The notes beneath the pieces were generated by a model that did not search any database, was not told the origin of the DNA, and saw only the letters and a program-made list of their open reading frames with translations. Shown one piece after another: positions 1 to 64,000 of a stretch of DNA of 64,000 bases. Source of the stretch: Nannochloropsis salina CCMP1776 (taxonomy: Eukaryota; Sar; Eustigmatophyceae; Eustigmatales; Monodopsidaceae); contig SDOX01000016.1 in the NCBI GenBank assembly GCA_004565275.1, positions 239,989-303,988 on the forward strand. Reading direction: 5' to 3'. Numbering within the stretch: the first letter of the stretch is position 1; every line of letters begins with the position of its first letter. Position numbers and translations under genes: made by a program.

Positions 1-102
1 CAAGGCCTCTGGGACGAATGGTCTGGAGGAGGGGGGTTCGATGGAGGAGACGGCGGCAGGCGGGGAAGGGGGGAAGTTCCTGCCGCTCGACTCGAGTAGC
101 AG
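1..102 (+). CDS. Possible C-terminal end of a Gly/Arg-rich protein (partial)
   Basis: Frame 1 is open from the left edge to a TAG at 100-102. It would encode about 33 residues with a Trp-Asp-Glu-Trp stretch followed by Gly, Asp and Arg-rich sequence (GGRRGRG). This looks like the Gly-rich tail of an RNA-binding or nuclear protein that starts outside the window. The call rests only on composition and on the (GGGA)n tract of non-coding type that follows. It may equally be chance reading through GC-rich sequence. Confidence 0.25.
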
Positions 103-1065
103 AGCGTGGGGACTGTCACCTGCCTGGGCAAGAGGGAGGGAGGGAGGGAGGGAGGGAGGGAGGGAGGGAGGGAGGGAGAAAGGTTTCAAGACGATTTGTG
201 GCACAGCTTGGACCGGCAAGTCTTGTTTTTGGGAGGGATTTTTGTTGCTCATCGTGCATGTAAGCACATGCTTCTTCTCACATCCGCAGCAGTCGTGACA
301 GTTTCAGCAGCACGAGCAGGCAGGCGACAAGAGGGGGAAGAGGAGGGGAGAGGACGGGGGAGGAAGAGGGGCACGCTGACGAACCGGCGATGGATGTCCC
401 ATTTTGATGCGTTTTGATTGACAGAATATTCTAGAATGTACAAAAGTTGAAGTTTAAAGTCAAGACAGATGGGGAAGGGGAGAGGGAGGACGAATCAGGA
501 GGACGAAAAGGGGGAGGGGAAGAGAAGTCGGGTTGTCTGGGTGGGCGAGGGCGGGAGAGGAGGGCGTAAGGGAGGGGTATATGGGGTCTGCCCGTGGCAG
601 ATGGGGACGTGACCAGGATGAGGTAGGGACGGAGGGGGAGACTGTGAAAAGGAGGGAGGGACGCTTAGCCAGCTCGATGTCGATGCTTGGTCGTCTTTCT
701 TTCTTCTTTCAAATGGAAATTATGTGTGCCATGAGCTTATCTTCACAACAACAGCTGGGCTCAGCTCTTTTGAAGCATTTGCTTGGCTATTCCTTCGACG
801 AAGTCAGCCATGGCGACGGCGCCCAGACCCCCTTGTCTCGTGTTGAGGGAATTCCTCAAATATTATTAGATGCTTTTCCCTTTCTAACCCCGTGTGTGGT
901 GCCATTTCTTTGCTCTCATTTGCATATTTCTTGGTGAAGTGTGAAGGCATATTTTGATGAGTGGCGGTTGCGAAATTCATCTTTCGACGCAGAGTTGAAA
1001 GAACCCATTCCAACATGTTTTTCAAACATCACTCAGCGGTCGACAAGCACGCATGGTGCATTTTT
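103..1065. other. Intergenic / 3' flanks with a (GGGA)n tract
   Basis: No convincing gene is seen. The stretch holds a (GGGA)n microsatellite at about 131-178 and purine-rich sequence to about 660, then AT-richer sequence leading to the 3' end of the minus-strand gene that stops at 1066. The open frames here lack recognisable domains and overlap each other in several frames. Confidence 0.5.
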
Positions 1066-3660
1066 CTAATGATTTTTAAAGTAATCCTCGTAGCGGGTAA
1101 CGAGAGGGGGCTTGCCTTCACAGCTATCGCAGTGATAGACCTCGAGCTCTGTGGGAAGAATGGGGCAATATAGGGGAGGTGTCAGCGAGTGTCATGTTAG
1201 GGGGGGAGGAAGACGTGTTGGACGATGACTGCCATTTCCACACCGCTTTCCATTTCAATGCCTCTCTCTGAACGCGAAACCTTCCTCCACCTTGCCATCT
1301 TTCCTCCCTCCCTCCCTCCCTCCCTATCTGCCCCCCTCCCTCCCGCTTACCGGGGTACTGCTCCTGCATGATCGAGCGGATGAAGGGTGGGTTCCCGCAG
1401 AGCACGCTGTTGCCACACGCCTTGGAGGCCGCCCCTGCCGATTTGGGCCCATGCGCCAGGATGGACCGGAGGAAAAGGACGATGCTCTTCGCAGGATGCA
1501 CGTCTTCCACTTCCAAGGGGAGGAAGATGGCTTGGTCGCTCCAAAAATTGCAGGCCCGGGCTTTCGCTTCGTTCAAAGCGACCCGGATTTCGACCCAGCC
1601 GTCCCAGGAGGAATTTCCTGCGGAGGAGTAATTGTAGAATCGCTGCATTCCCCGCCCGTCGATAGAGGCGATCGTGGGGTAGAAACCGTCGGCTGTGGAC
1701 ATGGAGAGGTAACGGACTTCGTAATCCCCGACGTTCGCGACCCGAATGCCCGAAAACAGGCCGTCGGCAATCACCGGGAGTTTGAAGCGAATCTGAGAGG
1801 GTGGAAGGGAGGAAGGAAGGGAGGGAGGACGGGAGGGAGAAAGGGAGGGGGGAAGAGAGGGAGGATGACGCGCTCCTGTTTGTCAGTCCCCCGACATACA
1901 GACACGCGAATGGGAGGAACTAGAAGTAGGAGGCGAGGGAAGGAGGGGGGAAGGGAGGGAGGGAGGGAGGGAGGTACCTTCAAGAGGGTGTTCAAGTAGT
2001 GCCTCCAATCGTTGTAGGGATTTATGCAATACATCATGTAGGGCGAGTCTTGGGACTGGCGGGCGATGGCGAGCTCGGGCGGGAGCCAGTCGCCCTGGAA
2101 GAGGACAAAAGAGACGTTGCCCTTGGTGGGGTTCATAGGGCAGTTCATCTCGCGGAGGATCTGGCGGCGGGAGGGAGGGAGGGAGGGAGGGAGGGGCGAG
2201 GGCGATAAGACAGAGGGTCATGGGTTGAAGGGCAAGAAGAATTGCAAGAAAATTCGCCTCGATGCACGCCGGAAGAAGAGAGTAGAGGTCGTTGGACCAG
2301 CCTTTCCCTTCCTCAACGAACAACCGCTTCCCCTTCCTACTCACCGGGATCACGCCTCGCCCCTCCGTGCCCGTGGCGTGCGGGTACTGGATCTCGTACC
2401 AAGCATTGCTCAGGTCCGCCAGCAACTTCTCCTTGGCCGCGGAGCACCGGGGCAAGGCCTTCCACTCCCGCTTCCCTTCCCCCATGTCGTGTGCCATGTA
2501 GAGCGTGGGCGGCTCCAGGTCGATGATGGATATGGACGGACCCAGGATGGGGTCTGGCTTGTACATCCGGAGAATGAGCTGGTTGATGGTGGCGTTGGGA
2601 AGGCGGAGCTCGTTCACGTAGCCCTCTTCTCCGCTGGGTGTTAGATAGACCTCGTAGCCTACGATGAAAGCGGGAAAGAGTGCACAAATATGAGCTCTGA
2701 GTAGTGGGAACGGCGGGCGAGTCCCTTTCCGCCCTCCCCTTCCCGGCCCCGCCCTCACCTCCCATGTCCTCCGGGGTGGCGTCCGGGTTGGAAAAAGGAT
2801 TGGTGCCCCACAGGGGTTTGACCTTGGAGAGGTGCGGAAGAAAGGGGGGGAAGGAGAAGGAACGGGGTGATGTCGGGACTGCTTGCTTGGTCCTTTCTTG
2901 GGACCAGAGCCAAGCATGTCAACATCAAAAGGCGGAGTGTCATGGGACCCTGGAAGGCCCTGACACAGGCCGTGGTCGCCTCTTTACTTTGCTTTTCGAG
3001 CATTGTTTCCCCCTTTTCTTGCTCCTTCAACCTCCCACATTCTTTACTTACGTGAAAGTCTGTGACTTTTTGATCAGGGGCGGCGGACGTCTGAGAAGCG
3101 TACACCTGCCAAGAGAAATATATGGATTTCGGAAATCGCCCCTTCATTTTGTAGGCGACATTGGCACCGGAGCCACGAACGAGCTGCCCCCAGTACACGG
3201 CGTTGGGATCGATGAGCCCAAAATGAGTGTAGTTGATCTGGAGGGGTCAGGCCGGGCAGGAAAAGGAGGGAATGGAGGTGAACCAAGAGGCCAAGTAAGG
3301 GAGCTCACGTATCAAGAGCACCTACCGCATATTTAGCGTGCCAGTAACAATGTGGCCAGCTATATCCTCTTGAAACCTCGTTAGTATCGACGTCCCATTC
3401 AATGGCTGCACGTTTGTCGTCTTGGTCGACAGTGGGGAATTGCAAAGCAGCGACAGGAGGGCGGTCGGGGGATCCGACCGTGCTTCGGATCTTGGGGGTT
3501 TTTGCTCGCCCCTCGGTCCTGTCCGCGTCCCGCGTGGGAGAAAAAGCGCCATCTAGATCGACTATGACTTGTTCTTTGGTATTTGTGCTATCCCTCATGC
3601 TATTCGTGTCTTGGTCTTCTCTCGAATCAGCATCCGTGCTACGTAAAAGCTTCTGAGACT
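1066..3660 (-). CDS. Unrecognised protein, at least 7 exons, about 530 aa
   Basis: Exons joined by GT-AG sites and matching phases are 3326-about 3660, 3052-3237, 2759-2822, 2345-2658, 1978-2160, 1351-1792 and 1066-1148, with the stop at 1066-1068. Visible stretches include NYTHFGLIDPNAVYWGQL and a following KGRFPKSIYFSWQVYAS, a Tyr-rich middle with acidic patches, and a Cys-containing tail (HCDSC) ending KNH. The segment around VYWGQ..YKMKGRFP..IYFSWQVY faintly recalls DUF1254/DUF1214-type bacterial proteins, in which a substrate-like 'NPD..Y....l.....Y.i.G..p...yfs' block occurs; this is a weak impression only. The 5' end is unresolved: the first frame has no ATG, and a candidate signal-peptide exon at 3919-3965 (MRRTLRAMVGLLCFT) does not match in phase. 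Several introns carry GGGA/CCCT repeats. No function is claimed. Confidence 0.7.
1940..1977. repeat. Intronic (GGGA)n microsatellite
   Basis: A run of GGGA units lies directly beside the 5' splice site of the exon at 1978-2160. On the coding (minus) strand it reads CCCT repeats just inside the intron. Similar tracts lie at about 1300-1345, 1800-1860 and 2168-2200 in the same gene. Confidence 0.85.
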
Positions 3661-4631
3661 GACCTAAGGAGGATATGCTGTGCGTTGACACGGTCAAAAC
3701 ATGGATGAACGCATTGAGTGTATAGTATTATTGAGTATAATAGATATGTATATAATGTCAATGGCGACAAAGTATATTGTCAGAGGTATATGGGAGAGAA
3801 ATGGCTTCTCATTTTTTTTGTCATTTGCAAAAGCCCCGGGTCTCTGTTTCTCATCTTCCACTTAATTTATAATTCTATTAAATTTACGTGAATAGAATAA
3901 GTGTGAATTGAAGCGTACCTTGTGAAGCATAAGAGCCCCACCATTGCTCTCAAAGTCCTCCGCATGATTGCCTAGTAAAGACGCTCGACAGAGGATTTCT
4001 TCTGGATTGTCGACCTTAATTGGAGGAAAGAATTTTGGATGGTAAACATGCTTATACTATGCCCGCAGATGCACGGGAAGGTTTTGGTGCCAACAACCAC
4101 TTTGATCCATCAAATGGACCGTAGGCTGCCGCACGGCGGGGGATCTCAGTGAGCGCATCGGACGTGCCCCTCGGCAAGCTGAAGATGCCAAATGTTAATA
4201 CGTCCCCCAAAATCCGACAATAAGGATTAGCAAATATGGCAAGACGTTAAATAATATGCCTCGTCACATGTCAGATATGCGGTCAGTGAACCCGCAACGA
4301 TAAGACGCAAAGACATGCACGACACTGGGGTGGAGGGTGTTTTTTTTCAGCCGTTTAATGTTTGAATTTTTGAAATGCTGGGACCGGGATCCTGAAAAGC
4401 ACTCGACATGGAATGTCCACTTCTCATGTCTTCAAGGTTCGATACTTCCCTTGTTTTTTGATGCGAAGTAGTCACATGATACTTTGTTAATATTAAGGCA
4501 TGCCTTCGAAAATTGCTCGTTTGAAAACGCAGGTCAGACTAGTTCCAACTAGATGGAAGTCTACCAATTTATTTGTTCCATTAACACCAAGTACAATTGT
4601 TTCGAAGTTTTTTTTTCTTTGTCGAACTCTA
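3661..4631. other. Intergenic region between two minus-strand genes
   Basis: This AT-richer stretch holds the upstream side of the 1066-3660 gene and the 3' flank of the prefoldin gene. A short ATG frame with a hydrophobic start (3919-3965 on the minus strand, ending in a GTACG donor) may be the first exon of the left gene, but its phase does not fit the next exon as read here. Nothing else with coding character was seen. Confidence 0.4.
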
Positions 4632-5958
4632 TTATGCCATCACACCTTTCAATGCGTCCTGAGCGGCGGCCTTGGCTGCGTCGGCGGTCTTCGCTTGCAG
4701 TTCCTGTTGCATGGTCATAATCTGGCGAGGGAGGAATAAAGCAAACCAAAAAACGAAGAGATCATGAGTGCACACCCTTGCCTTCACAATTAGCACAAGC
4801 CGATCCAGCACGTAGACATGAGAAAACAATGTGCACCGTGGACCGAATGAGGCGTTGTTTGAGGAGAGCCGTCCATCCAGAAGACGATCAACGCGCCTCC
4901 GACCCTAGATAGTCAAGTACAAACTCTCAGGGATCCAACAAGGGCTTGTACGTTTCCCACGCAATGCTTCGCATAGTACACAGCTTCCACGTGCACGCAG
5001 TTCAAAGAATTGTCCTCGCAGATAACCTGAAACGAATCATGTTGACAGGATCGTCCTCATATACTCACGTACCCTTTCTCTTCTCTCTCTCCTTTTCTTC
5101 TGTTTCTCATTGCTTCTTCATTTCCTTTTTCTCAATTTTCAATGAACGATTTCCTCTAGAAATATTCACCGAATGAAGTACATACCTTGGTGCCTAGCTC
5201 TTCCGCATCCTTCTGCTTCCCCTGAATTTTTTGATCGAAATCCTCCCTGTTTCAAACAGACAGAGACATTCATGTCATGTCACGCGTTTTCCCCGCATCG
5301 TTCGCCTCCATTATTCCTCTTCCCCGTCATCCCCCTTACATTGTACTCTTGATCAAGTCCAGCCGTTTGGCCACATTTTGCTTCGCGTCTTCCAACTCAA
5401 CGCGGAGGAGCACTGGGCCCATCATCTTGTAGACATTCTCACCCGCTTCCAAACCATCCAATTCCTGCGTGAGGACACGTTGACGATAGAGACGCGTCAA
5501 CAATTTTTGTCGTTATTACAACCTGCATCGCGACCCAGGTCCGTTTGTACATGAAAGGCAACAGCCCACTGCCTATCAAGCTTCTGGCTCCTCAAGTCCC
5601 CCGTCAGTATGCATAAACCCCCCCCCCCTATGGCAACAATAGAAGCCTAGGAAGGCTTGTGTAGAATTGTTTACTCAGAATGACGCTTTTCTTTCCGATG
5701 ATAACACGATGGTTTGGTATTGGTCAGGGCACTACCTGTTTGTCTTCCCATTTTCCACGTAACACCCCACCCCTGCTCCCCGTGTGCTCAACTATCATTC
5801 CTTTCTTCTCAACAATCATCATGCGTGCATACCTGCTGCACCATCCCGTTTTCATTCGCCTGCTGCAGAGTAACTTGTCGACGGGCCATGAGCTCCTGAG
5901 TCTCCGCTTCCAAGGCTTTGTACGAAGCCAAAGCCTCATCCATTGCGCTCGCGCTCAT
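4632..5958 (-). CDS. PFDN6: Prefoldin subunit 6 (beta-type)
   Basis: Four exons, 5833-5958, 5340-5464, 5186-5246 and 4632-4721, join in phase to 133 residues, which is normal for the family. Prefoldin 6 is a beta-type subunit of the cytosolic hexameric prefoldin complex that captures nascent actin and tubulin and hands them to the CCT chaperonin. The protein has the expected two coiled-coil helices around a beta-hairpin: the N-terminal helix (ALASYKALEAETQELMARR), the hallmark hairpin 'VYKMMGPVLLRVELEDAKQNV' region at about residues 53-73, then a C-terminal helix rich in Lys, Gln and Ala. In the family the matching segment reads 'V(F/Y)KL(L/M)GPVLVKQEL.EA...V.KRL'. The start MSASAM is the first ATG and lies 432 bp from the divergent gene starting at 6391, so a shared promoter is likely. 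Confidence 0.93.
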
Positions 5959-6390
5959 CTTCACGACAGAGCGGTCACTATCTGTGTGTGCAGGTGTTTG
6001 TGGAGAACCTCGTCCAATCAGAATGACAGTGATTGCTAATTCCTTTCACTACTCTTTCATCAGGGTGCTTGGGACAAGCGGCGAACACAAGAGGAAGCAC
6101 AACAGGTGGAGTGGACAAAACGCGTAAGTATATGCACAGGACGCGTGTCGAAAATAGAATAGTGTCTAAAACGTTTATTCATAGGGGTCTGTGTCAACCT
6201 TGTTTGCGCCAGAAATGTTTTTTGGGGAATCTTTTTCCCCCCAAGTCGAAAATTTGATGCATCAAGGTCGACTTGCTCGCCCTCCAGAGCTAGCAGTGCC
6301 TCTGCTTGTGCCCCAGCCTACTCGGCAATCAATACGTCCTCTCAGCAACGAGCCACGCCCTCACCATCTAAATTGACAGCGCAATCGACC
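5959..6390. promoter_or_regulatory. Shared divergent upstream region (prefoldin 6 / 6391 gene)
   Basis: These 432 bp separate two oppositely transcribed ATGs. No TATA box or other named element could be assigned with confidence. Its role as a bidirectional promoter is inferred from gene orientation alone. Confidence 0.45.
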
Positions 6391-7980
6391 ATGCTGGTCC
6401 GGGCTTTCCAAGGAGCTTTGCGACGGCGGGCGATCCTCCATAATTTGCGGGCCTCAGGCGCTCTTGCTTCTATACCGTCTCGGACCTTGTCTGGAACGCC
6501 TGTCACGGTACCTCAACACGCATCCTCCAATCTCATTTTGATTCCCCTCGCATCGATGAAACGAAGCATCTGATACGATGAACTGGTCTTAGGTGTGATG
6601 TCCTCAGACAGGACTTCCGAAAAGGACACGAGACCTGTGCAGGCAACTCTAATCCCCCTCTCCCCTTTTGGCTCTACCCTTTTTTTCCCAATGACACTTT
6701 TATACCCACGGCTTGATTTCAGGAAACTGATGAGTACACTATGTTTCCACGGGAGGGTCCTGGGCTTGACTATAAGCTGAATTGGTCGTTAAACGGTGAC
6801 GATGTCACGCCGGGAGGCAATGCGTACCGTAACTTGGATGCGGCGGCGTTGCAGCAGGGAGCGAAAGGGGACAAAGCGCCTCGAAGCGGGGCAGACAAGG
6901 TGTTGGAGGCAGGAGATTCGGTTCCCTTCGAAACATTTGACCTCCATTTGGCGGATGTGAAGGCGGCACTGGTGAGTTTGTTGAAATATGAAGACAGCAG
7001 TAAGAAAAGCAGGGGGCCGTGAGGAGGATATTGAAGTGCAGCTGACTATGTCGTGAGAGGAGTTGCGTGGCAGCGGGTAAAGAAAGGCTGTGACTACGAA
7101 ATGCACTTGTTTGTAGGGCATGCCAACTCCCCCCGCACATTCTAGTACACCCCCTCTAATGCCCTGTCCCTCGCTTCTCCTTGCCTGCTGGCCTTACACC
7201 CATCAACTCAAGGAGAAGGCCAGCGACTTATACGTCGAAGACGGGGCGGTCAAGGGTGGATCCAACTTCAACATTCGGGTCATCACCGACAGCGCTTCGT
7301 ACGCCCTGGCGGCCAAGGCGTTGTTGGATCAGTCCAAGGTGTCCGGATGGCCCTTCGAGAAGGCCGTGAACGTGTATGCCGCGGGAGGAGCGAAGCCCTT
7401 CGTGGGCGTCATGTTCGCGGGGGGGAAGGAAGGAAATGTGACAGGTATGGAAAAAGGATGGGGGGCTAAGAGGAAGGAAGGTGCTGGTGTGGATGCGATG
7501 CCAGCGAGTAGGCCAGCCGAGGGATCGGGAGGGGCCAGAGTCGAGCGCGTTGCCCTCCCTCTTCTTCCTTGATGTCCCGAGCGGGAAGTTAAGATCTAAC
7601 ATTATCGGTGTTTGAACATTACAGGTGCGACCGTAGCGGTGGGCGGCGCTCCTGCTACAGCGATCAAGAATGCGGTGAGCTTGGTCGCCGAAGGTATGAA
7701 AGCTTGAAATTTTGATTTTGAAGGGAAGGGCGTTGCAAGGATAAACGTGCCTCCAGCGGACAGGAGGGCTGCGGGCGCATTAAAGGGGCCAATCTGTAGG
7801 GCGGCTGGGTCACTGCTTTTCAGTGGATGGGATGCGTACTTTACGCTGCTGAGAAGAAGCGAAGACTGCAGGGGACCATGAAAGGATCGAAGGAAGGATA
7901 CGATACAAGCAAATGGAAAGAGGTCGCGTTCCCTGTGAGCAAGTCTCACCTTGCGGGTTTTATCCTTCGCTTTCGTCATC
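6391..7980 (+). CDS. Organelle-targeted protein with faint PEP carboxykinase N-domain similarity
   Basis: Exons 6391-6507, 6723-6971, 7213-7444 and 7625-7693 join in phase. The N-terminus (MLVRAFQGALRRRAILHNL, then SRTLSGTP) is basic, hydroxylated and free of acidic residues, as in mitochondrial presequences. The core contains 'LADVKAALKEKASDLYVEDG' followed closely by FNIRVITDSASYALAAKALL. This recalls the N-terminal block of ATP-type phosphoenolpyruvate carboxykinase, where a helix precedes 'LYV.D...G....R..VRVI.....HALF...M', but none of the PEPCK catalytic kinase-loop motifs follow. The next part is Gly/Ala-rich (AGGAKPFVGVMFAGG, VAVGGAPATAIKNAV). The 3' end is unresolved: in one reading the frame runs on from 7693 to a stop after MKA, in others a last exon begins near 7800-7870. 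Without PEPCK catalysis it could be a small structural or regulatory derivative. Confidence 0.6.
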
Positions 7981-8388
7981 CCTACCTATTCTATACTACT
8001 TAAACACTCATCGTGCTGTGGTTTGTCTTTTTTTGAGATGCTTGCACCCAATATCAACCACGTACATTTCCGGGAATGCCGTCAGATCACAACACTCCCT
8101 CTTCCATGGTCTCCTCCGTGCTTTCCTATCCAACATTGTGATGGACAAAATTCCTACGCCTTGATTATAGATTGGGCGATGGTTTATTTTGTGGTGGTGG
8201 GGTCACCTGAAAAGAGTGACGGCCCACCCGGCTCCTCAATCTTTACACGGTCTTCCCCTTGCCCCTTCTCTTTTGTGCATAGCCCTCATCTGTTGTATTA
8301 TCCATTGCGTTCTCTCTCTCCTCCCCCTGTGCAAAATTTCCTCATTCTTTTTTTTTCAGTTTTCAATCTGTACTGTCTCTTTGGTATT
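7694..8388. other. 3' region between convergent genes
   Basis: This interval holds the uncertain last exon(s) and 3' UTR of the 6391 gene and the 3' flank of PPDK. One frame at about 7830-7990 is rich in Lys and Gly (QGTMKGSKEGYDTSKWKEV) and could be coding. Past 8000 the sequence is pyrimidine-rich with no gene-like frame. Confidence 0.35.
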
Positions 8389-11300
8389 TTATTTGTGCGC
8401 TTTCTTGTGTAAAATCGCAGCCTGTGCCGCTGCCAACCGGGCAATCGGGACTCGGAAAGGCGAGCAGGAGACGGAGTTCAGGCCCAATTCCTCACAGAAT
8501 TGCACGCTCTTCGGGTCTCCCCCTTGTTCGCCGCACACACCCAGGGCCTTATCGTCCCCTCCCTCCGCCCCCCGCACCCCCTCTACAGCCACGCGCATCA
8601 ATTGACCGACGCCTTCCACGTCGATGGTCGCAAAGGGATCTTTCTCCAGAATTTTCTCCTCCAAATAGCGGGGCAGGAACCCCCCAATGTCGTCCCGGGA
8701 AAATCCAAAAGTGGACTGGGTCAGGTCGTTCGTGCCAAAACTCGCGAACTCCATCATCGGCGCCAGACTCCTCGCGTTCAAACAGGCGCGAGGGAGCTCC
8801 AGCATGGTCCCGACTTTATACTCCAGGACCGCCTTTTTCTCCTCCAATACCTGCCCGGCCGTGGCGTGGACTAATGCGGACGCCACCTCCAGTTCCTTGG
8901 CCACAGACACTAAGGGGATCATGATCTCGGGCCGAGGGTCATACCCTTGCGCTTTCGCTTCCAGGGCGGCGTGAATCACGGCACGGACTTGCATCTCGCT
9001 GATTTCCGGGAAGGCCAAGCCCAATCGGCAGCCGCGAAGGCCCAGCATGGGGTTCACTTCTTCCAGCGCCTTGATCTTGTTGGCAACCAGCGTCGCGTCC
9101 TTTCCGATTCGTCCCGCCAGTGCCGCGATGTCCTTGGGCTCAGAAGGGAGGAATTCGTGCAGGGGCGGGTCGAGGAGGCGGAAGGTGACCGGAAAGCCCG
9201 ACATGACGGAGAAAATCTCCCGCATGTCTTCCTTCTGGAAAACGAAGAGTTTTTCCAAGGACTTGAGGCGCTCGGCCTTGTCGTTCGCGAGGATCATCTC
9301 CCGGACCACGTCGATCCGAGCGGGCCCAAAGAACATGTGCTCGGTGCGGGAGAGCCCAATGCCCTCCGCCCCTAACTCCCGCGCTTTGCGGGCGTCGTCT
9401 GGGGTATCCGCGTTCGCCTTCACTCGCAACCGCCGGAGCTCGTCCGCCCAGTCCAGCACTTTTTGGAAATCCGCGTCCGACGTGGAGCGTATCAAGGCGA
9501 CTTTCCCTTCCATGACCTCTCCCGTGGACCCGTCAATGGTCAGCGTGTCCCCTTTGTGCAGCACCCGCCCCGACCGGAGCAACGTCAGGGTCTCCTTCGC
9601 GTTGTCCACCTCGATCTCGTGGCAGCCGCTCACGCAGGGAGCCCCCATCCCACGGGCAACGACGGCGGCGTGGGAGGTCATGCCCCCGTGCTGGGTCAGG
9701 ACGCCCTTGGCGCTCTACGGGGGGAGGAGAGGAAGGGGAAGGGAGTGGAGCAACGTTCAGACAGCATGGCAACGAAAGACAGGCTTGCCTCTTTGCCCCG
9801 GCGACACTGCAGCAAGGCTTTTTGTCGTCTGTCGCTTTTTGCTCCGACCCCCCCTCCCTCCCTCCCTCCCTCCCTTTCTTTCCCCCCTCCCTCCCTCCTC
9901 CCTCCCCCCCCTCCCTCCCTTCCCCCTCCCTCCCTCCCTTTCCCCTCCCTCCCTCCCTCCCTCTCTCTCTGACCTTCATCCCGTGCACGTCCTCCGCCGT
10001 CGTCTCCTTCCGCACCAAGAGCACGTCCTGCCCTTCCTTCGCCAAGACTTCGGCCTCGTCACTCGTGAAGCATAGCACCCCAGTCCCCACGCCCGGGGAG
10101 GCCGGCAAGCCCTTGGCCACGACCGTCTTGGCCGCTGAAGGGTCGATGGTGGGATGCAAAAAGAAGTCCATCTGCTTGGCGTCGATGCGTAGCAAGGCTT
10201 CCTCCTTGCTGATCAGGCCCTCCTCCACCATCTCCACGGCCATTGTCACGGCGGCTTTGGCAGTGCGTTTTCCTGACCGGCATTGCAACACGTACAGTTT
10301 GCCTTTCTCCACAGTGAACTCAATGTCTGCAGGGAGGGAGGGAGGGAGGGAGGGAGGGAGGGAGGGAGGGGAGGAGTGCGGCCCCAATGTCAGCTTCCAC
10401 GACACGCGTTTTCGTCGCCATGACGCGCCTCTTCCCGCCCCCATCCCTTTCACCCCTCTTTCTCCCATTCCTACCCTGCATGTCCCTATAGTGCTTCTCA
10501 AGTAGGTCGAACACGCGCAGCAGCTCTTCGTACAGCTGTGGATTCTGCGCCTTCAGGCCTGTCAAGTCCTCCGGGGTCCGTATCCCAGCCACCACGTCCT
10601 CGCCACACGCGTTTTGAAGGTATTCCTGTCCGGTGACAGGGAGGGATCCGGGAGAAGCGGGGGTCACGGAGGGTCGGGTCGAGAGGGAGGGAGGGAGGGA
10701 GGGAGGGAGGGAGGGGAAACCCTACCCCGAAATGCACGTTCTCCCCGGTGCTGGGGTTGCGAGTGAAGGCAACGCCCGTGCCCGAGTCTTCGCCCATATT
10801 GCCGAAGACCATGCTCTGGGTGACAGGGAGGGAGCGAGGGAAGGAGAGAGGGAGCGAGGGAGCGAGCGAGGGAAGGAGAGAGGGAGGGAGGAAGGGAGAG
10901 AGGTTACCAGCGATGCCACAAAAGAAGGTATGGCGCTTCACCGGCACACTCGTCTCTCCCCGCCCTCCCTCCCGCCCGCCCTACCTGCACCGTCACCCCC
11001 GTCCCCAGGGTCTCGGGGATATCGTTGTACTGCCGGTACTTGATGGCCCGCGGGGTCATCCAGGAAGAAAAGACCGCCCGAATCGCCAACTGAAGTTGTT
11101 CGTGGGGGTCAGCGGGCACGGTCGTCACCTCCTTGTACCGGCGCACCATCTCCTCCCAGTCCGTGGCTTGCATGTCCGTGTCCGAACGGTACTCCTTGCT
11201 GGCCTTGTAGGCAACCAGGAGGTCGTCGAACACCTCCATCTTCATGCCTAGCACCACGTTCGAGAACATCTGCAAGAAGCGCCGGTAGGTGTCATACACC

Positions 11301-12568
11301 CACCGAGGGTTGCCGCTCTTCCGGGCCAGGGCCGCGGCCACCTCGTCGTTCATGCCCAAGGAGAGGACTGAGGGAGGAGGAGGAGGAGAAGAGGAGGAGG
11401 GAACGGGGATGACAACCGTCCAAAAATGCGCGAAGGAGGAGACCTGGTCCTTGAACATGCAGACGGCTCCTCTCGCCGCTCCCTCCTCTTTTCCTCCTCG
11501 ATCCCCATGAACCAATGCAGCCTCTTTTCCCCCACACCCCTCCTCCCTCCTCCCTTCCCTCCCTCCCTCCCTCCCTACCCGTATCCAGCATGCCGGGCAT
11601 ACTGATGGCGGCGCCCGACCGGACCGAGAACAAGAGGGGGTTCTCGGGGTTTCCAAACTCCTTCCCCGTCTGGGCCTCGATTATCTTTATCGCGGTCATG
11701 TACTCCTCCACCAGGCCCGAGGGAAGGTTTGGCTCCGAATCGAAGTACTGCAGGCAGGTGGCGGTGCTGATGATGAATCCGGGGGGCTGGCGTCCAGGGG
11801 GGAAGGGAGAAAGGGAGGGAGGGAGGAATGGAGGAATGGAGGGAGAAAGAGAAAGAGGGAGGGAGGGAGGGAAAGAGGGAGGGAGGGTTCGAGGGCGAGG
11901 TAAGTTAGGGAAGGAGACCCTCCTTGTTTCCTGCCTTTCAGGCATTTTGCTCCACAATCCTCTGCCCGCCGTTGCCGCACAGCCCGAGTCTGGCACGTAC
12001 CACAGGCAGGCCGATGTTGCTCATCTCGGCCAGGTTCGCGCCTTTCCCACCCAGCAAGGCTTTGTCCTCCTTCCGGCCTTCGTTGAAGAGGTAGACTCGC
12101 TTGCTGTCGCGGACGTGCAGCGAGGTAGGGGCTTGGGCATGCTGGGTCTGTGCGGTGTCCGGCACCGGGGATTTCAACGTGGACATGAAAATGCCCGGGC
12201 CATGCTTCCGGGCGACCGGGGTGTCTGTTGGGAGGCTGCCATTGGAGGGATTAGGGGTGGGGGTAAGGCGGTTAAGTGAGGAGGGCTCGATGTGAGGTTT
12301 TGCAGGGAGTCCAAGGCCAGATGAATGCCAAGTCTGTTTGCGTGTCGACAAGTATGCACGCGGAGAGAAGCAACATTGAGCGGTGAATGGAGGGACATGA
12401 CAGGAGGAGGCCCTATGCGGCCCGTGAGGGCTTTCCTGCACGCCGTCTCCTGCGACACAAGAGGCTTACTTACTTGCGGATTCCTGGCAAGAAAGAGACT
12501 CGACCCAGAAATGCCTCAGTCGCGCCAAGTACACACAACAGTGCAGCAAGGGAAGTACCAGTCTTCAT
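8389..12568 (-). CDS. PPDK: Pyruvate, phosphate dikinase, plastid-targeted
   Basis: Eight exons (12474-12568, 12001-12235, 11579-11786, 10985-11367, 10726-10815, 10475-10625, 9974-10326 and 8389-9714) join in phase to 946 residues, the usual PPDK length. The enzyme interconverts pyruvate + ATP + Pi and PEP + AMP + PPi. The N-terminal nucleotide-binding domain shows '[19 protein letters not shown]' and [17 protein letters not shown]. The swivelling phosphohistidine domain has [21 protein letters not shown] with the catalytic His. The C-terminal PEP/pyruvate barrel has [20 protein letters not shown] and the Cys motif VCGEQGGDP. The start [23 protein letters not shown] is a signal peptide ending with an A-F junction, as in secondary red plastids, so import to the plastid is inferred. 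Introns carry CCCT/GGGA microsatellites. The C-terminal HKKAHK is an odd basic extension. Confidence 0.96.
9840..9970. repeat. Polypyrimidine/GGGA microsatellite in the last PPDK intron
   Basis: About 130 bp of (CCCT)n-type repeats with CT dinucleotides next to the 5' splice site at 9973. On the PPDK coding strand it is purine-rich (GGGA), opposite in polarity to the repeats at 10330-10370. Confidence 0.85.
10328..10371. repeat. (GGGA)n microsatellite at a PPDK 3' splice site
   Basis: The repeat abuts the acceptor of the exon ending at 10326. Read on the coding strand it is CCCT repeats ending in CTGCAG, so it serves as the polypyrimidine tract. A matching tract of similar length sits at about 10684-10715 just downstream of another PPDK donor, and a longer imperfect GGGA/GCGA tract at 10826-10902. 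Confidence 0.85.
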
Positions 12569-13375
12569 CTTGAGGTTGCCTAGGTTGCGACCAGGGCAAA
12601 GCTTTACGTCACTGTCGGAATGGATCGAGGTATACGATGAAGAAATAATGAGGTGGCGCCTGTGCGAGGTAATGCCGTAACTCATCCTCTCGTCCTAAAA
12701 TTGCAACAGAGAGAGGCAACTCCAACTCGCGCAAATGGAACAAATCACTTCCTGGGAGCACGTCGCTTCGTGTGCTTTTTCATTCCTGCGTGACCGAGTT
12801 CGAGCTTCCATGCAAAAAGAATTTTCGCCTGATCTTTTTCGTCTATCGGGTTATGCAGACGACCGAATCTGGTCACGTCGCTCGCGTGTGGTGCCACGTG
12901 GTCTCTTACAACGACCACAGACTATGCCTATCCATGCTCTCGTCAACTCCAAGTGCAACCCGTGCAAGACTCACGGGTGAAGTGGGTGTTCTTGCATCCG
13001 GATGGGCCTGGGCTTGCACTGCAGGCGACATATGGTGTCTTAAATGACTTCAACACCCACCGGGAGAGGGTGCCGACAGGCAACCAGATGCCCTCCTAAG
13101 GCAGTCCCGAAAGTGTCGTGCGTGCAATCCCCAGAATTCGACACGCTGTACCGTGTGCACACAACTACTGGTGTTCCATCCGGTGGAGTCATGGGGAACA
13201 CTTCTCCGGGACCGGGCTGGACTTTGGGGGAATAATATTTGAGCTTGGGACCATCTGCTCTCTTCGCGAGCTTCTCCAGCGTTTTCCTTGCATTTCAATC
13301 AGCACTTCAACAGTCAAATACACCAAACACAGAATCCTGACATACACGAAGTTACAGGCAAAATTTTGAGTTGTT
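12569..13375. promoter_or_regulatory. Divergent upstream region PPDK / GNAT
   Basis: These 807 bp lie between the PPDK ATG (12568, minus) and the GNAT ATG (13376, plus). Several short frames are present but none has domain or splice support. It must hold both promoters and 5' UTRs. No specific light-response or TATA element could be assigned by eye. Confidence 0.4.
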
Positions 13376-15058
13376 ATGCTTTTTGAGGTGTGCTGTGTTC
13401 TCACCCCCCCGACCTTTTGCCTTTTCTACCTTTTCCCGACACAGCATTTCGCGTTTTCGATCTGCGGATTGTTCTGCTTTCCCCCCTGGACGATGTCATT
13501 ACGCTGCTACATTTCAAGCCGGACTAGAAGACTACAGTCAATTATCGTCTCTCTCCTACCATGCCTGTTAGTAACGAGAAGCGTGCAGGCATTAGTGACA
13601 GCGCCATCTCTTCGAAGAGGTCCAGGCATGGCGACTGCCTACCGCTCACCTAGCGAAATAGCCGCTTCCACCGCGATCCGACCCTCCTTTGACTCCCACA
13701 AAGAGCACATCTCCGTGGCCGACACTTTGACTTATTTGTCGCAACATTTGCCCTCATCTTTCGACCTCCGCAGCCCTTATGTGCGCCTTGAAGTGCGGCC
13801 TGCCAATCTTCAGGAATTAAATCTAGTAGTCGACATGCGAATGGAGGTATTTGGTCCTGGGAAAGAAGCATCTACCGCGGGAATTGCGTCCATTCCGATC
13901 CACACAGGTCTCTCGGGCCCTTCAGAGGTGGAAGGAAGAGAAAGGAATGGAAAAAGGGGGACAGCACCACCCGCCCAGGACGTGTCTGCCGGATGGAAAG
14001 CCGAGTCCTTGCAGAATTTGATTGCCCGGCAGTCGAAGGGCTCTGTGATATTTGTGGTCACAGCCAGGGATGTCCGCCATCCGGACGCGCAGCCAGCGTT
14101 GGTGGCTTCGGTAGAGGCCAGCACGCATGAGTTCCACGAGGTGGGCTTCTCTCCCTGCCTGGCGCAGGTCGAGGACGAGGAGGAGGATGGGGAGAGAGTG
14201 GAGAAAGGGGCGGACGGATGGAGGTTACAGGGGGAATGGGACAGGGGTGGTGCTGGATTCTGGGCTGATATCCCGGGTGCAAGAGGCAGCAGTGTTGGCA
14301 AAGCTTCCTGCTCAAGCTCCCAGCCGTCGGTGCTCCTTGCGCGCACCTCGTTCCTTGACACCCCGCCCGAGAACAAAGGGACTGGCACACCATCCCCAGC
14401 GCACAAGAGGAGAGAATCGAAGCTCTACGTGACGGGGATGATGGTGATGGAGGCCTTCCGTCGGCAAGGGGTGGCCGCCGCCCTCTTAACTGCCGTGGAG
14501 GAATACGCACGGGGCAGGGGCATCAATTACATTTGTCTGTACGTCGATGCCTACAACTCATCGGCCCAACGACTCTACCAAAAATCCGGGTATCTGGTGG
14601 TTCCCTTCTCCCCGCAGGCGGAAGCCTTTGCTTCAAAGATCGGCTTGTACAAGGGTGCGTATGCTGCCCGACAGTACTCGTTCGCGTACCGGCGTTTGCC
14701 TCCACGGAGGGCCTTGGGAGGCGCCTGGCCTGTGGGACAAGCTACGCGTGGCCACGCGTCCTTGGATGGACAGGACTTATTGCGTCTCCATTGGGCATGG
14801 GGTTGGGACGGCCCCGGGATGGGGCGGAAAGTGGATGGCAAGGGGGACGGGGGGGCGGAGATACGGGGGAGAGACAGCCGGGGCGCCTCGCAGGCTGCGG
14901 AGGAGGGTCGCTGGTGTGCCGGACCGAGGGAGGCTTGGAAAGAGCAGCCGTGTGCATGGGGAAATTCCGGGCGAGAAAGTGTGGTGTGGGAGGATCGCGG
15001 TCTCTGTCTGGTCGGAGACGATAATGGGAGGGATGGAGCCGGGGGGGTTCGGGCGTAG
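13376..15058 (+). CDS. GNAT-family N-acetyltransferase with long C-terminal extension
   Basis: An intronless frame of 560 residues. The acetyl-CoA binding core lies at about residues 345-425: KLYVTGMMVMEAFRRQGVA carries motif A with RRQGVAAALL (R/Q-x-x-G-x-A), then GINYICLYVDAYNSSAQRLYQ and KSGY, the typical beta5-alpha4 end of the GNAT fold. An upstream part (PYVRLEVRPANLQELNLVVD) fits the first strand and helix, separated by a low-complexity insert. The N-terminus is hydrophobic and Cys-rich, and a second Met at 13493 starts a hydrophobic stretch ending near SVQALVTAPSLRR, so secretory or plastid targeting is possible. Plant plastid GNAT enzymes acetylate lysines and protein N-termini, but the substrate here is unknown. 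The last ~120 residues are Gly/Arg/Trp-rich with no domain seen. The true start among the two Met codons is uncertain. Confidence 0.82.
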   Translation: MLFEVCCVLTPPTFCLFYLFPTQHFAFSICGLFCFPPWTMSLRCYISSRTRRLQSIIVSLLPCLLVTRSVQALVTAPSLRRGPGMATAYRSPSEIAASTAIRPSFDSHKEHISVADTLTYLSQHLPSSFDLRSPYVRLEVRPANLQELNLVVDMRMEVFGPGKEASTAGIASIPIHTGLSGPSEVEGRERNGKRGTAPPAQDVSAGWKAESLQNLIARQSKGSVIFVVTARDVRHPDAQPALVASVEASTHEFHEVGFSPCLAQVEDEEEDGERVEKGADGWRLQGEWDRGGAGFWADIPGARGSSVGKASCSSSQPSVLLARTSFLDTPPENKGTGTPSPAHKRRESKLYVTGMMVMEAFRRQGVAAALLTAVEEYARGRGINYICLYVDAYNSSAQRLYQKSGYLVVPFSPQAEAFASKIGLYKGAYAARQYSFAYRRLPPRRALGGAWPVGQATRGHASLDGQDLLRLHWAWGWDGPGMGRKVDGKGDGGAEIRGRDSRGASQAAEEGRWCAGPREAWKEQPCAWGNSGRESVVWEDRGLCLVGDDNGRDGAGGVRA

Positions 15059-15818
15059 ATCGAGACGGATGGAGGGGTCAGGCGGGAGCCTCGATCATCC
15101 TGGGAAGCGATGATACGAGGCGTGTGCAGGAGATATGGCACAGATGAAAAATGCAGCCCGCCATAGCGGTTGAATAGCGGTGCTCATTAGGAGCACGTGG
15201 GTGACGGAAAGGAAGAGGGTGTATGACCAAAGGGTACGTCGTACTCTGTGGTATTTGAATAATTCCCATGGGTGGGGTCCCACCTCACTCTTCCACGAGG
15301 TTCGAATGGCCCCACGGGAGGCTCGAAGAGGGTAAATTGTGATAACGTGTGCGAGGCCCACGGGAAATGTATGATGTTTGTGTCACTGTATATGTGTAAA
15401 GTGGCCGTCAGGGTCAAGGGCCAGGAAGAAGCCTGAGGTCGAGCAAGTGCCAGTCTTGTGGGCACACCGCGGAAAGCTGAATGAATCTCTAATTAGAGGA
15501 TGCGTGTGGGGTAGTGGGAGCGTGGCTTGCGCGTGTAGATAGTCCTGATACCGGCGTGCGGACAGGACGCCTGAGCATGGCGATGACAGGGCAAGAGGAC
15601 AGGTATGTGCATTTTGTGCACACCATTGAAAGGAATACGAAAGCATAATGATGACGAATTGTGAATAAGAGGCGGGTTTCTCAGTTGATATTTTAGTATC
15701 GCCGACAGTGTACACTTTCCTTCACCATCCTCTCTAATTATGTCGCTCGAGGGGAAACGCGGAGAGAACACCAAGTCCAAGCCATCCCGATCATTTCAAT
15801 TAAATTTTTGCTTTCATG
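15059..15818. other. Intergenic region between convergent genes
   Basis: About 760 bp between the ends of the GNAT gene and the NR2C2AP-like gene. Overlapping minus-strand frames at 15078-15780 have no Met-supported domain or splice context. It is probably 3' UTR of both genes. Confidence 0.45.
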
Positions 15819-16720
15819 CTACGTCGCTTGGTCCTCCTCAAGGCCCCAGACAGCCAAGCGATAGAGCGTCACGCGACCATAAAAGTCCGAGCTGCCATTA
15901 AAAGTCAGCTTCATTTCCACCACCTTACACATACAGTCAAACCCTTCCTCGCCTTCTTCGGGGCCTCTGTCATGATGATGTGTCCTGATATCTTCGTCAC
16001 GTTCTGCCCCTCGCACTGATGCTTCTCGTTCTTGTGCAGCTGCCCTGATGGCCGCGGTCAGTTCAAAGGACTGTAATTTGTTGTCGTCATCGGGGTAAAA
16101 CGTCGCCACCAGCATGGGGCGACTTTTCATCTGTAGGGTTGTGGAGGATTCCCTCCCGTTTACCACCGACGTCCGGGGCTTTGACGGCGGTGGACTGGTG
16201 TGCTCGTGTTCACAGGGAGTCGCGGCCGCGTCAGCGGAAGGAGCAATGGGAGAGGAGGCGGGAAGAGGGGCGCGAGGGAGGGGTGGAGTATGAAATGTGA
16301 CTCTCACTTGCATTTCTTTGCCGGCGAAACCGCCTTGAAACATAAGCAGCAACCGGCATACAAGGACCGGTCGCAGGAAACGAAGCACAATCCATTGTGG
16401 TGTTCCCTGTCAAATGGGAAAGGAAATGAGGATCCAAATGTTGTATTCAAACGCCTCCTAAATACAAAATTGATTATATTTCTGAAGTCCCAAACCCATA
16501 CGGAGAGGGAGCGCCTCTGTGTAGGGGCCTTGGAAGGAAACAGTATGGCCCCCCTGCGAACTTATCAAATAGTCACTTAAATACTCGATGCTGATGCCGC
16601 CACGGACCTGATCTGAATTCCAGCAACTATCTGAGCTACTATCGAATATATGTGCTGCACCAAACTCCCTCACGTTGCGATGCAAGACTGATGAAACTCT
16701 AATATCAAGTTTTTGTTCGT
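15819..16720 (-). CDS. NR2C2-associated protein (NR2C2AP/TRA16) homologue, discoidin-like fold
   Basis: Two exons are clear: about 16720-16608 and 16406-15819. Exon 1 ends FDSSSDSCWNSDQ, exon 2 begins GTPQWIVLRF and continues to FQGGFAGKEMQV, then DFYPDDDNK-like (ATFYPDDDNKLQSFEL) and MKLTFNGSSDFYGRVTLYRL. Human NR2C2AP has the same order: RVSSVLNRN, FDQDEETCWNSDQGPSQWVTL, FQGGF, DFYPEDNNSLQTF, KVTFEDATDFFGRVVIYHL. The family is a small F5/8C-like protein known as a repressor of nuclear receptor TR4 in mammals; in an alga that lacks such receptors the role must differ. Two linkers, rich in Pro/Ser and in charged residues, are inserted relative to the human protein. The first coding exon and start codon lie upstream and were not identified. 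Confidence 0.82.
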
Positions 16721-17344
16721 GTGAGTAAAGAGGAAAAGCTACAGTAAAATGAAGAACGAGGAAATCTAGAAATGATGTCTAACGGTCTCAACACAAACCT
16801 CGTTGAATAACTTACTTGACTTTGGTTTTCGTGGATGGCGCACTTAAGTCTGTAAATGCCATCACTTCTGGCGGCTCAAATCATCCGACCCGATAAACTC
16901 CTGCACGGTGTGTGTGTGGCAGAGACGTAGAATTCAAATCCTGTGAGCTCTATGGCATACGATTTCAATATTGAATTTTGTCAGGTATTTCCATACCATG
17001 TTACCTCCGTCTTACGCAACAAAAGCTGTGCATGCCCTCTTTCGTGAACAAATCCTCGAAATCGAAGGTTTAACCTCCCCACTCCCTGCGCCTTGGCTGC
17101 CAAAAGCGACTTTCATATGACATGGTCACAGAAGTAATTCATTATCACGGGAAATAAATGTCACGTCGCTAGTTTTTCTCGAGCCATTTATTTTTAAATT
17201 TCCATCGTCCATGCCTCAGGTGCACTTTTCTGTAATAGGATACCTCAGAGGCTCGTCGATCAGCATGAAAACACATTTTCCAACTTAGTTGATGTCGTAT
17301 TACATTTTACACGGGGATCCTCTTACAAATTCTTTCGTACCAAG
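16721..17344. other. Intergenic, AT-rich
   Basis: About 620 bp containing the missing first exon or promoter of the NR2C2AP-like gene and the 3' flank of the kinase gene. No frame with coding character was seen. Confidence 0.4.
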
Positions 17345-19285
17345 TCATCTACACCGTCGTAAGGCGTCTTCAAGATAATTTTTCTGATATGTGTAAGCCT
17401 CCTCCAAAGCCGTGGCATCCATGTCGTACTGACTTTCAAGGGCGCGGATCATGGCTTGCAACTCTTCACGAGTCATCTCAGCCACGTCACGCATTTTACA
17501 GTCGTGATAATTCGAATCGCCATTGTTAGGTACCGCACTTTTCCGGAGAAAGGAAGTCTCGCTGGTAGCTTTTCTCTGATCGGCCGTGGCTCTGCTGCCT
17601 CTCTCCTGCCCCGAGGTCAACCCCTTTTCCTCAGAGGTTGAGGCACTCTCCCTCTCGCGCGTAGCCGACCGTCCGCTTCTTCGACTCAACGACAGACCTT
17701 GCAAATACCGCATGGCAGACTGCAACCCAGAATTGGCCTCAGGGGCATAATGTCCTCCACGTCCTTGCATGTCTCGGGGACTGCCTGCGCCGGACGCCAC
17801 CATCAACGTGGCATCTTCTCCTCCCTCTGCTTCCTTGCCTCTACGCAGACCGGCGGCCCCTGGGGAAGGTCGATGTCGCACCACAGTTCCCGTGCAGGAA
17901 ATATCCATGGACGAACGTGCTTTTCCGTGCTGCTCCTCCTGCTCCTGCACTACGGCTTGGTGCTGCCGCCTGTCCCACAGGCGCCATTGCTCCCAATCCT
18001 CGTCCTTGACGTCTTTCTCCTCCACATCTACCTTTGTCCGGGCCACCAGTGTCTCGCAGTTGTCGCGATTCCGCCCCTCTATCCCTGGCTCACCCTCCTC
18101 GACCATCCTCCTACCCCCTGCATGGCTGCTGCCACTGCCGCTGCTCTGTCGATGACTGAAGCGCCGGCCCATCATGGGGCCACGGACCAACGTATTCTCT
18201 CCCACCCCGCCGTCCCGCAACCTGCCAACCGACCCGGATGTACCGCGGCTCCCATGTTTCCTCCCCGGTCCTCCGTTTTCCTCCTCCCCATCCTCCTCCA
18301 ATGGGCGAGTCCGGGCAAACTGCTCTTCCATGGGTATCGGAGCTGCGGCAATGCTGCTCCGACGGTAGGACGCCAGAATTTCCAAGGTAGAGCCCACCAG
18401 GTCCGCAATGGGGGCCAGACCCTGGGCGGGGCGGGCGCGGAGGAAATCCACGTCGGCTTTCAAGAAAGGGTGGGTGAGGAGGGCGGCCGCATTGGCCCGC
18501 TGGTTCGGATCCTTGACAAGGCAAACGGAGAGGAAGTCATGGAAGTCCTGTGACCAAGGGGACTGGCCCGAGGTAGAACGCTGGGCGAGTTGGGGGGGAG
18601 GCTTGGACGGAATCAGGAAAATCGCCCGCATAGGATGCACGTTGAAGTGCGGTGGCATTCCTTCCGCCATTTCAATGGCCGTGATACCCAGGGACCAGAC
18701 ATCCGCTTTCCCGTCGTAGGAAATTTCTTGGATTACTTCCGGGGCCATCCAATACGGGGTGCCGATGACGGTCTTCCGTTTGCTCATGCTGTGGTTCAGG
18801 GTCGCGGAGACTCCGAAATCGGCAAGCTTGGCTTTTCCGTCCATGGAGAGCAAGATGTTGCCTGCCTTCAAGTCTCGGTGGATGTTATGGTTTTCGTGCA
18901 GGTAGGCAAGACCCAGGGCAGCACAGGCGCAGATGGAACGGATCTGGGGTTCCGACAATGTACGCTGGGTAGCATCCAGCATGTCGGCTACAGATCCTCC
19001 CATGCAAAACTCCATGATGATCCATATCTCGGCGTCCACGAAGAAACAGTCCTTGAACTCAACCACGTACTCGCTCTTGCACTGATTTAGGATGGCGATT
19101 TCGCGTTTCAAGCTGGAAAGGTCTTCCTCCGCGGGAATTATTTTGACGGCAACGGGAGGCTCTGAGGGGTCTGCCTTGTACTGTGCACGATAGACGGCGC
19201 CATACGAGCCTTCTCCGAGCAAGTCGACCAGTTCGTACACCTCATTAGGATCCTGCTGAGAGAAAATTATGTTGTGCTCATCCAT
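17345..19285 (-). CDS. STE20-family Ser/Thr kinase with C-terminal SARAH domain (MST/Hippo type)
   Basis: A single exon of 646 residues. The catalytic domain occupies about residues 18-275: glycine loop GEGSYGAVY, VAVK lysine, HRDLKAGN catalytic loop, DFGVSATL, then TVIGTPYWMAPEV with the STE20 signature and GKADVWSLGIT. The middle is low complexity, basic and acidic in turn. The last ~50 residues (EMTREELQAMIRALESQYD...LEEAYTYQKNYLEDAL) match the SARAH helix used by MST1/2, SAV and RASSF to dimerise. The GCK-II kinases with this layout activate NDR/LATS kinases in growth or mitotic-exit signalling. Regulation by activation-loop autophosphorylation is expected from the GT-PYWMAPE segment. The absence of introns is unusual beside its spliced neighbours. 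An alternative is a GCK-III kinase, but those lack SARAH. Confidence 0.93.
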   Translation of the reverse strand: MDEHNIIFSQQDPNEVYELVDLLGEGSYGAVYRAQYKADPSEPPVAVKIIPAEEDLSSLKREIAILNQCKSEYVVEFKDCFFVDAEIWIIMEFCMGGSVADMLDATQRTLSEPQIRSICACAALGLAYLHENHNIHRDLKAGNILLSMDGKAKLADFGVSATLNHSMSKRKTVIGTPYWMAPEVIQEISYDGKADVWSLGITAIEMAEGMPPHFNVHPMRAIFLIPSKPPPQLAQRSTSGQSPWSQDFHDFLSVCLVKDPNQRANAAALLTHPFLKADVDFLRARPAQGLAPIADLVGSTLEILASYRRSSIAAAPIPMEEQFARTRPLEEDGEEENGGPGRKHGSRGTSGSVGRLRDGGVGENTLVRGPMMGRRFSHRQSSGSGSSHAGGRRMVEEGEPGIEGRNRDNCETLVARTKVDVEEKDVKDEDWEQWRLWDRRQHQAVVQEQEEQHGKARSSMDISCTGTVVRHRPSPGAAGLRRGKEAEGGEDATLMVASGAGSPRDMQGRGGHYAPEANSGLQSAMRYLQGLSLSRRSGRSATRERESASTSEEKGLTSGQERGSRATADQRKATSETSFLRKSAVPNNGDSNYHDCKMRDVAEMTREELQAMIRALESQYDMDATALEEAYTYQKNYLEDALRRCR

Positions 19286-19908
19286 GTCGACGCTTGCTAA
19301 CGAATCTTGAAGTTAGCAGCACCCTACATAAGAAAGAGAGGGTGAGAGAAGGTACCTGCGAATGTCAACGCGTGAAGAGTGCGACTTACAATAGTAATGG
19401 CCTTGACTTCTCAGCCGAAATGGGCCCCCGGCCCAACGCTTCTTCTGCCCTTGCCTTTCCAGGTTAGAGCCTTGGAACCAGTCTTAAAAAGATGCATTGT
19501 CATTTTGGAACGATGAAAGATTGGTCAGAGGATGCCAGCGGCGTGACTCCACGTAAATTTTATACTACTTTAATTTGTTTGCGAGGATCTAGCGGCCCAC
19601 ACCCACTTCAAGGAAGGGAGGACGAGAGGGAAGGCCCGAGACATGCGGTTGCATGACATGCAGGAAATCCCGCAGTATGACAACTGCATAAACCTGGGAG
19701 GCACTGGGACAAAGAGACTCACATGGAAGATTGGATGTTGCTTCCAGACCTCATTCGTCTGTTTTTCGCGGGCGTGTCGGTCACGACATCCCGACACATG
19801 CTTTACTCGCCCGAAAACCAGGGGAGGCTTCGATCGGTTTGTCTTCTCTCCTGCCCCGATGGCATTTTGGCCATTATCCAAAAATTGTACGGACTGTGAC
19901 GCCTCAAC
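19286..19908. promoter_or_regulatory. Divergent upstream region kinase / TMEM128-like
   Basis: About 620 bp separates the minus-strand kinase ATG and the plus-strand ATG at 19909. Overlapping short frames occur on both strands without domains. It presumably carries both promoters. Confidence 0.4.
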
Positions 19909-20742
19909 ATGGAATCATTGCATGGAATTCATATCAGGGCGTATAGAACTACATTTTTGGCAGCTCGACTGGGTGAGAAGGCCATGTCTGCGGGCGTCGA
20001 GGCGGCTCGGCGTCGGTCTCGTGAAGACAGGACAACATCCCAACAGGAGGAGCAGCGACCACTCCAAGGGGAATCAACGGTACAGGAATTGGATTATGAG
20101 CTTGACAGTCCCTTGAGACGGAATTTCAAGGCTTTGCTGGTCCTTTCTGTATCTGTCTATGGACTTAAAGAGGCTAAATTTGTTGAAAATTTGCTCTGGA
20201 ACAAGAAGGTGGGAAGCGCGGCTCTCGCTGTCAGCGTCGCGGCAAGGTGAGAATGGAAAACATGAAGATTTCTAGCAAAAGCACAAATTGTAGAATATGG
20301 GGAGGAGAGATATTTGAAGTCTTGAAAGATTTTTCAGGAAGGAAGGAGACCGTTCGTTGGGGAGGTTCTATAATCGTAAGCGTCTCCGAGCATTCTGACC
20401 TTTCTCGCAACCAACCCCCATTTTCAATCTGGTACATGTTTCAGTTCCATTTTTGCCCTCCTTTGGGGTTACCTCGACGTGTACGTGGGGGCTGTGCTGG
20501 GTAAGCAGGTAGACTACCCTGAGGCACGGCGGGTCACCCATGCTCTCCTCGTCTCCCTGCTGGTGACCCTCGTCTCTTTGACAATCGCCGTGTGGCCAAT
20601 CTATCAAGCCACAGCCCTGGTGCTCGTCTGCATGCTCAGTTACGGTGTCCTCTTTCAGGTGGTGATCCTCGTGCCCGCCTCCGTGTATAATCCTCTTTTC
20701 TTTGCGCTGTATGCGGGATTTGTGTATTTCTGGACAAGGTAA
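19909..20742 (+). CDS. TMEM128-like four-helix membrane protein
   Basis: Exons 19909-20246 and 20445-20742 join in phase (codon AG|T) to about 211 residues; a second Met at 19984 is also a possible start. After a charged N-terminal region the sequence has four hydrophobic segments: AKFVENLLWNKKVGSAALAV, SIFALLWGYLDVYVGAVLG, then LLVSLLVTLVSLTIAVWPIY and ATALVLVCMLSYGVLFQVVIL, and a short aromatic tail YAGFVYFWTR. Human TMEM128 has the same spacing, including IENIFW at the start of helix 1, a Tyr-Asp near the end of helix 1, and ALWPVW in helix 3. TMEM128 is an ER/endomembrane protein of unknown function. The stop overlaps a potential GTAAGG donor; a further exon near 20945 is possible but would overlap the QueG 3' end, so it was not used. 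Confidence 0.6.
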
Positions 20743-21062
20743 GGCGGGAAAGGAGGAGGCAAGGGGGTACTGGTATGAGAAACCAAGGGAGAGGCAGCGG
20801 GCGGACACGAGGATGATGTCCTGCCAAAAAAAGCCAATACATGAGTCGAGAACCCCAAACCACGGTTTAAAGGCAGGCAAGATGACGTCTCTCTGCCACT
20901 CTACAACTACCCCGTAGCAAGCAATTGCTTTCTTCGCTCCCCCCAGTTTTCATGTGCTTTTTGCGCAATTTACAATGTGGACTCCAGCCAATCCCCACTG
21001 TCCACGTGTTTTCCCCACGTTTGTCCTCCCTTTCTTGGCACCAGGAGGCGGAACAGACTCGT
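20743..21062. other. 3' flank between convergent genes
   Basis: 320 bp between the TMEM128-like stop and the QueG stop. An in-phase but unlikely exon at 20945-21081 is noted in the neighbouring entry. Nothing else is seen. Confidence 0.4.
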
Positions 21063-22517
21063 TCACCGCTCCGCTTCCCTAACTGCCTCCTCGCTCTCAA
21101 CCTCCCCTTCCAAACGTTGAATCGCCCAGGACAGATGCTCCTTCACCATCTCGTCGTTTTCCTCCTCCCACACCTCCCTCAACACCGCCAGCAATTCTTC
21201 CCCGTCCTCCCCTTCCTCCCCCTCTCTTCCTCCGCCTTCCCCACTGTTACCCGCCGCCACCGCCACATTCCGCAGCATTCTGGCCCTCCCAATCCGTGTG
21301 ATAGGTGACCCTGTAAACCATTTCATAAAACCCGCGTCAGACTTTAAGGCTCGTAACAAGTCCGCCAATACCGGGGTGCTGAGTTTCAGGGAGGACGCGG
21401 AAGGAGGGAGGAAAGGAGGGGTGGAGGGAGAAGACGGGGCCGAGGGACTGAAAAGTGTTTTGGGTTGGTTGTCCGGCCAAGACCACCGGTTCCAAGGGCA
21501 GACTTGCTGACAAATATCACAACCGTACACTAAATTCTTCATGGAGGGCCGCAACTCGATGGGGATACTCCCTTTGTTCTCGATCGTCAGGTACGAGATG
21601 CACCGCCTCGCATCGATAGAGTACCCATCTTTATGAATGGCTTGCGTGGGACAGGCGGAGATGCAGCGTCGGCATTTTCCGCATCCCCCCGACTTTTTTC
21701 GGGGAGTTTCGGGCGGTAGCGGCAGCGTTGTTAAGAGCTCAGCGAGAAACGTTCCGCTCCCAAGGTGCTCGTTGATCAACAACGTGTTCTTTCCCACAAA
21801 GCCTAAACCTGCACGCTCCCCCAGATCCCGTTCCATTAACGGGCCAGTGTCCACGTACCATCGCCCACGGCCCCCGTAACGAGTATGCATCCATTCAGCC
21901 AGCGCCTTCAGACGAGGGGTGATAATGTTGTGGTAGTCCTCGCCCCACGAGTAGCAACTGATGACCCCACGCTTCTTAGAGGCAGAGTGACCCGGGCGGA
22001 CGGGTGACGGGCCCAATGTAGTGGAGGAAGGCGCGGCGTGCATGGACGATGCCGGAGGAAAGCCTTTCTTGCCGGGCCAATACAGCGTCATTGTACAAAT
22101 GACGGCTTGCAATCCTGGTAAAATCAGATCCAAATCAGCGCGTCGAGCCAAACGGTCCTCCCGAGCCAAATAACCCATTTCTCCATGCTTTCCTTCCTCG
22201 ATCCAGGCTTTGTACTGCTCAAAGCGACTCGACGGCTCCGGCGTGGTCACTCGTGCACGGGCGAACCCCAAGCTTTCCGCATGCTTTTTGATCTCCTCCC
22301 GGACATCTGACCATCCACCTGGGAAAGTCGCGACCAGAGCTTCGTTCAGAGGACCTCCATCGCACTCCGGTTGTCTCCGTCTCCCTCGTCGGCGCGGGGG
22401 GGAGGTTGAGAGTTTTTCAGGAGAACTGGCAATGCTTGAGAAAATGAGACGGGATATTTTCCATGGTCCACGACCCGATGCGTACGTTTCCCTCACGCGA
22501 ACGAAGCGCCGACTCAT
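21063..22517 (-). CDS. queG: Epoxyqueuosine reductase QueG-like
   Basis: Intronless, 484 residues from the first ATG (MSRRFVRVRETY); a TTG eighteen bases upstream is not used. QueG performs the last step of queuosine synthesis in tRNA, reducing epoxyqueuosine to queuosine with cobalamin and two 4Fe-4S clusters. The diagnostic parts are present: the cobalamin-site region YVDTGPLMERDLGERAGLGF followed by VGKNTLLINEHLGSGTFLAE (the Asp of VDTGP is the proposed acid), the ferredoxin motif CGKCRRCISACPTQAI, the YLTIENKG motif, and the second cluster motif CDICQQVCPW. A C-terminal HEAT-like tail (ARMLRNVAVAAGN..., then WAIQRLEG) matches bacterial QueG. An N-terminal ~55-residue Arg/Ser-rich extension absent in bacteria may be an organelle presequence. 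An enzyme of this pathway in a eukaryotic nucleus suggests bacterial or organellar origin. Confidence 0.93.
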   Translation of the reverse strand: MSRRFVRVRETYASGRGPWKISRLIFSSIASSPEKLSTSPPRRRGRRRQPECDGGPLNEALVATFPGGWSDVREEIKKHAESLGFARARVTTPEPSSRFEQYKAWIEEGKHGEMGYLAREDRLARRADLDLILPGLQAVICTMTLYWPGKKGFPPASSMHAAPSSTTLGPSPVRPGHSASKKRGVISCYSWGEDYHNIITPRLKALAEWMHTRYGGRGRWYVDTGPLMERDLGERAGLGFVGKNTLLINEHLGSGTFLAELLTTLPLPPETPRKKSGGCGKCRRCISACPTQAIHKDGYSIDARRCISYLTIENKGSIPIELRPSMKNLVYGCDICQQVCPWNRWSWPDNQPKTLFSPSAPSSPSTPPFLPPSASSLKLSTPVLADLLRALKSDAGFMKWFTGSPITRIGRARMLRNVAVAAGNSGEGGGREGEEGEDGEELLAVLREVWEEENDEMVKEHLSWAIQRLEGEVESEEAVREAER

Positions 22518-23263
22518 TATGTGGCTGCCGCGCAAAGGGGAGTAAAATGTGACGCACTTTTAGGAGCTGCACAGCCGTTTCCTTTTCCTGACGAACACAA
22601 TCATAGGCCGGGTACCGGAAACGTGCAAACCGCCGTATCACTCCATTGTGATTAAACGCAGTCCTTCATTTGTAGGAGGAGGGGAGACATAATCAGTTAA
22701 CTCATGCATGGTGCGGGTAAACATTCAGGAACCTTCCGGGTATCGTAAATTTGCATATCGCGATACATGATTATTACCTTTTCTAATCTTTATGCTATAT
22801 AAAGTTTTGCATATCGCGATATGGGAATGTTAGCGGGAGAAGGTCAAAAGGAGTACCAGAACAACGTATCCATTTCAAACCACCACGACAAAATACACAC
22901 GGCATTAAAAAATTAGGAATTCAAGCGATGAATCCCAAGATCTGAATTCAGTCTGCTGAAAAATCAGAATTTAAATATTTATTAACCTTTACTTGCATGT
23001 TATACATTGCTCGACAACTCAGGTAGAGAATTCATATCGAGCAAATCGCGTCGATTTTGGGGACGTGTCAGTTTTCTCAGAACAAACACTTGTCAAGGGA
23101 TACACGAGGATCCGTGGCTCCAAAATGAAACTATACAGTTGGATACAAAATTGCTTTAGATTCCTCCCTAGAACTCCGGAGAGAATTAATCCGCCACAAT
23201 AACCCGGCTTACAGGAAGTCTCGACGGTGTTGTAATTCTTCCCAATCGCGGCTCGAGAATCAG
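22518..23263. promoter_or_regulatory. QueG upstream region with CATATCGCGATATG palindromes
   Basis: This AT-rich stretch lies between the QueG start and the 3' end of the glycosyltransferase-like gene. It has a perfect 14-bp palindrome CATATCGCGATATG at 22810-22823 and a near copy (TTGCATATCGCGATA) at 22751-22765, about 57 bp apart, with TGCTATATAAAG between them at 22793-22804. The arrangement looks like paired binding sites for a dimeric factor near a TATA box, some 240-300 bp upstream of QueG. That reading is inference. Confidence 0.45.
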
Positions 23264-24413
23264 TCAGTTGTGATACATGAGGAGCTGGTTTTTGCACACG
23301 GCAAAGCTCAAGCCCCGCTCCAAGGCGTTGACCACCATCCAATAGTCTGCATCGTGCACCTCCTTCGGCCCAGCATCGACAGGCAAAGAGCTCAAGAAAA
23401 GTCTCCTTCCGTGGTCCAATACCCCTACACGCATCAAAACAGCACCCAAATCCAAACCTCCGACTCCCAGGACCGGGGTCTGGGCTTGATTCCGGTGTGT
23501 AAACCCCACGATGGCCAGGTCAGCCGACTGCCGTACCGTCTCCCGCAAAAAGGAAGGGGCGTAACCGTTGTCCCCATTCGTAACCAGAACATGCGTACAG
23601 CTTCTGCAAGGCAGCACAAACGTCGCGAGAGCCTTGTCCGTGGCAGCATAGTACACGAAGTGGTCGAAATCGCAGTATCGGTGGACCTCATCCGCGTTGA
23701 ACTCTTGCACGTATCGTGTTCGGACTGCGTCGGTGCAGGTCAAGCGGCTATCTCTGAGTTTGACATCTTCGTAAAATGTGTCTGGAAGCTCCACCAGGTA
23801 GAGGTCATCAAAACCCACATTCATCTCTGCGCATGCAAAAATAAGAAAAAGTCTATTCATGAGCCGACATTGCCAGGGGAAAGATGTGCATTTGCGGATT
23901 AAAACACCCAAAATCATAAGGCTGAGACTTAACATGAAACGCTCAGTGGTAGCAGTCAAAGGGTGCATACAAACACTAGTAGCTCGCACCGTTACACAGT
24001 CGTTGATACGTTTGCAACGAAGCTGGTTCCGTTGGGACCAGCACAAAATCTGCCTTAAAACCGGCTTGTCCCTCGCTTTGCGCGCGCAACCCGTAAATTA
24101 AAGATCGCAACTGGAGTTGTTCCCGTGCGTGAGTCCGTATCACCACCCGCACATGCGCTGGCTCCCTTGGTTCTCCTGGGAAATTGGGGTCGCATGTAAA
24201 AGCTCTTGCGATGGGTGCACGTCTTACCAGCCCATAGAGTCTCGACCTACCTTCAATCACCCAAGGTATTGACATCTTCGCCTCCCGCCGTAAGCCTCGC
24301 GTTCCCAAAAGGTTCATATACGTTTCAGCAGGATTCCTCATAAATAACATGGGCGACATAATCAGGACCAACGCGACCGCCACGAAGGATAGGAAACCCC
24401 GCGGCGGCGGCAT
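23264..24413 (-). CDS. Type II membrane glycosyltransferase-like protein
   Basis: Two exons, 23990-24413 and 23264-23826, join in phase to 328 residues. The N-terminus is a short cytoplasmic tail followed by one hydrophobic anchor (FLSFVAVALVLIMSPMLF), the layout of Golgi glycosyltransferases. The lumenal part has RVVIRTHAREQLQLRSLI, then a chain of features of a GT-A-like fold: DDLYLVEL, DFDHFVYYAATDKAL, VLVTNGDNGYAPSFL (a DxD-like site), and LDLGAVLMRVGVL followed by VHDADYWMVVNALERG near the C-terminus. I do not recognise the exact CAZy family. It lies upstream of a carbohydrate esterase on the same strand and heads a run of polysaccharide-active genes, so a role in making or extending a secreted glycan is inferred. 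Confidence 0.68.
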
Positions 24414-25177
24414 GGAGTCACCGTCACGCTATCACATGTATGAAATGTATGTATTCGCAAGAATTTATGGATGTCGCTCGGCAATAAATAACATGTGACC
24501 CCTCGTTGGCTGTCTCGACCCAGGACCAGTAATGGCTACGCAAATGGCCAGGTGTCCGAGGGTGATACAGACCCGTGTCATGCATGAATGATAAAAATGA
24601 ACTGGATCTTAAGAGAGATATCTCAATTAGCACTGCCCTCGCCTCTTGTACTGATCGGGTTGATAATCGGGCAGCTAAAAGTTGCGCACCATCCGCATCA
24701 AAATAAATTCCGGGTAGATTTTTCGATTGATTTTACTCCTTATTCACCGAACTGAACATTCTTACTTGTGTAACCAATTAGAATCGCCGGCCAGGGCCGC
24801 TTATTTTGTGGCTCTTGGTCTGACCCGGCCGTTCGCTTTAAGTTCGGCAACCTCCTCCCCTTCATTGTTCCATTCCTCCCTAAAAGCTCCTTTATTTGTC
24901 ATACAACCCCTCAAAACCCCACTTACCTGTTCAAACCGATATCAGAAAACGTAAGACACGCGTGTGAGAGCCAAACATTGCCCATTTTATCAAAATGATA
25001 CATTTTGTGGGTCAGGTCTGATTGACAGAGGCGTGTCTAGCTTCTTAGCTTGTCTTTCCCCTGCTCTCCGCAGGACTGGCGCACTTAGCATTTTATCTGC
25101 ATGAAAAAGTTGCACTCAGCAACATAGTTTACTCGCCTCTTACATCAGTGCGTGTTGGAAAAGATTCAGTCAGTCTT
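24414..25177. other. Intergenic, AT-rich
   Basis: About 760 bp between two minus-strand genes, containing the glycosyltransferase-like promoter and the 3' flank of the esterase. Short frames only; nothing recognised. Confidence 0.45.
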
Positions 25178-26548
25178 TCATGTTTCCCTCACTTTGTTTG
25201 TCCTTCCTATCATTCCCAAGTCGATCAAATACTCCATACACTTTTGTGTCCATGGATGATTATTGATCAGTTTACCATCATAGGTCACCAAACTTCCGTC
25301 ACCCAAGCCTTGACCGTGCCGGCCGTGTTCAGAGATCATCACTTTATGCTCAACCTGCATTGAAATCGATAAGGCGCCAGGAAAAGAAAAAATAAATGAA
25401 ATACTTACATATCACAGCCCTCCCTTTTGCTCTTTAGATACCTTTGCCTTCTCAAGTGCATCGACCATTCGATAGGTATTTTCCACGCTGACAACCGCGT
25501 CGTCTTTGGTGTGGAACATGAATACTGGCGGGAACAGATGATTCACGTGCTTCTCGAGAGAAAAATACTCCACAAATCTTTGGCGTTTTTGCGAGGTCAG
25601 GTTGTGCCCGAAAAGGTTGGTCTTTGAGGGGTCGTGAGTCAGGCCGTCCTCCATGGAAATGACGGGATATACAAGGACACCAAAATCAGGGCGACTTCTG
25701 TGGGGGGGATTCGTTGTTGAGCGCTGGATAACTTTTAAGATCGCCCCATGGGTCCTACCTCTGTTGCTCAATAGTATTTGTTGCGTGCGCGTTCCCTTCG
25801 TCGTTATACGCCATCAGTGTTGCCATCAAGTGTCCGCCGGCAGAACTGCCTATCACTCCGATCTATTGTTGGCAAAGCGGGGGATCAGGAAAAACGCCTT
25901 CCGCTCTCGAAAGCATGGGGACACGAGGTGATTACCTTGTGGGTATCACGAGCGGAAACTGGCAGCTGACTTCGGACGACACGCAGGGCGCGACGAGCGT
26001 CGTCTTCGGGCACTGGGGCGTGAAAACTAGATGCATATCGAAGGAGACAATAATGTTAAGAAGCAGATTTAGGAGTTATAAAATGCTGAGTTTTTTGACG
26101 TACCCCGAGCTGGCACACCCGTACTGTAGAACATAAGATGCCACGCCTTGCGCACATAGCCACTTGGCATATGGTGTCCCCTCAACGTCTCTCGCTGTGT
26201 CCCAATATGCTCCACCCGGAGCAATCACGGCTGATGCCCCACAAGACTGGTTTGCTGGCGGTCGAAGAAAAGGCAACCTATTAATAACGCGGTACTTTCA
26301 AAACAGAATGCTTGCATGCCTACCTTGAGGAACGTACGCTGGAAGCGCGTTTGAGGGCTTTGAACTTTTGTGCCATTATGTGGCCATAACGGTATAATGT
26401 ATGGGTCGTAGCACGCGCCTTGCCCATCATGAGAAGAGCGGTCATTTCGAAAGTTGGTGTGTCGTCCTTGACTCTCTTGGAAGGCGGCTATCAATGCAAA
26501 TGCCACCAATGTCGCCACAGAAAATGCTACAGATATAAACAAACCCTG
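25178..26548 (-). CDS. Secreted alpha/beta-hydrolase, carbohydrate (acetyl) esterase-like
   Basis: Six exons in minus order: about 26548-26324, one starting near 26251, one with VPEDDARRALRVVRSQLPVS (about 26013-25936), 25863-25761 region, 25700-25436 region, and about 25360-25178. The N-terminal exon has a hydrophobic signal or anchor (VATLVAFALIAAF), but no ATG in frame, so a first exon is missing. The core shows the BD-FAE/acetyl-xylan-esterase pattern: AVIAPGGAYWDTAR (oxyanion block), IGVIGSSAGGHLMATLMAY (GxSxG-type nucleophile elbow), FGVLVYPVISMEDG, PPVFMFHTKDDAVVSVENT (acid Asp) and EHGRHGQGL (catalytic His). Such enzymes remove acetyl or feruloyl groups from wall polysaccharides. Its 5' exon has a degraded copy at 29698-29790. 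Functional assignment beyond esterase is inference. Confidence 0.8.
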
Positions 26549-27336
26549 CTTTGACCGTCTAGAATTTTATTTATCCAAAAAAGGATGGTTCAAAGTTGTA
26601 GAATTGTGATGCAGGAAATCCAAAGGAAACGTTACTTCTCCTTGCTCCTTCATTCCAATGCTTCTATCAACCACCTACCGCAAGCCTTCAGCAGCGATGT
26701 CCATATCTTGAATTTGTTGGCTGTATACATTCTAGTCGCAGTAGTTGAGATGCCAAAGGGACGAGTCGCAAAAGGCTAAGTTAATACCTCAGCACGACGG
26801 CGGAACGTTAAATATAGAAAAATCTGGTTGTTATTTTCAATAAAAGTAGGAAGACGGCGAAGGCTTTTTAACGGCAATGGCGAACGGCAGCTAGCGCTTT
26901 AACGGCGCCTGTCTCTGCCGAAGCCTCATCTTTGTGGGAGGTCAAAGAATTAAGACGAAGGTCAAAAGGAGCATTTCCGAGCACCACTTCTCTTTCACTG
27001 CCAAAATCACTTTGGAGACATCGAATTATTTTCAGTTTTGTGTATCGTGTGCTTAGCCCGCTTCGATTTTTTGGCTCGTTCGTGGAGGCAGGCGATGAAA
27101 CAAGGTGACTTAACTCGGCGCAGGTAACGGTTCTCGGGTTTTTTGTGCTGAGGTTTTTCATACATAGTAAAGGTATTGTCAGTACGATCCACATCCTGCC
27201 AAGTCCTCATCAACATTGTGTTGTATGTGAAGTTGCATGGTTGAAGCCATCCGAAGCAATGCTTGTGTGTCATAAGCGCCGTCGTCACCTAAAGAAGTTA
27301 TTTGACCGTTTCTTCATCCCACAGGGCAACAGTGCC
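26549..27336. promoter_or_regulatory. Divergent upstream region esterase / PC-esterase copy 1
   Basis: About 790 bp separates the 5' end of the esterase and the ATG of PC-esterase copy 1. Parts of it recur in the duplicate: 26860-26910 resembles 29875-29925 and about 26915-27000 resembles 33440-33530. It therefore belongs to the tandemly duplicated unit and probably holds promoters for both genes. Confidence 0.6.
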
Positions 27337-29201
27337 ATGAAAAGAAGCAGGGAAAGTATAATGTGCGCCAGTCAAGAGGATCCACTAGTCATGCGCTCGA
27401 CCTGGAGCATAACATTGTTTCGATCTGTCAACTGCTGTGTCGTGCTGTTTGCTGGTTTCATTCTTGCTGCGTTGAGTAACATCGACAACATTCGAGGGTC
27501 CCGCTCGTGGTACACAACTACTCTTTCCGACATAAGAGCGCCTATGGTTCCAGTGGCTCCAATCCTCTTGACTGATCGGGAGGCATTCAAGTCGGAGGAG
27601 CTCCACTTTTCGTGGAAAGTCGACAATCAACTTGAAATTGCAGCCACTACAGAAGGGAATGGGGCGAGAAACGTAACGGGCCCTGGAGCAGGTGTAGCCG
27701 CTTGCACACTGGTCGTTGACGGGTATGACATGCAATCATTTGAAGATCGGACAGCAGCGCTTTCCTGCTTGCGTAACAAGAGCATTGTTATGGTGGGGGA
27801 CAGTCTGACCAGGTGAGGTTCCATCGTGCTCGAAATTGTAATTGCCATTCCTTTCCCGCCGGTAGGGGTACTGGGTACGATGTACTTAATTCCTTTTGAC
27901 AAAACATTTTGTCAGATATCAATACGTAAATCTTGTCAACTTCTTGGAAAATGGCGTATGGGGTGGACCGGACCCGCAGCTGGAGAACGAGTGTCAGTGG
28001 AAGGGGTACCAGCGATTCTACCAGGTAACCTCGGCGGGCTATGTGTTGAAAGGACTTGCACATCCCATGCGATGCGACGGGAAGTGGTGAAAACAGCGCG
28101 TTGTTTTTCAAGCCAGAATGTCTGTGGCTCACTCTATCACAGGGCACCAACGCACGCTTTAATGGAAGGGAGACCTGTGATTGTTACCGTGAGGAACCTG
28201 CGGATCGCCGAGGCAACATCGAAAATCGATACTACTACAACGAAGTACTGGATGTCTGGGTCACTTTCTTTCTATGGTTCAACCCCGCATGTGGGCATCA
28301 GGGTCACAACCTTACCTGGCTGAACGTCTCCGTGCCTCCGCCTCGGCTAGATCGGGCTCCGAAACGTTATGGCCAGACACCCGACGTGGATGAATGGAGG
28401 AACTTGTATCGGGAAGGGCGGCATTTCCAAGAGAAGACGTCGGTGCGGTCTGATGCTTCGGCCATGCCCCTGACTTCCACGCTGCATCTTCTTGAAGAAA
28501 AAGAGGCTTCTTCGATCCCATCTCGGCAAAGAGGCTGCGAGCCAGGGGCCTGTAACCAAGATCCGCATTGGGTGCACGACGTGTACGGGCTTTTCACCGA
28601 TGTCGTACCGCTCCTCAACCCCGACGTCCTCGTCTTTAACAGCGGGCACTGGGGCCGCCTGCCCGGGGCGTACGACCTGGAGCGACTGGCTCAGTCCGCG
28701 ATAGAAGCAGTCCGAGTATCGAATGGTCGGGTCGTGTACAAGACAACGACATGGCCGAGGTGCGTGTGGATGACGGAAAGCGGTTCAAGGGTGGCGAGGT
28801 CGGGCGTGCTGGCTGCCTAGGTCCTCTGTCGCAGATTGCGCGAAGGCTCAGGACGGGCGTCCGCAAGGCGATGTCATATGTATTACTTGAGTCCTTACAA
28901 CCCCACCACAGTAGTGTTTTCAATCCTTCCTCTCATTTGTACCGAAATGTTGTGAATATCGTATTTCAAACCATGCAGGATTAATGACCCCTTCGCTCCT
29001 GAAGACGATTTGAAGGATTTCTTTCAACGCCAAGGTATCAGCATTCTGGATGCAGGGGCTATCACATATCCTGTCGCAGCCCTCGACAACCAACTGGTGA
29101 GCACACAAAGCACACATTTGTTCTGGGATGGGCTTCACTTTTATGCACCCGTATATGCAGGGCTGAACAAAGTACTTCTGAACTACCTTTGTCCGTCCTG
29201 A
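27337..29201 (+). CDS. Type II membrane SGNH / PC-esterase-like protein, copy 1
   Basis: Exons 27337-27812, 27916-28024, 28143-28759 and 28979-29201 join in phase to 474 residues. After a short basic tail there is one transmembrane anchor (VNCCVVLFAGFILAALS), then a lumenal domain. It has the block-I motif VMVGDSLTR at the end of exon 1, continuing YQYVNLVNFLENGVWGGP, a central CGHQGHNLTWLNV segment, PDVLVFNSGHWGR, and the C-terminal catalytic DGLHFYAPVY (D-x-x-H). Plants' trichome-birefringence-like and the CASD1 families share GDS and DxxH and transfer or remove O-acyl groups on polysaccharides in the Golgi. Its nearest relative is copy 2 at 33829. The start was chosen as the Met shared by both copies; the frame is open further upstream without a shared Met. 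Confidence 0.85.
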
Positions 29202-29930
29202 AGACACGCGAAAAGTACAGCGTTTGCGGCAACTTGCATAAGTAAACAAAATCATCTAAAAGTAAAGAGCAAGTGGCATTGATAAGCCACGAGGCATATC
29301 ACATGTTTCCTTCCGTGCTGTACGTCATATTTGTTCGGCTTTACGATCCGCCTTTCCCGCTGGAGAAATCCATGATCAAGTGTTCGAAACGTGGATATGA
29401 CGGCGGGGGCAGGGGGAAAGGTTCCTTTCAGAAGTGCTCTGCATGATTCATTTTCGGGTTGACCAGAATTTCTGGCCATCATTAGGAATGTCATATGTCC
29501 GTCGTGCTTGGACGCACTGTCATTTTTGGGAAAAGGTGTCAGCGCTTGAAGCGAAAGCAGCAACAGACGGCGCCAACGTGATACTATGCCCTATGCATGT
29601 GAGCATTTTTTACGCGGCATGAGTAGCGTTCGACAACGGAACATTGACAATGTTGACAACATAAGAATGAAATGACTTTTATTGCCTTAAGACACTGTGT
29701 CGTCCTTGGCTCTCTTGGAAGGCGGCAATCAAGCATTCGCCACCACTGTTGCCACAGAAAATGCTACAGATGTGAAGATTCCTTTCACCGTACACAAAAA
29801 AAGTTGCTAGAGGGTTGATTTCTCTTCTCACAAAAGTTCGCTGGCAAACAGCAATGTAACAAGGGGAAAAAAAGCGGCGAAAACCTTCGACGGCGATGGC
29901 GAGCGGCAGCAAGCGGGGTCACCTCTACAT
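29202..29930. other. 3' flank of copy 1, then duplicated 5' part of the esterase gene
   Basis: 29202-29640 is the 3' flank of PC-esterase copy 1 and is repeated with few changes after copy 2 (35690-36110). From about 29698 the sequence switches to a second copy of the esterase first exon and its upstream region, which is then cut by the transposon at 29931. No intact gene is present. Confidence 0.7.
29698..29790 (-). pseudogene. Degraded 5' exon copy of the alpha/beta-hydrolase esterase
   Basis: On the minus strand this stretch reads a hydrophobic VAFSVATVVAN-like start followed by LIAAFQESQGRHS in a shifted frame, matching the LIAAFQESQGRHT signal-peptide exon of the gene at 25178-26548. 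The nucleotide match with 26457-26530 is close (for example GTCGTCCTTG-CTCTCTTGGAAGG and CCACAGAAAATGCTACAGAT), but frame is lost by short deletions and no downstream esterase exons follow. It marks the left junction of a tandem duplication. Confidence 0.75.
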
Positions 29931-30405
29931 TCGCCCCACACATCCGGGTCGCCTAATGTTGACATCCTCCGTCTTGGACGTTTGACAGCCGAAGTTGCCA
30001 CCTTCGTGAATGTGTTTACATTGTGCTTTGCCTCGCAGTCGCAGAAGTTGCTTTTATATTGTGTTTTCCTTGCTTGATACTGATATCCTCTCATTCTCGC
30101 ACCGATCTTGTATCTTGAACCTTCAAGTGACGGCGCATAAAGGTGCGAAGCCTTTTCCGCGCATACCATCTTGATGCGATCTTGAGCTACGACTGTGCGC
30201 GTTTGAAACTTTTTGATGGCAACCACGATGGCCGATGCTGGCATTAATTTGTAGGTCATTATCTTCCCTTCCACGTAACAAGTGCAATGTAATATACCGA
30301 AAATGACATCGTAACTGCATTTAGCAGCAGCACGACTGCCGCGATTGCGACACTGCGCATCGGGATCGAGAAGGTGACGGAGACGACGGTGAAGGTGCCC
30401 ATGCC
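29931..30405 (+). repeat. Left terminal inverted repeat of the transposon
   Basis: It matches the reverse complement of 32945-33401. The outer ~60 bp and the block from 30170 to 30360 are nearly identical; the inner end diverges past about 30365. Confidence 0.85.
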
Positions 30406-30637
30406 GCCAACACGTATTTGCCAAGACGTGTCTGCCCTGGGTGAGCAAAGAGGCTACAAAATTACCTTTTTGTGCTGATGTGTTCGGGACTTGCGCAGAC
30501 ATGTGGCTTCCGTAACGGTGAGTGGAGGGAGGGAGGGAGGGAGCGATAACGTGATAGGAGAAGGCTGAGGGAGCGTCCCCGCCAGCCCTGCGTCTTCGTG
30601 CTGAAGAATGACTCACGCTCTCTATGTCATACCATGC

Positions 30638-31645
30638 AGACATATACAGAAACCAGTGGGCGGAGGCTCTTGACCCCTTCCAGCGGGGCCAGGCCCTTAT
30701 CCGGCGGGTAGCGGAGATAGTCCAGGCGCTGGGCGTGGGGGAGTACCTCACCGTCATAGATAAGGGCGACAGTGCAACGCATCTTTACGTCGTGCAGTAC
30801 GTGTATCTGCTGGTGAGTTGAGACAGGACTGGGATTGCGTGTGCGTCCTCCCCCTCGCCCTGTACAGCCTGACGAGTCGACCCTCTCTTCAAAAAATTCA
30901 TCCACCAGGTGCCCGAGACAGCCCCCTTCAAGGGGAAATTCCATCTACAGGAAGCGCTATGGAGGATGTGGAGGCGCCGTGGGTGTCGCCCGTCGAAGTC
31001 AAGAATCCCAACGAGGTCACGCCCTTCCCCCGCGATAGGAGGCGGCTTTACCTAGTGAAGAGGGGAGACCTCGACGACAGGCGCGACGCCTTACTTGGAA
31101 CCATGGTCTCGCTCTCGGAGCTGCCGGAACCCTGGCGGCAGATGGCGGACAGCGCTCTTCAAGACCTGGTGGGGGAGGCGGTCAAGAAGCTGCTGACGGA
31201 CAAGGTGCTGGTCCTGCCGGAGGGGAAGGGCCGAGGGGACGTTGTCGTGACAATCAAGCACGACAAGACACGCGTGCCACTGCGGCCGATAGAATCATGG
31301 TACGTTAACAATCCCACTTCGGATAGGGAAGTGCGTGTTGATGGCTATGGAGAAAGACCGGCCGCTCGTGCCTTTTCTCACCATCGTCCCTCCCACCCCA
31401 CCCAGGTCGACTCTCCCCCGCGTGAAATGGAAATTTCACATGGAGTTTCATCTTTTATACCCGGGCCTCCACCGGGCGCTTGAGGAGGGTCACGTCTTCC
31501 CTCAGAAGGGCGTGGCGGCAGCAGATGCCTCCCTGAGTCTGGCGTTGCAGAGGGCGTTGGACGACATCATGGTGGCCATCTTCACTAACCACACCAATGG
31601 CCGCCGGGTGATCGCGTGCGAGCTCTCCGGCGTTGGCCAAAAGTG
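30638..31645 (+). pseudogene. Transposon-encoded protein pieces, left part
   Basis: An exon-like block begins after an AG at about 30638 (IYRNQWAEALDPFQRGQALI, then GVGEYLTVIDKGDSATHLYV) and is preceded by a GTGAG donor-like site plus a GGGA microsatellite at 30514-30545, so the gene appears to have had introns. Downstream, other frames carry AMEDVEAPWVSPVEVKNPNE, RRRLYLVKRGDLDDRRDALL and finally KWKFHMEFHLLYPGL ending GVGQK at 31645. The pieces change frame and cannot be joined confidently. None of them shows a domain I can name; they are assigned to the element by position. Confidence 0.45.
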
Positions 31646-31960
31646 AAGCCCTCGGGTCGTTGCACCGGAGGATCACACCATCCACGGCAGGCGGGGAAAG
31701 AAGAAGAGCCGACACTACCGGCCAACGTCGTGCCCCTCCGCCATAGACATGACGATAGTACGGACCACCACCGCCGCCGCCAAGGACAACACTACGATCA
31801 CTTAGACTGGCGGAGACAGAGCCAAAGTCCCTCAAGGTGGTCTTCTCCCGACTCCACAACCACAGCTGCGTCGACCTGGACCTGCGACGCGTGCACGAGC
31901 GAGTACAGCAGGCAGGCGAGACACTATTCAGTGACGGGATGTTCAACGTCACGAACCACC
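31455..31960 (+). repeat. Left arm of the internal inverted duplication (with deletion)
   Basis: 31455-31893 is the inverted counterpart of about 32525-32950, and 31893-31960 is the inverted counterpart of about 32040-32118. The ~400 bp present in the right arm between these two blocks is missing here; the junction falls in a repeated GTGCACGAGCGAG motif, which suggests deletion between short direct repeats. Confidence 0.75.
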
Positions 31961-32019
31961 CGAAAGTAAGGCTCGTGTGGCTGATGTGCGGTACACCACT
32001 CGGGGGCATGCCCCTCGGC

Positions 32020-32950
32020 GTCATAGTCACCAACGTGGCAATCTTCAATTCCGTGTGGTTCGTGACATTGAACGTCCCATCAATGTGTCTCGCCTGCCTG
32101 CTGTACTCGCTCGTGCACACGGGTCATGAAAGGCAGGACAATGGCAATCGCCCAGCCATTGTCCCGGTCCTTGCTATGCACTGGGTCTCCACTCGCAAAG
32201 TGGTCGCAAAACGTGGAGAGAGCGCCTCCGCGCTTGAAGACTGCTTTCCCCTTCTTGGCTTCCATCCCACTGTTAAGGTCATCGAAGTGATGCTGGGCGA
32301 GGTCCTGGCAACCCGCCAGCAGCTCACTTTCATACCTTCCCCGGAACCACTCCCCCATCAGCCGCTGCACCTTTGGTAGGCTTAGATTCTGTCTGTGTTG
32401 GCCGATATCACCGTCCTTTTCCCGGTTCTTCTCCATCTCTGCCCTGATAGCTTGGGCAGAGCACTCTCCCGCGGCGAAGCGGGCGTGGAGCCACTCGAGG
32501 ACATGGGGATCCACGTGGCGTCGCAGGTCCAGGTCGACGCAGCTGTGGTTGTGGAGTCGGGAGAAGACCACCTTGAGGGACTTTGGCTCTGTCTCCGCCA
32601 GTCTAAGTGATCGTAGTGTTGTCCTTGGCGGCGGCGGTGGTGGTCCGTACTATCGTCATGTCTATGGCGGAGGGGCACGACGTTGGCCGGTAGTGTCGGC
32701 TCTTCTTCTTTCCCCGCCTGCCGTGGATGGTGTGACCCTCCGGTGCAACGACCCGAGGGCTTCACTTTTGGCCCACGCTGGAGAGCCCACACGCGATTAC
32801 CCGGCGGCCATTGGTGTGGTTAGTGAAGATGGCCACCATGATGTCGTCCAACGCCCTCTGAATAGTCAGACTTAGGGAGGCATCTGCTGCCGCCACGCCC
32901 TTCTGAGGGAAGACGTGGCCCTTGTGGAGGCCCGGGTATATGAGATGCAC
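32020..32950 (-). pseudogene. Transposase-like coding piece (right arm of internal palindrome)
   Basis: On the minus strand an open stretch of about 160-200 residues runs VVFSRLHNHSCVDLDLRRHV, DPHVLEWLHARFAAG, LPKVQRLMGEWFRG, CQDLAQHHFDDLNSG, then VHERVQQAGETHIDGTFNV and LVTMTPRGMP. The HIDGTFNVT block preceded by helical DNA-binding-like sequence fits the start of the MULE/Rnase-H-like catalytic core; a LPK-QR helix-turn-helix precedes it. The later catalytic Asp and Glu are not seen because the sequence runs into the palindrome centre near 32000. It is therefore incomplete. Confidence 0.55.
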
Positions 32951-33401
32951 CTTCGCCGTCGCCTGCGTTCCCGTCTTGGTCTGGATGCGCAGTGTCGCAA
33001 TCGCGGCAGTCGTGCTGCTGCTAAATGCAGTTACGATGTCATTTTCGGTATATTACATTGCACTTGTTACGTGGAAGGGAAGATAATGACCTACAAATTA
33101 ATGCCAGCGTCCGCCGTCGTGATGGCCACCAATAAGTTTCAAACGCGCACAGTCGTAGCTCAAGATCGCATCAAGATGGCATGCGCGTGTGAGGCTTCGC
33201 GCCTTTATGCGCCTCAAGATACAAGATCGGTGCGAGAATGAGAGGATATCAGTATCAAGCAAGGAAAACACAATATAAAAGCAACTTCTGCGACTGCGAG
33301 GCAAAGCACAATGTAAACACATTCACGAAGGTGGCAACTTCGGCTGTCAAACGTCCAAGACGGAGGATGTCAACATTAGGCGACCCGGATGTGTGAGGCG
33401 A
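32945..33401 (-). repeat. Right terminal inverted repeat of the transposon
   Basis: It is the inverted partner of 29931-30405. The inner edge directly adjoins the right arm of the internal palindrome, whereas on the left about 1 kb of unique sequence intervenes. Confidence 0.85.
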
Positions 33402-33828
33402 TTAAAAAGAAAGAAGCCAAAGTAGGTGTGACCGGTTAACGGCTAGCATATCTTTGTGGGAGGTCAAAGAATTAAGGCAAGGGGAAAAGGAGGATTTCCG
33501 AGCATAACTTCTGTTTCGTTGCCAGAATCAGGTGAGGGACATAAAGTGCCCTCAGCTCTGCTTGTAGTGTTCTCAGCGCGCTGCAGCTTTTTGATTGTGA
33601 GTCCAGGCACGTTACCAATAGGTAACGGTTCTCAGGGTGTGTCCCGAGGGTGCCGTACGTAGTGAAGACAATGTCCACACGGTCCACGTCCTGCCGAGTC
33701 CCCAGCATCATTGATTTTAATGTACGCAAGCTATTTACCTCTCCAAAGCAAAGCTTGTGCGCTATAAGCACCGTCATCACCTAAGAGAGATGTCTGACCG
33801 TCTCTTCTTTCAGCAGGGCAACATGGCC
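33402..33828. promoter_or_regulatory. Upstream region of PC-esterase copy 2
   Basis: After the transposon the duplicated unit resumes: ATCTTTGTGGGAGGTCAAAG at about 33450 matches 26930 upstream of copy 1. The region carries the promoter and 5' end of copy 2. Similarity to copy 1 here is moderate, lower than in the later exons. Confidence 0.6.
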
Positions 33829-35689
33829 ATGCCAAGCAGCAGGGAAAGTGTGTTGTGCGACAGTCAACAAGCTCCTGTAGAAGTGCGCTCGACCTGGAGC
33901 AAAGGGCTATTATGGTCAATCACCTGCTGTGCTGTGCTTGTTATAGCTTTCATTTTGGCTGCGTTCACTGAAACCGGCAGAACACGAGCGTCCCGCTGGT
34001 ACGGCACCATTATTTTCAAGATCAAACCACCTATGGTCCCAGTGGCTCCAATCCTCTTGACTGATCGGGAGTCATTCAAGTCGGAGGAGCTCCACTATTT
34101 GTGGAAAGTCGAGAACCAACGTGAAATTGCAGCCACTACAGAAGGGAATGGGGCGAGAAACGCAACGGGCCCTGGAGCAGGTGTAGCCGCTTGCACACTG
34201 GTCGTTGACGGGTATGACATGCAATCATTTGAAGATCGGACCGCAGCGCTTTCCTGCTTGCGTAACAAGAGCATTGTTATGGTGGGGGACAGTCTGACCA
34301 GGTGAGATTCCATCGTGCTCGAAATCGTACTTGCCATTCCTTTCCCGCCGGTAGGGAGACCGGGTACGATGTACTTAATTCCTTTCATAAAACATTTTGT
34401 CAGATATCAATACCTAAATCTTGTCAACTTCTTGGAAAATGGCGTATGGGGTGGACCGGACCCGCAGCTGGAGAACGAGTTTCAGTGGAAGGGGTGGCTG
34501 CCATTCTACCAGGTAACCTCGGCGGGCTATGTGTTGAAAGGACTTGCACATCCCATGCGATGCGACGGGAAGTGGTGAAAACAGCGCGTTGTTTTACAAG
34601 CCAGAATGTCTGTGGCTCACTCTATCACAGGGCACCAACGCACGCTTTAATGGAAGGGAGACCTGTGATTGTTACCGTGAGGAACCTGCGGAACGCCGAG
34701 GCAACATCGAAAATCGATACTATCACAACGAAGTACTGGACGTCTGGGTCACTTTCTTTCAATGGTTCAACCCCGCATGTGGGCATCAGGGTCACAACCT
34801 TACCTGGCTGAACGTCTCCGTGCCTCCGCCTCGGCTAGATCGGGCTCCGAAACGTTATGGCCAGACACCCGACGTGGATGAATGGAGGAACTTGTATCGG
34901 GAAGGGCGGCATTTCCAAGAGAAGACGTTGGTGCGGTCTGATGCTTCGGCCATGCCCCTGACTTCCACGCTGCATCTTCTTGAAGAAAAAGAGGCTTCTT
35001 CGATCCCATCTCGGCAAAGAGGCTGCGAGCCAGGGGCCTGTAACCAAGATCCGCATTGGGTGCACGACGTGTACGGGCTTTTCACCGATGTCGTACCGCT
35101 CCTCAACCCCGACGTCCTCGTCTTTAACAGCGGGCACTGGGGCCGCCTGCCCGGGGCGTACGACCTGGAGCGACTGGCTCAGTCCGCGATAGAAGCAGTC
35201 CGAGTATCGAATGGTCGGGTCGTGTACAAGACAACGACATGGCCGAGGTGCGTGTGGATGACGGAAAGCGGTTCAAGGGTGGCGAGGTCGGGCGTGCTGG
35301 CTGCCTAGGTCCTCTGTCGCAGATTGCGCGAAGGCTCAGGACGGGCGTCCGCAAGGCGATGTCATATGTATTACTTGAGTCCTTACAACCCCACCACAGT
35401 GGTGTTTTCAATCCTTCCTCTCATTTGTACCGAAATGTTGTGAATATCGTATTTCAAACCATGCAGGATTAATGACCCCTTCGCTCCTGAAGACGATTTG
35501 AAGGATTTCTTTCAACGCCAAGGTATCAGCATTCTGGATGCAGGGGCTATCACATATCCTGTCGCAGCCCTCGACAACCAACTGGTGAGCACACAAAGCA
35601 CGCATTTGTTCTGGGATGGGCTTCACTTTTATGCACCCGTATATGAAGGGCTGAACAAAGTACTTCTGAACTACCTTTGTCCGTCCTGA
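33829..35689 (+). CDS. Type II membrane SGNH / PC-esterase-like protein, copy 2
   Basis: Exons 33829-34301, 34404-34512, 34631-35247 and 35467-35689 join in phase to 473 residues, with the same structure, intron positions and motifs as copy 1: anchor ITCCAVLVIAFILAAF, VMVGDSLTR, NSGHWGR and DGLHFYAPVY. From about codon 75 onward, exons and introns are almost identical to copy 1, with only scattered substitutions, whereas the tail, anchor and stem before it are clearly diverged. That pattern suggests recent gene conversion or selection on the N-terminus, which sets Golgi position. Two ATGs six bases apart (33823, 33829) precede; an earlier one at 33790 is also possible. The promoter is separated from its ancestral neighbour by the transposon. 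Confidence 0.85.
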
Positions 35690-36359
35690 CGACACGCGAA
35701 AAGTACAGCGTTTGCGGCAACTTGCATAAGTAAACAAAATCATCTAAAAGTAAAGAGCAAGTGGCACTGATTTGCCACGAGGCATATCACATGTTTTCTT
35801 CCGTGCTGTACGTCATATTTGTTCGGCTTTACGATCCGCCTTCTCCCTGGAGAAATCCATGACCAAGTGTCCGACACGTGGATATGACGGCGGGGGCAGA
35901 GGGAAAGGTTCCTTTCAGTAGTGCATTGCATGAGTCGTATTCGGGTTGACCAAAATTTCTGGCCATCATTATGTCCGTCGTGCTTGGACGCACTGTCATT
36001 TTTGGGAAAAGGTGTCAGAGCTTGAAGCGCAAGCAGCGACAGACGGCGCCAACGTGATACTATGCCCTCTGTATGTGAGCATTTTTTACGCGGCATGAGT
36101 AGCGTTCGACAAAGGAAATTGAGATTGGACTGGAACAATTTTTATTGCCTCAAGATGGCGTTTGGTGACAAAGAAACGAGCGTCTCTTTATTAATTACAC
36201 CGTAAAGCAGTACTGTAATGGAGCACTTGGCTGTGCTTCAGGTGCTCGCGTCTTGTTGCTGTTGCCTGCCTGCGACCTGGATAGAGATGGTAACAGTTTG
36301 GCACAATATGAATACAACACACAAACAAAACAGGTTCAAATCTGTTTAGTGGACACGTC
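35690..36359. other. 3' flank of copy 2 and upstream of the GH43-like gene
   Basis: 35690-about 36160 is the second copy of the 3' flank found after PC-esterase copy 1. Homology fades after TTTTATTGCCTCAAGATG near 36140-36160, which marks the right end of the duplication. The rest is the promoter side of the GH43-like gene. Confidence 0.6.
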
Positions 36360-37665
36360 ATGGGATATTTTTTTTCAGTCGGAGGATGTATTCTCAGCTT
36401 GTTGCTACCTCTGCCTGCGGCCACAGCAAAGTTCGTCCTTTTTGATAACACAAAGCCTGCCTTCGACACCGAGGGTCGGATCTTGGACGCTCATGATGGA
36501 ACCATTCAACGCTTCCATAAAGATGGGCCGTATTATATGCATGCCGTAGAGTACGGCCTTTGTCAGGTGAGAGTTGTGGAGGAGTTCTTGTTGAGGAGTG
36601 GCAATACGGGAGGTTTGGGTAGGAACCCCCCTCTCAATTATTGACACCGCCCGCGTGCACGGACGTCGTTTTCAGGCACCAAACGTCACAGGTTGCGACT
36701 CCCCTGACCGGTGTGGCTTTCGCTTGGACCACAATCTCAGTGTGTACACGAGTTGGGACTTGAGTAGTGGCTCCTGGGCGTTCCAAGGATACGCCTTCCC
36801 TTGGACAGAACGGCCCGCGGGCACCTTGTTCCGGCCTTCCGCTGTCTTTAACCCCACCACTCACGAGTACATTTTGTGGTGGAATTATGTCTATCCTAAT
36901 GGCACGTACGCAGGTTTTGCCGTGGCTACCTCCTCAAAGCCACAGGGACCCTTTGAACAGCGTCGGGCCCAGGTCAATATTGCGCACCTTCCTGCCGGTG
37001 ATTTTCATCTCTTTGTCGATGACGACGGGACAGGCTACGTACTATATTCCGCGGACTTTTGGATTACCATAGAAGAATTGACGCCCGATTTCTTGGGGGT
37101 CTCGGGGCGCGCGTTTGATGGATTCCGAGGGAACCGATCCGAGTGGGGCTTCGAGGCGCCCGTCATGTTCAAACGCAAGGGCATCTACTACATCCTGTTC
37201 GGGCCCATGTGCTGCTTCTGTTATCAGGGATCTGGCATTCGTGTCTACACTGCCACTTCCCCCCTCGGTACCTACACTTTTCAAGGGGACGACATTGCCT
37301 GTGCTTCCAAAGGCACCTTGGCCGCGACTGCTCACACCCGCGCCGACAATGACGGTCCCATTCCCACTCCAGAGCAAGGTTGCTTATTCTACGGCACGGA
37401 CCAAATATCCACGACGCGCGCTCAACAGAATTTCGTCGTAGAGGTGCAGACGTCTGGGGGAGAAACGGAGTATGTGTGGACCGGGGACAGGTGGATGCAG
37501 TCCCCGGACGGGCTGAAAGGGCACGAGCCGCAGTATTGGTTCCCCTTGAGCTTCGACGAACAGGGACGCATCGAGAGGGTGTCGTGGATCGATCTCTTTG
37601 TTCTGGATGTGGCAGACATGACCGAGGAGGATGAGGCTCTGCCGTTGCGTGTGAGCCAAAGTTGA
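36360..37665 (+). CDS. Secreted GH43-like glycosidase (exo-galactanase type)
   Basis: Exons 36360-36566 and 36676-37665 join in phase to 398 residues. A signal peptide (FFSVGGCILSLLLPLPAATA) is followed by a five-bladed beta-propeller pattern: DAHDGTIQRFHKDGPYYMHAVEYG (first catalytic-base-like Asp), RPSAVFNPTTHEYILWWNY, FHLFVDDDGTGYVLYSA, FEAPVMFKRKGIYYILFG and SGIRVYTATSPLGTY. The DDDGTGY and EAP..F....YY blocks are typical of GH43, in particular of the branch with exo-beta-1,3-galactanases. Such enzymes act outside the cell on galactans or arabinogalactan-like chains. Some members of this branch replace the base; which acid is used here cannot be settled by eye. It neighbours esterases and an acyltransferase, in keeping with polysaccharide turnover. 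Confidence 0.87.
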
Positions 37666-37904
37666 AGTTGAGGGGGGACAGAGACGGAAGCGATTTTGTA
37701 TAAAAAGAGTGGCACAGGCACGCTACAAATTGTTGATATGAAGGCCTGCGGGACTATCCACAGGTCAGCTATGTCGACGTTCAGGCACGATATTCCATAG
37801 AGCATAAATAAAAGTACCTTTTCCGACGTGAGCAAAATACAATCCACTGTGTACATGACGTTGCTCGCTGTTTTCTACATCTGTCCGCTTACTTTCACGT
37901 GTTC

Positions 37905-39427
37905 TCATAATTTGTGAGCCTCCCTCGCGGTGTATAAGTCAATCTCCGTCTCTTGCAGGCTTATTTTCTTGCTGTTCGGTCGACGAAATAGGTTTGGGAC
38001 CTCAGTGAAAAGGAAAAGGTGCATCAAGGGGCCCAGGGTAGGGGAAGCCAGCATGCTACTACACCAACCGCGCACTTTCATCTCTCCAGCTTTCAATTGT
38101 CGATGCACCCAAAGCTTCTCGTCGAAAGCACAAAAGAAATTTTGGTAGACAGCGCGGGCGAGCCGCACGCTCGGATCATCCACCAAGACGGTCATGACCC
38201 AAGCCAGCACCAATGACACGGGAAAAGCCGTTGCGAGCACCACCAGGGAACTAGGGACGTACCCTAAGCCCTGACCCTCCTGATAGAGGCGCAAAAATAG
38301 CCAGGCAGCGAAGGTATTCAGGACCTCTCCGTGGACCAGGTACAGGCAAAAGGAGACGTAGCCCACGAAACGGAGGGGGGGCGTGGCCAGGAGCCACCTC
38401 ATCAGCGGGGTCAGCTGGACGAAGACGAGACAACCACAAGTTCCCAGCGCCGTCCAACGCCGAAAATTCAGCAACGCATCGGCATCGCCGGGCGGCAGGC
38501 TCACTTGCGCCTGAAAGCCCAAGGTACTCTGGACATGGATCCAAATCCCCGCACTCACCAGCGCGATAGTGACCCGGAGGGTTTGGGCCAGTACGGTGGG
38601 AGAGGAGGTCAGGTAGGTGACGACGGGTGTGTTTCGTTCTACATCACAGAGGAAAAAACCGACGACAAACGCGAGGAGGGCCCCCCCATTTTCGGCCTCG
38701 AACCAGCGGAAGAGGATTGGGTAAAGGACCCAGCGAAAACGGCTTTGCAGGTTTTTCATAACGAAACCGAGGGAGAAAACGGCCAGGGAACCCCGCCATT
38801 CTGTTCGAATCGTCCACAAATTTCCTGACATGTAATGGGACGTGTGACAAGGGATGGTAAACATGAAAAGCCTCGAGACAGCATGTGTGGTATCGTTTAC
38901 GTACGCGGGTTGTAGATATAGTAGGCCAGGTTGCTTTCGGTGAACATGAGGGTGATGAAGTTCTTTATGTCTATCCAACGCAAGGAGCCCACGGTTGCCC
39001 CCAAAGTTGGGCTAGGGAGCCAATGCGACCGAGTCCAGACGGCTGCCTGGACGCCGTACTGCACCCAGCCTAGCTGTCCTTCTTTCCAAGCGAAGATAAC
39101 GATGACGGCGAAGGGCACCATTAATCGTAGGATCCGCCGAAACATAGCACTGACGAGCGTACTGTTCTTCCCGTGGGCCATGTACGAGTGGAGGAGGACG
39201 CGTCCGCTCAGGCCATAGAAGATGTCGACGGAGAAGGGCCCATTAAAGAAGAATAGCAGCCAAGACCGGCCCCATTTGACCGAGTATGCACCGTCCTGCA
39301 CAAAAGCTTTGTTGTGAAAGGCGATGCCTGGGTAATACGCGCACAGAAAGTGCCAGACTAGCACCGTCAAACAGGCCACTCCTCGCAAGCCGTCAAAGTG
39401 GGCCGTAGAGGACGGATTTTTCCACAT
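37905..39427 (-). CDS. Acyltransferase-3 family membrane O-acyltransferase
   Basis: Two exons, 38905-39427 and 37905-38824, join in phase (C|GA) to 480 residues. The start is the ATG giving MWKNPSSTAHFDGLRG; an open TTG further upstream is not used. The family motif HFDGLRGVACLTVLVWHFL at residues 10-28 has the catalytic His and the R of the DGLRG, followed by DIFYGLSGRVLL and FRRILRLMVPF. About ten hydrophobic helices follow, with the NLWTIRTEWRGSL block (in place of the usual LWTL..E) and FVGYVSFCLYLVHG near the end (S-x-x-L-Y-L-x-H). These proteins use acyl-CoA to O-acylate sugars, lipids or proteins at a membrane. It is convergent with the GH43-like gene, only 239 bp apart. Confidence 0.9.
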
Positions 39428-40508
39428 GCCACCGATGCAAAATTCCCACAATAGTTTCTTCCATCGTCGCCTCCCAGAGGTACTGTCCGCTGTGTTGCTG
39501 AAGGTTTTGGAATATAGAGATGGAAGTTGAATACAGTCAAGCCACTCTATGGAAATGATACGACATATTAAAATATGCCTTTATATTTCTTCGAATTAAA
39601 TGCGCATTTGTGGACAAGGAGCGAATGGTCGGGTTCCCAAGCGACGTTACCTTATGCCTTCCATGATGGGGTCCTCCTTCCTTGGGGACCCATGAGCCTT
39701 CTCGACGCAATCACTTGATTCTATTTTTTTATTTTCAGCTGGCCATGTCGTCTTGTTTTTTGATTTCGTGGTAACGTCCACGGCGACATTCCGAACAGGC
39801 GAAACGCAAGGCTGGGGGACGAGCCGCATGGGAGGATCGAGGTCCATCACCATTTTTGAATAAAATGGACCTATCAACAACGGGATATAAAACGAACGGG
39901 TGATGTCAATTACATTCACATATGCACAGGATTTTTATTTTGTGTCAAATAGGCCAGGTTAGCTACGCTCAGCATGTAGGTTTGAAACCGCTACGACGCA
40001 TTTGCACAACAAACATTGCCGACATGCCCTCAAAAAAAGACATGCTCACCACACAAAAAAGGGCCCAAATTTGAAATCTTGCTTCAATACCAGGCAGAAA
40101 GACCCGGCTGGGCAGATTTTCCTCACAGGAAGGGAGACGAGGACTTGGTCCCCCGCACACGACTGGGGGGGACTGGCTCGCTCACAAATTCGAAATTCAA
40201 ATTTCCGCTTCAATCTTCAACCTCCTCCCCCTCGCTTCCTCCTCCCCTCGCTTCCTCCCCCTCGCTTCCTACTCTGACTTCCCTACCTTGACGCACGACC
40301 TCTCACTGTATTATACAAAATATTCTTGTTTGTCCCATCTCCTGTATCTGTTCAGATACGCTTTGAGACTATTCCTGATTATTGTTGTTTTTTATTAAGG
40401 AAGCTTTCCAATAATCGCCGGTCACTCCCTCCTCATCAGCTAACCATTATCCGTATTCTAAACTCGAATGCAAAAACACTACTTGTATTTTCTGAAGGCA
40501 ATTAGAAA
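39428..40508. other. Intergenic, AT-rich
   Basis: About 1.1 kb. A minus-strand frame at 39647-39919 (start-like LMNVIDITRSFYIPLL) has no supporting domain. A plus-strand pyrimidine repeat of CCCTCGCTTCCTC units lies at 40227-40275. The rest is AT-rich and probably holds promoters of the flanking divergent genes. Confidence 0.4.
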
Positions 40509-41924
40509 ATGGATACAAAATTTGCAGCCTTCAATGTTCACAGCAAGAATGGTCAAGCGGAAATGGATGACGATGAAGATTTACGCCGTCCCGTGAACCG
40601 ATTTCGCATGCTAAGCCGGAAAGTCACGAACAAAGACGATGAAGATTCCGACGACTCCGATGCTGAAGGGTTCAGTTTGGATCTGCCAATTTCCGTTGTG
40701 TCACATACAAGTAGTTTGACCAAGGCCGTTCGAAGCTTCGATCATCAATCCAATAAGCGCATTCGTTGCAGCAGCAACCTTCGAGAAAGAGCACACGGAC
40801 AGTTCTCGGGAGCAGATGAAGAAATTACTTGCGTGATAAAAATGGACGAAGTGGTGAAATCCGAGAGCTGCGAAGATTCAATACAAGTCAATGAGAGAAA
40901 TGAAGGTGTGATGAAGATCGCAGGTGATGCTGCTTCGTCTCGTCTAGAGATAAACCTTCCCAAAGATAAGGAGAAGCAAGGTGGCGAGCTCTCAGGATGC
41001 TTACGAGGAAATGTCACACGGCAGTCAACCTCACCATATCCTCAGCGGCAGAGCGAACCCCAAATGCAGGAACCAGAACCTCAACTGTGCCAGGAGCCAC
41101 AATACCCGCAAGCAATTGGTGAAGACAGAGGTGAACCTGAACAACCTTCGTGTCAACGTCCAACGCAAAACCACGATCTTTTGACGCCTCATAAGCAGCA
41201 GCTAAACCAGGACTCTCTTGATTCACATCGCCAGCAATCACAAAATACTCACCAGCAAGAATGTCCGCAGGAGCAGCACGAAGAGAGTCATCCACTTAAG
41301 AGACAAAAACAAGTCTGCACTCAGCAGCACAGTCAGGACTGTAATCAGACGCTGTCCCATCAGCAGCCTGCACCGTTTATAGAGCAGCCTCAGCTAGAAG
41401 AGCCACAGCGGACGCAGAACCCTTTAGCACATCAGCAGCCACGTCAGCCTCTCGGACACAAAAATAGTCCACAAGGAGAACAATCACAACAGCTGAAGCG
41501 ACAAATTCAGCAAGACCGCCAAGTACAAGAACATGAAGAAGGACAACAAGAAAAGAACAGGGATCAACACAAACAACAGCAGCAACAGCAGCAAGATCGG
41601 ATACCCCACGGAACAGATAAGGAGGATGCCTCGGGAAGGGAGCAAGGAGCAGACAATTTCGATGACATGTGTCGCAGTGTAAATTTGAAATTGAAAGAGG
41701 CCACAGCAGGGTCTGACAAATTGTCGTCATTGTGGGTGGATGCGCTTAAGGATGCAGTGGATGTGCAAACCCGGCTACTAAGAAACGATCGCTACGTCGC
41801 ACATGTAGTCAGAATAAGGCAGTTGAAGGATTACGTGCGGGAGTTGCACGCTATGTACGGACTGAAGGGGAGGCGAGAGGTAGAATCTGTAGAGCCGATG
41901 GAGGGCATTGAGCCGGTAGGGTGA
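40509..41924 (+). CDS. Gln/His/Pro-rich intronless protein of unknown function
   Basis: 471 residues from a clear ATG (MDTKFAAFNVHSKNG). The N-terminal ~160 residues are charged, with an acidic patch DDEDSDDSDAEG. Residues about 170-380 are low complexity, rich in Gln, Pro, His and Glu, ending in a polyQ/H run. The C-terminal ~90 residues are ordered in appearance and probably helical (MCRSVNLKLKEA, SLWVDALKDAVDVQTRLL, RQLKDYVRELHAMYG). Codon use is less GC-rich than in the neighbours. The layout, a disordered Gln-rich stretch with a terminal helical module, resembles transcription co-regulators or RNA-granule proteins, but no family is recognised. Confidence 0.7.
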   Translation: MDTKFAAFNVHSKNGQAEMDDDEDLRRPVNRFRMLSRKVTNKDDEDSDDSDAEGFSLDLPISVVSHTSSLTKAVRSFDHQSNKRIRCSSNLRERAHGQFSGADEEITCVIKMDEVVKSESCEDSIQVNERNEGVMKIAGDAASSRLEINLPKDKEKQGGELSGCLRGNVTRQSTSPYPQRQSEPQMQEPEPQLCQEPQYPQAIGEDRGEPEQPSCQRPTQNHDLLTPHKQQLNQDSLDSHRQQSQNTHQQECPQEQHEESHPLKRQKQVCTQQHSQDCNQTLSHQQPAPFIEQPQLEEPQRTQNPLAHQQPRQPLGHKNSPQGEQSQQLKRQIQQDRQVQEHEEGQQEKNRDQHKQQQQQQQDRIPHGTDKEDASGREQGADNFDDMCRSVNLKLKEATAGSDKLSSLWVDALKDAVDVQTRLLRNDRYVAHVVRIRQLKDYVRELHAMYGLKGRREVESVEPMEGIEPVG

Positions 41925-42584
41925 CGGATTGAAATCCCGACAAGCAATTGGGGATACTGAAGTCAGCAGCTTCCCACAGGGTCATCATGCTTTAAGATGG
42001 TGGAAAAATTTGCACACGTGACCTTTAAAGTGAGTGAGTGTATACAATCACTACCACGCGAGAGGACCCCTGTTGGTTTTGACAGGACAACATCAAACCT
42101 ACCTTCCATAGGCGAAGAGGTGCGAAATTGTACAGCAAGATGTCTCATGAAGGTAACAAGCGGTCTGAAGCCTCAAGAATAAGACCAAGTGAAGAGCGAT
42201 CAATTGGGTTGTGAGAATGAGGAAGGAGACACGAGAGATATGACGATGGACGAAATGGTGATTATGAGAGAGCCGTGACGAAGAATGCAAGGGAAGAAAA
42301 AAGGAAGCGCGTCATTCGCGATGAGATGGGAGAAAAACAGATGGGGCACAGGTGGCAGCATGCGGGGCCCTGAAGAAAATGGCAGATTGCAAGAATCACG
42401 AGCATCATGAAAACTTTACAACAGTACTGAGACACGCTGACTTCTGAACTCTCTCGCCTGTACATCCATTTCAAGTGTCACAACCCCTGTCCCGCGCCTT
42501 TGCTTCGTGCACCTTCTCCCTTCCTCTCTGTCTCTTCCACGTCTGTGACTCTGCGGCCACTAATGCCCAATTTCAATCCCTCAC
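41925..42584. other. 3' region between convergent genes
   Basis: About 660 bp separates the stop of the Gln-rich gene and the stop of the Myb gene. Short frames on both strands have no recognisable content. Confidence 0.45.
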
Positions 42585-45027
42585 TTAGCTCTCGTCTTCA
42601 CAAGAGAAATGATCCATTGCCTCGATCGCTTTCTTCCCTCCTCTTCCCCCCTTCCTATTTCCAACCAATCGAGCTGCCCTTCTCAAGGCTCTCCCTCCTT
42701 CCTCTTCCTCTTCCTCCTCCTCCTCCATCGCCCCCCCCTGTGCCTCGTCGTCCGCATTCCTTCCCCTCCCACTCCCCCTCCCCTCGCCTTTTCCCCCACG
42801 TGCCACAGACTTGACCCGCCCCTTCCCCTCTGACGACGTGCTTTTCCTTTTCCTCTCCACCCCCTCTCGGCCTTTCCCCCGTGCGTCACCCGCTTCAGGC
42901 TCCTGGCCCCTCCTCCCTCCCCCCCCTTTCCCCCGCGCCACTCTCCCCTTCCCTTCCCTCTGCTCCGTTCTGACCCTTTCCGCCTCCTTTTCTTTCTCTC
43001 TTGCTTTCTCCCGCCTTGTTTCCTCCCGAACAAGCCGGGAATGCATTTGTTTCACCTGTTGCCGGGTCCTCCCACTCCCCATCTCTCCCGCGATCTTCAC
43101 CCAGTTCGGCCCATGCGTCTCCACCAATGCCCTCAACCTCCCCACCTCCTCCTCGCTCCAACCCCCTCGGTTCGTGTGCGGATGTAAGGTCTGGTACCAC
43201 CGGCTTCGGCATTGCACGTCGCTTCGCCCCGGCAAGTGATTCGCCACACTCCGCCACCATCCCCCCCCCCCACCCCGACCTCCGCCTTCAGGCTACCACC
43301 TGTCAGCTTTTGTCGGCCCTCCTTCACCTCCCTCCAAACTTCGGGCGCGTAAGCCTTGGTCGCCAAAATCAAACGCTTTTGCTCCTCCCGGCTGAAGGCT
43401 TCCTTATTCAGCTCCCGGCTGTTCCGCCGGTGCCGGCATTGGCTGGCGCTTCGTGTCCCGACGTGCTCGGCCACGAGCGTCCAATTGTCCGCGTAGAGCG
43501 CCACGCCCGTTCCGAGCCGCTCGTCCTCCTCCGCCGTCCATGCCCCCCGGTTGATGAGGTTAGAAGGGACCAGAGCGTGGGAGAGGGAAGAAAGGTTCCC
43601 ACTTTCCGCTGCGCCTCCTCCTCCCCCCCTCCTCCCCCCCCCCGCGGCTGCGTCCACCCGAGCTCCCTCTTCTGCCTCCTCGTCCCCATCACCTTGAGCC
43701 CCTCCCTCTCTGCCTCCCCTCCCTCCCCATTGCTGGTAGGCTCTCAGGCACTGAATCGCCGAATGCCCCCCCCCAAGCTTTCGCGCAATTTCTTCCCACC
43801 CATGTCCCTTGGACGCCACCGCCAGCTCCACCAGCCGCTTTTCTTCGTCAGGACTGAAGGTGGAAGGAACTGCGACTTTATTGCGCCAACGCCGGGCGAG
43901 AGAGAGCACGGGGCGGGGCAGAGTCCGGAGGCGCTTTGGATGGTGGGGGCGGAGCTGTTCGGAGACCTGACATAAATGCGAGGATGAGCACGGGTTTTCT
44001 TCACACACGGAATTTGTCGCCATGGAACGCCTTTCTCCTTCCCTCCCTCCCTGCCCCCCTCTCCCCGCTTACCTTGCGCCAGTCCAGCATACGCTCCACC
44101 TTGTCGTCCTCCCTGCGCGCCGTCTCCGTCATACGACCCAACAGAGGAATGCTCTTTCCTTCCAGCCCCAGTCGAGCTTGAATCGCGGCTTTCTCTTTCA
44201 ATACCAATGCTTTAAAGATTTTCTGTGACCGATCAGACGTGGCATGAGAAGGAGCATGAACTACGCGCATGTCCTCTGCAAGTGCGCCCACCACACGTCC
44301 CAAATCCCACGCACCTCCTCCTGAGGCGTCCATCCCCCATCCTCAAGGGCTGCGTTTAGACGGCGCAAGCGCTCGGAATAACCTGGGGAGGTGATGATCC
44401 GGGGAGGGCATTGGCCCATTTCGTCCTGCCAATAGCTTGAGTACGACTGCATGTTGTGTGGCATTACGTGTCCCTCCCGGTCCCGGTGCAAGGCCTCTAT
44501 CATTTCGTAGAAGGCGACCCTTCGCGTCGCCAAGGACCTCTGACAGAAGGGAAGTGGAGAGGGCGGAGAGAGCATGTATGAGGGAGATGACACCGACACT
44601 AGCCTTTCATTCCTCCTTTCAATTTCCCGCAGTTCTTCCCCTGCTGTGTTCACGACCGCTTTCCTGGCACGGCAATATGCATGCACATTTAACATTGAAT
44701 TACATAGAAGCGATGTACCCCCCCCCCCCTACGTACCTGATAATCCTCCACCAACAAGTCGATTCGTCTCCTTCCCTCCATGCACCGTCTCCATAACTCT
44801 TCTCCACTCCTCGGGTCTCTCACGCCCCCTGTCGCACGATCCGTCCCGCCCGGCTGATGACCATCGAGCTGATCCTGTACATGATGGTCCTCTGCCTCGC
44901 CAAGAGATGGTATTGTGCTGCCACTCGCGTCCGGGCATTGCGCCCTCTCCTCTTCAACCCTCGCACACTGCAGAGCGACAAACTCCCTGCTATCCACCCC
45001 TGTGCCGCCCAAGGCCAGGTGCGACAT
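42585..45027 (-). CDS. SNAPC4-like multi-Myb/SANT protein
   Basis: Exons seen: 44737-45027 (97 codons from ATG), a part near 44660, 44315-44539, 44073-44222 and 43966 to 42585. At least four Myb repeats occur in order: FSPDEEKRLVELAVASKGHG...W plus IARKLGGGHSAIQCLRAYQQ; GAWTAEEDERLGTGVALYAD plus HVGTRSASQCRHRR; FSREEQKRLILATKAY plus NHLPGRSDVQCRSRW; GGWSEEEVGRLRALVETHG plus MGSGRTRQQVKQ. The first matches human SNAPC4 (WSREEEERL...IAEELGTSRSAFQCLQKFQQ). SNAPC4 is the DNA-binding subunit of SNAPc, which starts Pol II and Pol III transcription of snRNA genes. The tail is Arg/Lys/Glu-rich. The frame breaks near 43262-43272 at an 11-C run between two halves of repeat 3. The junction of exons 1 and 2 is not resolved. 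Confidence 0.75.
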
Positions 45028-45262
45028 GCCTTATATACTGTACAAAGATGTATTGGGATGGAAACGCGTGTCATTCAACAGGTAAAGCACGCTGTCCTCG
45101 TAGTGAACTTGTCAGGCTCGCTGAAGCAGTACGTAAGGGAACTTGACCTCCTCTTGCCTCTTTCCCGTTGCTGTGCTCCCACCCAGTAAAGAAGACCCCC
45201 TACCACATTACTCCTCATTTTCTCAAAAGTACACCTACCTTTCCAATCCATCCTTCCAGGCG

Positions 45263-46819
45263 ATGCGTGCGGGAAGGGCGGCGGGATCCATTCGAAGAGG
45301 AACCTCATTTTTCGGTGTCGTGCTCACGATGCTCGTCGGCACTGCCATTCTTCCTCGTGTCCTTGGCTTCGTCGCGGGGCTCCCACGCCATCAAGTATCG
45401 CGTGTACTCGCAGCAAATATTGCGAGTGCGGGGCCGCGGGTATACGAGGAAGGACAGGTACACGAGCTCGGGGCGACGAGTGTGTTGTAGGGTGGGAAAG
45501 GGAGGGATGAGGCTGAGGGAGAGCCGCGTCTGTCTCTGTCGTTATGACGCCCGGATGGACGTTATTCTCACTCGGGACGATAACAGGGTATAATTTAGAT
45601 CTTGATCTTGCTTGGAAAGACGCAAACGTGTGTCTAGATAGAAATCAGACGATAGCAAGGGCGCCGCAGCCAAGCCAGCCAGTAATTTTCTTATCAGCAT
45701 CCCTCACAACGAATGGAACGGGACCGAACGACACTTGATGATAATTCAACATTTAATAACTACCACAGGATCCCAAGGAGCTCTTTGAGCTGTTTGAGCC
45801 GCCGACCGCGGCGGAGATAGCCGGCGCAAAAGTAGAACGACTGCGGCCGTTGGGCCGTCGAAAGGCTCGATCCCTCGTACACGCAGAGGGGGATTGGCAC
45901 CGGTAAGACATTGAATATACAGGATGGGAAGGAGCAGGATATAGGAGAGGGGCCTAAGAGAGGGGATGTGCCATTGACATGTCGAAAAGCAAATATGGCA
46001 AGGATTTGGTCGGTGGAGCTTGGGGCAGGCGCGGTAGCTTGGTGATGTGACGATTCTCTTTTCAGTTTTCTTGTGTTTGATTGCACGTCTTGTATTTGAG
46101 AAACGGCAATCAACTCGTTCTTCCCCCCCGGCTAGCAGCCCTCTCCCGTGCCATCAGGAAATACCGGATCGTACAGCATCCCCCCCTTTGAGACCCCCCC
46201 CCGGCTCTTGCTCGCTCCCATTAAATTTTCCCTTTCCATTCTTCGTGCTTACAGAGCGGTCCATATATGGCTCACGGACGACCATGGAAGGCTGCTCCTC
46301 CAGCGCCGTTCGAAATTCAAAGACACCTTCCCAGGACGATGGGACGTGAGCTGTGGGGGGCACATAGAGGCAGGGGATATCTCTTTTTCCACTGCGGTGC
46401 GGGAGCTGGAAGAAGAGTTGGGACTGGAAGAGCCCGTGGCAAGTCAAGTGGAGAAGTTGTACACGCTCGCCTGCACGAATAGAGGAGTCACCGAGAGGCA
46501 TGGCGCCTTTATTTGCCGGGAATTTCAAGATTTCTTTTTATTGCGCGTGGGCAAGGAGCATGATATGACAACGTACAGATACCCGCCCGGGGAAGTGAGC
46601 GAGGTAAGCGGAATGGAGCGAGGGGATGAAATGTAGGTGTCGGTTCGGAACGAACAATACCTTACTCCAATTCCTCCCCCACAGATCAAGCTCATGCATT
46701 ACAAGGACTGGGAGGCAAGAGTGGCAGCCAACGACGTGGAGTACGTGCCAAGGCAAGCTCATTACAGGGAGGCATTCTGTAAGCACATGGATGAGTTGCT
46801 GGGAGGCAGGAACAGATAA
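45263..46819 (+). CDS. Nudix hydrolase (Nudix 3 / IPP-isomerase-like)
   Basis: Four exons, 45263-45457, 45769-45902, 46255-46603 and 46685-46819, join in phase to 270 residues. The N-terminus (MRAGRAAGSIRRGTSFFGVV with LTMLVGTAILPRVLG) looks like a signal or transit sequence. The catalytic part begins HIWLTDDHGRLLLQRRS and has the Nudix box GHIEAGDISFSTAVRELEEELG, with Asp where the usual first Glu is found, as in the plant NUDT3-like branch and in WDxSxxGHxxxGD-type enzymes (here WDVSCGGHIEAGD). Nudix enzymes cleave X-linked nucleoside diphosphates; this branch in plants acts on isoprenyl or sugar diphosphates, but the substrate here is not known. The last exon ends CKHMDELLGGRNR. Confidence 0.9.
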
Positions 46820-47463
46820 TGAGTCAATTTTTTTGGAGGAATCGAACGAATAGAAAAGAGAAAGTAAAATGGACATGTGATGATGAAGACGCCTTATAGA
46901 TATTTGATTGACCCAAAAATTTAAGTCTTTTCGACATTTTCTGGCTTTCTCCGCATCCGTTGTCCACTACGTTGTCCCGTACGTGCCTGATGTTATTCCA
47001 TGCGCTTTGCGCGTCAGCTGAAACGCGTTTCCTTCATGGCACTCCCCCAACCGTAGTCTTTGTATCAAAATATTATTCGGGAAGAGATAAACATCGTGTC
47101 GTGTCCGAGAGACGACGAATGTTTGTGCCCCAAAACTTGGGCTATCACCAAGCTCTTCAAAATCGCGGACCCGCTTATTGCTGAGATTCATGCCACTGCC
47201 GACCCTGTTCCCAATCTCGATCTTCCAAACTTGGAGTCGTAGCCTGTCAGTTACCTCCACAACAACCACATCAGCCATATGCCCATGCAGGACTTGTCCG
47301 TTTTGGGGGGGGCTGCGTGGTGGTGTGCGTGTCCGCGAGCGTGGCGGGGTTCGACCATGTAGCTCACAACGGCGGTATTGTTGTCGGAACGAAAGTGGCC
47401 AAAAAAATCACCCACGCGAACAACCCTATTCCATCTTATACACATGTAGCTTGACGCAATAAA
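46820..47463. other. Intergenic between two plus-strand genes
   Basis: About 640 bp. Minus-strand frames at 46967-47278 and 47251-47445 have ATGs but no domain or splice support and overlap the region expected to be promoter. Left unannotated. Confidence 0.4.
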
Positions 47464-49914
47464 ATGGTCATTGGATGCCGGCTACGAATTCCCTTTGGCG
47501 TCAAGTCTGTTGCTGCCCCTCTTCTTCCTAGAGCCCGGGGCCGGAATGGTAACTGGGAAATACGCCGTAACATACTTAACTCTCCTCATGTCAGCAGGGA
47601 AAGTGATGGAGGTTTGGTTCGTGAGGACGAGCCACATCTGCAGCGCGTCGGTAAAGAGTAAGTGAGGAGGGGGATGGGGAAAAAGAATGACTCGTGAAAG
47701 TCGTGGTAATTGGAAGCCATCCTCCGCTCTGCTCACGTCCGAGTTTGTTGAAGGGTACCGCGTGCACCTTCTCACACATACGAGCACCCAGACAACTTTA
47801 CTGTAATTTGAAACTCCCAGTGATTTATGTAGGAAGTGTCATGAGATGGACTCTGTTGTCTTGTGGGAACCGTGGCTTGGGTTTTGACCCTGCCTGACTG
47901 TTTCTCCTCTGGCTGTTGTGTCGTGCTTGAAGGAAGGATCCCGCACCAAGAAGGCGCAGTAAAGATAACTTTGAAGCATTCTAATGGCCTCAACCTGTCC
48001 ATGGTGTCCCTTCTGCCAGGCCTGTCTTTGTGGAGAGCGCGCTTGAGGCCGTCTCAGATATCAGGTCCGGCCAGCGGGTCGTTATCCAGGGGGCAATCGC
48101 AACCCCCACGTTGCTCATTGACGCCATGACCGAGTATGGGAAAAGCGCAGGCTTGAAAGGGGTCAAAGTCTGCCACCTGCATACGGAGGGGACGGCACCC
48201 TATGTGGAAGAGGAGTGTCTGGACATATTTCAGACCACCTGCTTCTTTGTCGGACCCAACATGCGGAAACCGGTGGCAGAAGGCAGGGCAGAATACGGTG
48301 CGTGTGTGTGCATGAGCCATCGTTTTCTGGGCGCTTATCCGGAGCAAGTGAGCAGCAAAACAATGCGCAGAGGCCCATGATTCTCATCCCCAGAGCGTGG
48401 GCTTTTCCTTCCCCCCCTCAGTGCCGATCAACCTCTCGGAGATCCCCAACCTGTTCCGCCGCAGGGTGCTCCCCGTGGACGTGGCCCTGGTCCAAGTCTC
48501 ACCCCCCGACAAGCACGGCTACTGCTCCCTGGGCACCTCGGTGGACATCATGCGGGCCGGGGTCCAATGCGCCAAGCACGTGGTGGGGCATTTGAACGAG
48601 CGGATGCCCCGCACCCTGGGGGACGGTTTGATCCACATCTCTCAATTCGACCGGGTTTTCAGGTAGCAAGGAGAGAGCACGATCGGTCTTATCGAGAATT
48701 GTTTGGGGGGGACCCGGGTATGAAAGGTATTTCGGACGTGAACACCATCTTCCTTCACGTGGAGCCGCCTGCCTAGCATGTTTTCACTTCTCCGCGTGTC
48801 CACTTGAGTCGTCACCCCCTTTAGTCCTTTGTCCTCCTTTTACATGTCAAGCCCACGCAACAAATCATGCCAATCTTCGGCCAATTTTCTGACAGATAGA
48901 GAACCTCCTCCCTGAATCCTCTCTCCCTCCCTGGCCCCAGGAAAGACGTAGACATCCCGGAACACGCGGCTTTGTCCCCGACCCCCGCCGAGTCCGCCAT
49001 CGGGAAGCTGATTGCCGAGAACTTGGTCTCCAACGGGGCCACCTTGCAGATGGGCATCGGCTCCATCCCGAACGCGGTGCTCGCCCGCCTGTCCTCGCAC
49101 CGGGACCTGGGTGTCCATACGGAGATGTTCTCGGACGGAATCTTGCCCTTGGTCGAGAGCGGGGTCATCACCAACGCCAAGAAGAAGGAAAATCAAGGGA
49201 GGATCGTTACCTCTTTCTGCAGCGGCACTCGCCGTCTCTACGACTTTATCGACGACAACCCCCTTGTCCGCTTCTTGGACGTGTCCTACGTGAACAACTC
49301 GCACATCATTTCAAAGCAGCCCAAAATGACCGCGATCAATGCCTGCGTAGAGATCGACATCACGGGACAGGTGGTCAGCGACAGCATCGGCCCCAAGATC
49401 TACTCGGGCGTGGGGGGTCAGGTGGATTTTCTGAAAGGCGCCTCTTTGAACCCAGAGGGCAAACCCATTTTGGCCTTGCCGTCGCAGACGAACAAAGGGA
49501 TTCCCAGGATCGTGCCCACCATCAAGGCGGGCGCCGGCGTGGTGACAGGGCGGGCGCTGGTCCATCACGTGGTCACGGAGCATGGCATCGCTTGCTTGTT
49601 CGGGAAGAGTCTGCAGGTGGGAAAGGAGGGAGGGAAGGAGAAAGGGGAATGGGGAGAGGACATCTTTGCCCGGATGTTGACTGAGGAGTCTTCACGTTTT
49701 AGAACTTCCTGTCTGGGTGACTCTATCTTTTTTATCGTAGCACTTTCCAAAAATTGCTGTCTTTTGTACCACTACCATGGTGAGTCGCTCGTTCACTTTT
49801 TCCTGCATTGTTCCCTTTCCTCAGGAGCGAGCCCGGGCCCTGATCTCGATCGCGCATCCCGCCGACAGGGAAGAATTGGAGAGGGCAGCCTTTGCCCGTT
49901 TCCGTCGAATGTAA
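47464..49914 (+). CDS. Acetyl-CoA hydrolase / acetate (4-hydroxybutyrate-type) CoA-transferase
   Basis: Five exons, 47464-47657, 48020-48297, 48422-48662, 48941-49616 and 49825-49914, join in phase to 492 residues. The first ~60 residues are basic and hydroxylated (MVIGCRLRIPFGVKSVAAPL), like a mitochondrial presequence. The rest follows the acetyl-CoA hydrolase/transferase family: PVFVESALEAVSDIRSGQ, GAIATPTLLIDAMTEYG, CHLHTEGTAPYVEEE, GPNMRKPVAEGRAEYVPINL, SPPDKHGYCSLGTSVD, LVSNGATLQMGIGSIPNAV, then NACVEIDITGQVVSD with the active-site Glu, and GVGGQVDFLKGA. It ends AHPADREELERAAFARF. Such enzymes move CoA from acetyl-CoA to succinate or a hydroxyacid, forming free acetate and conserving energy in anoxic mitochondria. 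Placement in mitochondria is inferred. Confidence 0.92.
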
Positions 49915-50467
49915 TGCATCAATGAGGCGAAGCGTAGGGGGGATGGAACGTAATGGTGCAAAGGTGTTGTACATGAGATCGTGCGCGTCCTTTTATAGCG
50001 TTCATTAGGAAGTTTGCAAAAAGCACGCTTTCAGAGTAAAGTAGGAATGCCTCAAGCGAGAATTGAAATTAAACAGATGCTTGTTTTGGAAATGAATCGT
50101 TGAATATGTATTGCAATATCAGATGAGATGCAGGAACACAATTTTGGTTTAAATTAAAAAAAAAAAAAAAGAAGATAGAATGGAAATGGTGCCACATCTG
50201 AATCACATTGATATACACTTTGTTATGTTCGATGGCTTTCCGACGCTTAAATTCGAGAGTAGGCATTGTACGACAAGCACGCTTGCAGGGGGTCCGTCGA
50301 CAAAACTTTGGTCAAGCAGAAAGGTCCGTGAAGGGCGCATACGGCAGGGTTTTCAACGTTAAGGCGCTACCTCACTTCTGTGCATTGGCCATAGCGCCCC
50401 CGTGACCACCATTTCGACCCCTGATTAAACGTTTCTTTGTGTATGCCCATCTTTAAATAGAAACTAA
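49915..50467. other. 3' region between convergent genes
   Basis: About 550 bp with an A/T-run at 50155-50172. No gene-like frame. It holds the 3' UTRs of the CoA-transferase and the STIL-like gene. Confidence 0.5.
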
Positions 50468-53400
50468 TCAAGTATAGGCTCCCTGCGACCCGAGGTACCG
50501 TTGCTCAATCAGGAGCACGGAAGGACTTTCTAAATCATAGTCTTCCTCTTCCTCTTCCTCCTCTTCGCCTATACCTTTGGGCCCGCTTGGTCCATCTCCC
50601 GTCACTCCTGACAACGTGGCAGCGCCCGCACGTCCTTGAGGCGTGAAGATGATACTAGGCACCACCATGCGAGGGAACAGGCGAACAGCGGCATTTGCCA
50701 GTCTGTCGGGTACAGAGGCGTGCCCAGCGGCTTCTGTCCCTGCATCTGTCGCTGGTGTTCCTGATAAAAGGACAGCATTTTCCTCGACCGGTGCATCTCC
50801 CTTCCGAAAAACGCCAGGACCGGCTGCGTTTCCCGACGCAAGAGGAGGTACAATCTCCTCCTCCCGCCCCTGACCTCCCCGTTTCACACTCTTGCCCTCC
50901 CCTCCTTCCCGCGACTGCAAACGTTCTCCCTCCCCACCGGGCGCGTGTTCGCACTGACCCTCATGGAGGGGATCCAGCGGTCTTCTCTCCATCTTCGAGT
51001 CCTTGATTGGCTCCTGGGAACCGGCCTCGGAAGGATGACATCCCGAGTCAGGGGGAGGGGCGGGAGAGACCTCTGACTGCGCAGGAAGAGGGGCCTCCCG
51101 GGCGCCGAAATCTTCCTTCCATGACGCTTCCTGACCTGAGTCGCGCTGGTCGCCCTCAACTCCCCCACTCTCCTGAACCTTCGAAAGGCGGACCTCCAAG
51201 GCCTCCACCTTTCGCTGAAGCCGCTCGATGTGCTGCTGCTGCGCGCGAAGGAGAGCTTCGATGCCTGGTCCCTCCTTCCTTTCCTCCTCCTCCCCGTACT
51301 CCCCCCCCTCCTCTCCCCCCTTCCCTCCAATTTCCCCAATTGCCCTCTCAGTCCGGAACCCAGGCGCCGTCTCCCGGCTTTCGGGTGCGTCCTCGCAGGA
51401 GTCGTGAACTTCCCCCAGCTCGTCACTTTCCCCTTGCCTGGGACCGGACCCTGCGGCGGGCGTGGCACCAAGCTGCGTACACCTCCACGATGAAGGAGGG
51501 GCGGGGGATGCGATGGGAGGGAGGGCATGCAGGAAGGAAGAGTAGGAGGCGGAGGGGAGGTTGCTTTCAAGCGTAAGGCAGGAGACTGCCTCCCTGTCGG
51601 GGTAGTGCGGTCCGTCCTGGCAGAGGGGCGAGGCGGAAAAGGATGGCGAGGGCGGGAACGAACGGGGGAGAGGACATGGCATCCGGCGAGGGGAAGGGGG
51701 AGGAGAGCAGTCGTGGGTGGGGGAGGGAGAAGGAGAGGTGGGATTGGGTGGAATGGCCCTGGGGTCGGCGCAGTAGAGGGGCCCAGGCCTCGCGAGTGGG
51801 GCGGCTACATAAGGATCTGGGGCGGCAGGGGGAGATGCGCGCGCCGCTCGCTCCTCCTTGGCTGCTGTGCACTGCTTGTCTATCCCTCCCTCCACGCCCT
51901 CGCCGCCCGCTCCTTTCCCTCCCTTGGCCCCGCACCCTCTGTCTGATGGGGGAGGCTGCAGAGCGCTGGCAAAGGCGGCCGCGCGAGCCGGGGAGGAAGC
52001 GCTCCGGAGGCGCCCTACTATCACGTCCTCCCACACGTGCCCCTCCTCCCCCTTTTCCTCCCTCCCTTCCCCCTCCTCCTGCTCCAGGCAGACGTCCATC
52101 GTGAAGTCGAGGAGCTCCAGCGGGGGGGCAGGAGGCGCGTGGGAGGGCCCGGGGGAGGGCGAGGAGGGGAGGAGGGAGGGAGGGAGGGAGGGACCGGTAG
52201 GCTCGAGGAGTTTCGCCTCAAAAAAGTGTGGGGAAGACCCAGGGAGCAGGCAGGCAAAGAGACACGTCCCCTCCTCCATCGTGACCTGCCGCCGTCCTGG
52301 GCCGGGACCTCCCTCCCTGCCTCCCGCCCTCCCTGCTTCCACCAGGTACCTGTACAGAGCCTGCCAGACCCGGGGGTGCCGAAGCGCATCCGCTGTCTGC
52401 TTGTGTCTCGCGCGCCCCCGCAGCCCGTGGGGCGCCACCCACACCCCCACCGAAGGGGGAGGAGGTTGGGAAGGGAGGGCGGGGGCGGTCGACGTGGCGG
52501 GGAGGAAGGCGACGCGGCGGGTTTCCGTCAAGGTCAGGAGGCCGTGGGGCGGAGCGCAGGGCCTCGCGACGTTATTTCGAGTGCATGGGGAGGAGGAGGA
52601 GGAGGAGGAGGAGGAGGAGGAGGAGGGGAGCAAACCCGATGCTGCCAGGGCCTGCCAGACGGGGGAGGGCGCCGTGGGCAGAGAGGCCAAAGGCGTGAAG
52701 CGGAGGGAGAAACGGGGAAGGATCTGCTCGACACGGAGACTGAGGGTGTCGGGGGAGGGAGAGTGGGCGGACAGGCGCAAGGACGGGTAGAGGGTGGAGG
52801 GAGGCGGCAGGCTCTGGGAGTTGTCGGTGCCGCCCTTCATGGACCAGTAGGCACGCGTGGCAGAAATGCACGTGCGGTACCTCTCTTCCAGGCCCTTTCC
52901 ATCCTCCTCCTCCTCCCGTGCCGTGGCGGCGTGGACCCCGACGGGCAAGGTTACCGGAGCTCCCCCCTCTCCCTCCTGAGGTCCCTGACCGTCGAATATT
53001 CCTCCGTCCGTCGGCTCTTGGGACCCGGGGGGAGGATCCTGCAGCAGCAAGCTGAAGGGAGGAAGCTCCCTCTCGCTCCTGGCCAGAGAGTGAGGAGGGA
53101 GATGACGCAGACATGCGAGCGTCGTGCAGAAGGCGGCGGTGACAGAAAGCTTCTCATTCGACGGCCCGGAAAAGCCCGCCCCGCCCCGAGGGAGAGGCCT
53201 GAGGTCGAAGGAGGCTTGGAGGGGACGAAGTCGGGCGTGCAGGACACCCAAGGCAGGCAAAGGCAGGAGAAACAACGGGGCTAAAACATCTACGGATGAA
53301 AGCGTCAGAATCTTGCCTCCGCAGGCGCCGCGTGGCCACAGCATGTCGTTGGTAGCTGGAAAGGTGTGGAGTCTTTGGTATTCGTCTTTCCTCCTCATCG

Positions 53401-53785
53401 AGACGTTTCCGAAATGATGCGCCTTTGGAAGTCTAATTTGTGCCAATATTTTGCTTTTCGTTTGCTGTTCAGCCTCTTCCATCGCATTTAATGGTGTGTC
53501 ATGCCTGAGGCCCGGAGTATCGCTTTCTCCCTCCTCATTCCAACAAGACGATGTCTCAAATTCATCTTCCTCCTCGTCCTGGGGGAAGTAAGCGGATCTA
53601 ATCACAGCCGCGGGATTCCATGATCCATTGTCACGCGAACAATGTGCAGCTGTAGCAGGTCGAATCGGAATGGAAGAAGCAGAGCGTGGGGATGAGGTCG
53701 AATAGAGACTTTTGTTTCCCGCAGGTTTGCCAACCACCCTGCGCCGTGGCCTTCGGACGGGGGAAGAAGAGCCAAATGCTGGCAT
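50468..53785 (-). CDS. STIL: STIL / Ana2 / SAS-5-like centriole assembly protein
   Basis: An intronless frame of 1,105 residues. In the N-terminal half the STIL_N pattern can be read: GLLTLTETRRVAFLPA, then SVGVWVAPHGL, LRHPRVWQALYRYLVEAG, EEGTCLFACLLPGSSPHFFE and AKLLEPTG; human STIL has [56 protein letters not shown] in the same order. A coiled coil GIEALLRAQQQHIERLQRKV...LEVRLSKVQ lies near residue 790, where STIL has its oligomerising coil, and the last residues (YDLESPSVLLIEQRYLGSQG) resemble the STAN motif that binds SAS-6. Between are low-complexity Ser/Pro-rich parts with a run of Ser from a (TCC)n tract. STIL binds PLK4 and SAS-6 to start procentriole assembly. Similarity is by eye, so the name is tentative. 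Confidence 0.72.
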   Translation of the reverse strand: MPAFGSSSPVRRPRRRVVGKPAGNKSLYSTSSPRSASSIPIRPATAAHCSRDNGSWNPAAVIRSAYFPQDEEEDEFETSSCWNEEGESDTPGLRHDTPLNAMEEAEQQTKSKILAQIRLPKAHHFGNVSMRRKDEYQRLHTFPATNDMLWPRGACGGKILTLSSVDVLAPLFLLPLPALGVLHARLRPLQASFDLRPLPRGGAGFSGPSNEKLSVTAAFCTTLACLRHLPPHSLARSERELPPFSLLLQDPPPGSQEPTDGGIFDGQGPQEGEGGAPVTLPVGVHAATAREEEEDGKGLEERYRTCISATRAYWSMKGGTDNSQSLPPPSTLYPSLRLSAHSPSPDTLSLRVEQILPRFSLRFTPLASLPTAPSPVWQALAASGLLPSSSSSSSSSSSSPCTRNNVARPCAPPHGLLTLTETRRVAFLPATSTAPALPSQPPPPSVGVWVAPHGLRGRARHKQTADALRHPRVWQALYRYLVEAGRAGGREGGPGPGRRQVTMEEGTCLFACLLPGSSPHFFEAKLLEPTGPSLPPSLLPSSPSPGPSHAPPAPPLELLDFTMDVCLEQEEGEGREEKGEEGHVWEDVIVGRLRSASSPARAAAFASALQPPPSDRGCGAKGGKGAGGEGVEGGIDKQCTAAKEERAARASPPAAPDPYVAAPLARPGPLYCADPRAIPPNPTSPSPSPTHDCSPPPSPRRMPCPLPRSFPPSPSFSASPLCQDGPHYPDREAVSCLTLESNLPSASYSSFLHALPPIASPAPPSSWRCTQLGATPAAGSGPRQGESDELGEVHDSCEDAPESRETAPGFRTERAIGEIGGKGGEEGGEYGEEEERKEGPGIEALLRAQQQHIERLQRKVEALEVRLSKVQESGGVEGDQRDSGQEASWKEDFGAREAPLPAQSEVSPAPPPDSGCHPSEAGSQEPIKDSKMERRPLDPLHEGQCEHAPGGEGERLQSREGGEGKSVKRGGQGREEEIVPPLASGNAAGPGVFRKGDAPVEENAVLLSGTPATDAGTEAAGHASVPDRLANAAVRLFPRMVVPSIIFTPQGRAGAATLSGVTGDGPSGPKGIGEEEEEEEEDYDLESPSVLLIEQRYLGSQGAYT
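52590..52626. repeat. (GGA)n / (TCC)n trinucleotide tract in the STIL-like gene
   Basis: A run of about 12 GGA units on the plus strand gives a poly-Ser stretch in the minus-strand protein. Its length in codons keeps frame. Such tracts are polymorphic. Confidence 0.9.
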
Positions 53786-54200
53786 CTATACCCTCAGATC
53801 CTAATGTGTCAGATGTATGTGTACTTGCTGCGTAAGAAGGCACGCATGAGTGTGCAGCGGAGCATTCTCACCTCAATCCCAAGGGGGGAGGAGGCTTTTG
53901 CCGCCTTTTTGGGCCATCGCCAAAGGAAATTGAGCGAGGACCCTGATACCTAACTTAGGACTTTTGATGGGCAATGTCATGTGAGACACACGCCTTTAAA
54001 GCCGCGTGTGCGTGGTTCAATCGTTGCGAGATGACTGTTTGAGCGAGGAGAAGCGTGCGTCGGTCTTTTGACTGTGCCGCTGGCTCACTTTTACGTTCTA
54101 AAAAACGAAGCAAAGAAAGTACGGGGCCTTTCCTGCCTTTCCACCCAAACTTGAAAATCCATTGCCTCCATTTTCTCCATTTCCAGGTGGATTACGCAGT
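53786..54200. promoter_or_regulatory. Shared divergent promoter of STIL-like and CM1 genes
   Basis: 415 bp separates the two ATGs. A CCATTTTCTCCATTTCCAGG acceptor-like sequence lies 14 bp before the CM1 ATG and may end a 5' UTR intron. No known cell-cycle element was identified with confidence. Co-regulation of the pair is inferred. Confidence 0.5.
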
Positions 54201-57200
54201 ATGGATGCACCTGGTGCCCATGGAGCCGGCGGGACGGCTCTGGCTTTCACCGGGGAAGCCATTCCGCTGCGCCGAGATATAGACTTACTCAAGGGCGGGC
54301 AGCCCAAGACTCTCAACGAAATGGAAGCCGAGCTGCATTCGTTGCACAAAGAAAATTTCGATCTCAAGATGACCATTTACTACCAGAAAGATAAGATTGA
54401 GCGCCTGAATGGCGGGGAAATGGATTCTGGGGAGAGGGAGCGGGACTTGGAGGAGCACATTGCCGATTTGGAGTACCGAATGCAAGAGAAGGACGCGCGC
54501 CTCGAGGAGCTTGAGGCCTTCCTGGCCCATCATCACCAGCAAAAGCAGGTCCAAGGGCCACAAGACCAGGAACGACAAGATCCCCAGCTCCAGAGCCCCC
54601 GCGATTTGAAGGACGAGATGCGGCAAGTGTCAGCGGAGGCGGTGGCCGAGGCCCAGGAGGCATTGGCCCGGGAGAAGGCAGTCTTTGAGGCTCGTCTGGG
54701 AGAGTTGCAGCAGCTGTTGCACCGCGCAGAAAACGAAAAGCGCGTCTTGGAAGGGGAACGTGCACAGGCGAAAGAGGAGGCGGAAGAGAATTTGAGAAAA
54801 CTATGCGAAATGGAAGCGGCCAAGAAAGGGGTCCAGACCGAGATGGAGACGCGCTTGTCGGAGGCGCAGGAGGCGCTGAGGGACACGCAGGCACGGCACC
54901 AAGCCGATCTGGCCCGTGTGCAGGAGAAGGCGGCAGAAGCGTTGTCCGCTGTCTCCAAAGAGTCCGGCCCACGTGTGACGGAGGCGGGGACTCGAGGCGC
55001 GGGAGCGGAGGAGGTGGCGGAGGAGACGGCTCGTACGGCGGAAGCACTCCGCTTGCGGGCCGAGATGGCCGAGCAGCAGGTGAGAAAAATGGCACTAGAA
55101 GTGGACGAGGCCCAGCAAGAGGCTCGAAGACTGCGGTCGATGCGAGGGGAGGAAGAGGCCACGGCCTCTGCATCGGCCAAAGCAGCCGTGTGGCGGGAAA
55201 CCCTGGAGGCGACTCGTCAGGAGCTTCGGCGCGAACGCTCCGAAAAGGAGGCGGCCTTACGTTCCCTGGACGAAGAACGAGAAGCACTGCGGCAAGAGAG
55301 GGGCGCCTGGCGGCAAGGAGAGAGGGGGGCATGGGCGGAGCTCACGGCGCTCCGCAACCAAGTCGCCACCGAGCAAAGGTCGAAGGACGCGTTGCTCTTG
55401 GACATGGCGGACATCCGGCGCCACGGGAAACAGCAATTGCGCGAGCTTTTGGGGGAGCTGAAAGAATTTGACCGGGTCGTGGAGAGGAATTTTGCGGAGC
55501 TCTTTGAGGCGGCAGCAAGTGCTGCCGAGGCCCAGGACGTACCGATCAATACTCCGTTGAAAGACCTGCTCGCTGCGGAGGAAGACGCAAGCCGTCGGCG
55601 GGGGCTCTTGCGCTTAGGCGGCATGAGCGACCCATCGCCGACGAAGCAACTGGCCTTGGCCTTGGAGGAGGAACGGGGGGAAGGTGGTTTGCCGGGGGGA
55701 ATGGGGGGGGAGGGGACCCTGGGGGAGAGTCGAAGGGGTAGCCACGCGCTCGTCGCCTCTGGCGGGACCTCCTTGAGCATGCCAGCCAGCGGCAAATTGA
55801 TGGTTCGACAGGCGCAGGATTTGGTCCGGAAGTGGAGGCTCAAATTGGAAGTTCTTCCCTCCTTTAATCAACGTTTCCGGGATGCCATTGCCCGCGCCGG
55901 CGTCGCGTTCGAGAGCCGACTCGCGCACATGACCGAGCGTTTGGCCAGCCAGGGGAACCAAGTCCAGGACGCGTACGATAAATTGGGAAGGCTCCAAGCA
56001 AGCAGAAGAGATACTGAAGAGGATCATGCCCGGGAAGTTGCCCGGGTCAAGCGGCGGGTGCAATCGGAATATCAGGAATTGCTCGCAGAGGTGACGGCGG
56101 AGAAAAATGCCTTGACCGCACGAGTGGCTCGGATGGAGGCGGAAAGGACAGTGGCAGTGAAAGAGGCAAAGGCGGCTGGGAAAGAAGAGGTGGTCACTAA
56201 GCACGGACAAGAATTACTTGAGAAGGAGAAGGGTCTACAGGCGGCAAAAGAGGAGGTTGTTCAGTGGACCGGGCGGTGTAAGGCAGAAACGGAGGGGAGG
56301 GAGCGCGTGGAAAAAGAATTAAAGGCCTTGGCTGGAGAAAAACGAGAAATTCAGACGGAGTTGGATAGGCTGCTGCGTCAGCTGCAGTACCGAGACGACG
56401 TCATCGCCGTCCTGAAAGAGGCGTTGGACAGCCACGGCTTGGGAGAGTCGCGGCAGATCACTGCCCAGCTTGCCTTACTTGAAAGGCACATGGCCAAGGT
56501 GGACGGAGAGGGCAGAAAGGAGTGTGGACGCGGGGGACAGCGGGTGGTGTCGCTCATCAAGGAGGGAATGGAGCATGCTGCGGCGCACTTGATGACGGTA
56601 GGCGCCTCGCAAGGGTGGGAGACTGGCGAGCTTCTGCGACGTGCCGACGAGCTTCAGCGTTACGGCTTTGAAGTTGCGGCCTTGGTAACTAGCACAAAGC
56701 AGATGCTGGAGGAGCTCAAATCGTGGGATGCACAGTGCCAGGGGCCAGATATTGCCGATAGCAAGAGTGGTGGAGGGAAGCACTTGGTAGAGAAGCTGCT
56801 GGAGGACAACGCCCGTCTTGCCCGCCTCCTCCGTGAGCTTCATCAGGACCTGCAGCATCTTGTGCAGCGAGTCCGCGTTTCCTCCCCCCCTCCTGGGACG
56901 AACCGCGGCGCCAGTAGTTTCTCAGCGAGGTGCAATCCGGCCCCCGTTGGCAACTTTGGCAGTCCCCTGCGTCGAGCTGCCCAAGAAGCGTTGCCCCATG
57001 CCTCTCCTTCCCTTGATCGTCTCAAACTTGCCGCCCATTGCAGCAAGAGCAGTGGTGGCGTTGGGGTTGGGTGGAGCAATCGTGAGGAAAACAACAACCA
57101 CGAATTCCTTCGGCGTGGGCACATCGAAAACCAGGACATATATTTACAATCAAGTCGATCGCTTCATAGCCGGGGGGAGAGCATGACCGAACCGTTCAGA

Positions 57201-57515
57201 ATGAATTCAGGACCCTCAGAAACTGGACATGTCGCGCAGAGTTGCCTTGATACAAGTTTGGCGAAGGCCAGTGATCAAGGAAATGGAGGGAAAGGGCAGG
57301 GCATTTTGGCACGGCATCAGATCGGGAGGCGGGGCCAGGCGAGTGGATCAAAGCCTCTGGCGAACTTGGAAAAGATATCGAATGACTTACAAGAGATTGC
57401 TGCCAAGCTTGAGCACTTCAAATCCGGAGTTAAACTCCCCGGTACAACACTAGCATCAAGTCCTGAGCAAGGTAAACGAACGCACACCCGTCGGTCAAGA
57501 AGGGAAGTACCGTAA
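54201..57515 (+). CDS. CM1-domain (centrosomin/CDK5RAP2-like) coiled-coil protein
   Basis: Intronless, 1,104 residues from the first ATG (MDAPGAHGAGG); an upstream TTG in the frame is not used. The N-terminal segment KTLNEMEAELHSLHKENFDL and KMTIYYQKDKIERL matches the CM1 motif of centrosomin, CDK5RAP2, myomegalin and fungal Mto1/Spc110-type proteins (family: 'LKEFEKQI..LKKENFSLKLRIYFLEERL'), which binds and activates the gamma-tubulin ring complex. Most of residues 60-800 is Glu/Ala/Arg-rich coiled coil, with a break near residue 460-530. The C-terminal ~250 residues are less regular, with Gly/Ser-rich and basic stretches. It would sit at centrosome or basal-body MTOCs. The head-to-head neighbour is a STIL-like gene. 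Long coiled coils can be over-matched, but the CM1 block is specific. Confidence 0.85.
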   Translation: MDAPGAHGAGGTALAFTGEAIPLRRDIDLLKGGQPKTLNEMEAELHSLHKENFDLKMTIYYQKDKIERLNGGEMDSGERERDLEEHIADLEYRMQEKDARLEELEAFLAHHHQQKQVQGPQDQERQDPQLQSPRDLKDEMRQVSAEAVAEAQEALAREKAVFEARLGELQQLLHRAENEKRVLEGERAQAKEEAEENLRKLCEMEAAKKGVQTEMETRLSEAQEALRDTQARHQADLARVQEKAAEALSAVSKESGPRVTEAGTRGAGAEEVAEETARTAEALRLRAEMAEQQVRKMALEVDEAQQEARRLRSMRGEEEATASASAKAAVWRETLEATRQELRRERSEKEAALRSLDEEREALRQERGAWRQGERGAWAELTALRNQVATEQRSKDALLLDMADIRRHGKQQLRELLGELKEFDRVVERNFAELFEAAASAAEAQDVPINTPLKDLLAAEEDASRRRGLLRLGGMSDPSPTKQLALALEEERGEGGLPGGMGGEGTLGESRRGSHALVASGGTSLSMPASGKLMVRQAQDLVRKWRLKLEVLPSFNQRFRDAIARAGVAFESRLAHMTERLASQGNQVQDAYDKLGRLQASRRDTEEDHAREVARVKRRVQSEYQELLAEVTAEKNALTARVARMEAERTVAVKEAKAAGKEEVVTKHGQELLEKEKGLQAAKEEVVQWTGRCKAETEGRERVEKELKALAGEKREIQTELDRLLRQLQYRDDVIAVLKEALDSHGLGESRQITAQLALLERHMAKVDGEGRKECGRGGQRVVSLIKEGMEHAAAHLMTVGASQGWETGELLRRADELQRYGFEVAALVTSTKQMLEELKSWDAQCQGPDIADSKSGGGKHLVEKLLEDNARLARLLRELHQDLQHLVQRVRVSSPPPGTNRGASSFSARCNPAPVGNFGSPLRRAAQEALPHASPSLDRLKLAAHCSKSSGGVGVGWSNREENNNHEFLRRGHIENQDIYLQSSRSLHSRGESMTEPFRMNSGPSETGHVAQSCLDTSLAKASDQGNGGKGQGILARHQIGRRGQASGSKPLANLEKISNDLQEIAAKLEHFKSGVKLPGTTLASSPEQGKRTHTRRSRREVP

Positions 57516-57814
57516 ACCTTGAAAACAAAAGAGCTGGTCGCCAAAAAATGACGCCGAGATGATTTTATATGTTATGTAATTCTATCTCTAAGGCACGAGG
57601 GGTATGCGGAAGGATTGGAAGAGGAGGACAAAGCTTGTTTCTTTTTGTGCATATCGCTTGACTTGTCATTCGTCGTTGCTTAACAACAGTAAATTAAGTC
57701 CTGCGACTAAGCATTTGACGATAAACCGGGAAAGAATGAGTAGAAGGCAAAGATATGAGCCTACACAGCGCGATAAGTGTAATTACCTTTTTTATTTGAA
57801 TACACTCTCTAATT

Positions 57815-58290
57815 CTAGCATAAATTTTTATCCTCGTCAATCTCATGAGCATTTTGGTAAATACCGAGCGTTTTGACGGCCCTCTGCCGCTGCCGTTCCA
57901 ATCGATAACGCACAACATCTATTTCTAAGGTTATGCAGGACAATTCACCACCATCTTTGTCAACAATTGTGATGACCGTCGTCGCACGTCCAGACGGAGA
58001 AAGCACATGTACATGGTACTTGAAGTTGGCGCGAGCAGTTGTCTTCGCAGGGACAAGGCATCCGACAACGTCCATTAATGACGAACAAATCAATTGGTGG
58101 TGCATGCAATTTTCCCATGTGAGTGGAGATACGCGAACATTAACCTTCTTCGATTGCAATTTCAGGAGTTGCTCTCACAATAAGCGTAACAGAGCGGCTA
58201 GCAACCGCCGGGATCGGAGTTAAATCGATCTTTTCCACACCCAACATATCCTTGCCATGGCAAACTTGAAAAGGGACTTCAGTGGCAGAG
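57815..58290 (-). pseudogene. Divergent ML-domain (NPC2-like) gene, apparently frameshifted
   Basis: Two halves in different frames: from an acceptor-like CAACAG at 58291, SATEVPFQVCHGKDMLGV, EKIDLTPIPAVASRSVTLI, ATPEIAIEEG; then, one frame on, VNVRVSPLTWENCMHHQLIC, GCLVPAKTTARANFKYH and GGELSCITLEIDVV. This lines up with the intact ML protein at 58585, including the final Cys-x-x-(I/V) and the CP.PA block. The break lies where GAAGAAGGTTAATG is read, so either one base is off (sequencing or real) or a small intron was missed; no acceptor is seen to support an intron. A signal peptide exon was not found. It may be a decayed paralogue. Confidence 0.55.
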
Positions 58291-58584
58291 CCTGTTGTGA
58301 GGGAAAATCCACACCACACTATGGAAAAGCGTAAAATCGCATTAAAATTGCTAATTAGGTGCTACTGCATGGAAGATCAGGAAAAATATAAGCTTATGGA
58401 TGGGAAGCGCCTCAAGGCTTGAAGATTGGGGGTAGTTCAAGTTTAAAAACTAACTGCTTGAAACGGTAAATAACGGATCTCAAAAGCCAACACGCCGGCA
58501 GCATAGCTTGACACGGTCGACATTACAGAAGCTGAATGTGTACATCTGGAGTTTGGCTATCAAATATTTAGAAATCTGGCAGCT
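58291..58584. other. Interval between two ML-domain genes
   Basis: About 290 bp, AT-rich, between the head-to-head ML-domain genes. It should contain the promoter of the plus-strand gene and any first exon of the minus-strand one; none could be identified. Confidence 0.4.
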
Positions 58585-59076
58585 ATGAAATGTGCAGCAT
58601 GGTTAATAGTCATCTTTTCCCTCTCCAAGATACAGACTATGCGTGCCTTCCAAACGCTTGTAAGTCTTTTCGTAGTGCCGTGCGCACTGGCTTCACCTGT
58701 ACTTTTCACTTCCTGCCATGAAGATGAAAGCCCACTTATGCTCGAGTCAATGGAAATTAATCCGTATCCCGTCAAAGCCGGAGGAACGAGCAATGTTGCA
58801 GTCACCGCACGAAGTACAGTTGCACTTGAGCAGGGCAGTTACGTTGAAATGAGTTTCAAGGAGGGTCCGTTCATGGGTGCCGTAAAGAAATATGACATGT
58901 GCTCAATGTCAGATCAGGACTGTCCTATTCCGGCGAACAGTCTTGTCAAGTTCGAGCTTGACTTTCGGGTAGACTCCCGCGCGAGCAACGGTATCGCTAC
59001 TGGTAATGTGATGGTTTCTGACCACACGGGTGCTGAGATCGCATGCATCCGCGTCCCCGTTCAAGTAGACCACTGA
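58585..59076 (+). CDS. ML-domain (NPC2-like) lipid-binding secretory protein
   Basis: 163 residues, intronless. The signal peptide covers about residues 1-37 (alternatives: start at Met 58639, MRAFQTLVSLFVVPCALASP). The mature part follows the ML domain: FTSCHEDESPLMLESMEINP, PVKAGGTSNVAVTARSTV, QGSYVEMSFKEGPFMGAVK, then CSMSDQDCPIPANSLVKFEL and GAEIACIRVPVQVD. The Cys spacing, GP before a Lys/Tyr, and C-P-x-x-A are as in NPC2 and fungal PG/PI transfer proteins, which carry sterols or phospholipids between membranes in the endomembrane lumen or outside the cell. A related, broken copy lies head to head. Ligand unknown. Confidence 0.88.
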   Translation: MKCAAWLIVIFSLSKIQTMRAFQTLVSLFVVPCALASPVLFTSCHEDESPLMLESMEINPYPVKAGGTSNVAVTARSTVALEQGSYVEMSFKEGPFMGAVKKYDMCSMSDQDCPIPANSLVKFELDFRVDSRASNGIATGNVMVSDHTGAEIACIRVPVQVDH

Positions 59077-59550
59077 TCTGTCAAGCGTTAATAAACGACC
59101 TCATCGAGCGCTGAAAATCTTAAAACACAAGAAACAATCTCGGACATACTTACTATCAATCACAAAGCAATAAGGCACATGCCAACAAATCGGAATCAAT
59201 TCACGTGCTTACTCATCGGACCGTTCTTCAGCCTTCTTTATTCTGCGTCACTATTTCTTAATCGAGACCTCATACATGTATTCGCTTTAAAATGTTTGAA
59301 GTAAAATTCTCATCTCAAGTTAAGCGCCTTCGACTATGCCTCTGTTGCCACTAATACTCTCCCCAAGTGCTCGCCATTCCATAATTATTCATGCTATATT
59401 AACATTCCCAGGATATTGACGAATCTCCTTGTCAATATCAACAGCTCCTTTTTTCATTCAACTATCCACCTCCTCGTCATCCGTCAAGTCAGCAGTCGAC
59501 TTCTTCCCTTCCGAACCCTTTGCTCACCCTCCACGCAACGCTCTATCAGC
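59077..59550. other. 3' region between convergent genes
   Basis: About 470 bp between the ML-domain stop and the ZIP stop; AT-rich, no coding signal seen. Confidence 0.5.
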
Positions 59551-60999
59551 TCACGCCCAAATCGCAATCACACTCATCGCTCCCGCCCCCAACAAAACAC
59601 ACATCATCATTTGTATCTGCCAAATTTTGTGCTGTCTTACTTCTCTTCTGCTGAACTCCTCCTGCAAAATATCCACCAACGCCAAGTATATCAAAATGCC
59701 TGCGGCAAAAGCATTAAAAATGCCTTCTACAAGCGCCGCCTCCCGGGACTCCTCGTCGTACATTTTACTGATGCCGATGCCTATGACAATCCCCAAGCTG
59801 GTGGTGATGGAGAAAAGGCCGAACATGATGGCATTCTTCATGCGGGGCAGGCGGGCTTCCAGGATACACGTCGATAGACCCGCGCCTTCGAAAAATTGGT
59901 GGACCGATATCGCGACAAGCAATGTCCGGGTATTGTTTATGGATGAGGTGGCCGTGCCCAGACCGATACCGATCAAGACGGAATGGAATACGATACCAAC
60001 CTCCATGATGTACGCAATCACAAGCGAATGATTTTTGAAGGCCTGAACAACGTGCACTGCATCGTTGTGCCCGCCGCCCTCATGGAAACTATGGTTGTGC
60101 CCGTCGCTGCCGAAGGAGGGTTGCTTCTGCACTGCGAGGGAGCGGGCGCTGAGCATCGTCTTCAAAGAAGCTTGGGCACGGGGGGAAACGAAGGGCAGCT
60201 GCGCGAAGGGCGAGGAGGGAGCTTCTCCAGCGGGTGCCACGCCAGGGCTGCGCATGCTCGGCGGGGGGGGGGGGACGATCTGCAAGTCTGTGGGCTTCTT
60301 TCGACCAGTAAGAGCGGCCCCTACTGGTGTGATGGGTGCATGCTGATGCTCGTTCCCACTGGCGCCGTCTGCCCCTTGTCGTGCAGCCTGCAAAAATTGC
60401 TTCTGGGAGGCCGTCAGCCCCTCTTGCGCAGCGGCCTCTTCCAGGTGAATGCTGGGTGCCCGGGCGGAAGGGGAGGTGTCGGGGGCGGAGATGACGACTT
60501 TGCTCATGTTCAAGGACGGGTCTCGGCCCATACTGACCATGTCGACGCCGCCCGTGCTGGAGGGGCCGGGGGGGCGGCTCTTCCGCCCCATGCTCGAGAC
60601 CACGCCGTCCACGACCTGGGAGAGGGCAAGGACCACGATGGAGCCCATCATGGCGACAAAGAAGGCTAGGGGGAAATCCACAAGCTCCTCAAGGGTCTCG
60701 TTCGCTTCTGCCAGGACATGAACAAAGCCAACGCATAAAATGATGCCGGCACTGAAGCTTTTTAGCAGGTGCATGGCATGAGCCCCGTGAAAAACACGCT
60801 CCCCGTCTGTTTTGTTCCGAGAAGAAGGAGTCAGAGGCAGATTACCTCCAAACTTGGCTCGTCCGTCCAAATCAAGTACGAGGAGGGGGAACATGCAGCC
60901 CAAGGCTGATACCACCATGATGACGAAGACTGAACCAATGCGCAGAGGCAGCGTCTCTCCACTCTCCTGGCCGAAGGCAGACTCGTCCAGGTCTGCCAT
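59551..60999 (-). CDS. ZIP-family metal transporter
   Basis: 482 residues from the first ATG (MADLDESAFGQ); a GTG twelve bases upstream in frame is not used. No introns are needed. ZIP proteins move Zn, Fe or Mn into the cytosol. Eight hydrophobic helices can be placed: three before, five after a cytosolic loop of about 190 residues with many Ser/Pro and a His-rich stretch (GHNHSFHEGGGHNDAVH). The signature helices are present: HSLVIAYIMEVGIVFHSVLIGIGLG (helix IV with H and G) and LVAISVHQFFEGAGL (helix V, H-x-x-x-E-G). GIVIGIGISK, AFAAGILIYLAL and the last AMSVIAIWA helix end it. It resembles IRT/ZIP-I proteins of plants and fungi. The long loop is typical of regulation by metal binding and turnover. 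Confidence 0.93.
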   Translation of the reverse strand: MADLDESAFGQESGETLPLRIGSVFVIMVVSALGCMFPLLVLDLDGRAKFGGNLPLTPSSRNKTDGERVFHGAHAMHLLKSFSAGIILCVGFVHVLAEANETLEELVDFPLAFFVAMMGSIVVLALSQVVDGVVSSMGRKSRPPGPSSTGGVDMVSMGRDPSLNMSKVVISAPDTSPSARAPSIHLEEAAAQEGLTASQKQFLQAARQGADGASGNEHQHAPITPVGAALTGRKKPTDLQIVPPPPPSMRSPGVAPAGEAPSSPFAQLPFVSPRAQASLKTMLSARSLAVQKQPSFGSDGHNHSFHEGGGHNDAVHVVQAFKNHSLVIAYIMEVGIVFHSVLIGIGLGTATSSINNTRTLLVAISVHQFFEGAGLSTCILEARLPRMKNAIMFGLFSITTSLGIVIGIGISKMYDEESREAALVEGIFNAFAAGILIYLALVDILQEEFSRREVRQHKIWQIQMMMCVLLGAGAMSVIAIWA

Positions 61000-61740
61000 T
61001 GTCCTGTTCACCAGGCTGGCTGGGAGGGCATGGGGTAGGACAGAAAGTGGAGAATCAGGCCCTAGACTTCATATAGCATAAGTGGCTGTAAAAAATGATA
61101 TTTCATATATCTCATGTTCCCTTGCGGACAAGAAACACCGGTGTCATGCACCGTGAAAGATCCTGACTGACTGGCTCCAACAAAGGGGTAGTCTCAGCCC
61201 TTGCACTTGCGTTGCTCTGAGGCATGGCATACCTGCACCGCATAAGCGAATATCAAGTAGCTCGATTGAGATCGATCGACCGCCCACATTATGCCACATC
61301 ACACTAGTGTCGTAGTAATATAACGAGTCATCATGTTGCGCTACCAAGTGACTTGAAAAGTGAGGAGGCGTCCTGGTTGATGGACCGTGCAGGCACAGGG
61401 ATATGGACACAAACAAGCCTCCAAAGCTATAACAAACGATTATTTACCCTCAGGTTTTCATACAGAGAGTCAACTGGAGGAACATAATCTACAATGTCAC
61501 CCTCTAATTCAAAGTCGAAATCGCAGACCATTTCCCAAAGCTCGACATGGCAGATTTCCTGGGTGAAGGGGTCGGCGGAAGGATCGATTCCACAAGATTC
61601 AAGCGTGGAGCACGACAAAATTTCAGTGCTTCATCGACGACCATAAGTACCAACTTGGTCCTGAGCAACGTGTTTCATTTCACGTTCGACACAAGAAGCG
61701 AAAGTTAAGAACAATTTTCTGATCGCATTCAGACATAACC
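61000..61740. other. Upstream of ZIP; unsupported frames
   Basis: About 740 bp, AT-rich. A minus-strand frame at 61427-61618 (Cys/Asp-rich: CHVELWEMVCDFDFELEGDI) ends near a GTAAAT donor-like site and could be an exon, but no partner exon or ATG was found. Otherwise this should hold the ZIP promoter. Confidence 0.3.
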
Positions 61741-62230
61741 ATGATGGGAAGGAACGGGGTAGCAGCCCTATCTGCCGGAATCCCTATGGATCTGTTTGCT
61801 GTACCAGTAAGTTAGGCGTCTGCTACTTTGTAAAAGTTACCGTATGCATGATCAGCAGAAATATCTCGCAATTTGGCGCAATTCTCCTCTATTTGGGGTA
61901 TCAGGTGTACCAATAGATACTATTCCGAGGACCCAACGCCGGGCAGGGTTGTGGCGGCCGGACGAGACTTCAATCAGCGGCGTGCTCAAGGGCACGAGCC
62001 TCTCTTACCAACACAGCGCAAGGGAAGCTTTGCTTCAAACGGAACAAATCCATCAAGCCCACGGCGTTGCCTTTGGAGGGTACGCGTGTCTAATTAATAT
62101 GTATAGCCTACAGTACGCCTTTGCACAAGGCTTTAGAGCAGAGGGGAGGTTGATACATATTCCAGGTACTTGCAAATGCGTCAGCTCCCTCGCGAAATGT
62201 CTTAACTCTCTTCCACGAGAATGCGCATAA
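61741..62230 (+). CDS. Uncertain small spliced protein
   Basis: An ATG frame MMGRNGVAALSAGIPMDLFA runs 61741-61806 and ends in a GTAAGT donor; an in-phase continuation from 61856 (after GATCAG) reads QKYLAIWRNSPLFGVSGVP, then HGVAFGGYACLINMYSLQYA, and stops at 62230, giving about 146 residues. The 49-bp intron would be very short and has a weak acceptor. No family recognised. An alternative is a start at 61848 (MISRNISQFG) with a different splice. Treat as a candidate only. Confidence 0.25.
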
Positions 62231-62440
62231 GCGTGCGGTGTTTCTAATGAACAAAATTGCTGCGACACTTTTAATCTACAGGCGGGCGTAGCGTGATAGA
62301 ATTTTAGCTAAGTGGTCAAAAGAAGGGCGTCATCCCAATGTTTTTGTCGTTTTTCCAACATTTTTTTCCTCTGAAAGCGCTCGACGTCGAGGTTTTTTAA
62401 GAGTCTTTATCTCCACTCTTCCGCTACCTTTGATTCCATC

Positions 62441-62614
62441 ATGCCTCCGCGTATTGATGTTTTATCTAAGAGCAATCCACTTCGCTACGAGGCAGAGACA
62501 AGTCAATTCCTCCACAGACTCAATGAACCACTTTTAGAGCAAAGAGCCCGCGGGACAGATCCTCTTCCATCTGACCACCTTATACATGGCGAAGACGCTC
62601 ACAGGGCCAGCTAG
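62441..62614 (+). CDS. Small ORF, 57 aa, unknown
   Basis: An ATG at 62441 opens MPPRIDVLSKSNPLRYEAET, then SQFLHRLNEPLLEQRARG, ending HGEDAHRAS at a TAG at 62612-62614. It is preceded by a pyrimidine-rich leader (TCTTTATCTCCACTCTTCC) as in many short leaders. Composition is protein-like, amphipathic and without low complexity. It could be a real small protein or a first exon. No homologue recognised. Confidence 0.3.
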   Translation: MPPRIDVLSKSNPLRYEAETSQFLHRLNEPLLEQRARGTDPLPSDHLIHGEDAHRAS

Positions 62615-62720
62615 GTGGCATCTCCTTCTCATCTTAAACGTTTGTCTCCGGACGCACATGTCGCATTTTGGCGTCCTATCTTGCTTGTCACATATATTGG
62701 CTGCAACACCGATTCGAACA

Positions 62721-64000
62721 TCAATGATAGCGCCGCTGGAATTTTCCAGGACCCCCTTCCACGTTTCCTCTCCTCACGTTCCCGTCACCCCTGGGATAGC
62801 TTGGCGTGTCGTGAGGGACATGTCGCTCGTCCTGGCTGCGTCGACGCTTCTGGGGCCGGTCCACAAATCCGCGGTCCGCCCCCTCCCTCCCCTGCTGGCG
62901 GTATTTAGCACCCTGGGGGTGAAAAGGTCGGCGCCCGTCCCTCCCTGCCCCCTGACCCGGGCCTGCTTCGGGAGAGACCGAACGTGAATAGCGGCCAGAG
63001 TGCCGAGGCAATCCTCGCGGAGGATCTCGGCCGTGGCCGGAAGCAGGGCGTCCTCGCGACCGGCCCTCCAAGAAGGGGCTTGGGCTTCGGGAAGGAGGAT
63101 ACCGGGGGGCCTCACTGTGAGAGTAGGAGTCCTGAGAGGGGCTCGGGTCCCGCGTGCGCCTCACGGAGGAGTACACGGCGCGCGGCCGACCTTGGGAGGC
63201 TGAGTCCGGACGTGGAGGGGGGGAGGGAGAGAGGGAGGGGGAGGGGGAGTGACGCCGACCTTGCTCCCGCCCATGCCTGAATGGTCCCCGCGAGGGCATG
63301 TCCGAGGCATGGGGAGGGAAGGCCGAACGTCTTCCGTCAAAGCCTTTCTTCTCTGCGTCCGGGCCCCGCCTCTCCTGCCCCAAAGGCCTGGCCGGGCGCT
63401 CGTAGCGGGCGGAGGGTGCCTCCCTGCCTCTCCTCGTCCCCTCGGCATCGGGCGCGTTCGCAAACGACCGCCCTTTAAAAGGTCTGAAGGTGGCCTTCAT
63501 GCTGCGAAAGCTGTTCCGGGTAATTTTGACGGCACCCTTGCTGTCATGGATGGCTTTCACCGCCTCCGTGGCCTCCTGGACGTTGCCGAAGGTGACAAAC
63601 GCCGAGGTCCGATGTTTCTCTGTCAAGGGGTCCCAGACGTTACACTGGTATCAGACATCGAAAGCAAGCAAGGCGGCCAGCACCACCTAAAAACGACAGA
63701 AAGGCACACAAAGGCCCCACCCATAAAGCCCGCTGCTTGACAGCACCACCCTCCTGCGTACCCCGCCCCATTTTTCTCTCGCCCCCCCCCCCCCGCTCAC
63801 CTTTGGGCGTGCCCTTGACCCCCGTCACCCGCACCACCTGGCCCCACCGCTGCATCAAAGCTGCCACTTCCTCTTCCTCCAGCTCCTCCACCCCGTCCAC
63901 GTACACGTCTGCGCACGGGACTCCCAGCGTGTAGCTCGTGGACAGCCTCTGCCCTTCAAAGACGCTCCCCCGCACCCCCTCCCGAAGGCGCTCTGCCAAC
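62721..64000 (-). CDS. RRM protein with RS/Arg-rich tail (partial, continues past the right edge)
   Basis: Two exons are seen: 63801 to beyond 64000, and 62721-63619, joined in phase (G|AG). The RRM is split by the intron: DVYVDGVEELEEEEVAALMQ and WGQVVRVTGVKGTPK hold the RNP2-like strand, and after the intron EKHRTSAFVTFGNVQEATEA and VKAIHDSKGAVKI hold RNP1 (AFVTF) and helix 2. The ~240-residue tail is rich in Arg, Ser, Pro, Gly and Asp, with RS and SP repeats (SPSPSLSPSPPPR), typical of splicing regulators and mRNA-binding nuclear proteins. It ends GPGKFQRRYH. The N-terminus and start lie outside the window. RS tails are phosphorylated by SR kinases in known proteins. Confidence 0.85.

Follow-up and report, generated by a model that had tools for sequence, protein, structure and literature searches.

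STIL connects the PLK4 switch to the SAS-6 cartwheel; to our knowledge, it has been described mainly in animals. In the animal pathway as outlined in PMC10645514, PLK4 phosphorylates STIL, which binds SAS-6 as the cartwheel is begun and binds CPAP for wall formation. CM1 proteins activate gamma-tubulin rings. According to PMC10425847, STIL, SAS-6 and CPAP are often missed in orthology searches owing to their divergence, PLK4-driven centriole assembly is found in metazoans only, and 386 cilium-linked genes are traced to the last eukaryotic common ancestor. A wide distribution of STIL may already be on record in that paper. A search by titles and abstract starts, whose coverage leaves out most subscription papers, returned no paper on an algal STIL. 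As this view of the literature is limited and a wide distribution may be on record, we do not claim the protein described here as the first algal STIL.

The locus lies in a window of 64,000 nucleotides, the whole stretch of DNA that was analysed (contig positions 239989-303988), from a genome of 26.5 Mb in 103 contigs. It comprises two divergent genes and the region between them:

50468..53785, minus strand: STIL-like ORF, 1105 aa in a single open frame, based on the ORF and the database fragment P0001
53786..54200, no strand: divergent intergenic region of 415 bp
54201..57515, plus strand: CM1 (centrosomin/CDK5RAP2-type) coiled-coil protein, 1104 aa, based on the ORF and a profile match

The original prediction of two long divergent reading frames (1105 and 1104 codons) separated by 415 bp was confirmed, with both frames running from ATG to stop without a break. 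At about 60% G+C, we estimate that an open run of 1100 codons has a chance probability of about 1e-16, which places the frames far beyond chance. Furthermore, counterparts of both products exist in the protein database. For the minus-strand protein this is a near-identical fragment of 687 aa (P0001), while the plus-strand protein has two, namely P0002, at 96% over the full length, and P0003, at 48% in the database search and 54% in alignment A2. Paralogy of the two products was rejected (best BLASTP E = 0.77); as the proteins are not related to each other, their near-equal length is a coincidence. Judged from the spacing, a regulatory region common to both genes is possible, and the pair may be co-regulated.

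The plus-strand gene is securely identified as a CM1 gene of the centrosomin type, as had been proposed. It carries the following motif:

54309..54518, plus strand: CM1 / Cnn_1N motif, residues 37-106, 30.9 bits, key residues kept

In the Pfam search, Cnn_1N (PF07989) matched these residues at 30.9 bits against a curated cut-off of 28.5, and no second family was found in the protein by Pfam at E <= 0.1. The gene is the sole Cnn_1N match found in the genome. Residues L70, F75 and L77 of human gamma-TuNA, which are required for binding and activating the gamma-tubulin ring complex (PMC9859039), are identical in the plus-strand protein (L48, F53 and L55), and I67 and F63 correspond to L45 and M41. 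The only relatives returned by the protein-database search were P0002, with a Cnn_1N score of 30.9 bits, and P0003, which at 28.4 bits falls just below the cut-off of 28.5 and has the same gamma-TuRC-binding positions as the plus-strand protein at 54% aligned identity. The genome also contains gamma-TuRC partners in the form of three GCP_C_terminal matches above cut-off and thus supplies the complex with which a CM1 protein is expected to interact.

Judged from its sequence, the minus-strand protein is probably a divergent STIL. It had been predicted to carry a STIL_N domain, with the lack of an HMM match named as the refuting outcome; the original interpretation of the gene pair is partly supported. 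The refuting outcome applies to the raw protein, in which the domain was not detected. It is reversed only once low-complexity stretches have been deleted, the domain then appearing, at scores below the cut-off, in one manual and five of 12 objective edits. The region in question contains the following features:

52016..53479, minus strand: residues 103-590, searched as the STIL N-terminal domain and rich in low-complexity stretches
52202..52747, minus strand: residues 347-528, which in the best-scoring edit match positions 154-289 of the STIL_N profile; the core of this match is shared with BLASTP and hhalign
52589..52624, minus strand: run of 12 serines inside the domain, residues 388-399, encoded by a GGA-type triplet repeat (array 52589-52630)

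Low-complexity runs occur throughout the protein, and residues 1-600 contain 12% P and 11% S. Without editing, STIL_N was absent from the Pfam results at E <= 10, both for the full protein (0/1) and for its N-terminal pieces (0/2), and Pfam, PDB sequence and NCBIfam searches with the unedited protein gave no STIL. When low-complexity runs were deleted by hand, STIL_N was the only family found (E = 7.7e-4, 18.9 bits). Because a hand edit could be steered, we applied edits that follow blind rules and scanned 12 of these objective edits, namely two entropy rules on residues 1-600 and ten rules on residues 103-590, the latter range having been chosen from the hand edit. Both strong entropy edits (2.2 and 2.4) lacked STIL_N, and the ten rules yielded STIL_N in five cases and no family in the other five. 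STIL_N is thus the sole Pfam family in five of the 12 objective edits, with E-values of 7.1e-5, 3.1e-4, 1.3e-3, 4.1e-3 and 7e-3, and the remaining seven are without any match. The best objective edit (E = 7.1e-5) reached 22.3 bits; over objective and manual edits together the scores were 15.8-22.3 bits and thus all below the curated cut-off of 27. The match always spans profile positions 154 to 286-290, which back-mapping of three of the five positive variants assigns to residues 347 to 525-529. It belongs to the latter half of the domain; the first half was undetected.

The dependence on editing fits another reading, in which the minus-strand protein is unrelated to STIL, largely disordered and lineage-specific, the STIL_N signal arises by accident when a P/S-rich sequence is edited, and the adjoining CM1 gene, though genuinely an MTOC gene, stands apart from it. 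Low complexity throughout, the lack of STIL_N without editing and the seven of 12 objective edits that found nothing speak for this reading. We nevertheless consider it unlikely, since the positive objective edits give STIL_N alone out of 24736 families, and since STIL_N was found in none of 11 reversed or shuffled control sequences. The controls comprised the hand edit reversed plus four shuffles of it, and the best objective edit reversed plus five local shuffles (six of the ten made were scanned). A PLD_C match on one shuffled control (E 0.074) and a Med13_N match on one N-terminal piece (E 0.089) were taken as chance. Because STIL_N had been named beforehand by the original prediction, a single-model probability can be used: dividing 7.1e-5 by 24736 models gives about 3e-9, a value not corrected for the scanning of 16 constructs (one full protein, two pieces, one manual edit and 12 objective edits).

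The core of the pattern is also seen in the unedited protein, which is a further point against an editing accident. When compared to a human STIL sequence of non-database origin, which itself scores 657 bits against PF15253, the unedited protein gives a BLASTP match at residues 414-485 (E = 7e-4). With hhalign, its comparison to the sequence of 5OI9 together with this human STIL sequence points to the same place with P = 0.0012, at a probability of only 19.5. This two-sequence profile works near noise, and the score of the raw protein was reached by 4 of 3000 local shuffles; when the whole protein was edited, none of 5000 shuffles reached the score. In a set of 578 ORF fragments, drawn from the window and the fetched loci and searched if they had at least 60 residues after editing, L018 and L019 outscored the STIL-like protein with the two-sequence profile (6.3 vs 5.6 bits); these two seem to be a single other locus represented by overlapping copies. 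As a point of method, low-complexity stretches can conceal a STIL_N-like domain from Pfam.

Downstream of this domain, three further features of the minus-strand protein were compared to STIL:

51671..51691, minus strand: PRxxPxP motif PRRMPCP, residues 699-705, the docking consensus for the CPAP TCP domain
51170..51265, minus strand: short stretch that probably forms a coiled coil, residues 841-872, without specific likeness to the coil of STIL
50471..50536, minus strand: C-terminal tail that had been called STAN-like, residues 1084-1105, resemblance not significant

As stated in PMC4554922, STIL binds the CPAP TCP domain through the consensus PRxxPxP. The minus-strand protein contains this motif once, between the STIL_N-like domain and the coil; with a chance of 0.07 in the proline-rich residues 601-840 (0.145 for the whole protein), it is weak as sole evidence. 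A candidate peptide for the algal CPAP TCP domain is SPRRMPCPLPRS.

The proposed STAN-like end is not supported, and the coil did not stand out as STIL-type. A likely coil is present, with eight of ten a/d positions occupied by I, L, V or M in the best register of residues 841-876, yet it resembles the STIL coil no better than other coils do. Its score of 27 was equalled or exceeded in 260 of 2000 shuffles and in 19 of the 180 windows taken from coils of other proteins. Higher scores were obtained for CPAP (38), the CM1 protein (33) and others; moreover, across the whole minus-strand protein the STIL coil fits best at a place outside residues 841-872. Matches of the coil to SlyX, Spc19, ANG-1 and Csm1 were taken as generic coil matches. 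For the C-terminal end (residues 1021-1105), 740 of 2000 shuffles reached the score against a human STAN sequence, likewise of non-database origin. Both results count for the reading as an unrelated protein, as does the outcome of two protein-database searches, each of which scored about 8000 candidates sharing most words and found only the near-identical fragment P0001 as a homolog. A search of viral contigs with the minus-strand protein returned nothing.

The missing STAN and STIL-specific coil, together with a domain match limited to its latter half, also bear on whether a STIL_N-like (MPN/ATG7-N-like) binding domain might belong to a protein of another family, such as an MTOC scaffold, with the true STIL elsewhere in the genome. 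The structure 5OI9 is the N-terminal domain of Trichoplax STIL and has two MPN-like subdomains, and the fold of this domain resembles ATG7-N and MPN domains, according to the part of PMC5928214 used here. Of all the families in the library, however, STIL_N is the only one matched. Searching the genome itself with PF15253 and the human STIL sequence found nothing; this is uninformative, as the search had no working control and PF15253 misses the present locus too. We regard an origin from another family as very improbable.

Support from elsewhere in the genome comes from the partners of STIL. SAS-6 is present (SAS-6_N, 61.7 bits), as is CPAP (Tcp10_C, 67.2 bits). Eight residues of zebrafish CPAP are described as STIL contacts (PMC3776556), and all eight are identical in the CPAP of this genome (F825, Y842, Y844, H851, T853, F864, Q868 and E870), with an overall identity of 37/92 (P = 4e-4 for keeping 8/8). 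The chain numbering was set from the described construct and fits all eight letters; folding, rather than STIL, may be the reason why some of these residues are conserved. A CPAP with a STIL-binding surface leads one to expect that the genome also encodes a STIL partner, which argues against the minus-strand protein being an unrelated one. A PLK4-like kinase is encoded at L021:1506-5012, where the four best PDB sequences are all PLK4. Its ORF shows weak matches to Plk4_PB1 and then PB2, in order and below cut-off (E 0.086 and 0.14), and the kinase match sets in only at profile position 53, which leaves the beginning of the N-lobe outside this ORF. The presence in the genome of SAS-6, of a PLK4-like kinase and of a CPAP whose STIL-binding surface is intact thus favours a STIL identity. 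Furthermore, epsilon-tubulin is clear (372 bits to a human sequence of non-database origin, about equally far from beta and gamma), and a second tubulin is probably delta-like by its sequence scores (99.8 bits to delta and 89.4 to epsilon, human sequences of the same kind).

Genes of a motile flagellum also occur in the genome. We found IFT46 and IFT57 as well as four dynein stalk matches in all, and both dynein heavy chains tested are of the outer-arm type. The first of these has its best match in the alpha chain of 7KZM, which we take to be an outer arm. No match to the radial spoke family was found, which is uninformative. Two FtsZ-type proteins are encoded (loci L006 and L009), and one of them looks plastid-type by eye, which fits an alga. 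For Nannochloropsis, PMC4736243 is the source for the statement that no flagellate stages have been reported; if the organism is Nannochloropsis-like, its flagellar genes are at odds with this.

Taken together, a STIL/Ana2 scaffold next to a CM1 activator of the gamma-TuRC is the best explanation of the locus and a likely one, in which the binding steps, the localisation and the co-regulation are inferred. The minus-strand gene product would be a fast-evolving, insert-rich relative of STIL/Ana2 that acts as a scaffold in centriole assembly. Its N-terminal MPN-like domain would dock at the parent centriole, PRRMPCP would bind the TCP domain of the CPAP, and the short coil would oligomerise the protein and probably meet the PLK4-like kinase. 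The protein could thereby aid SAS-6 in building the cartwheel, and the CM1 protein would act at the basal body or the spindle pole, where it would bind gamma-tubulin ring complexes and activate them. This mechanism is drawn by homology to the animal pathway.

A bolder proposal, for which we see somewhat less than an even chance, is that PLK4 with polo boxes, STIL, SAS-6 and CPAP with a STIL-binding surface occur together in an alga and predate animals, contrary to the statement in PMC10425847. The divergent promoter of STIL and CM1 might then turn on centriole birth and microtubule nucleation at once, perhaps in a flagellate stage that is rare or has yet to be described. Independently of this bolder proposal, confirmation of the STIL identity would place the STIL step outside animals. 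An alga with a STIL-like protein and a CPAP whose docking surface is intact would indicate that the animal-style trigger is old, and would offer an organism with a small genome for testing this trigger.

When comparing the locus to known systems, differences and likenesses are found for each protein. The kinase encoded at L021 differs from PLK4 in its sub-threshold polo boxes and in the N-lobe start that is missing from the ORF, and resembles it in having a kinase domain followed by weak polo boxes 1 and 2 in order. Compared to the centrosomin/CDK5RAP2/Mto1 family, the plus-strand protein has M in place of F63; it shares L70, F75 and L77, has L for I67, and likewise carries CM1 near the N-terminus of a long protein rich in coiled coils. 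The minus-strand protein is unlike STIL/Ana2/SAS-5 (PF15253; 5OI9, 4BXR, 4YYP) in that its STIL_N match is below the cut-off, is seen only after removal of low complexity and omits the first half of the domain, and in that its coil is not STIL-specific and its STAN resemblance not significant. Its length is similar to that of zebrafish STIL (1105 vs 1263, the latter from PMC3776556). Like STIL/Ana2/SAS-5, it shows the order of a STIL_N-like domain, PRxxPxP, a short coil and a C-terminal tail, and it occurs in the same setting, with CPAP, SAS-6 and PLK4-like genes in the same genome.

The window and the loci fetched from the genome of the same alga (G000) contain the following features; the four genes listed for the window are neighbours of the STIL-like and CM1 genes.

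Window 8389-9681, minus: PEP-utilising enzyme, C-terminal part
Window 21063-22517, minus: QueG-like epoxyqueuosine reductase
Window 52589-52630: GGA triplet array within the STIL_N-like domain
Window 58585-59076, plus: ML-domain protein
Window 59551-60999, minus: ZIP zinc transporter
L021:1506-5012 (G000:C61): PLK4-like kinase ORF
L022:1048-3720 (G000:C19), minus: CPAP
L026-L029: dynein heavy chain stalk matches, genome search

The GGA array codes for a run of 12 serines, which is likely a fast-varying insert.

The dynein heavy chain stalk matched only four times in the whole genome, and both of the two chains examined resemble outer-arm chains. The flagellum may be reduced. The radial spoke family gave no matches in the genome search, an absence that carries no weight.

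When aligned to zebrafish CPAP, the TCP domain of the algal CPAP covers about 92 residues ahead of the C-terminus and appears shortened, to about half the animal length. Despite this, all STIL-contact residues (8/8) are the same as in zebrafish.

The top PDB sequence match of the kinase is PLK4 (119 bits), and weak Plk4_PB1 and PB2 matches both lie downstream of the kinase. This is noteworthy because PMC10425847 restricts PLK4-driven centriole assembly to metazoans.
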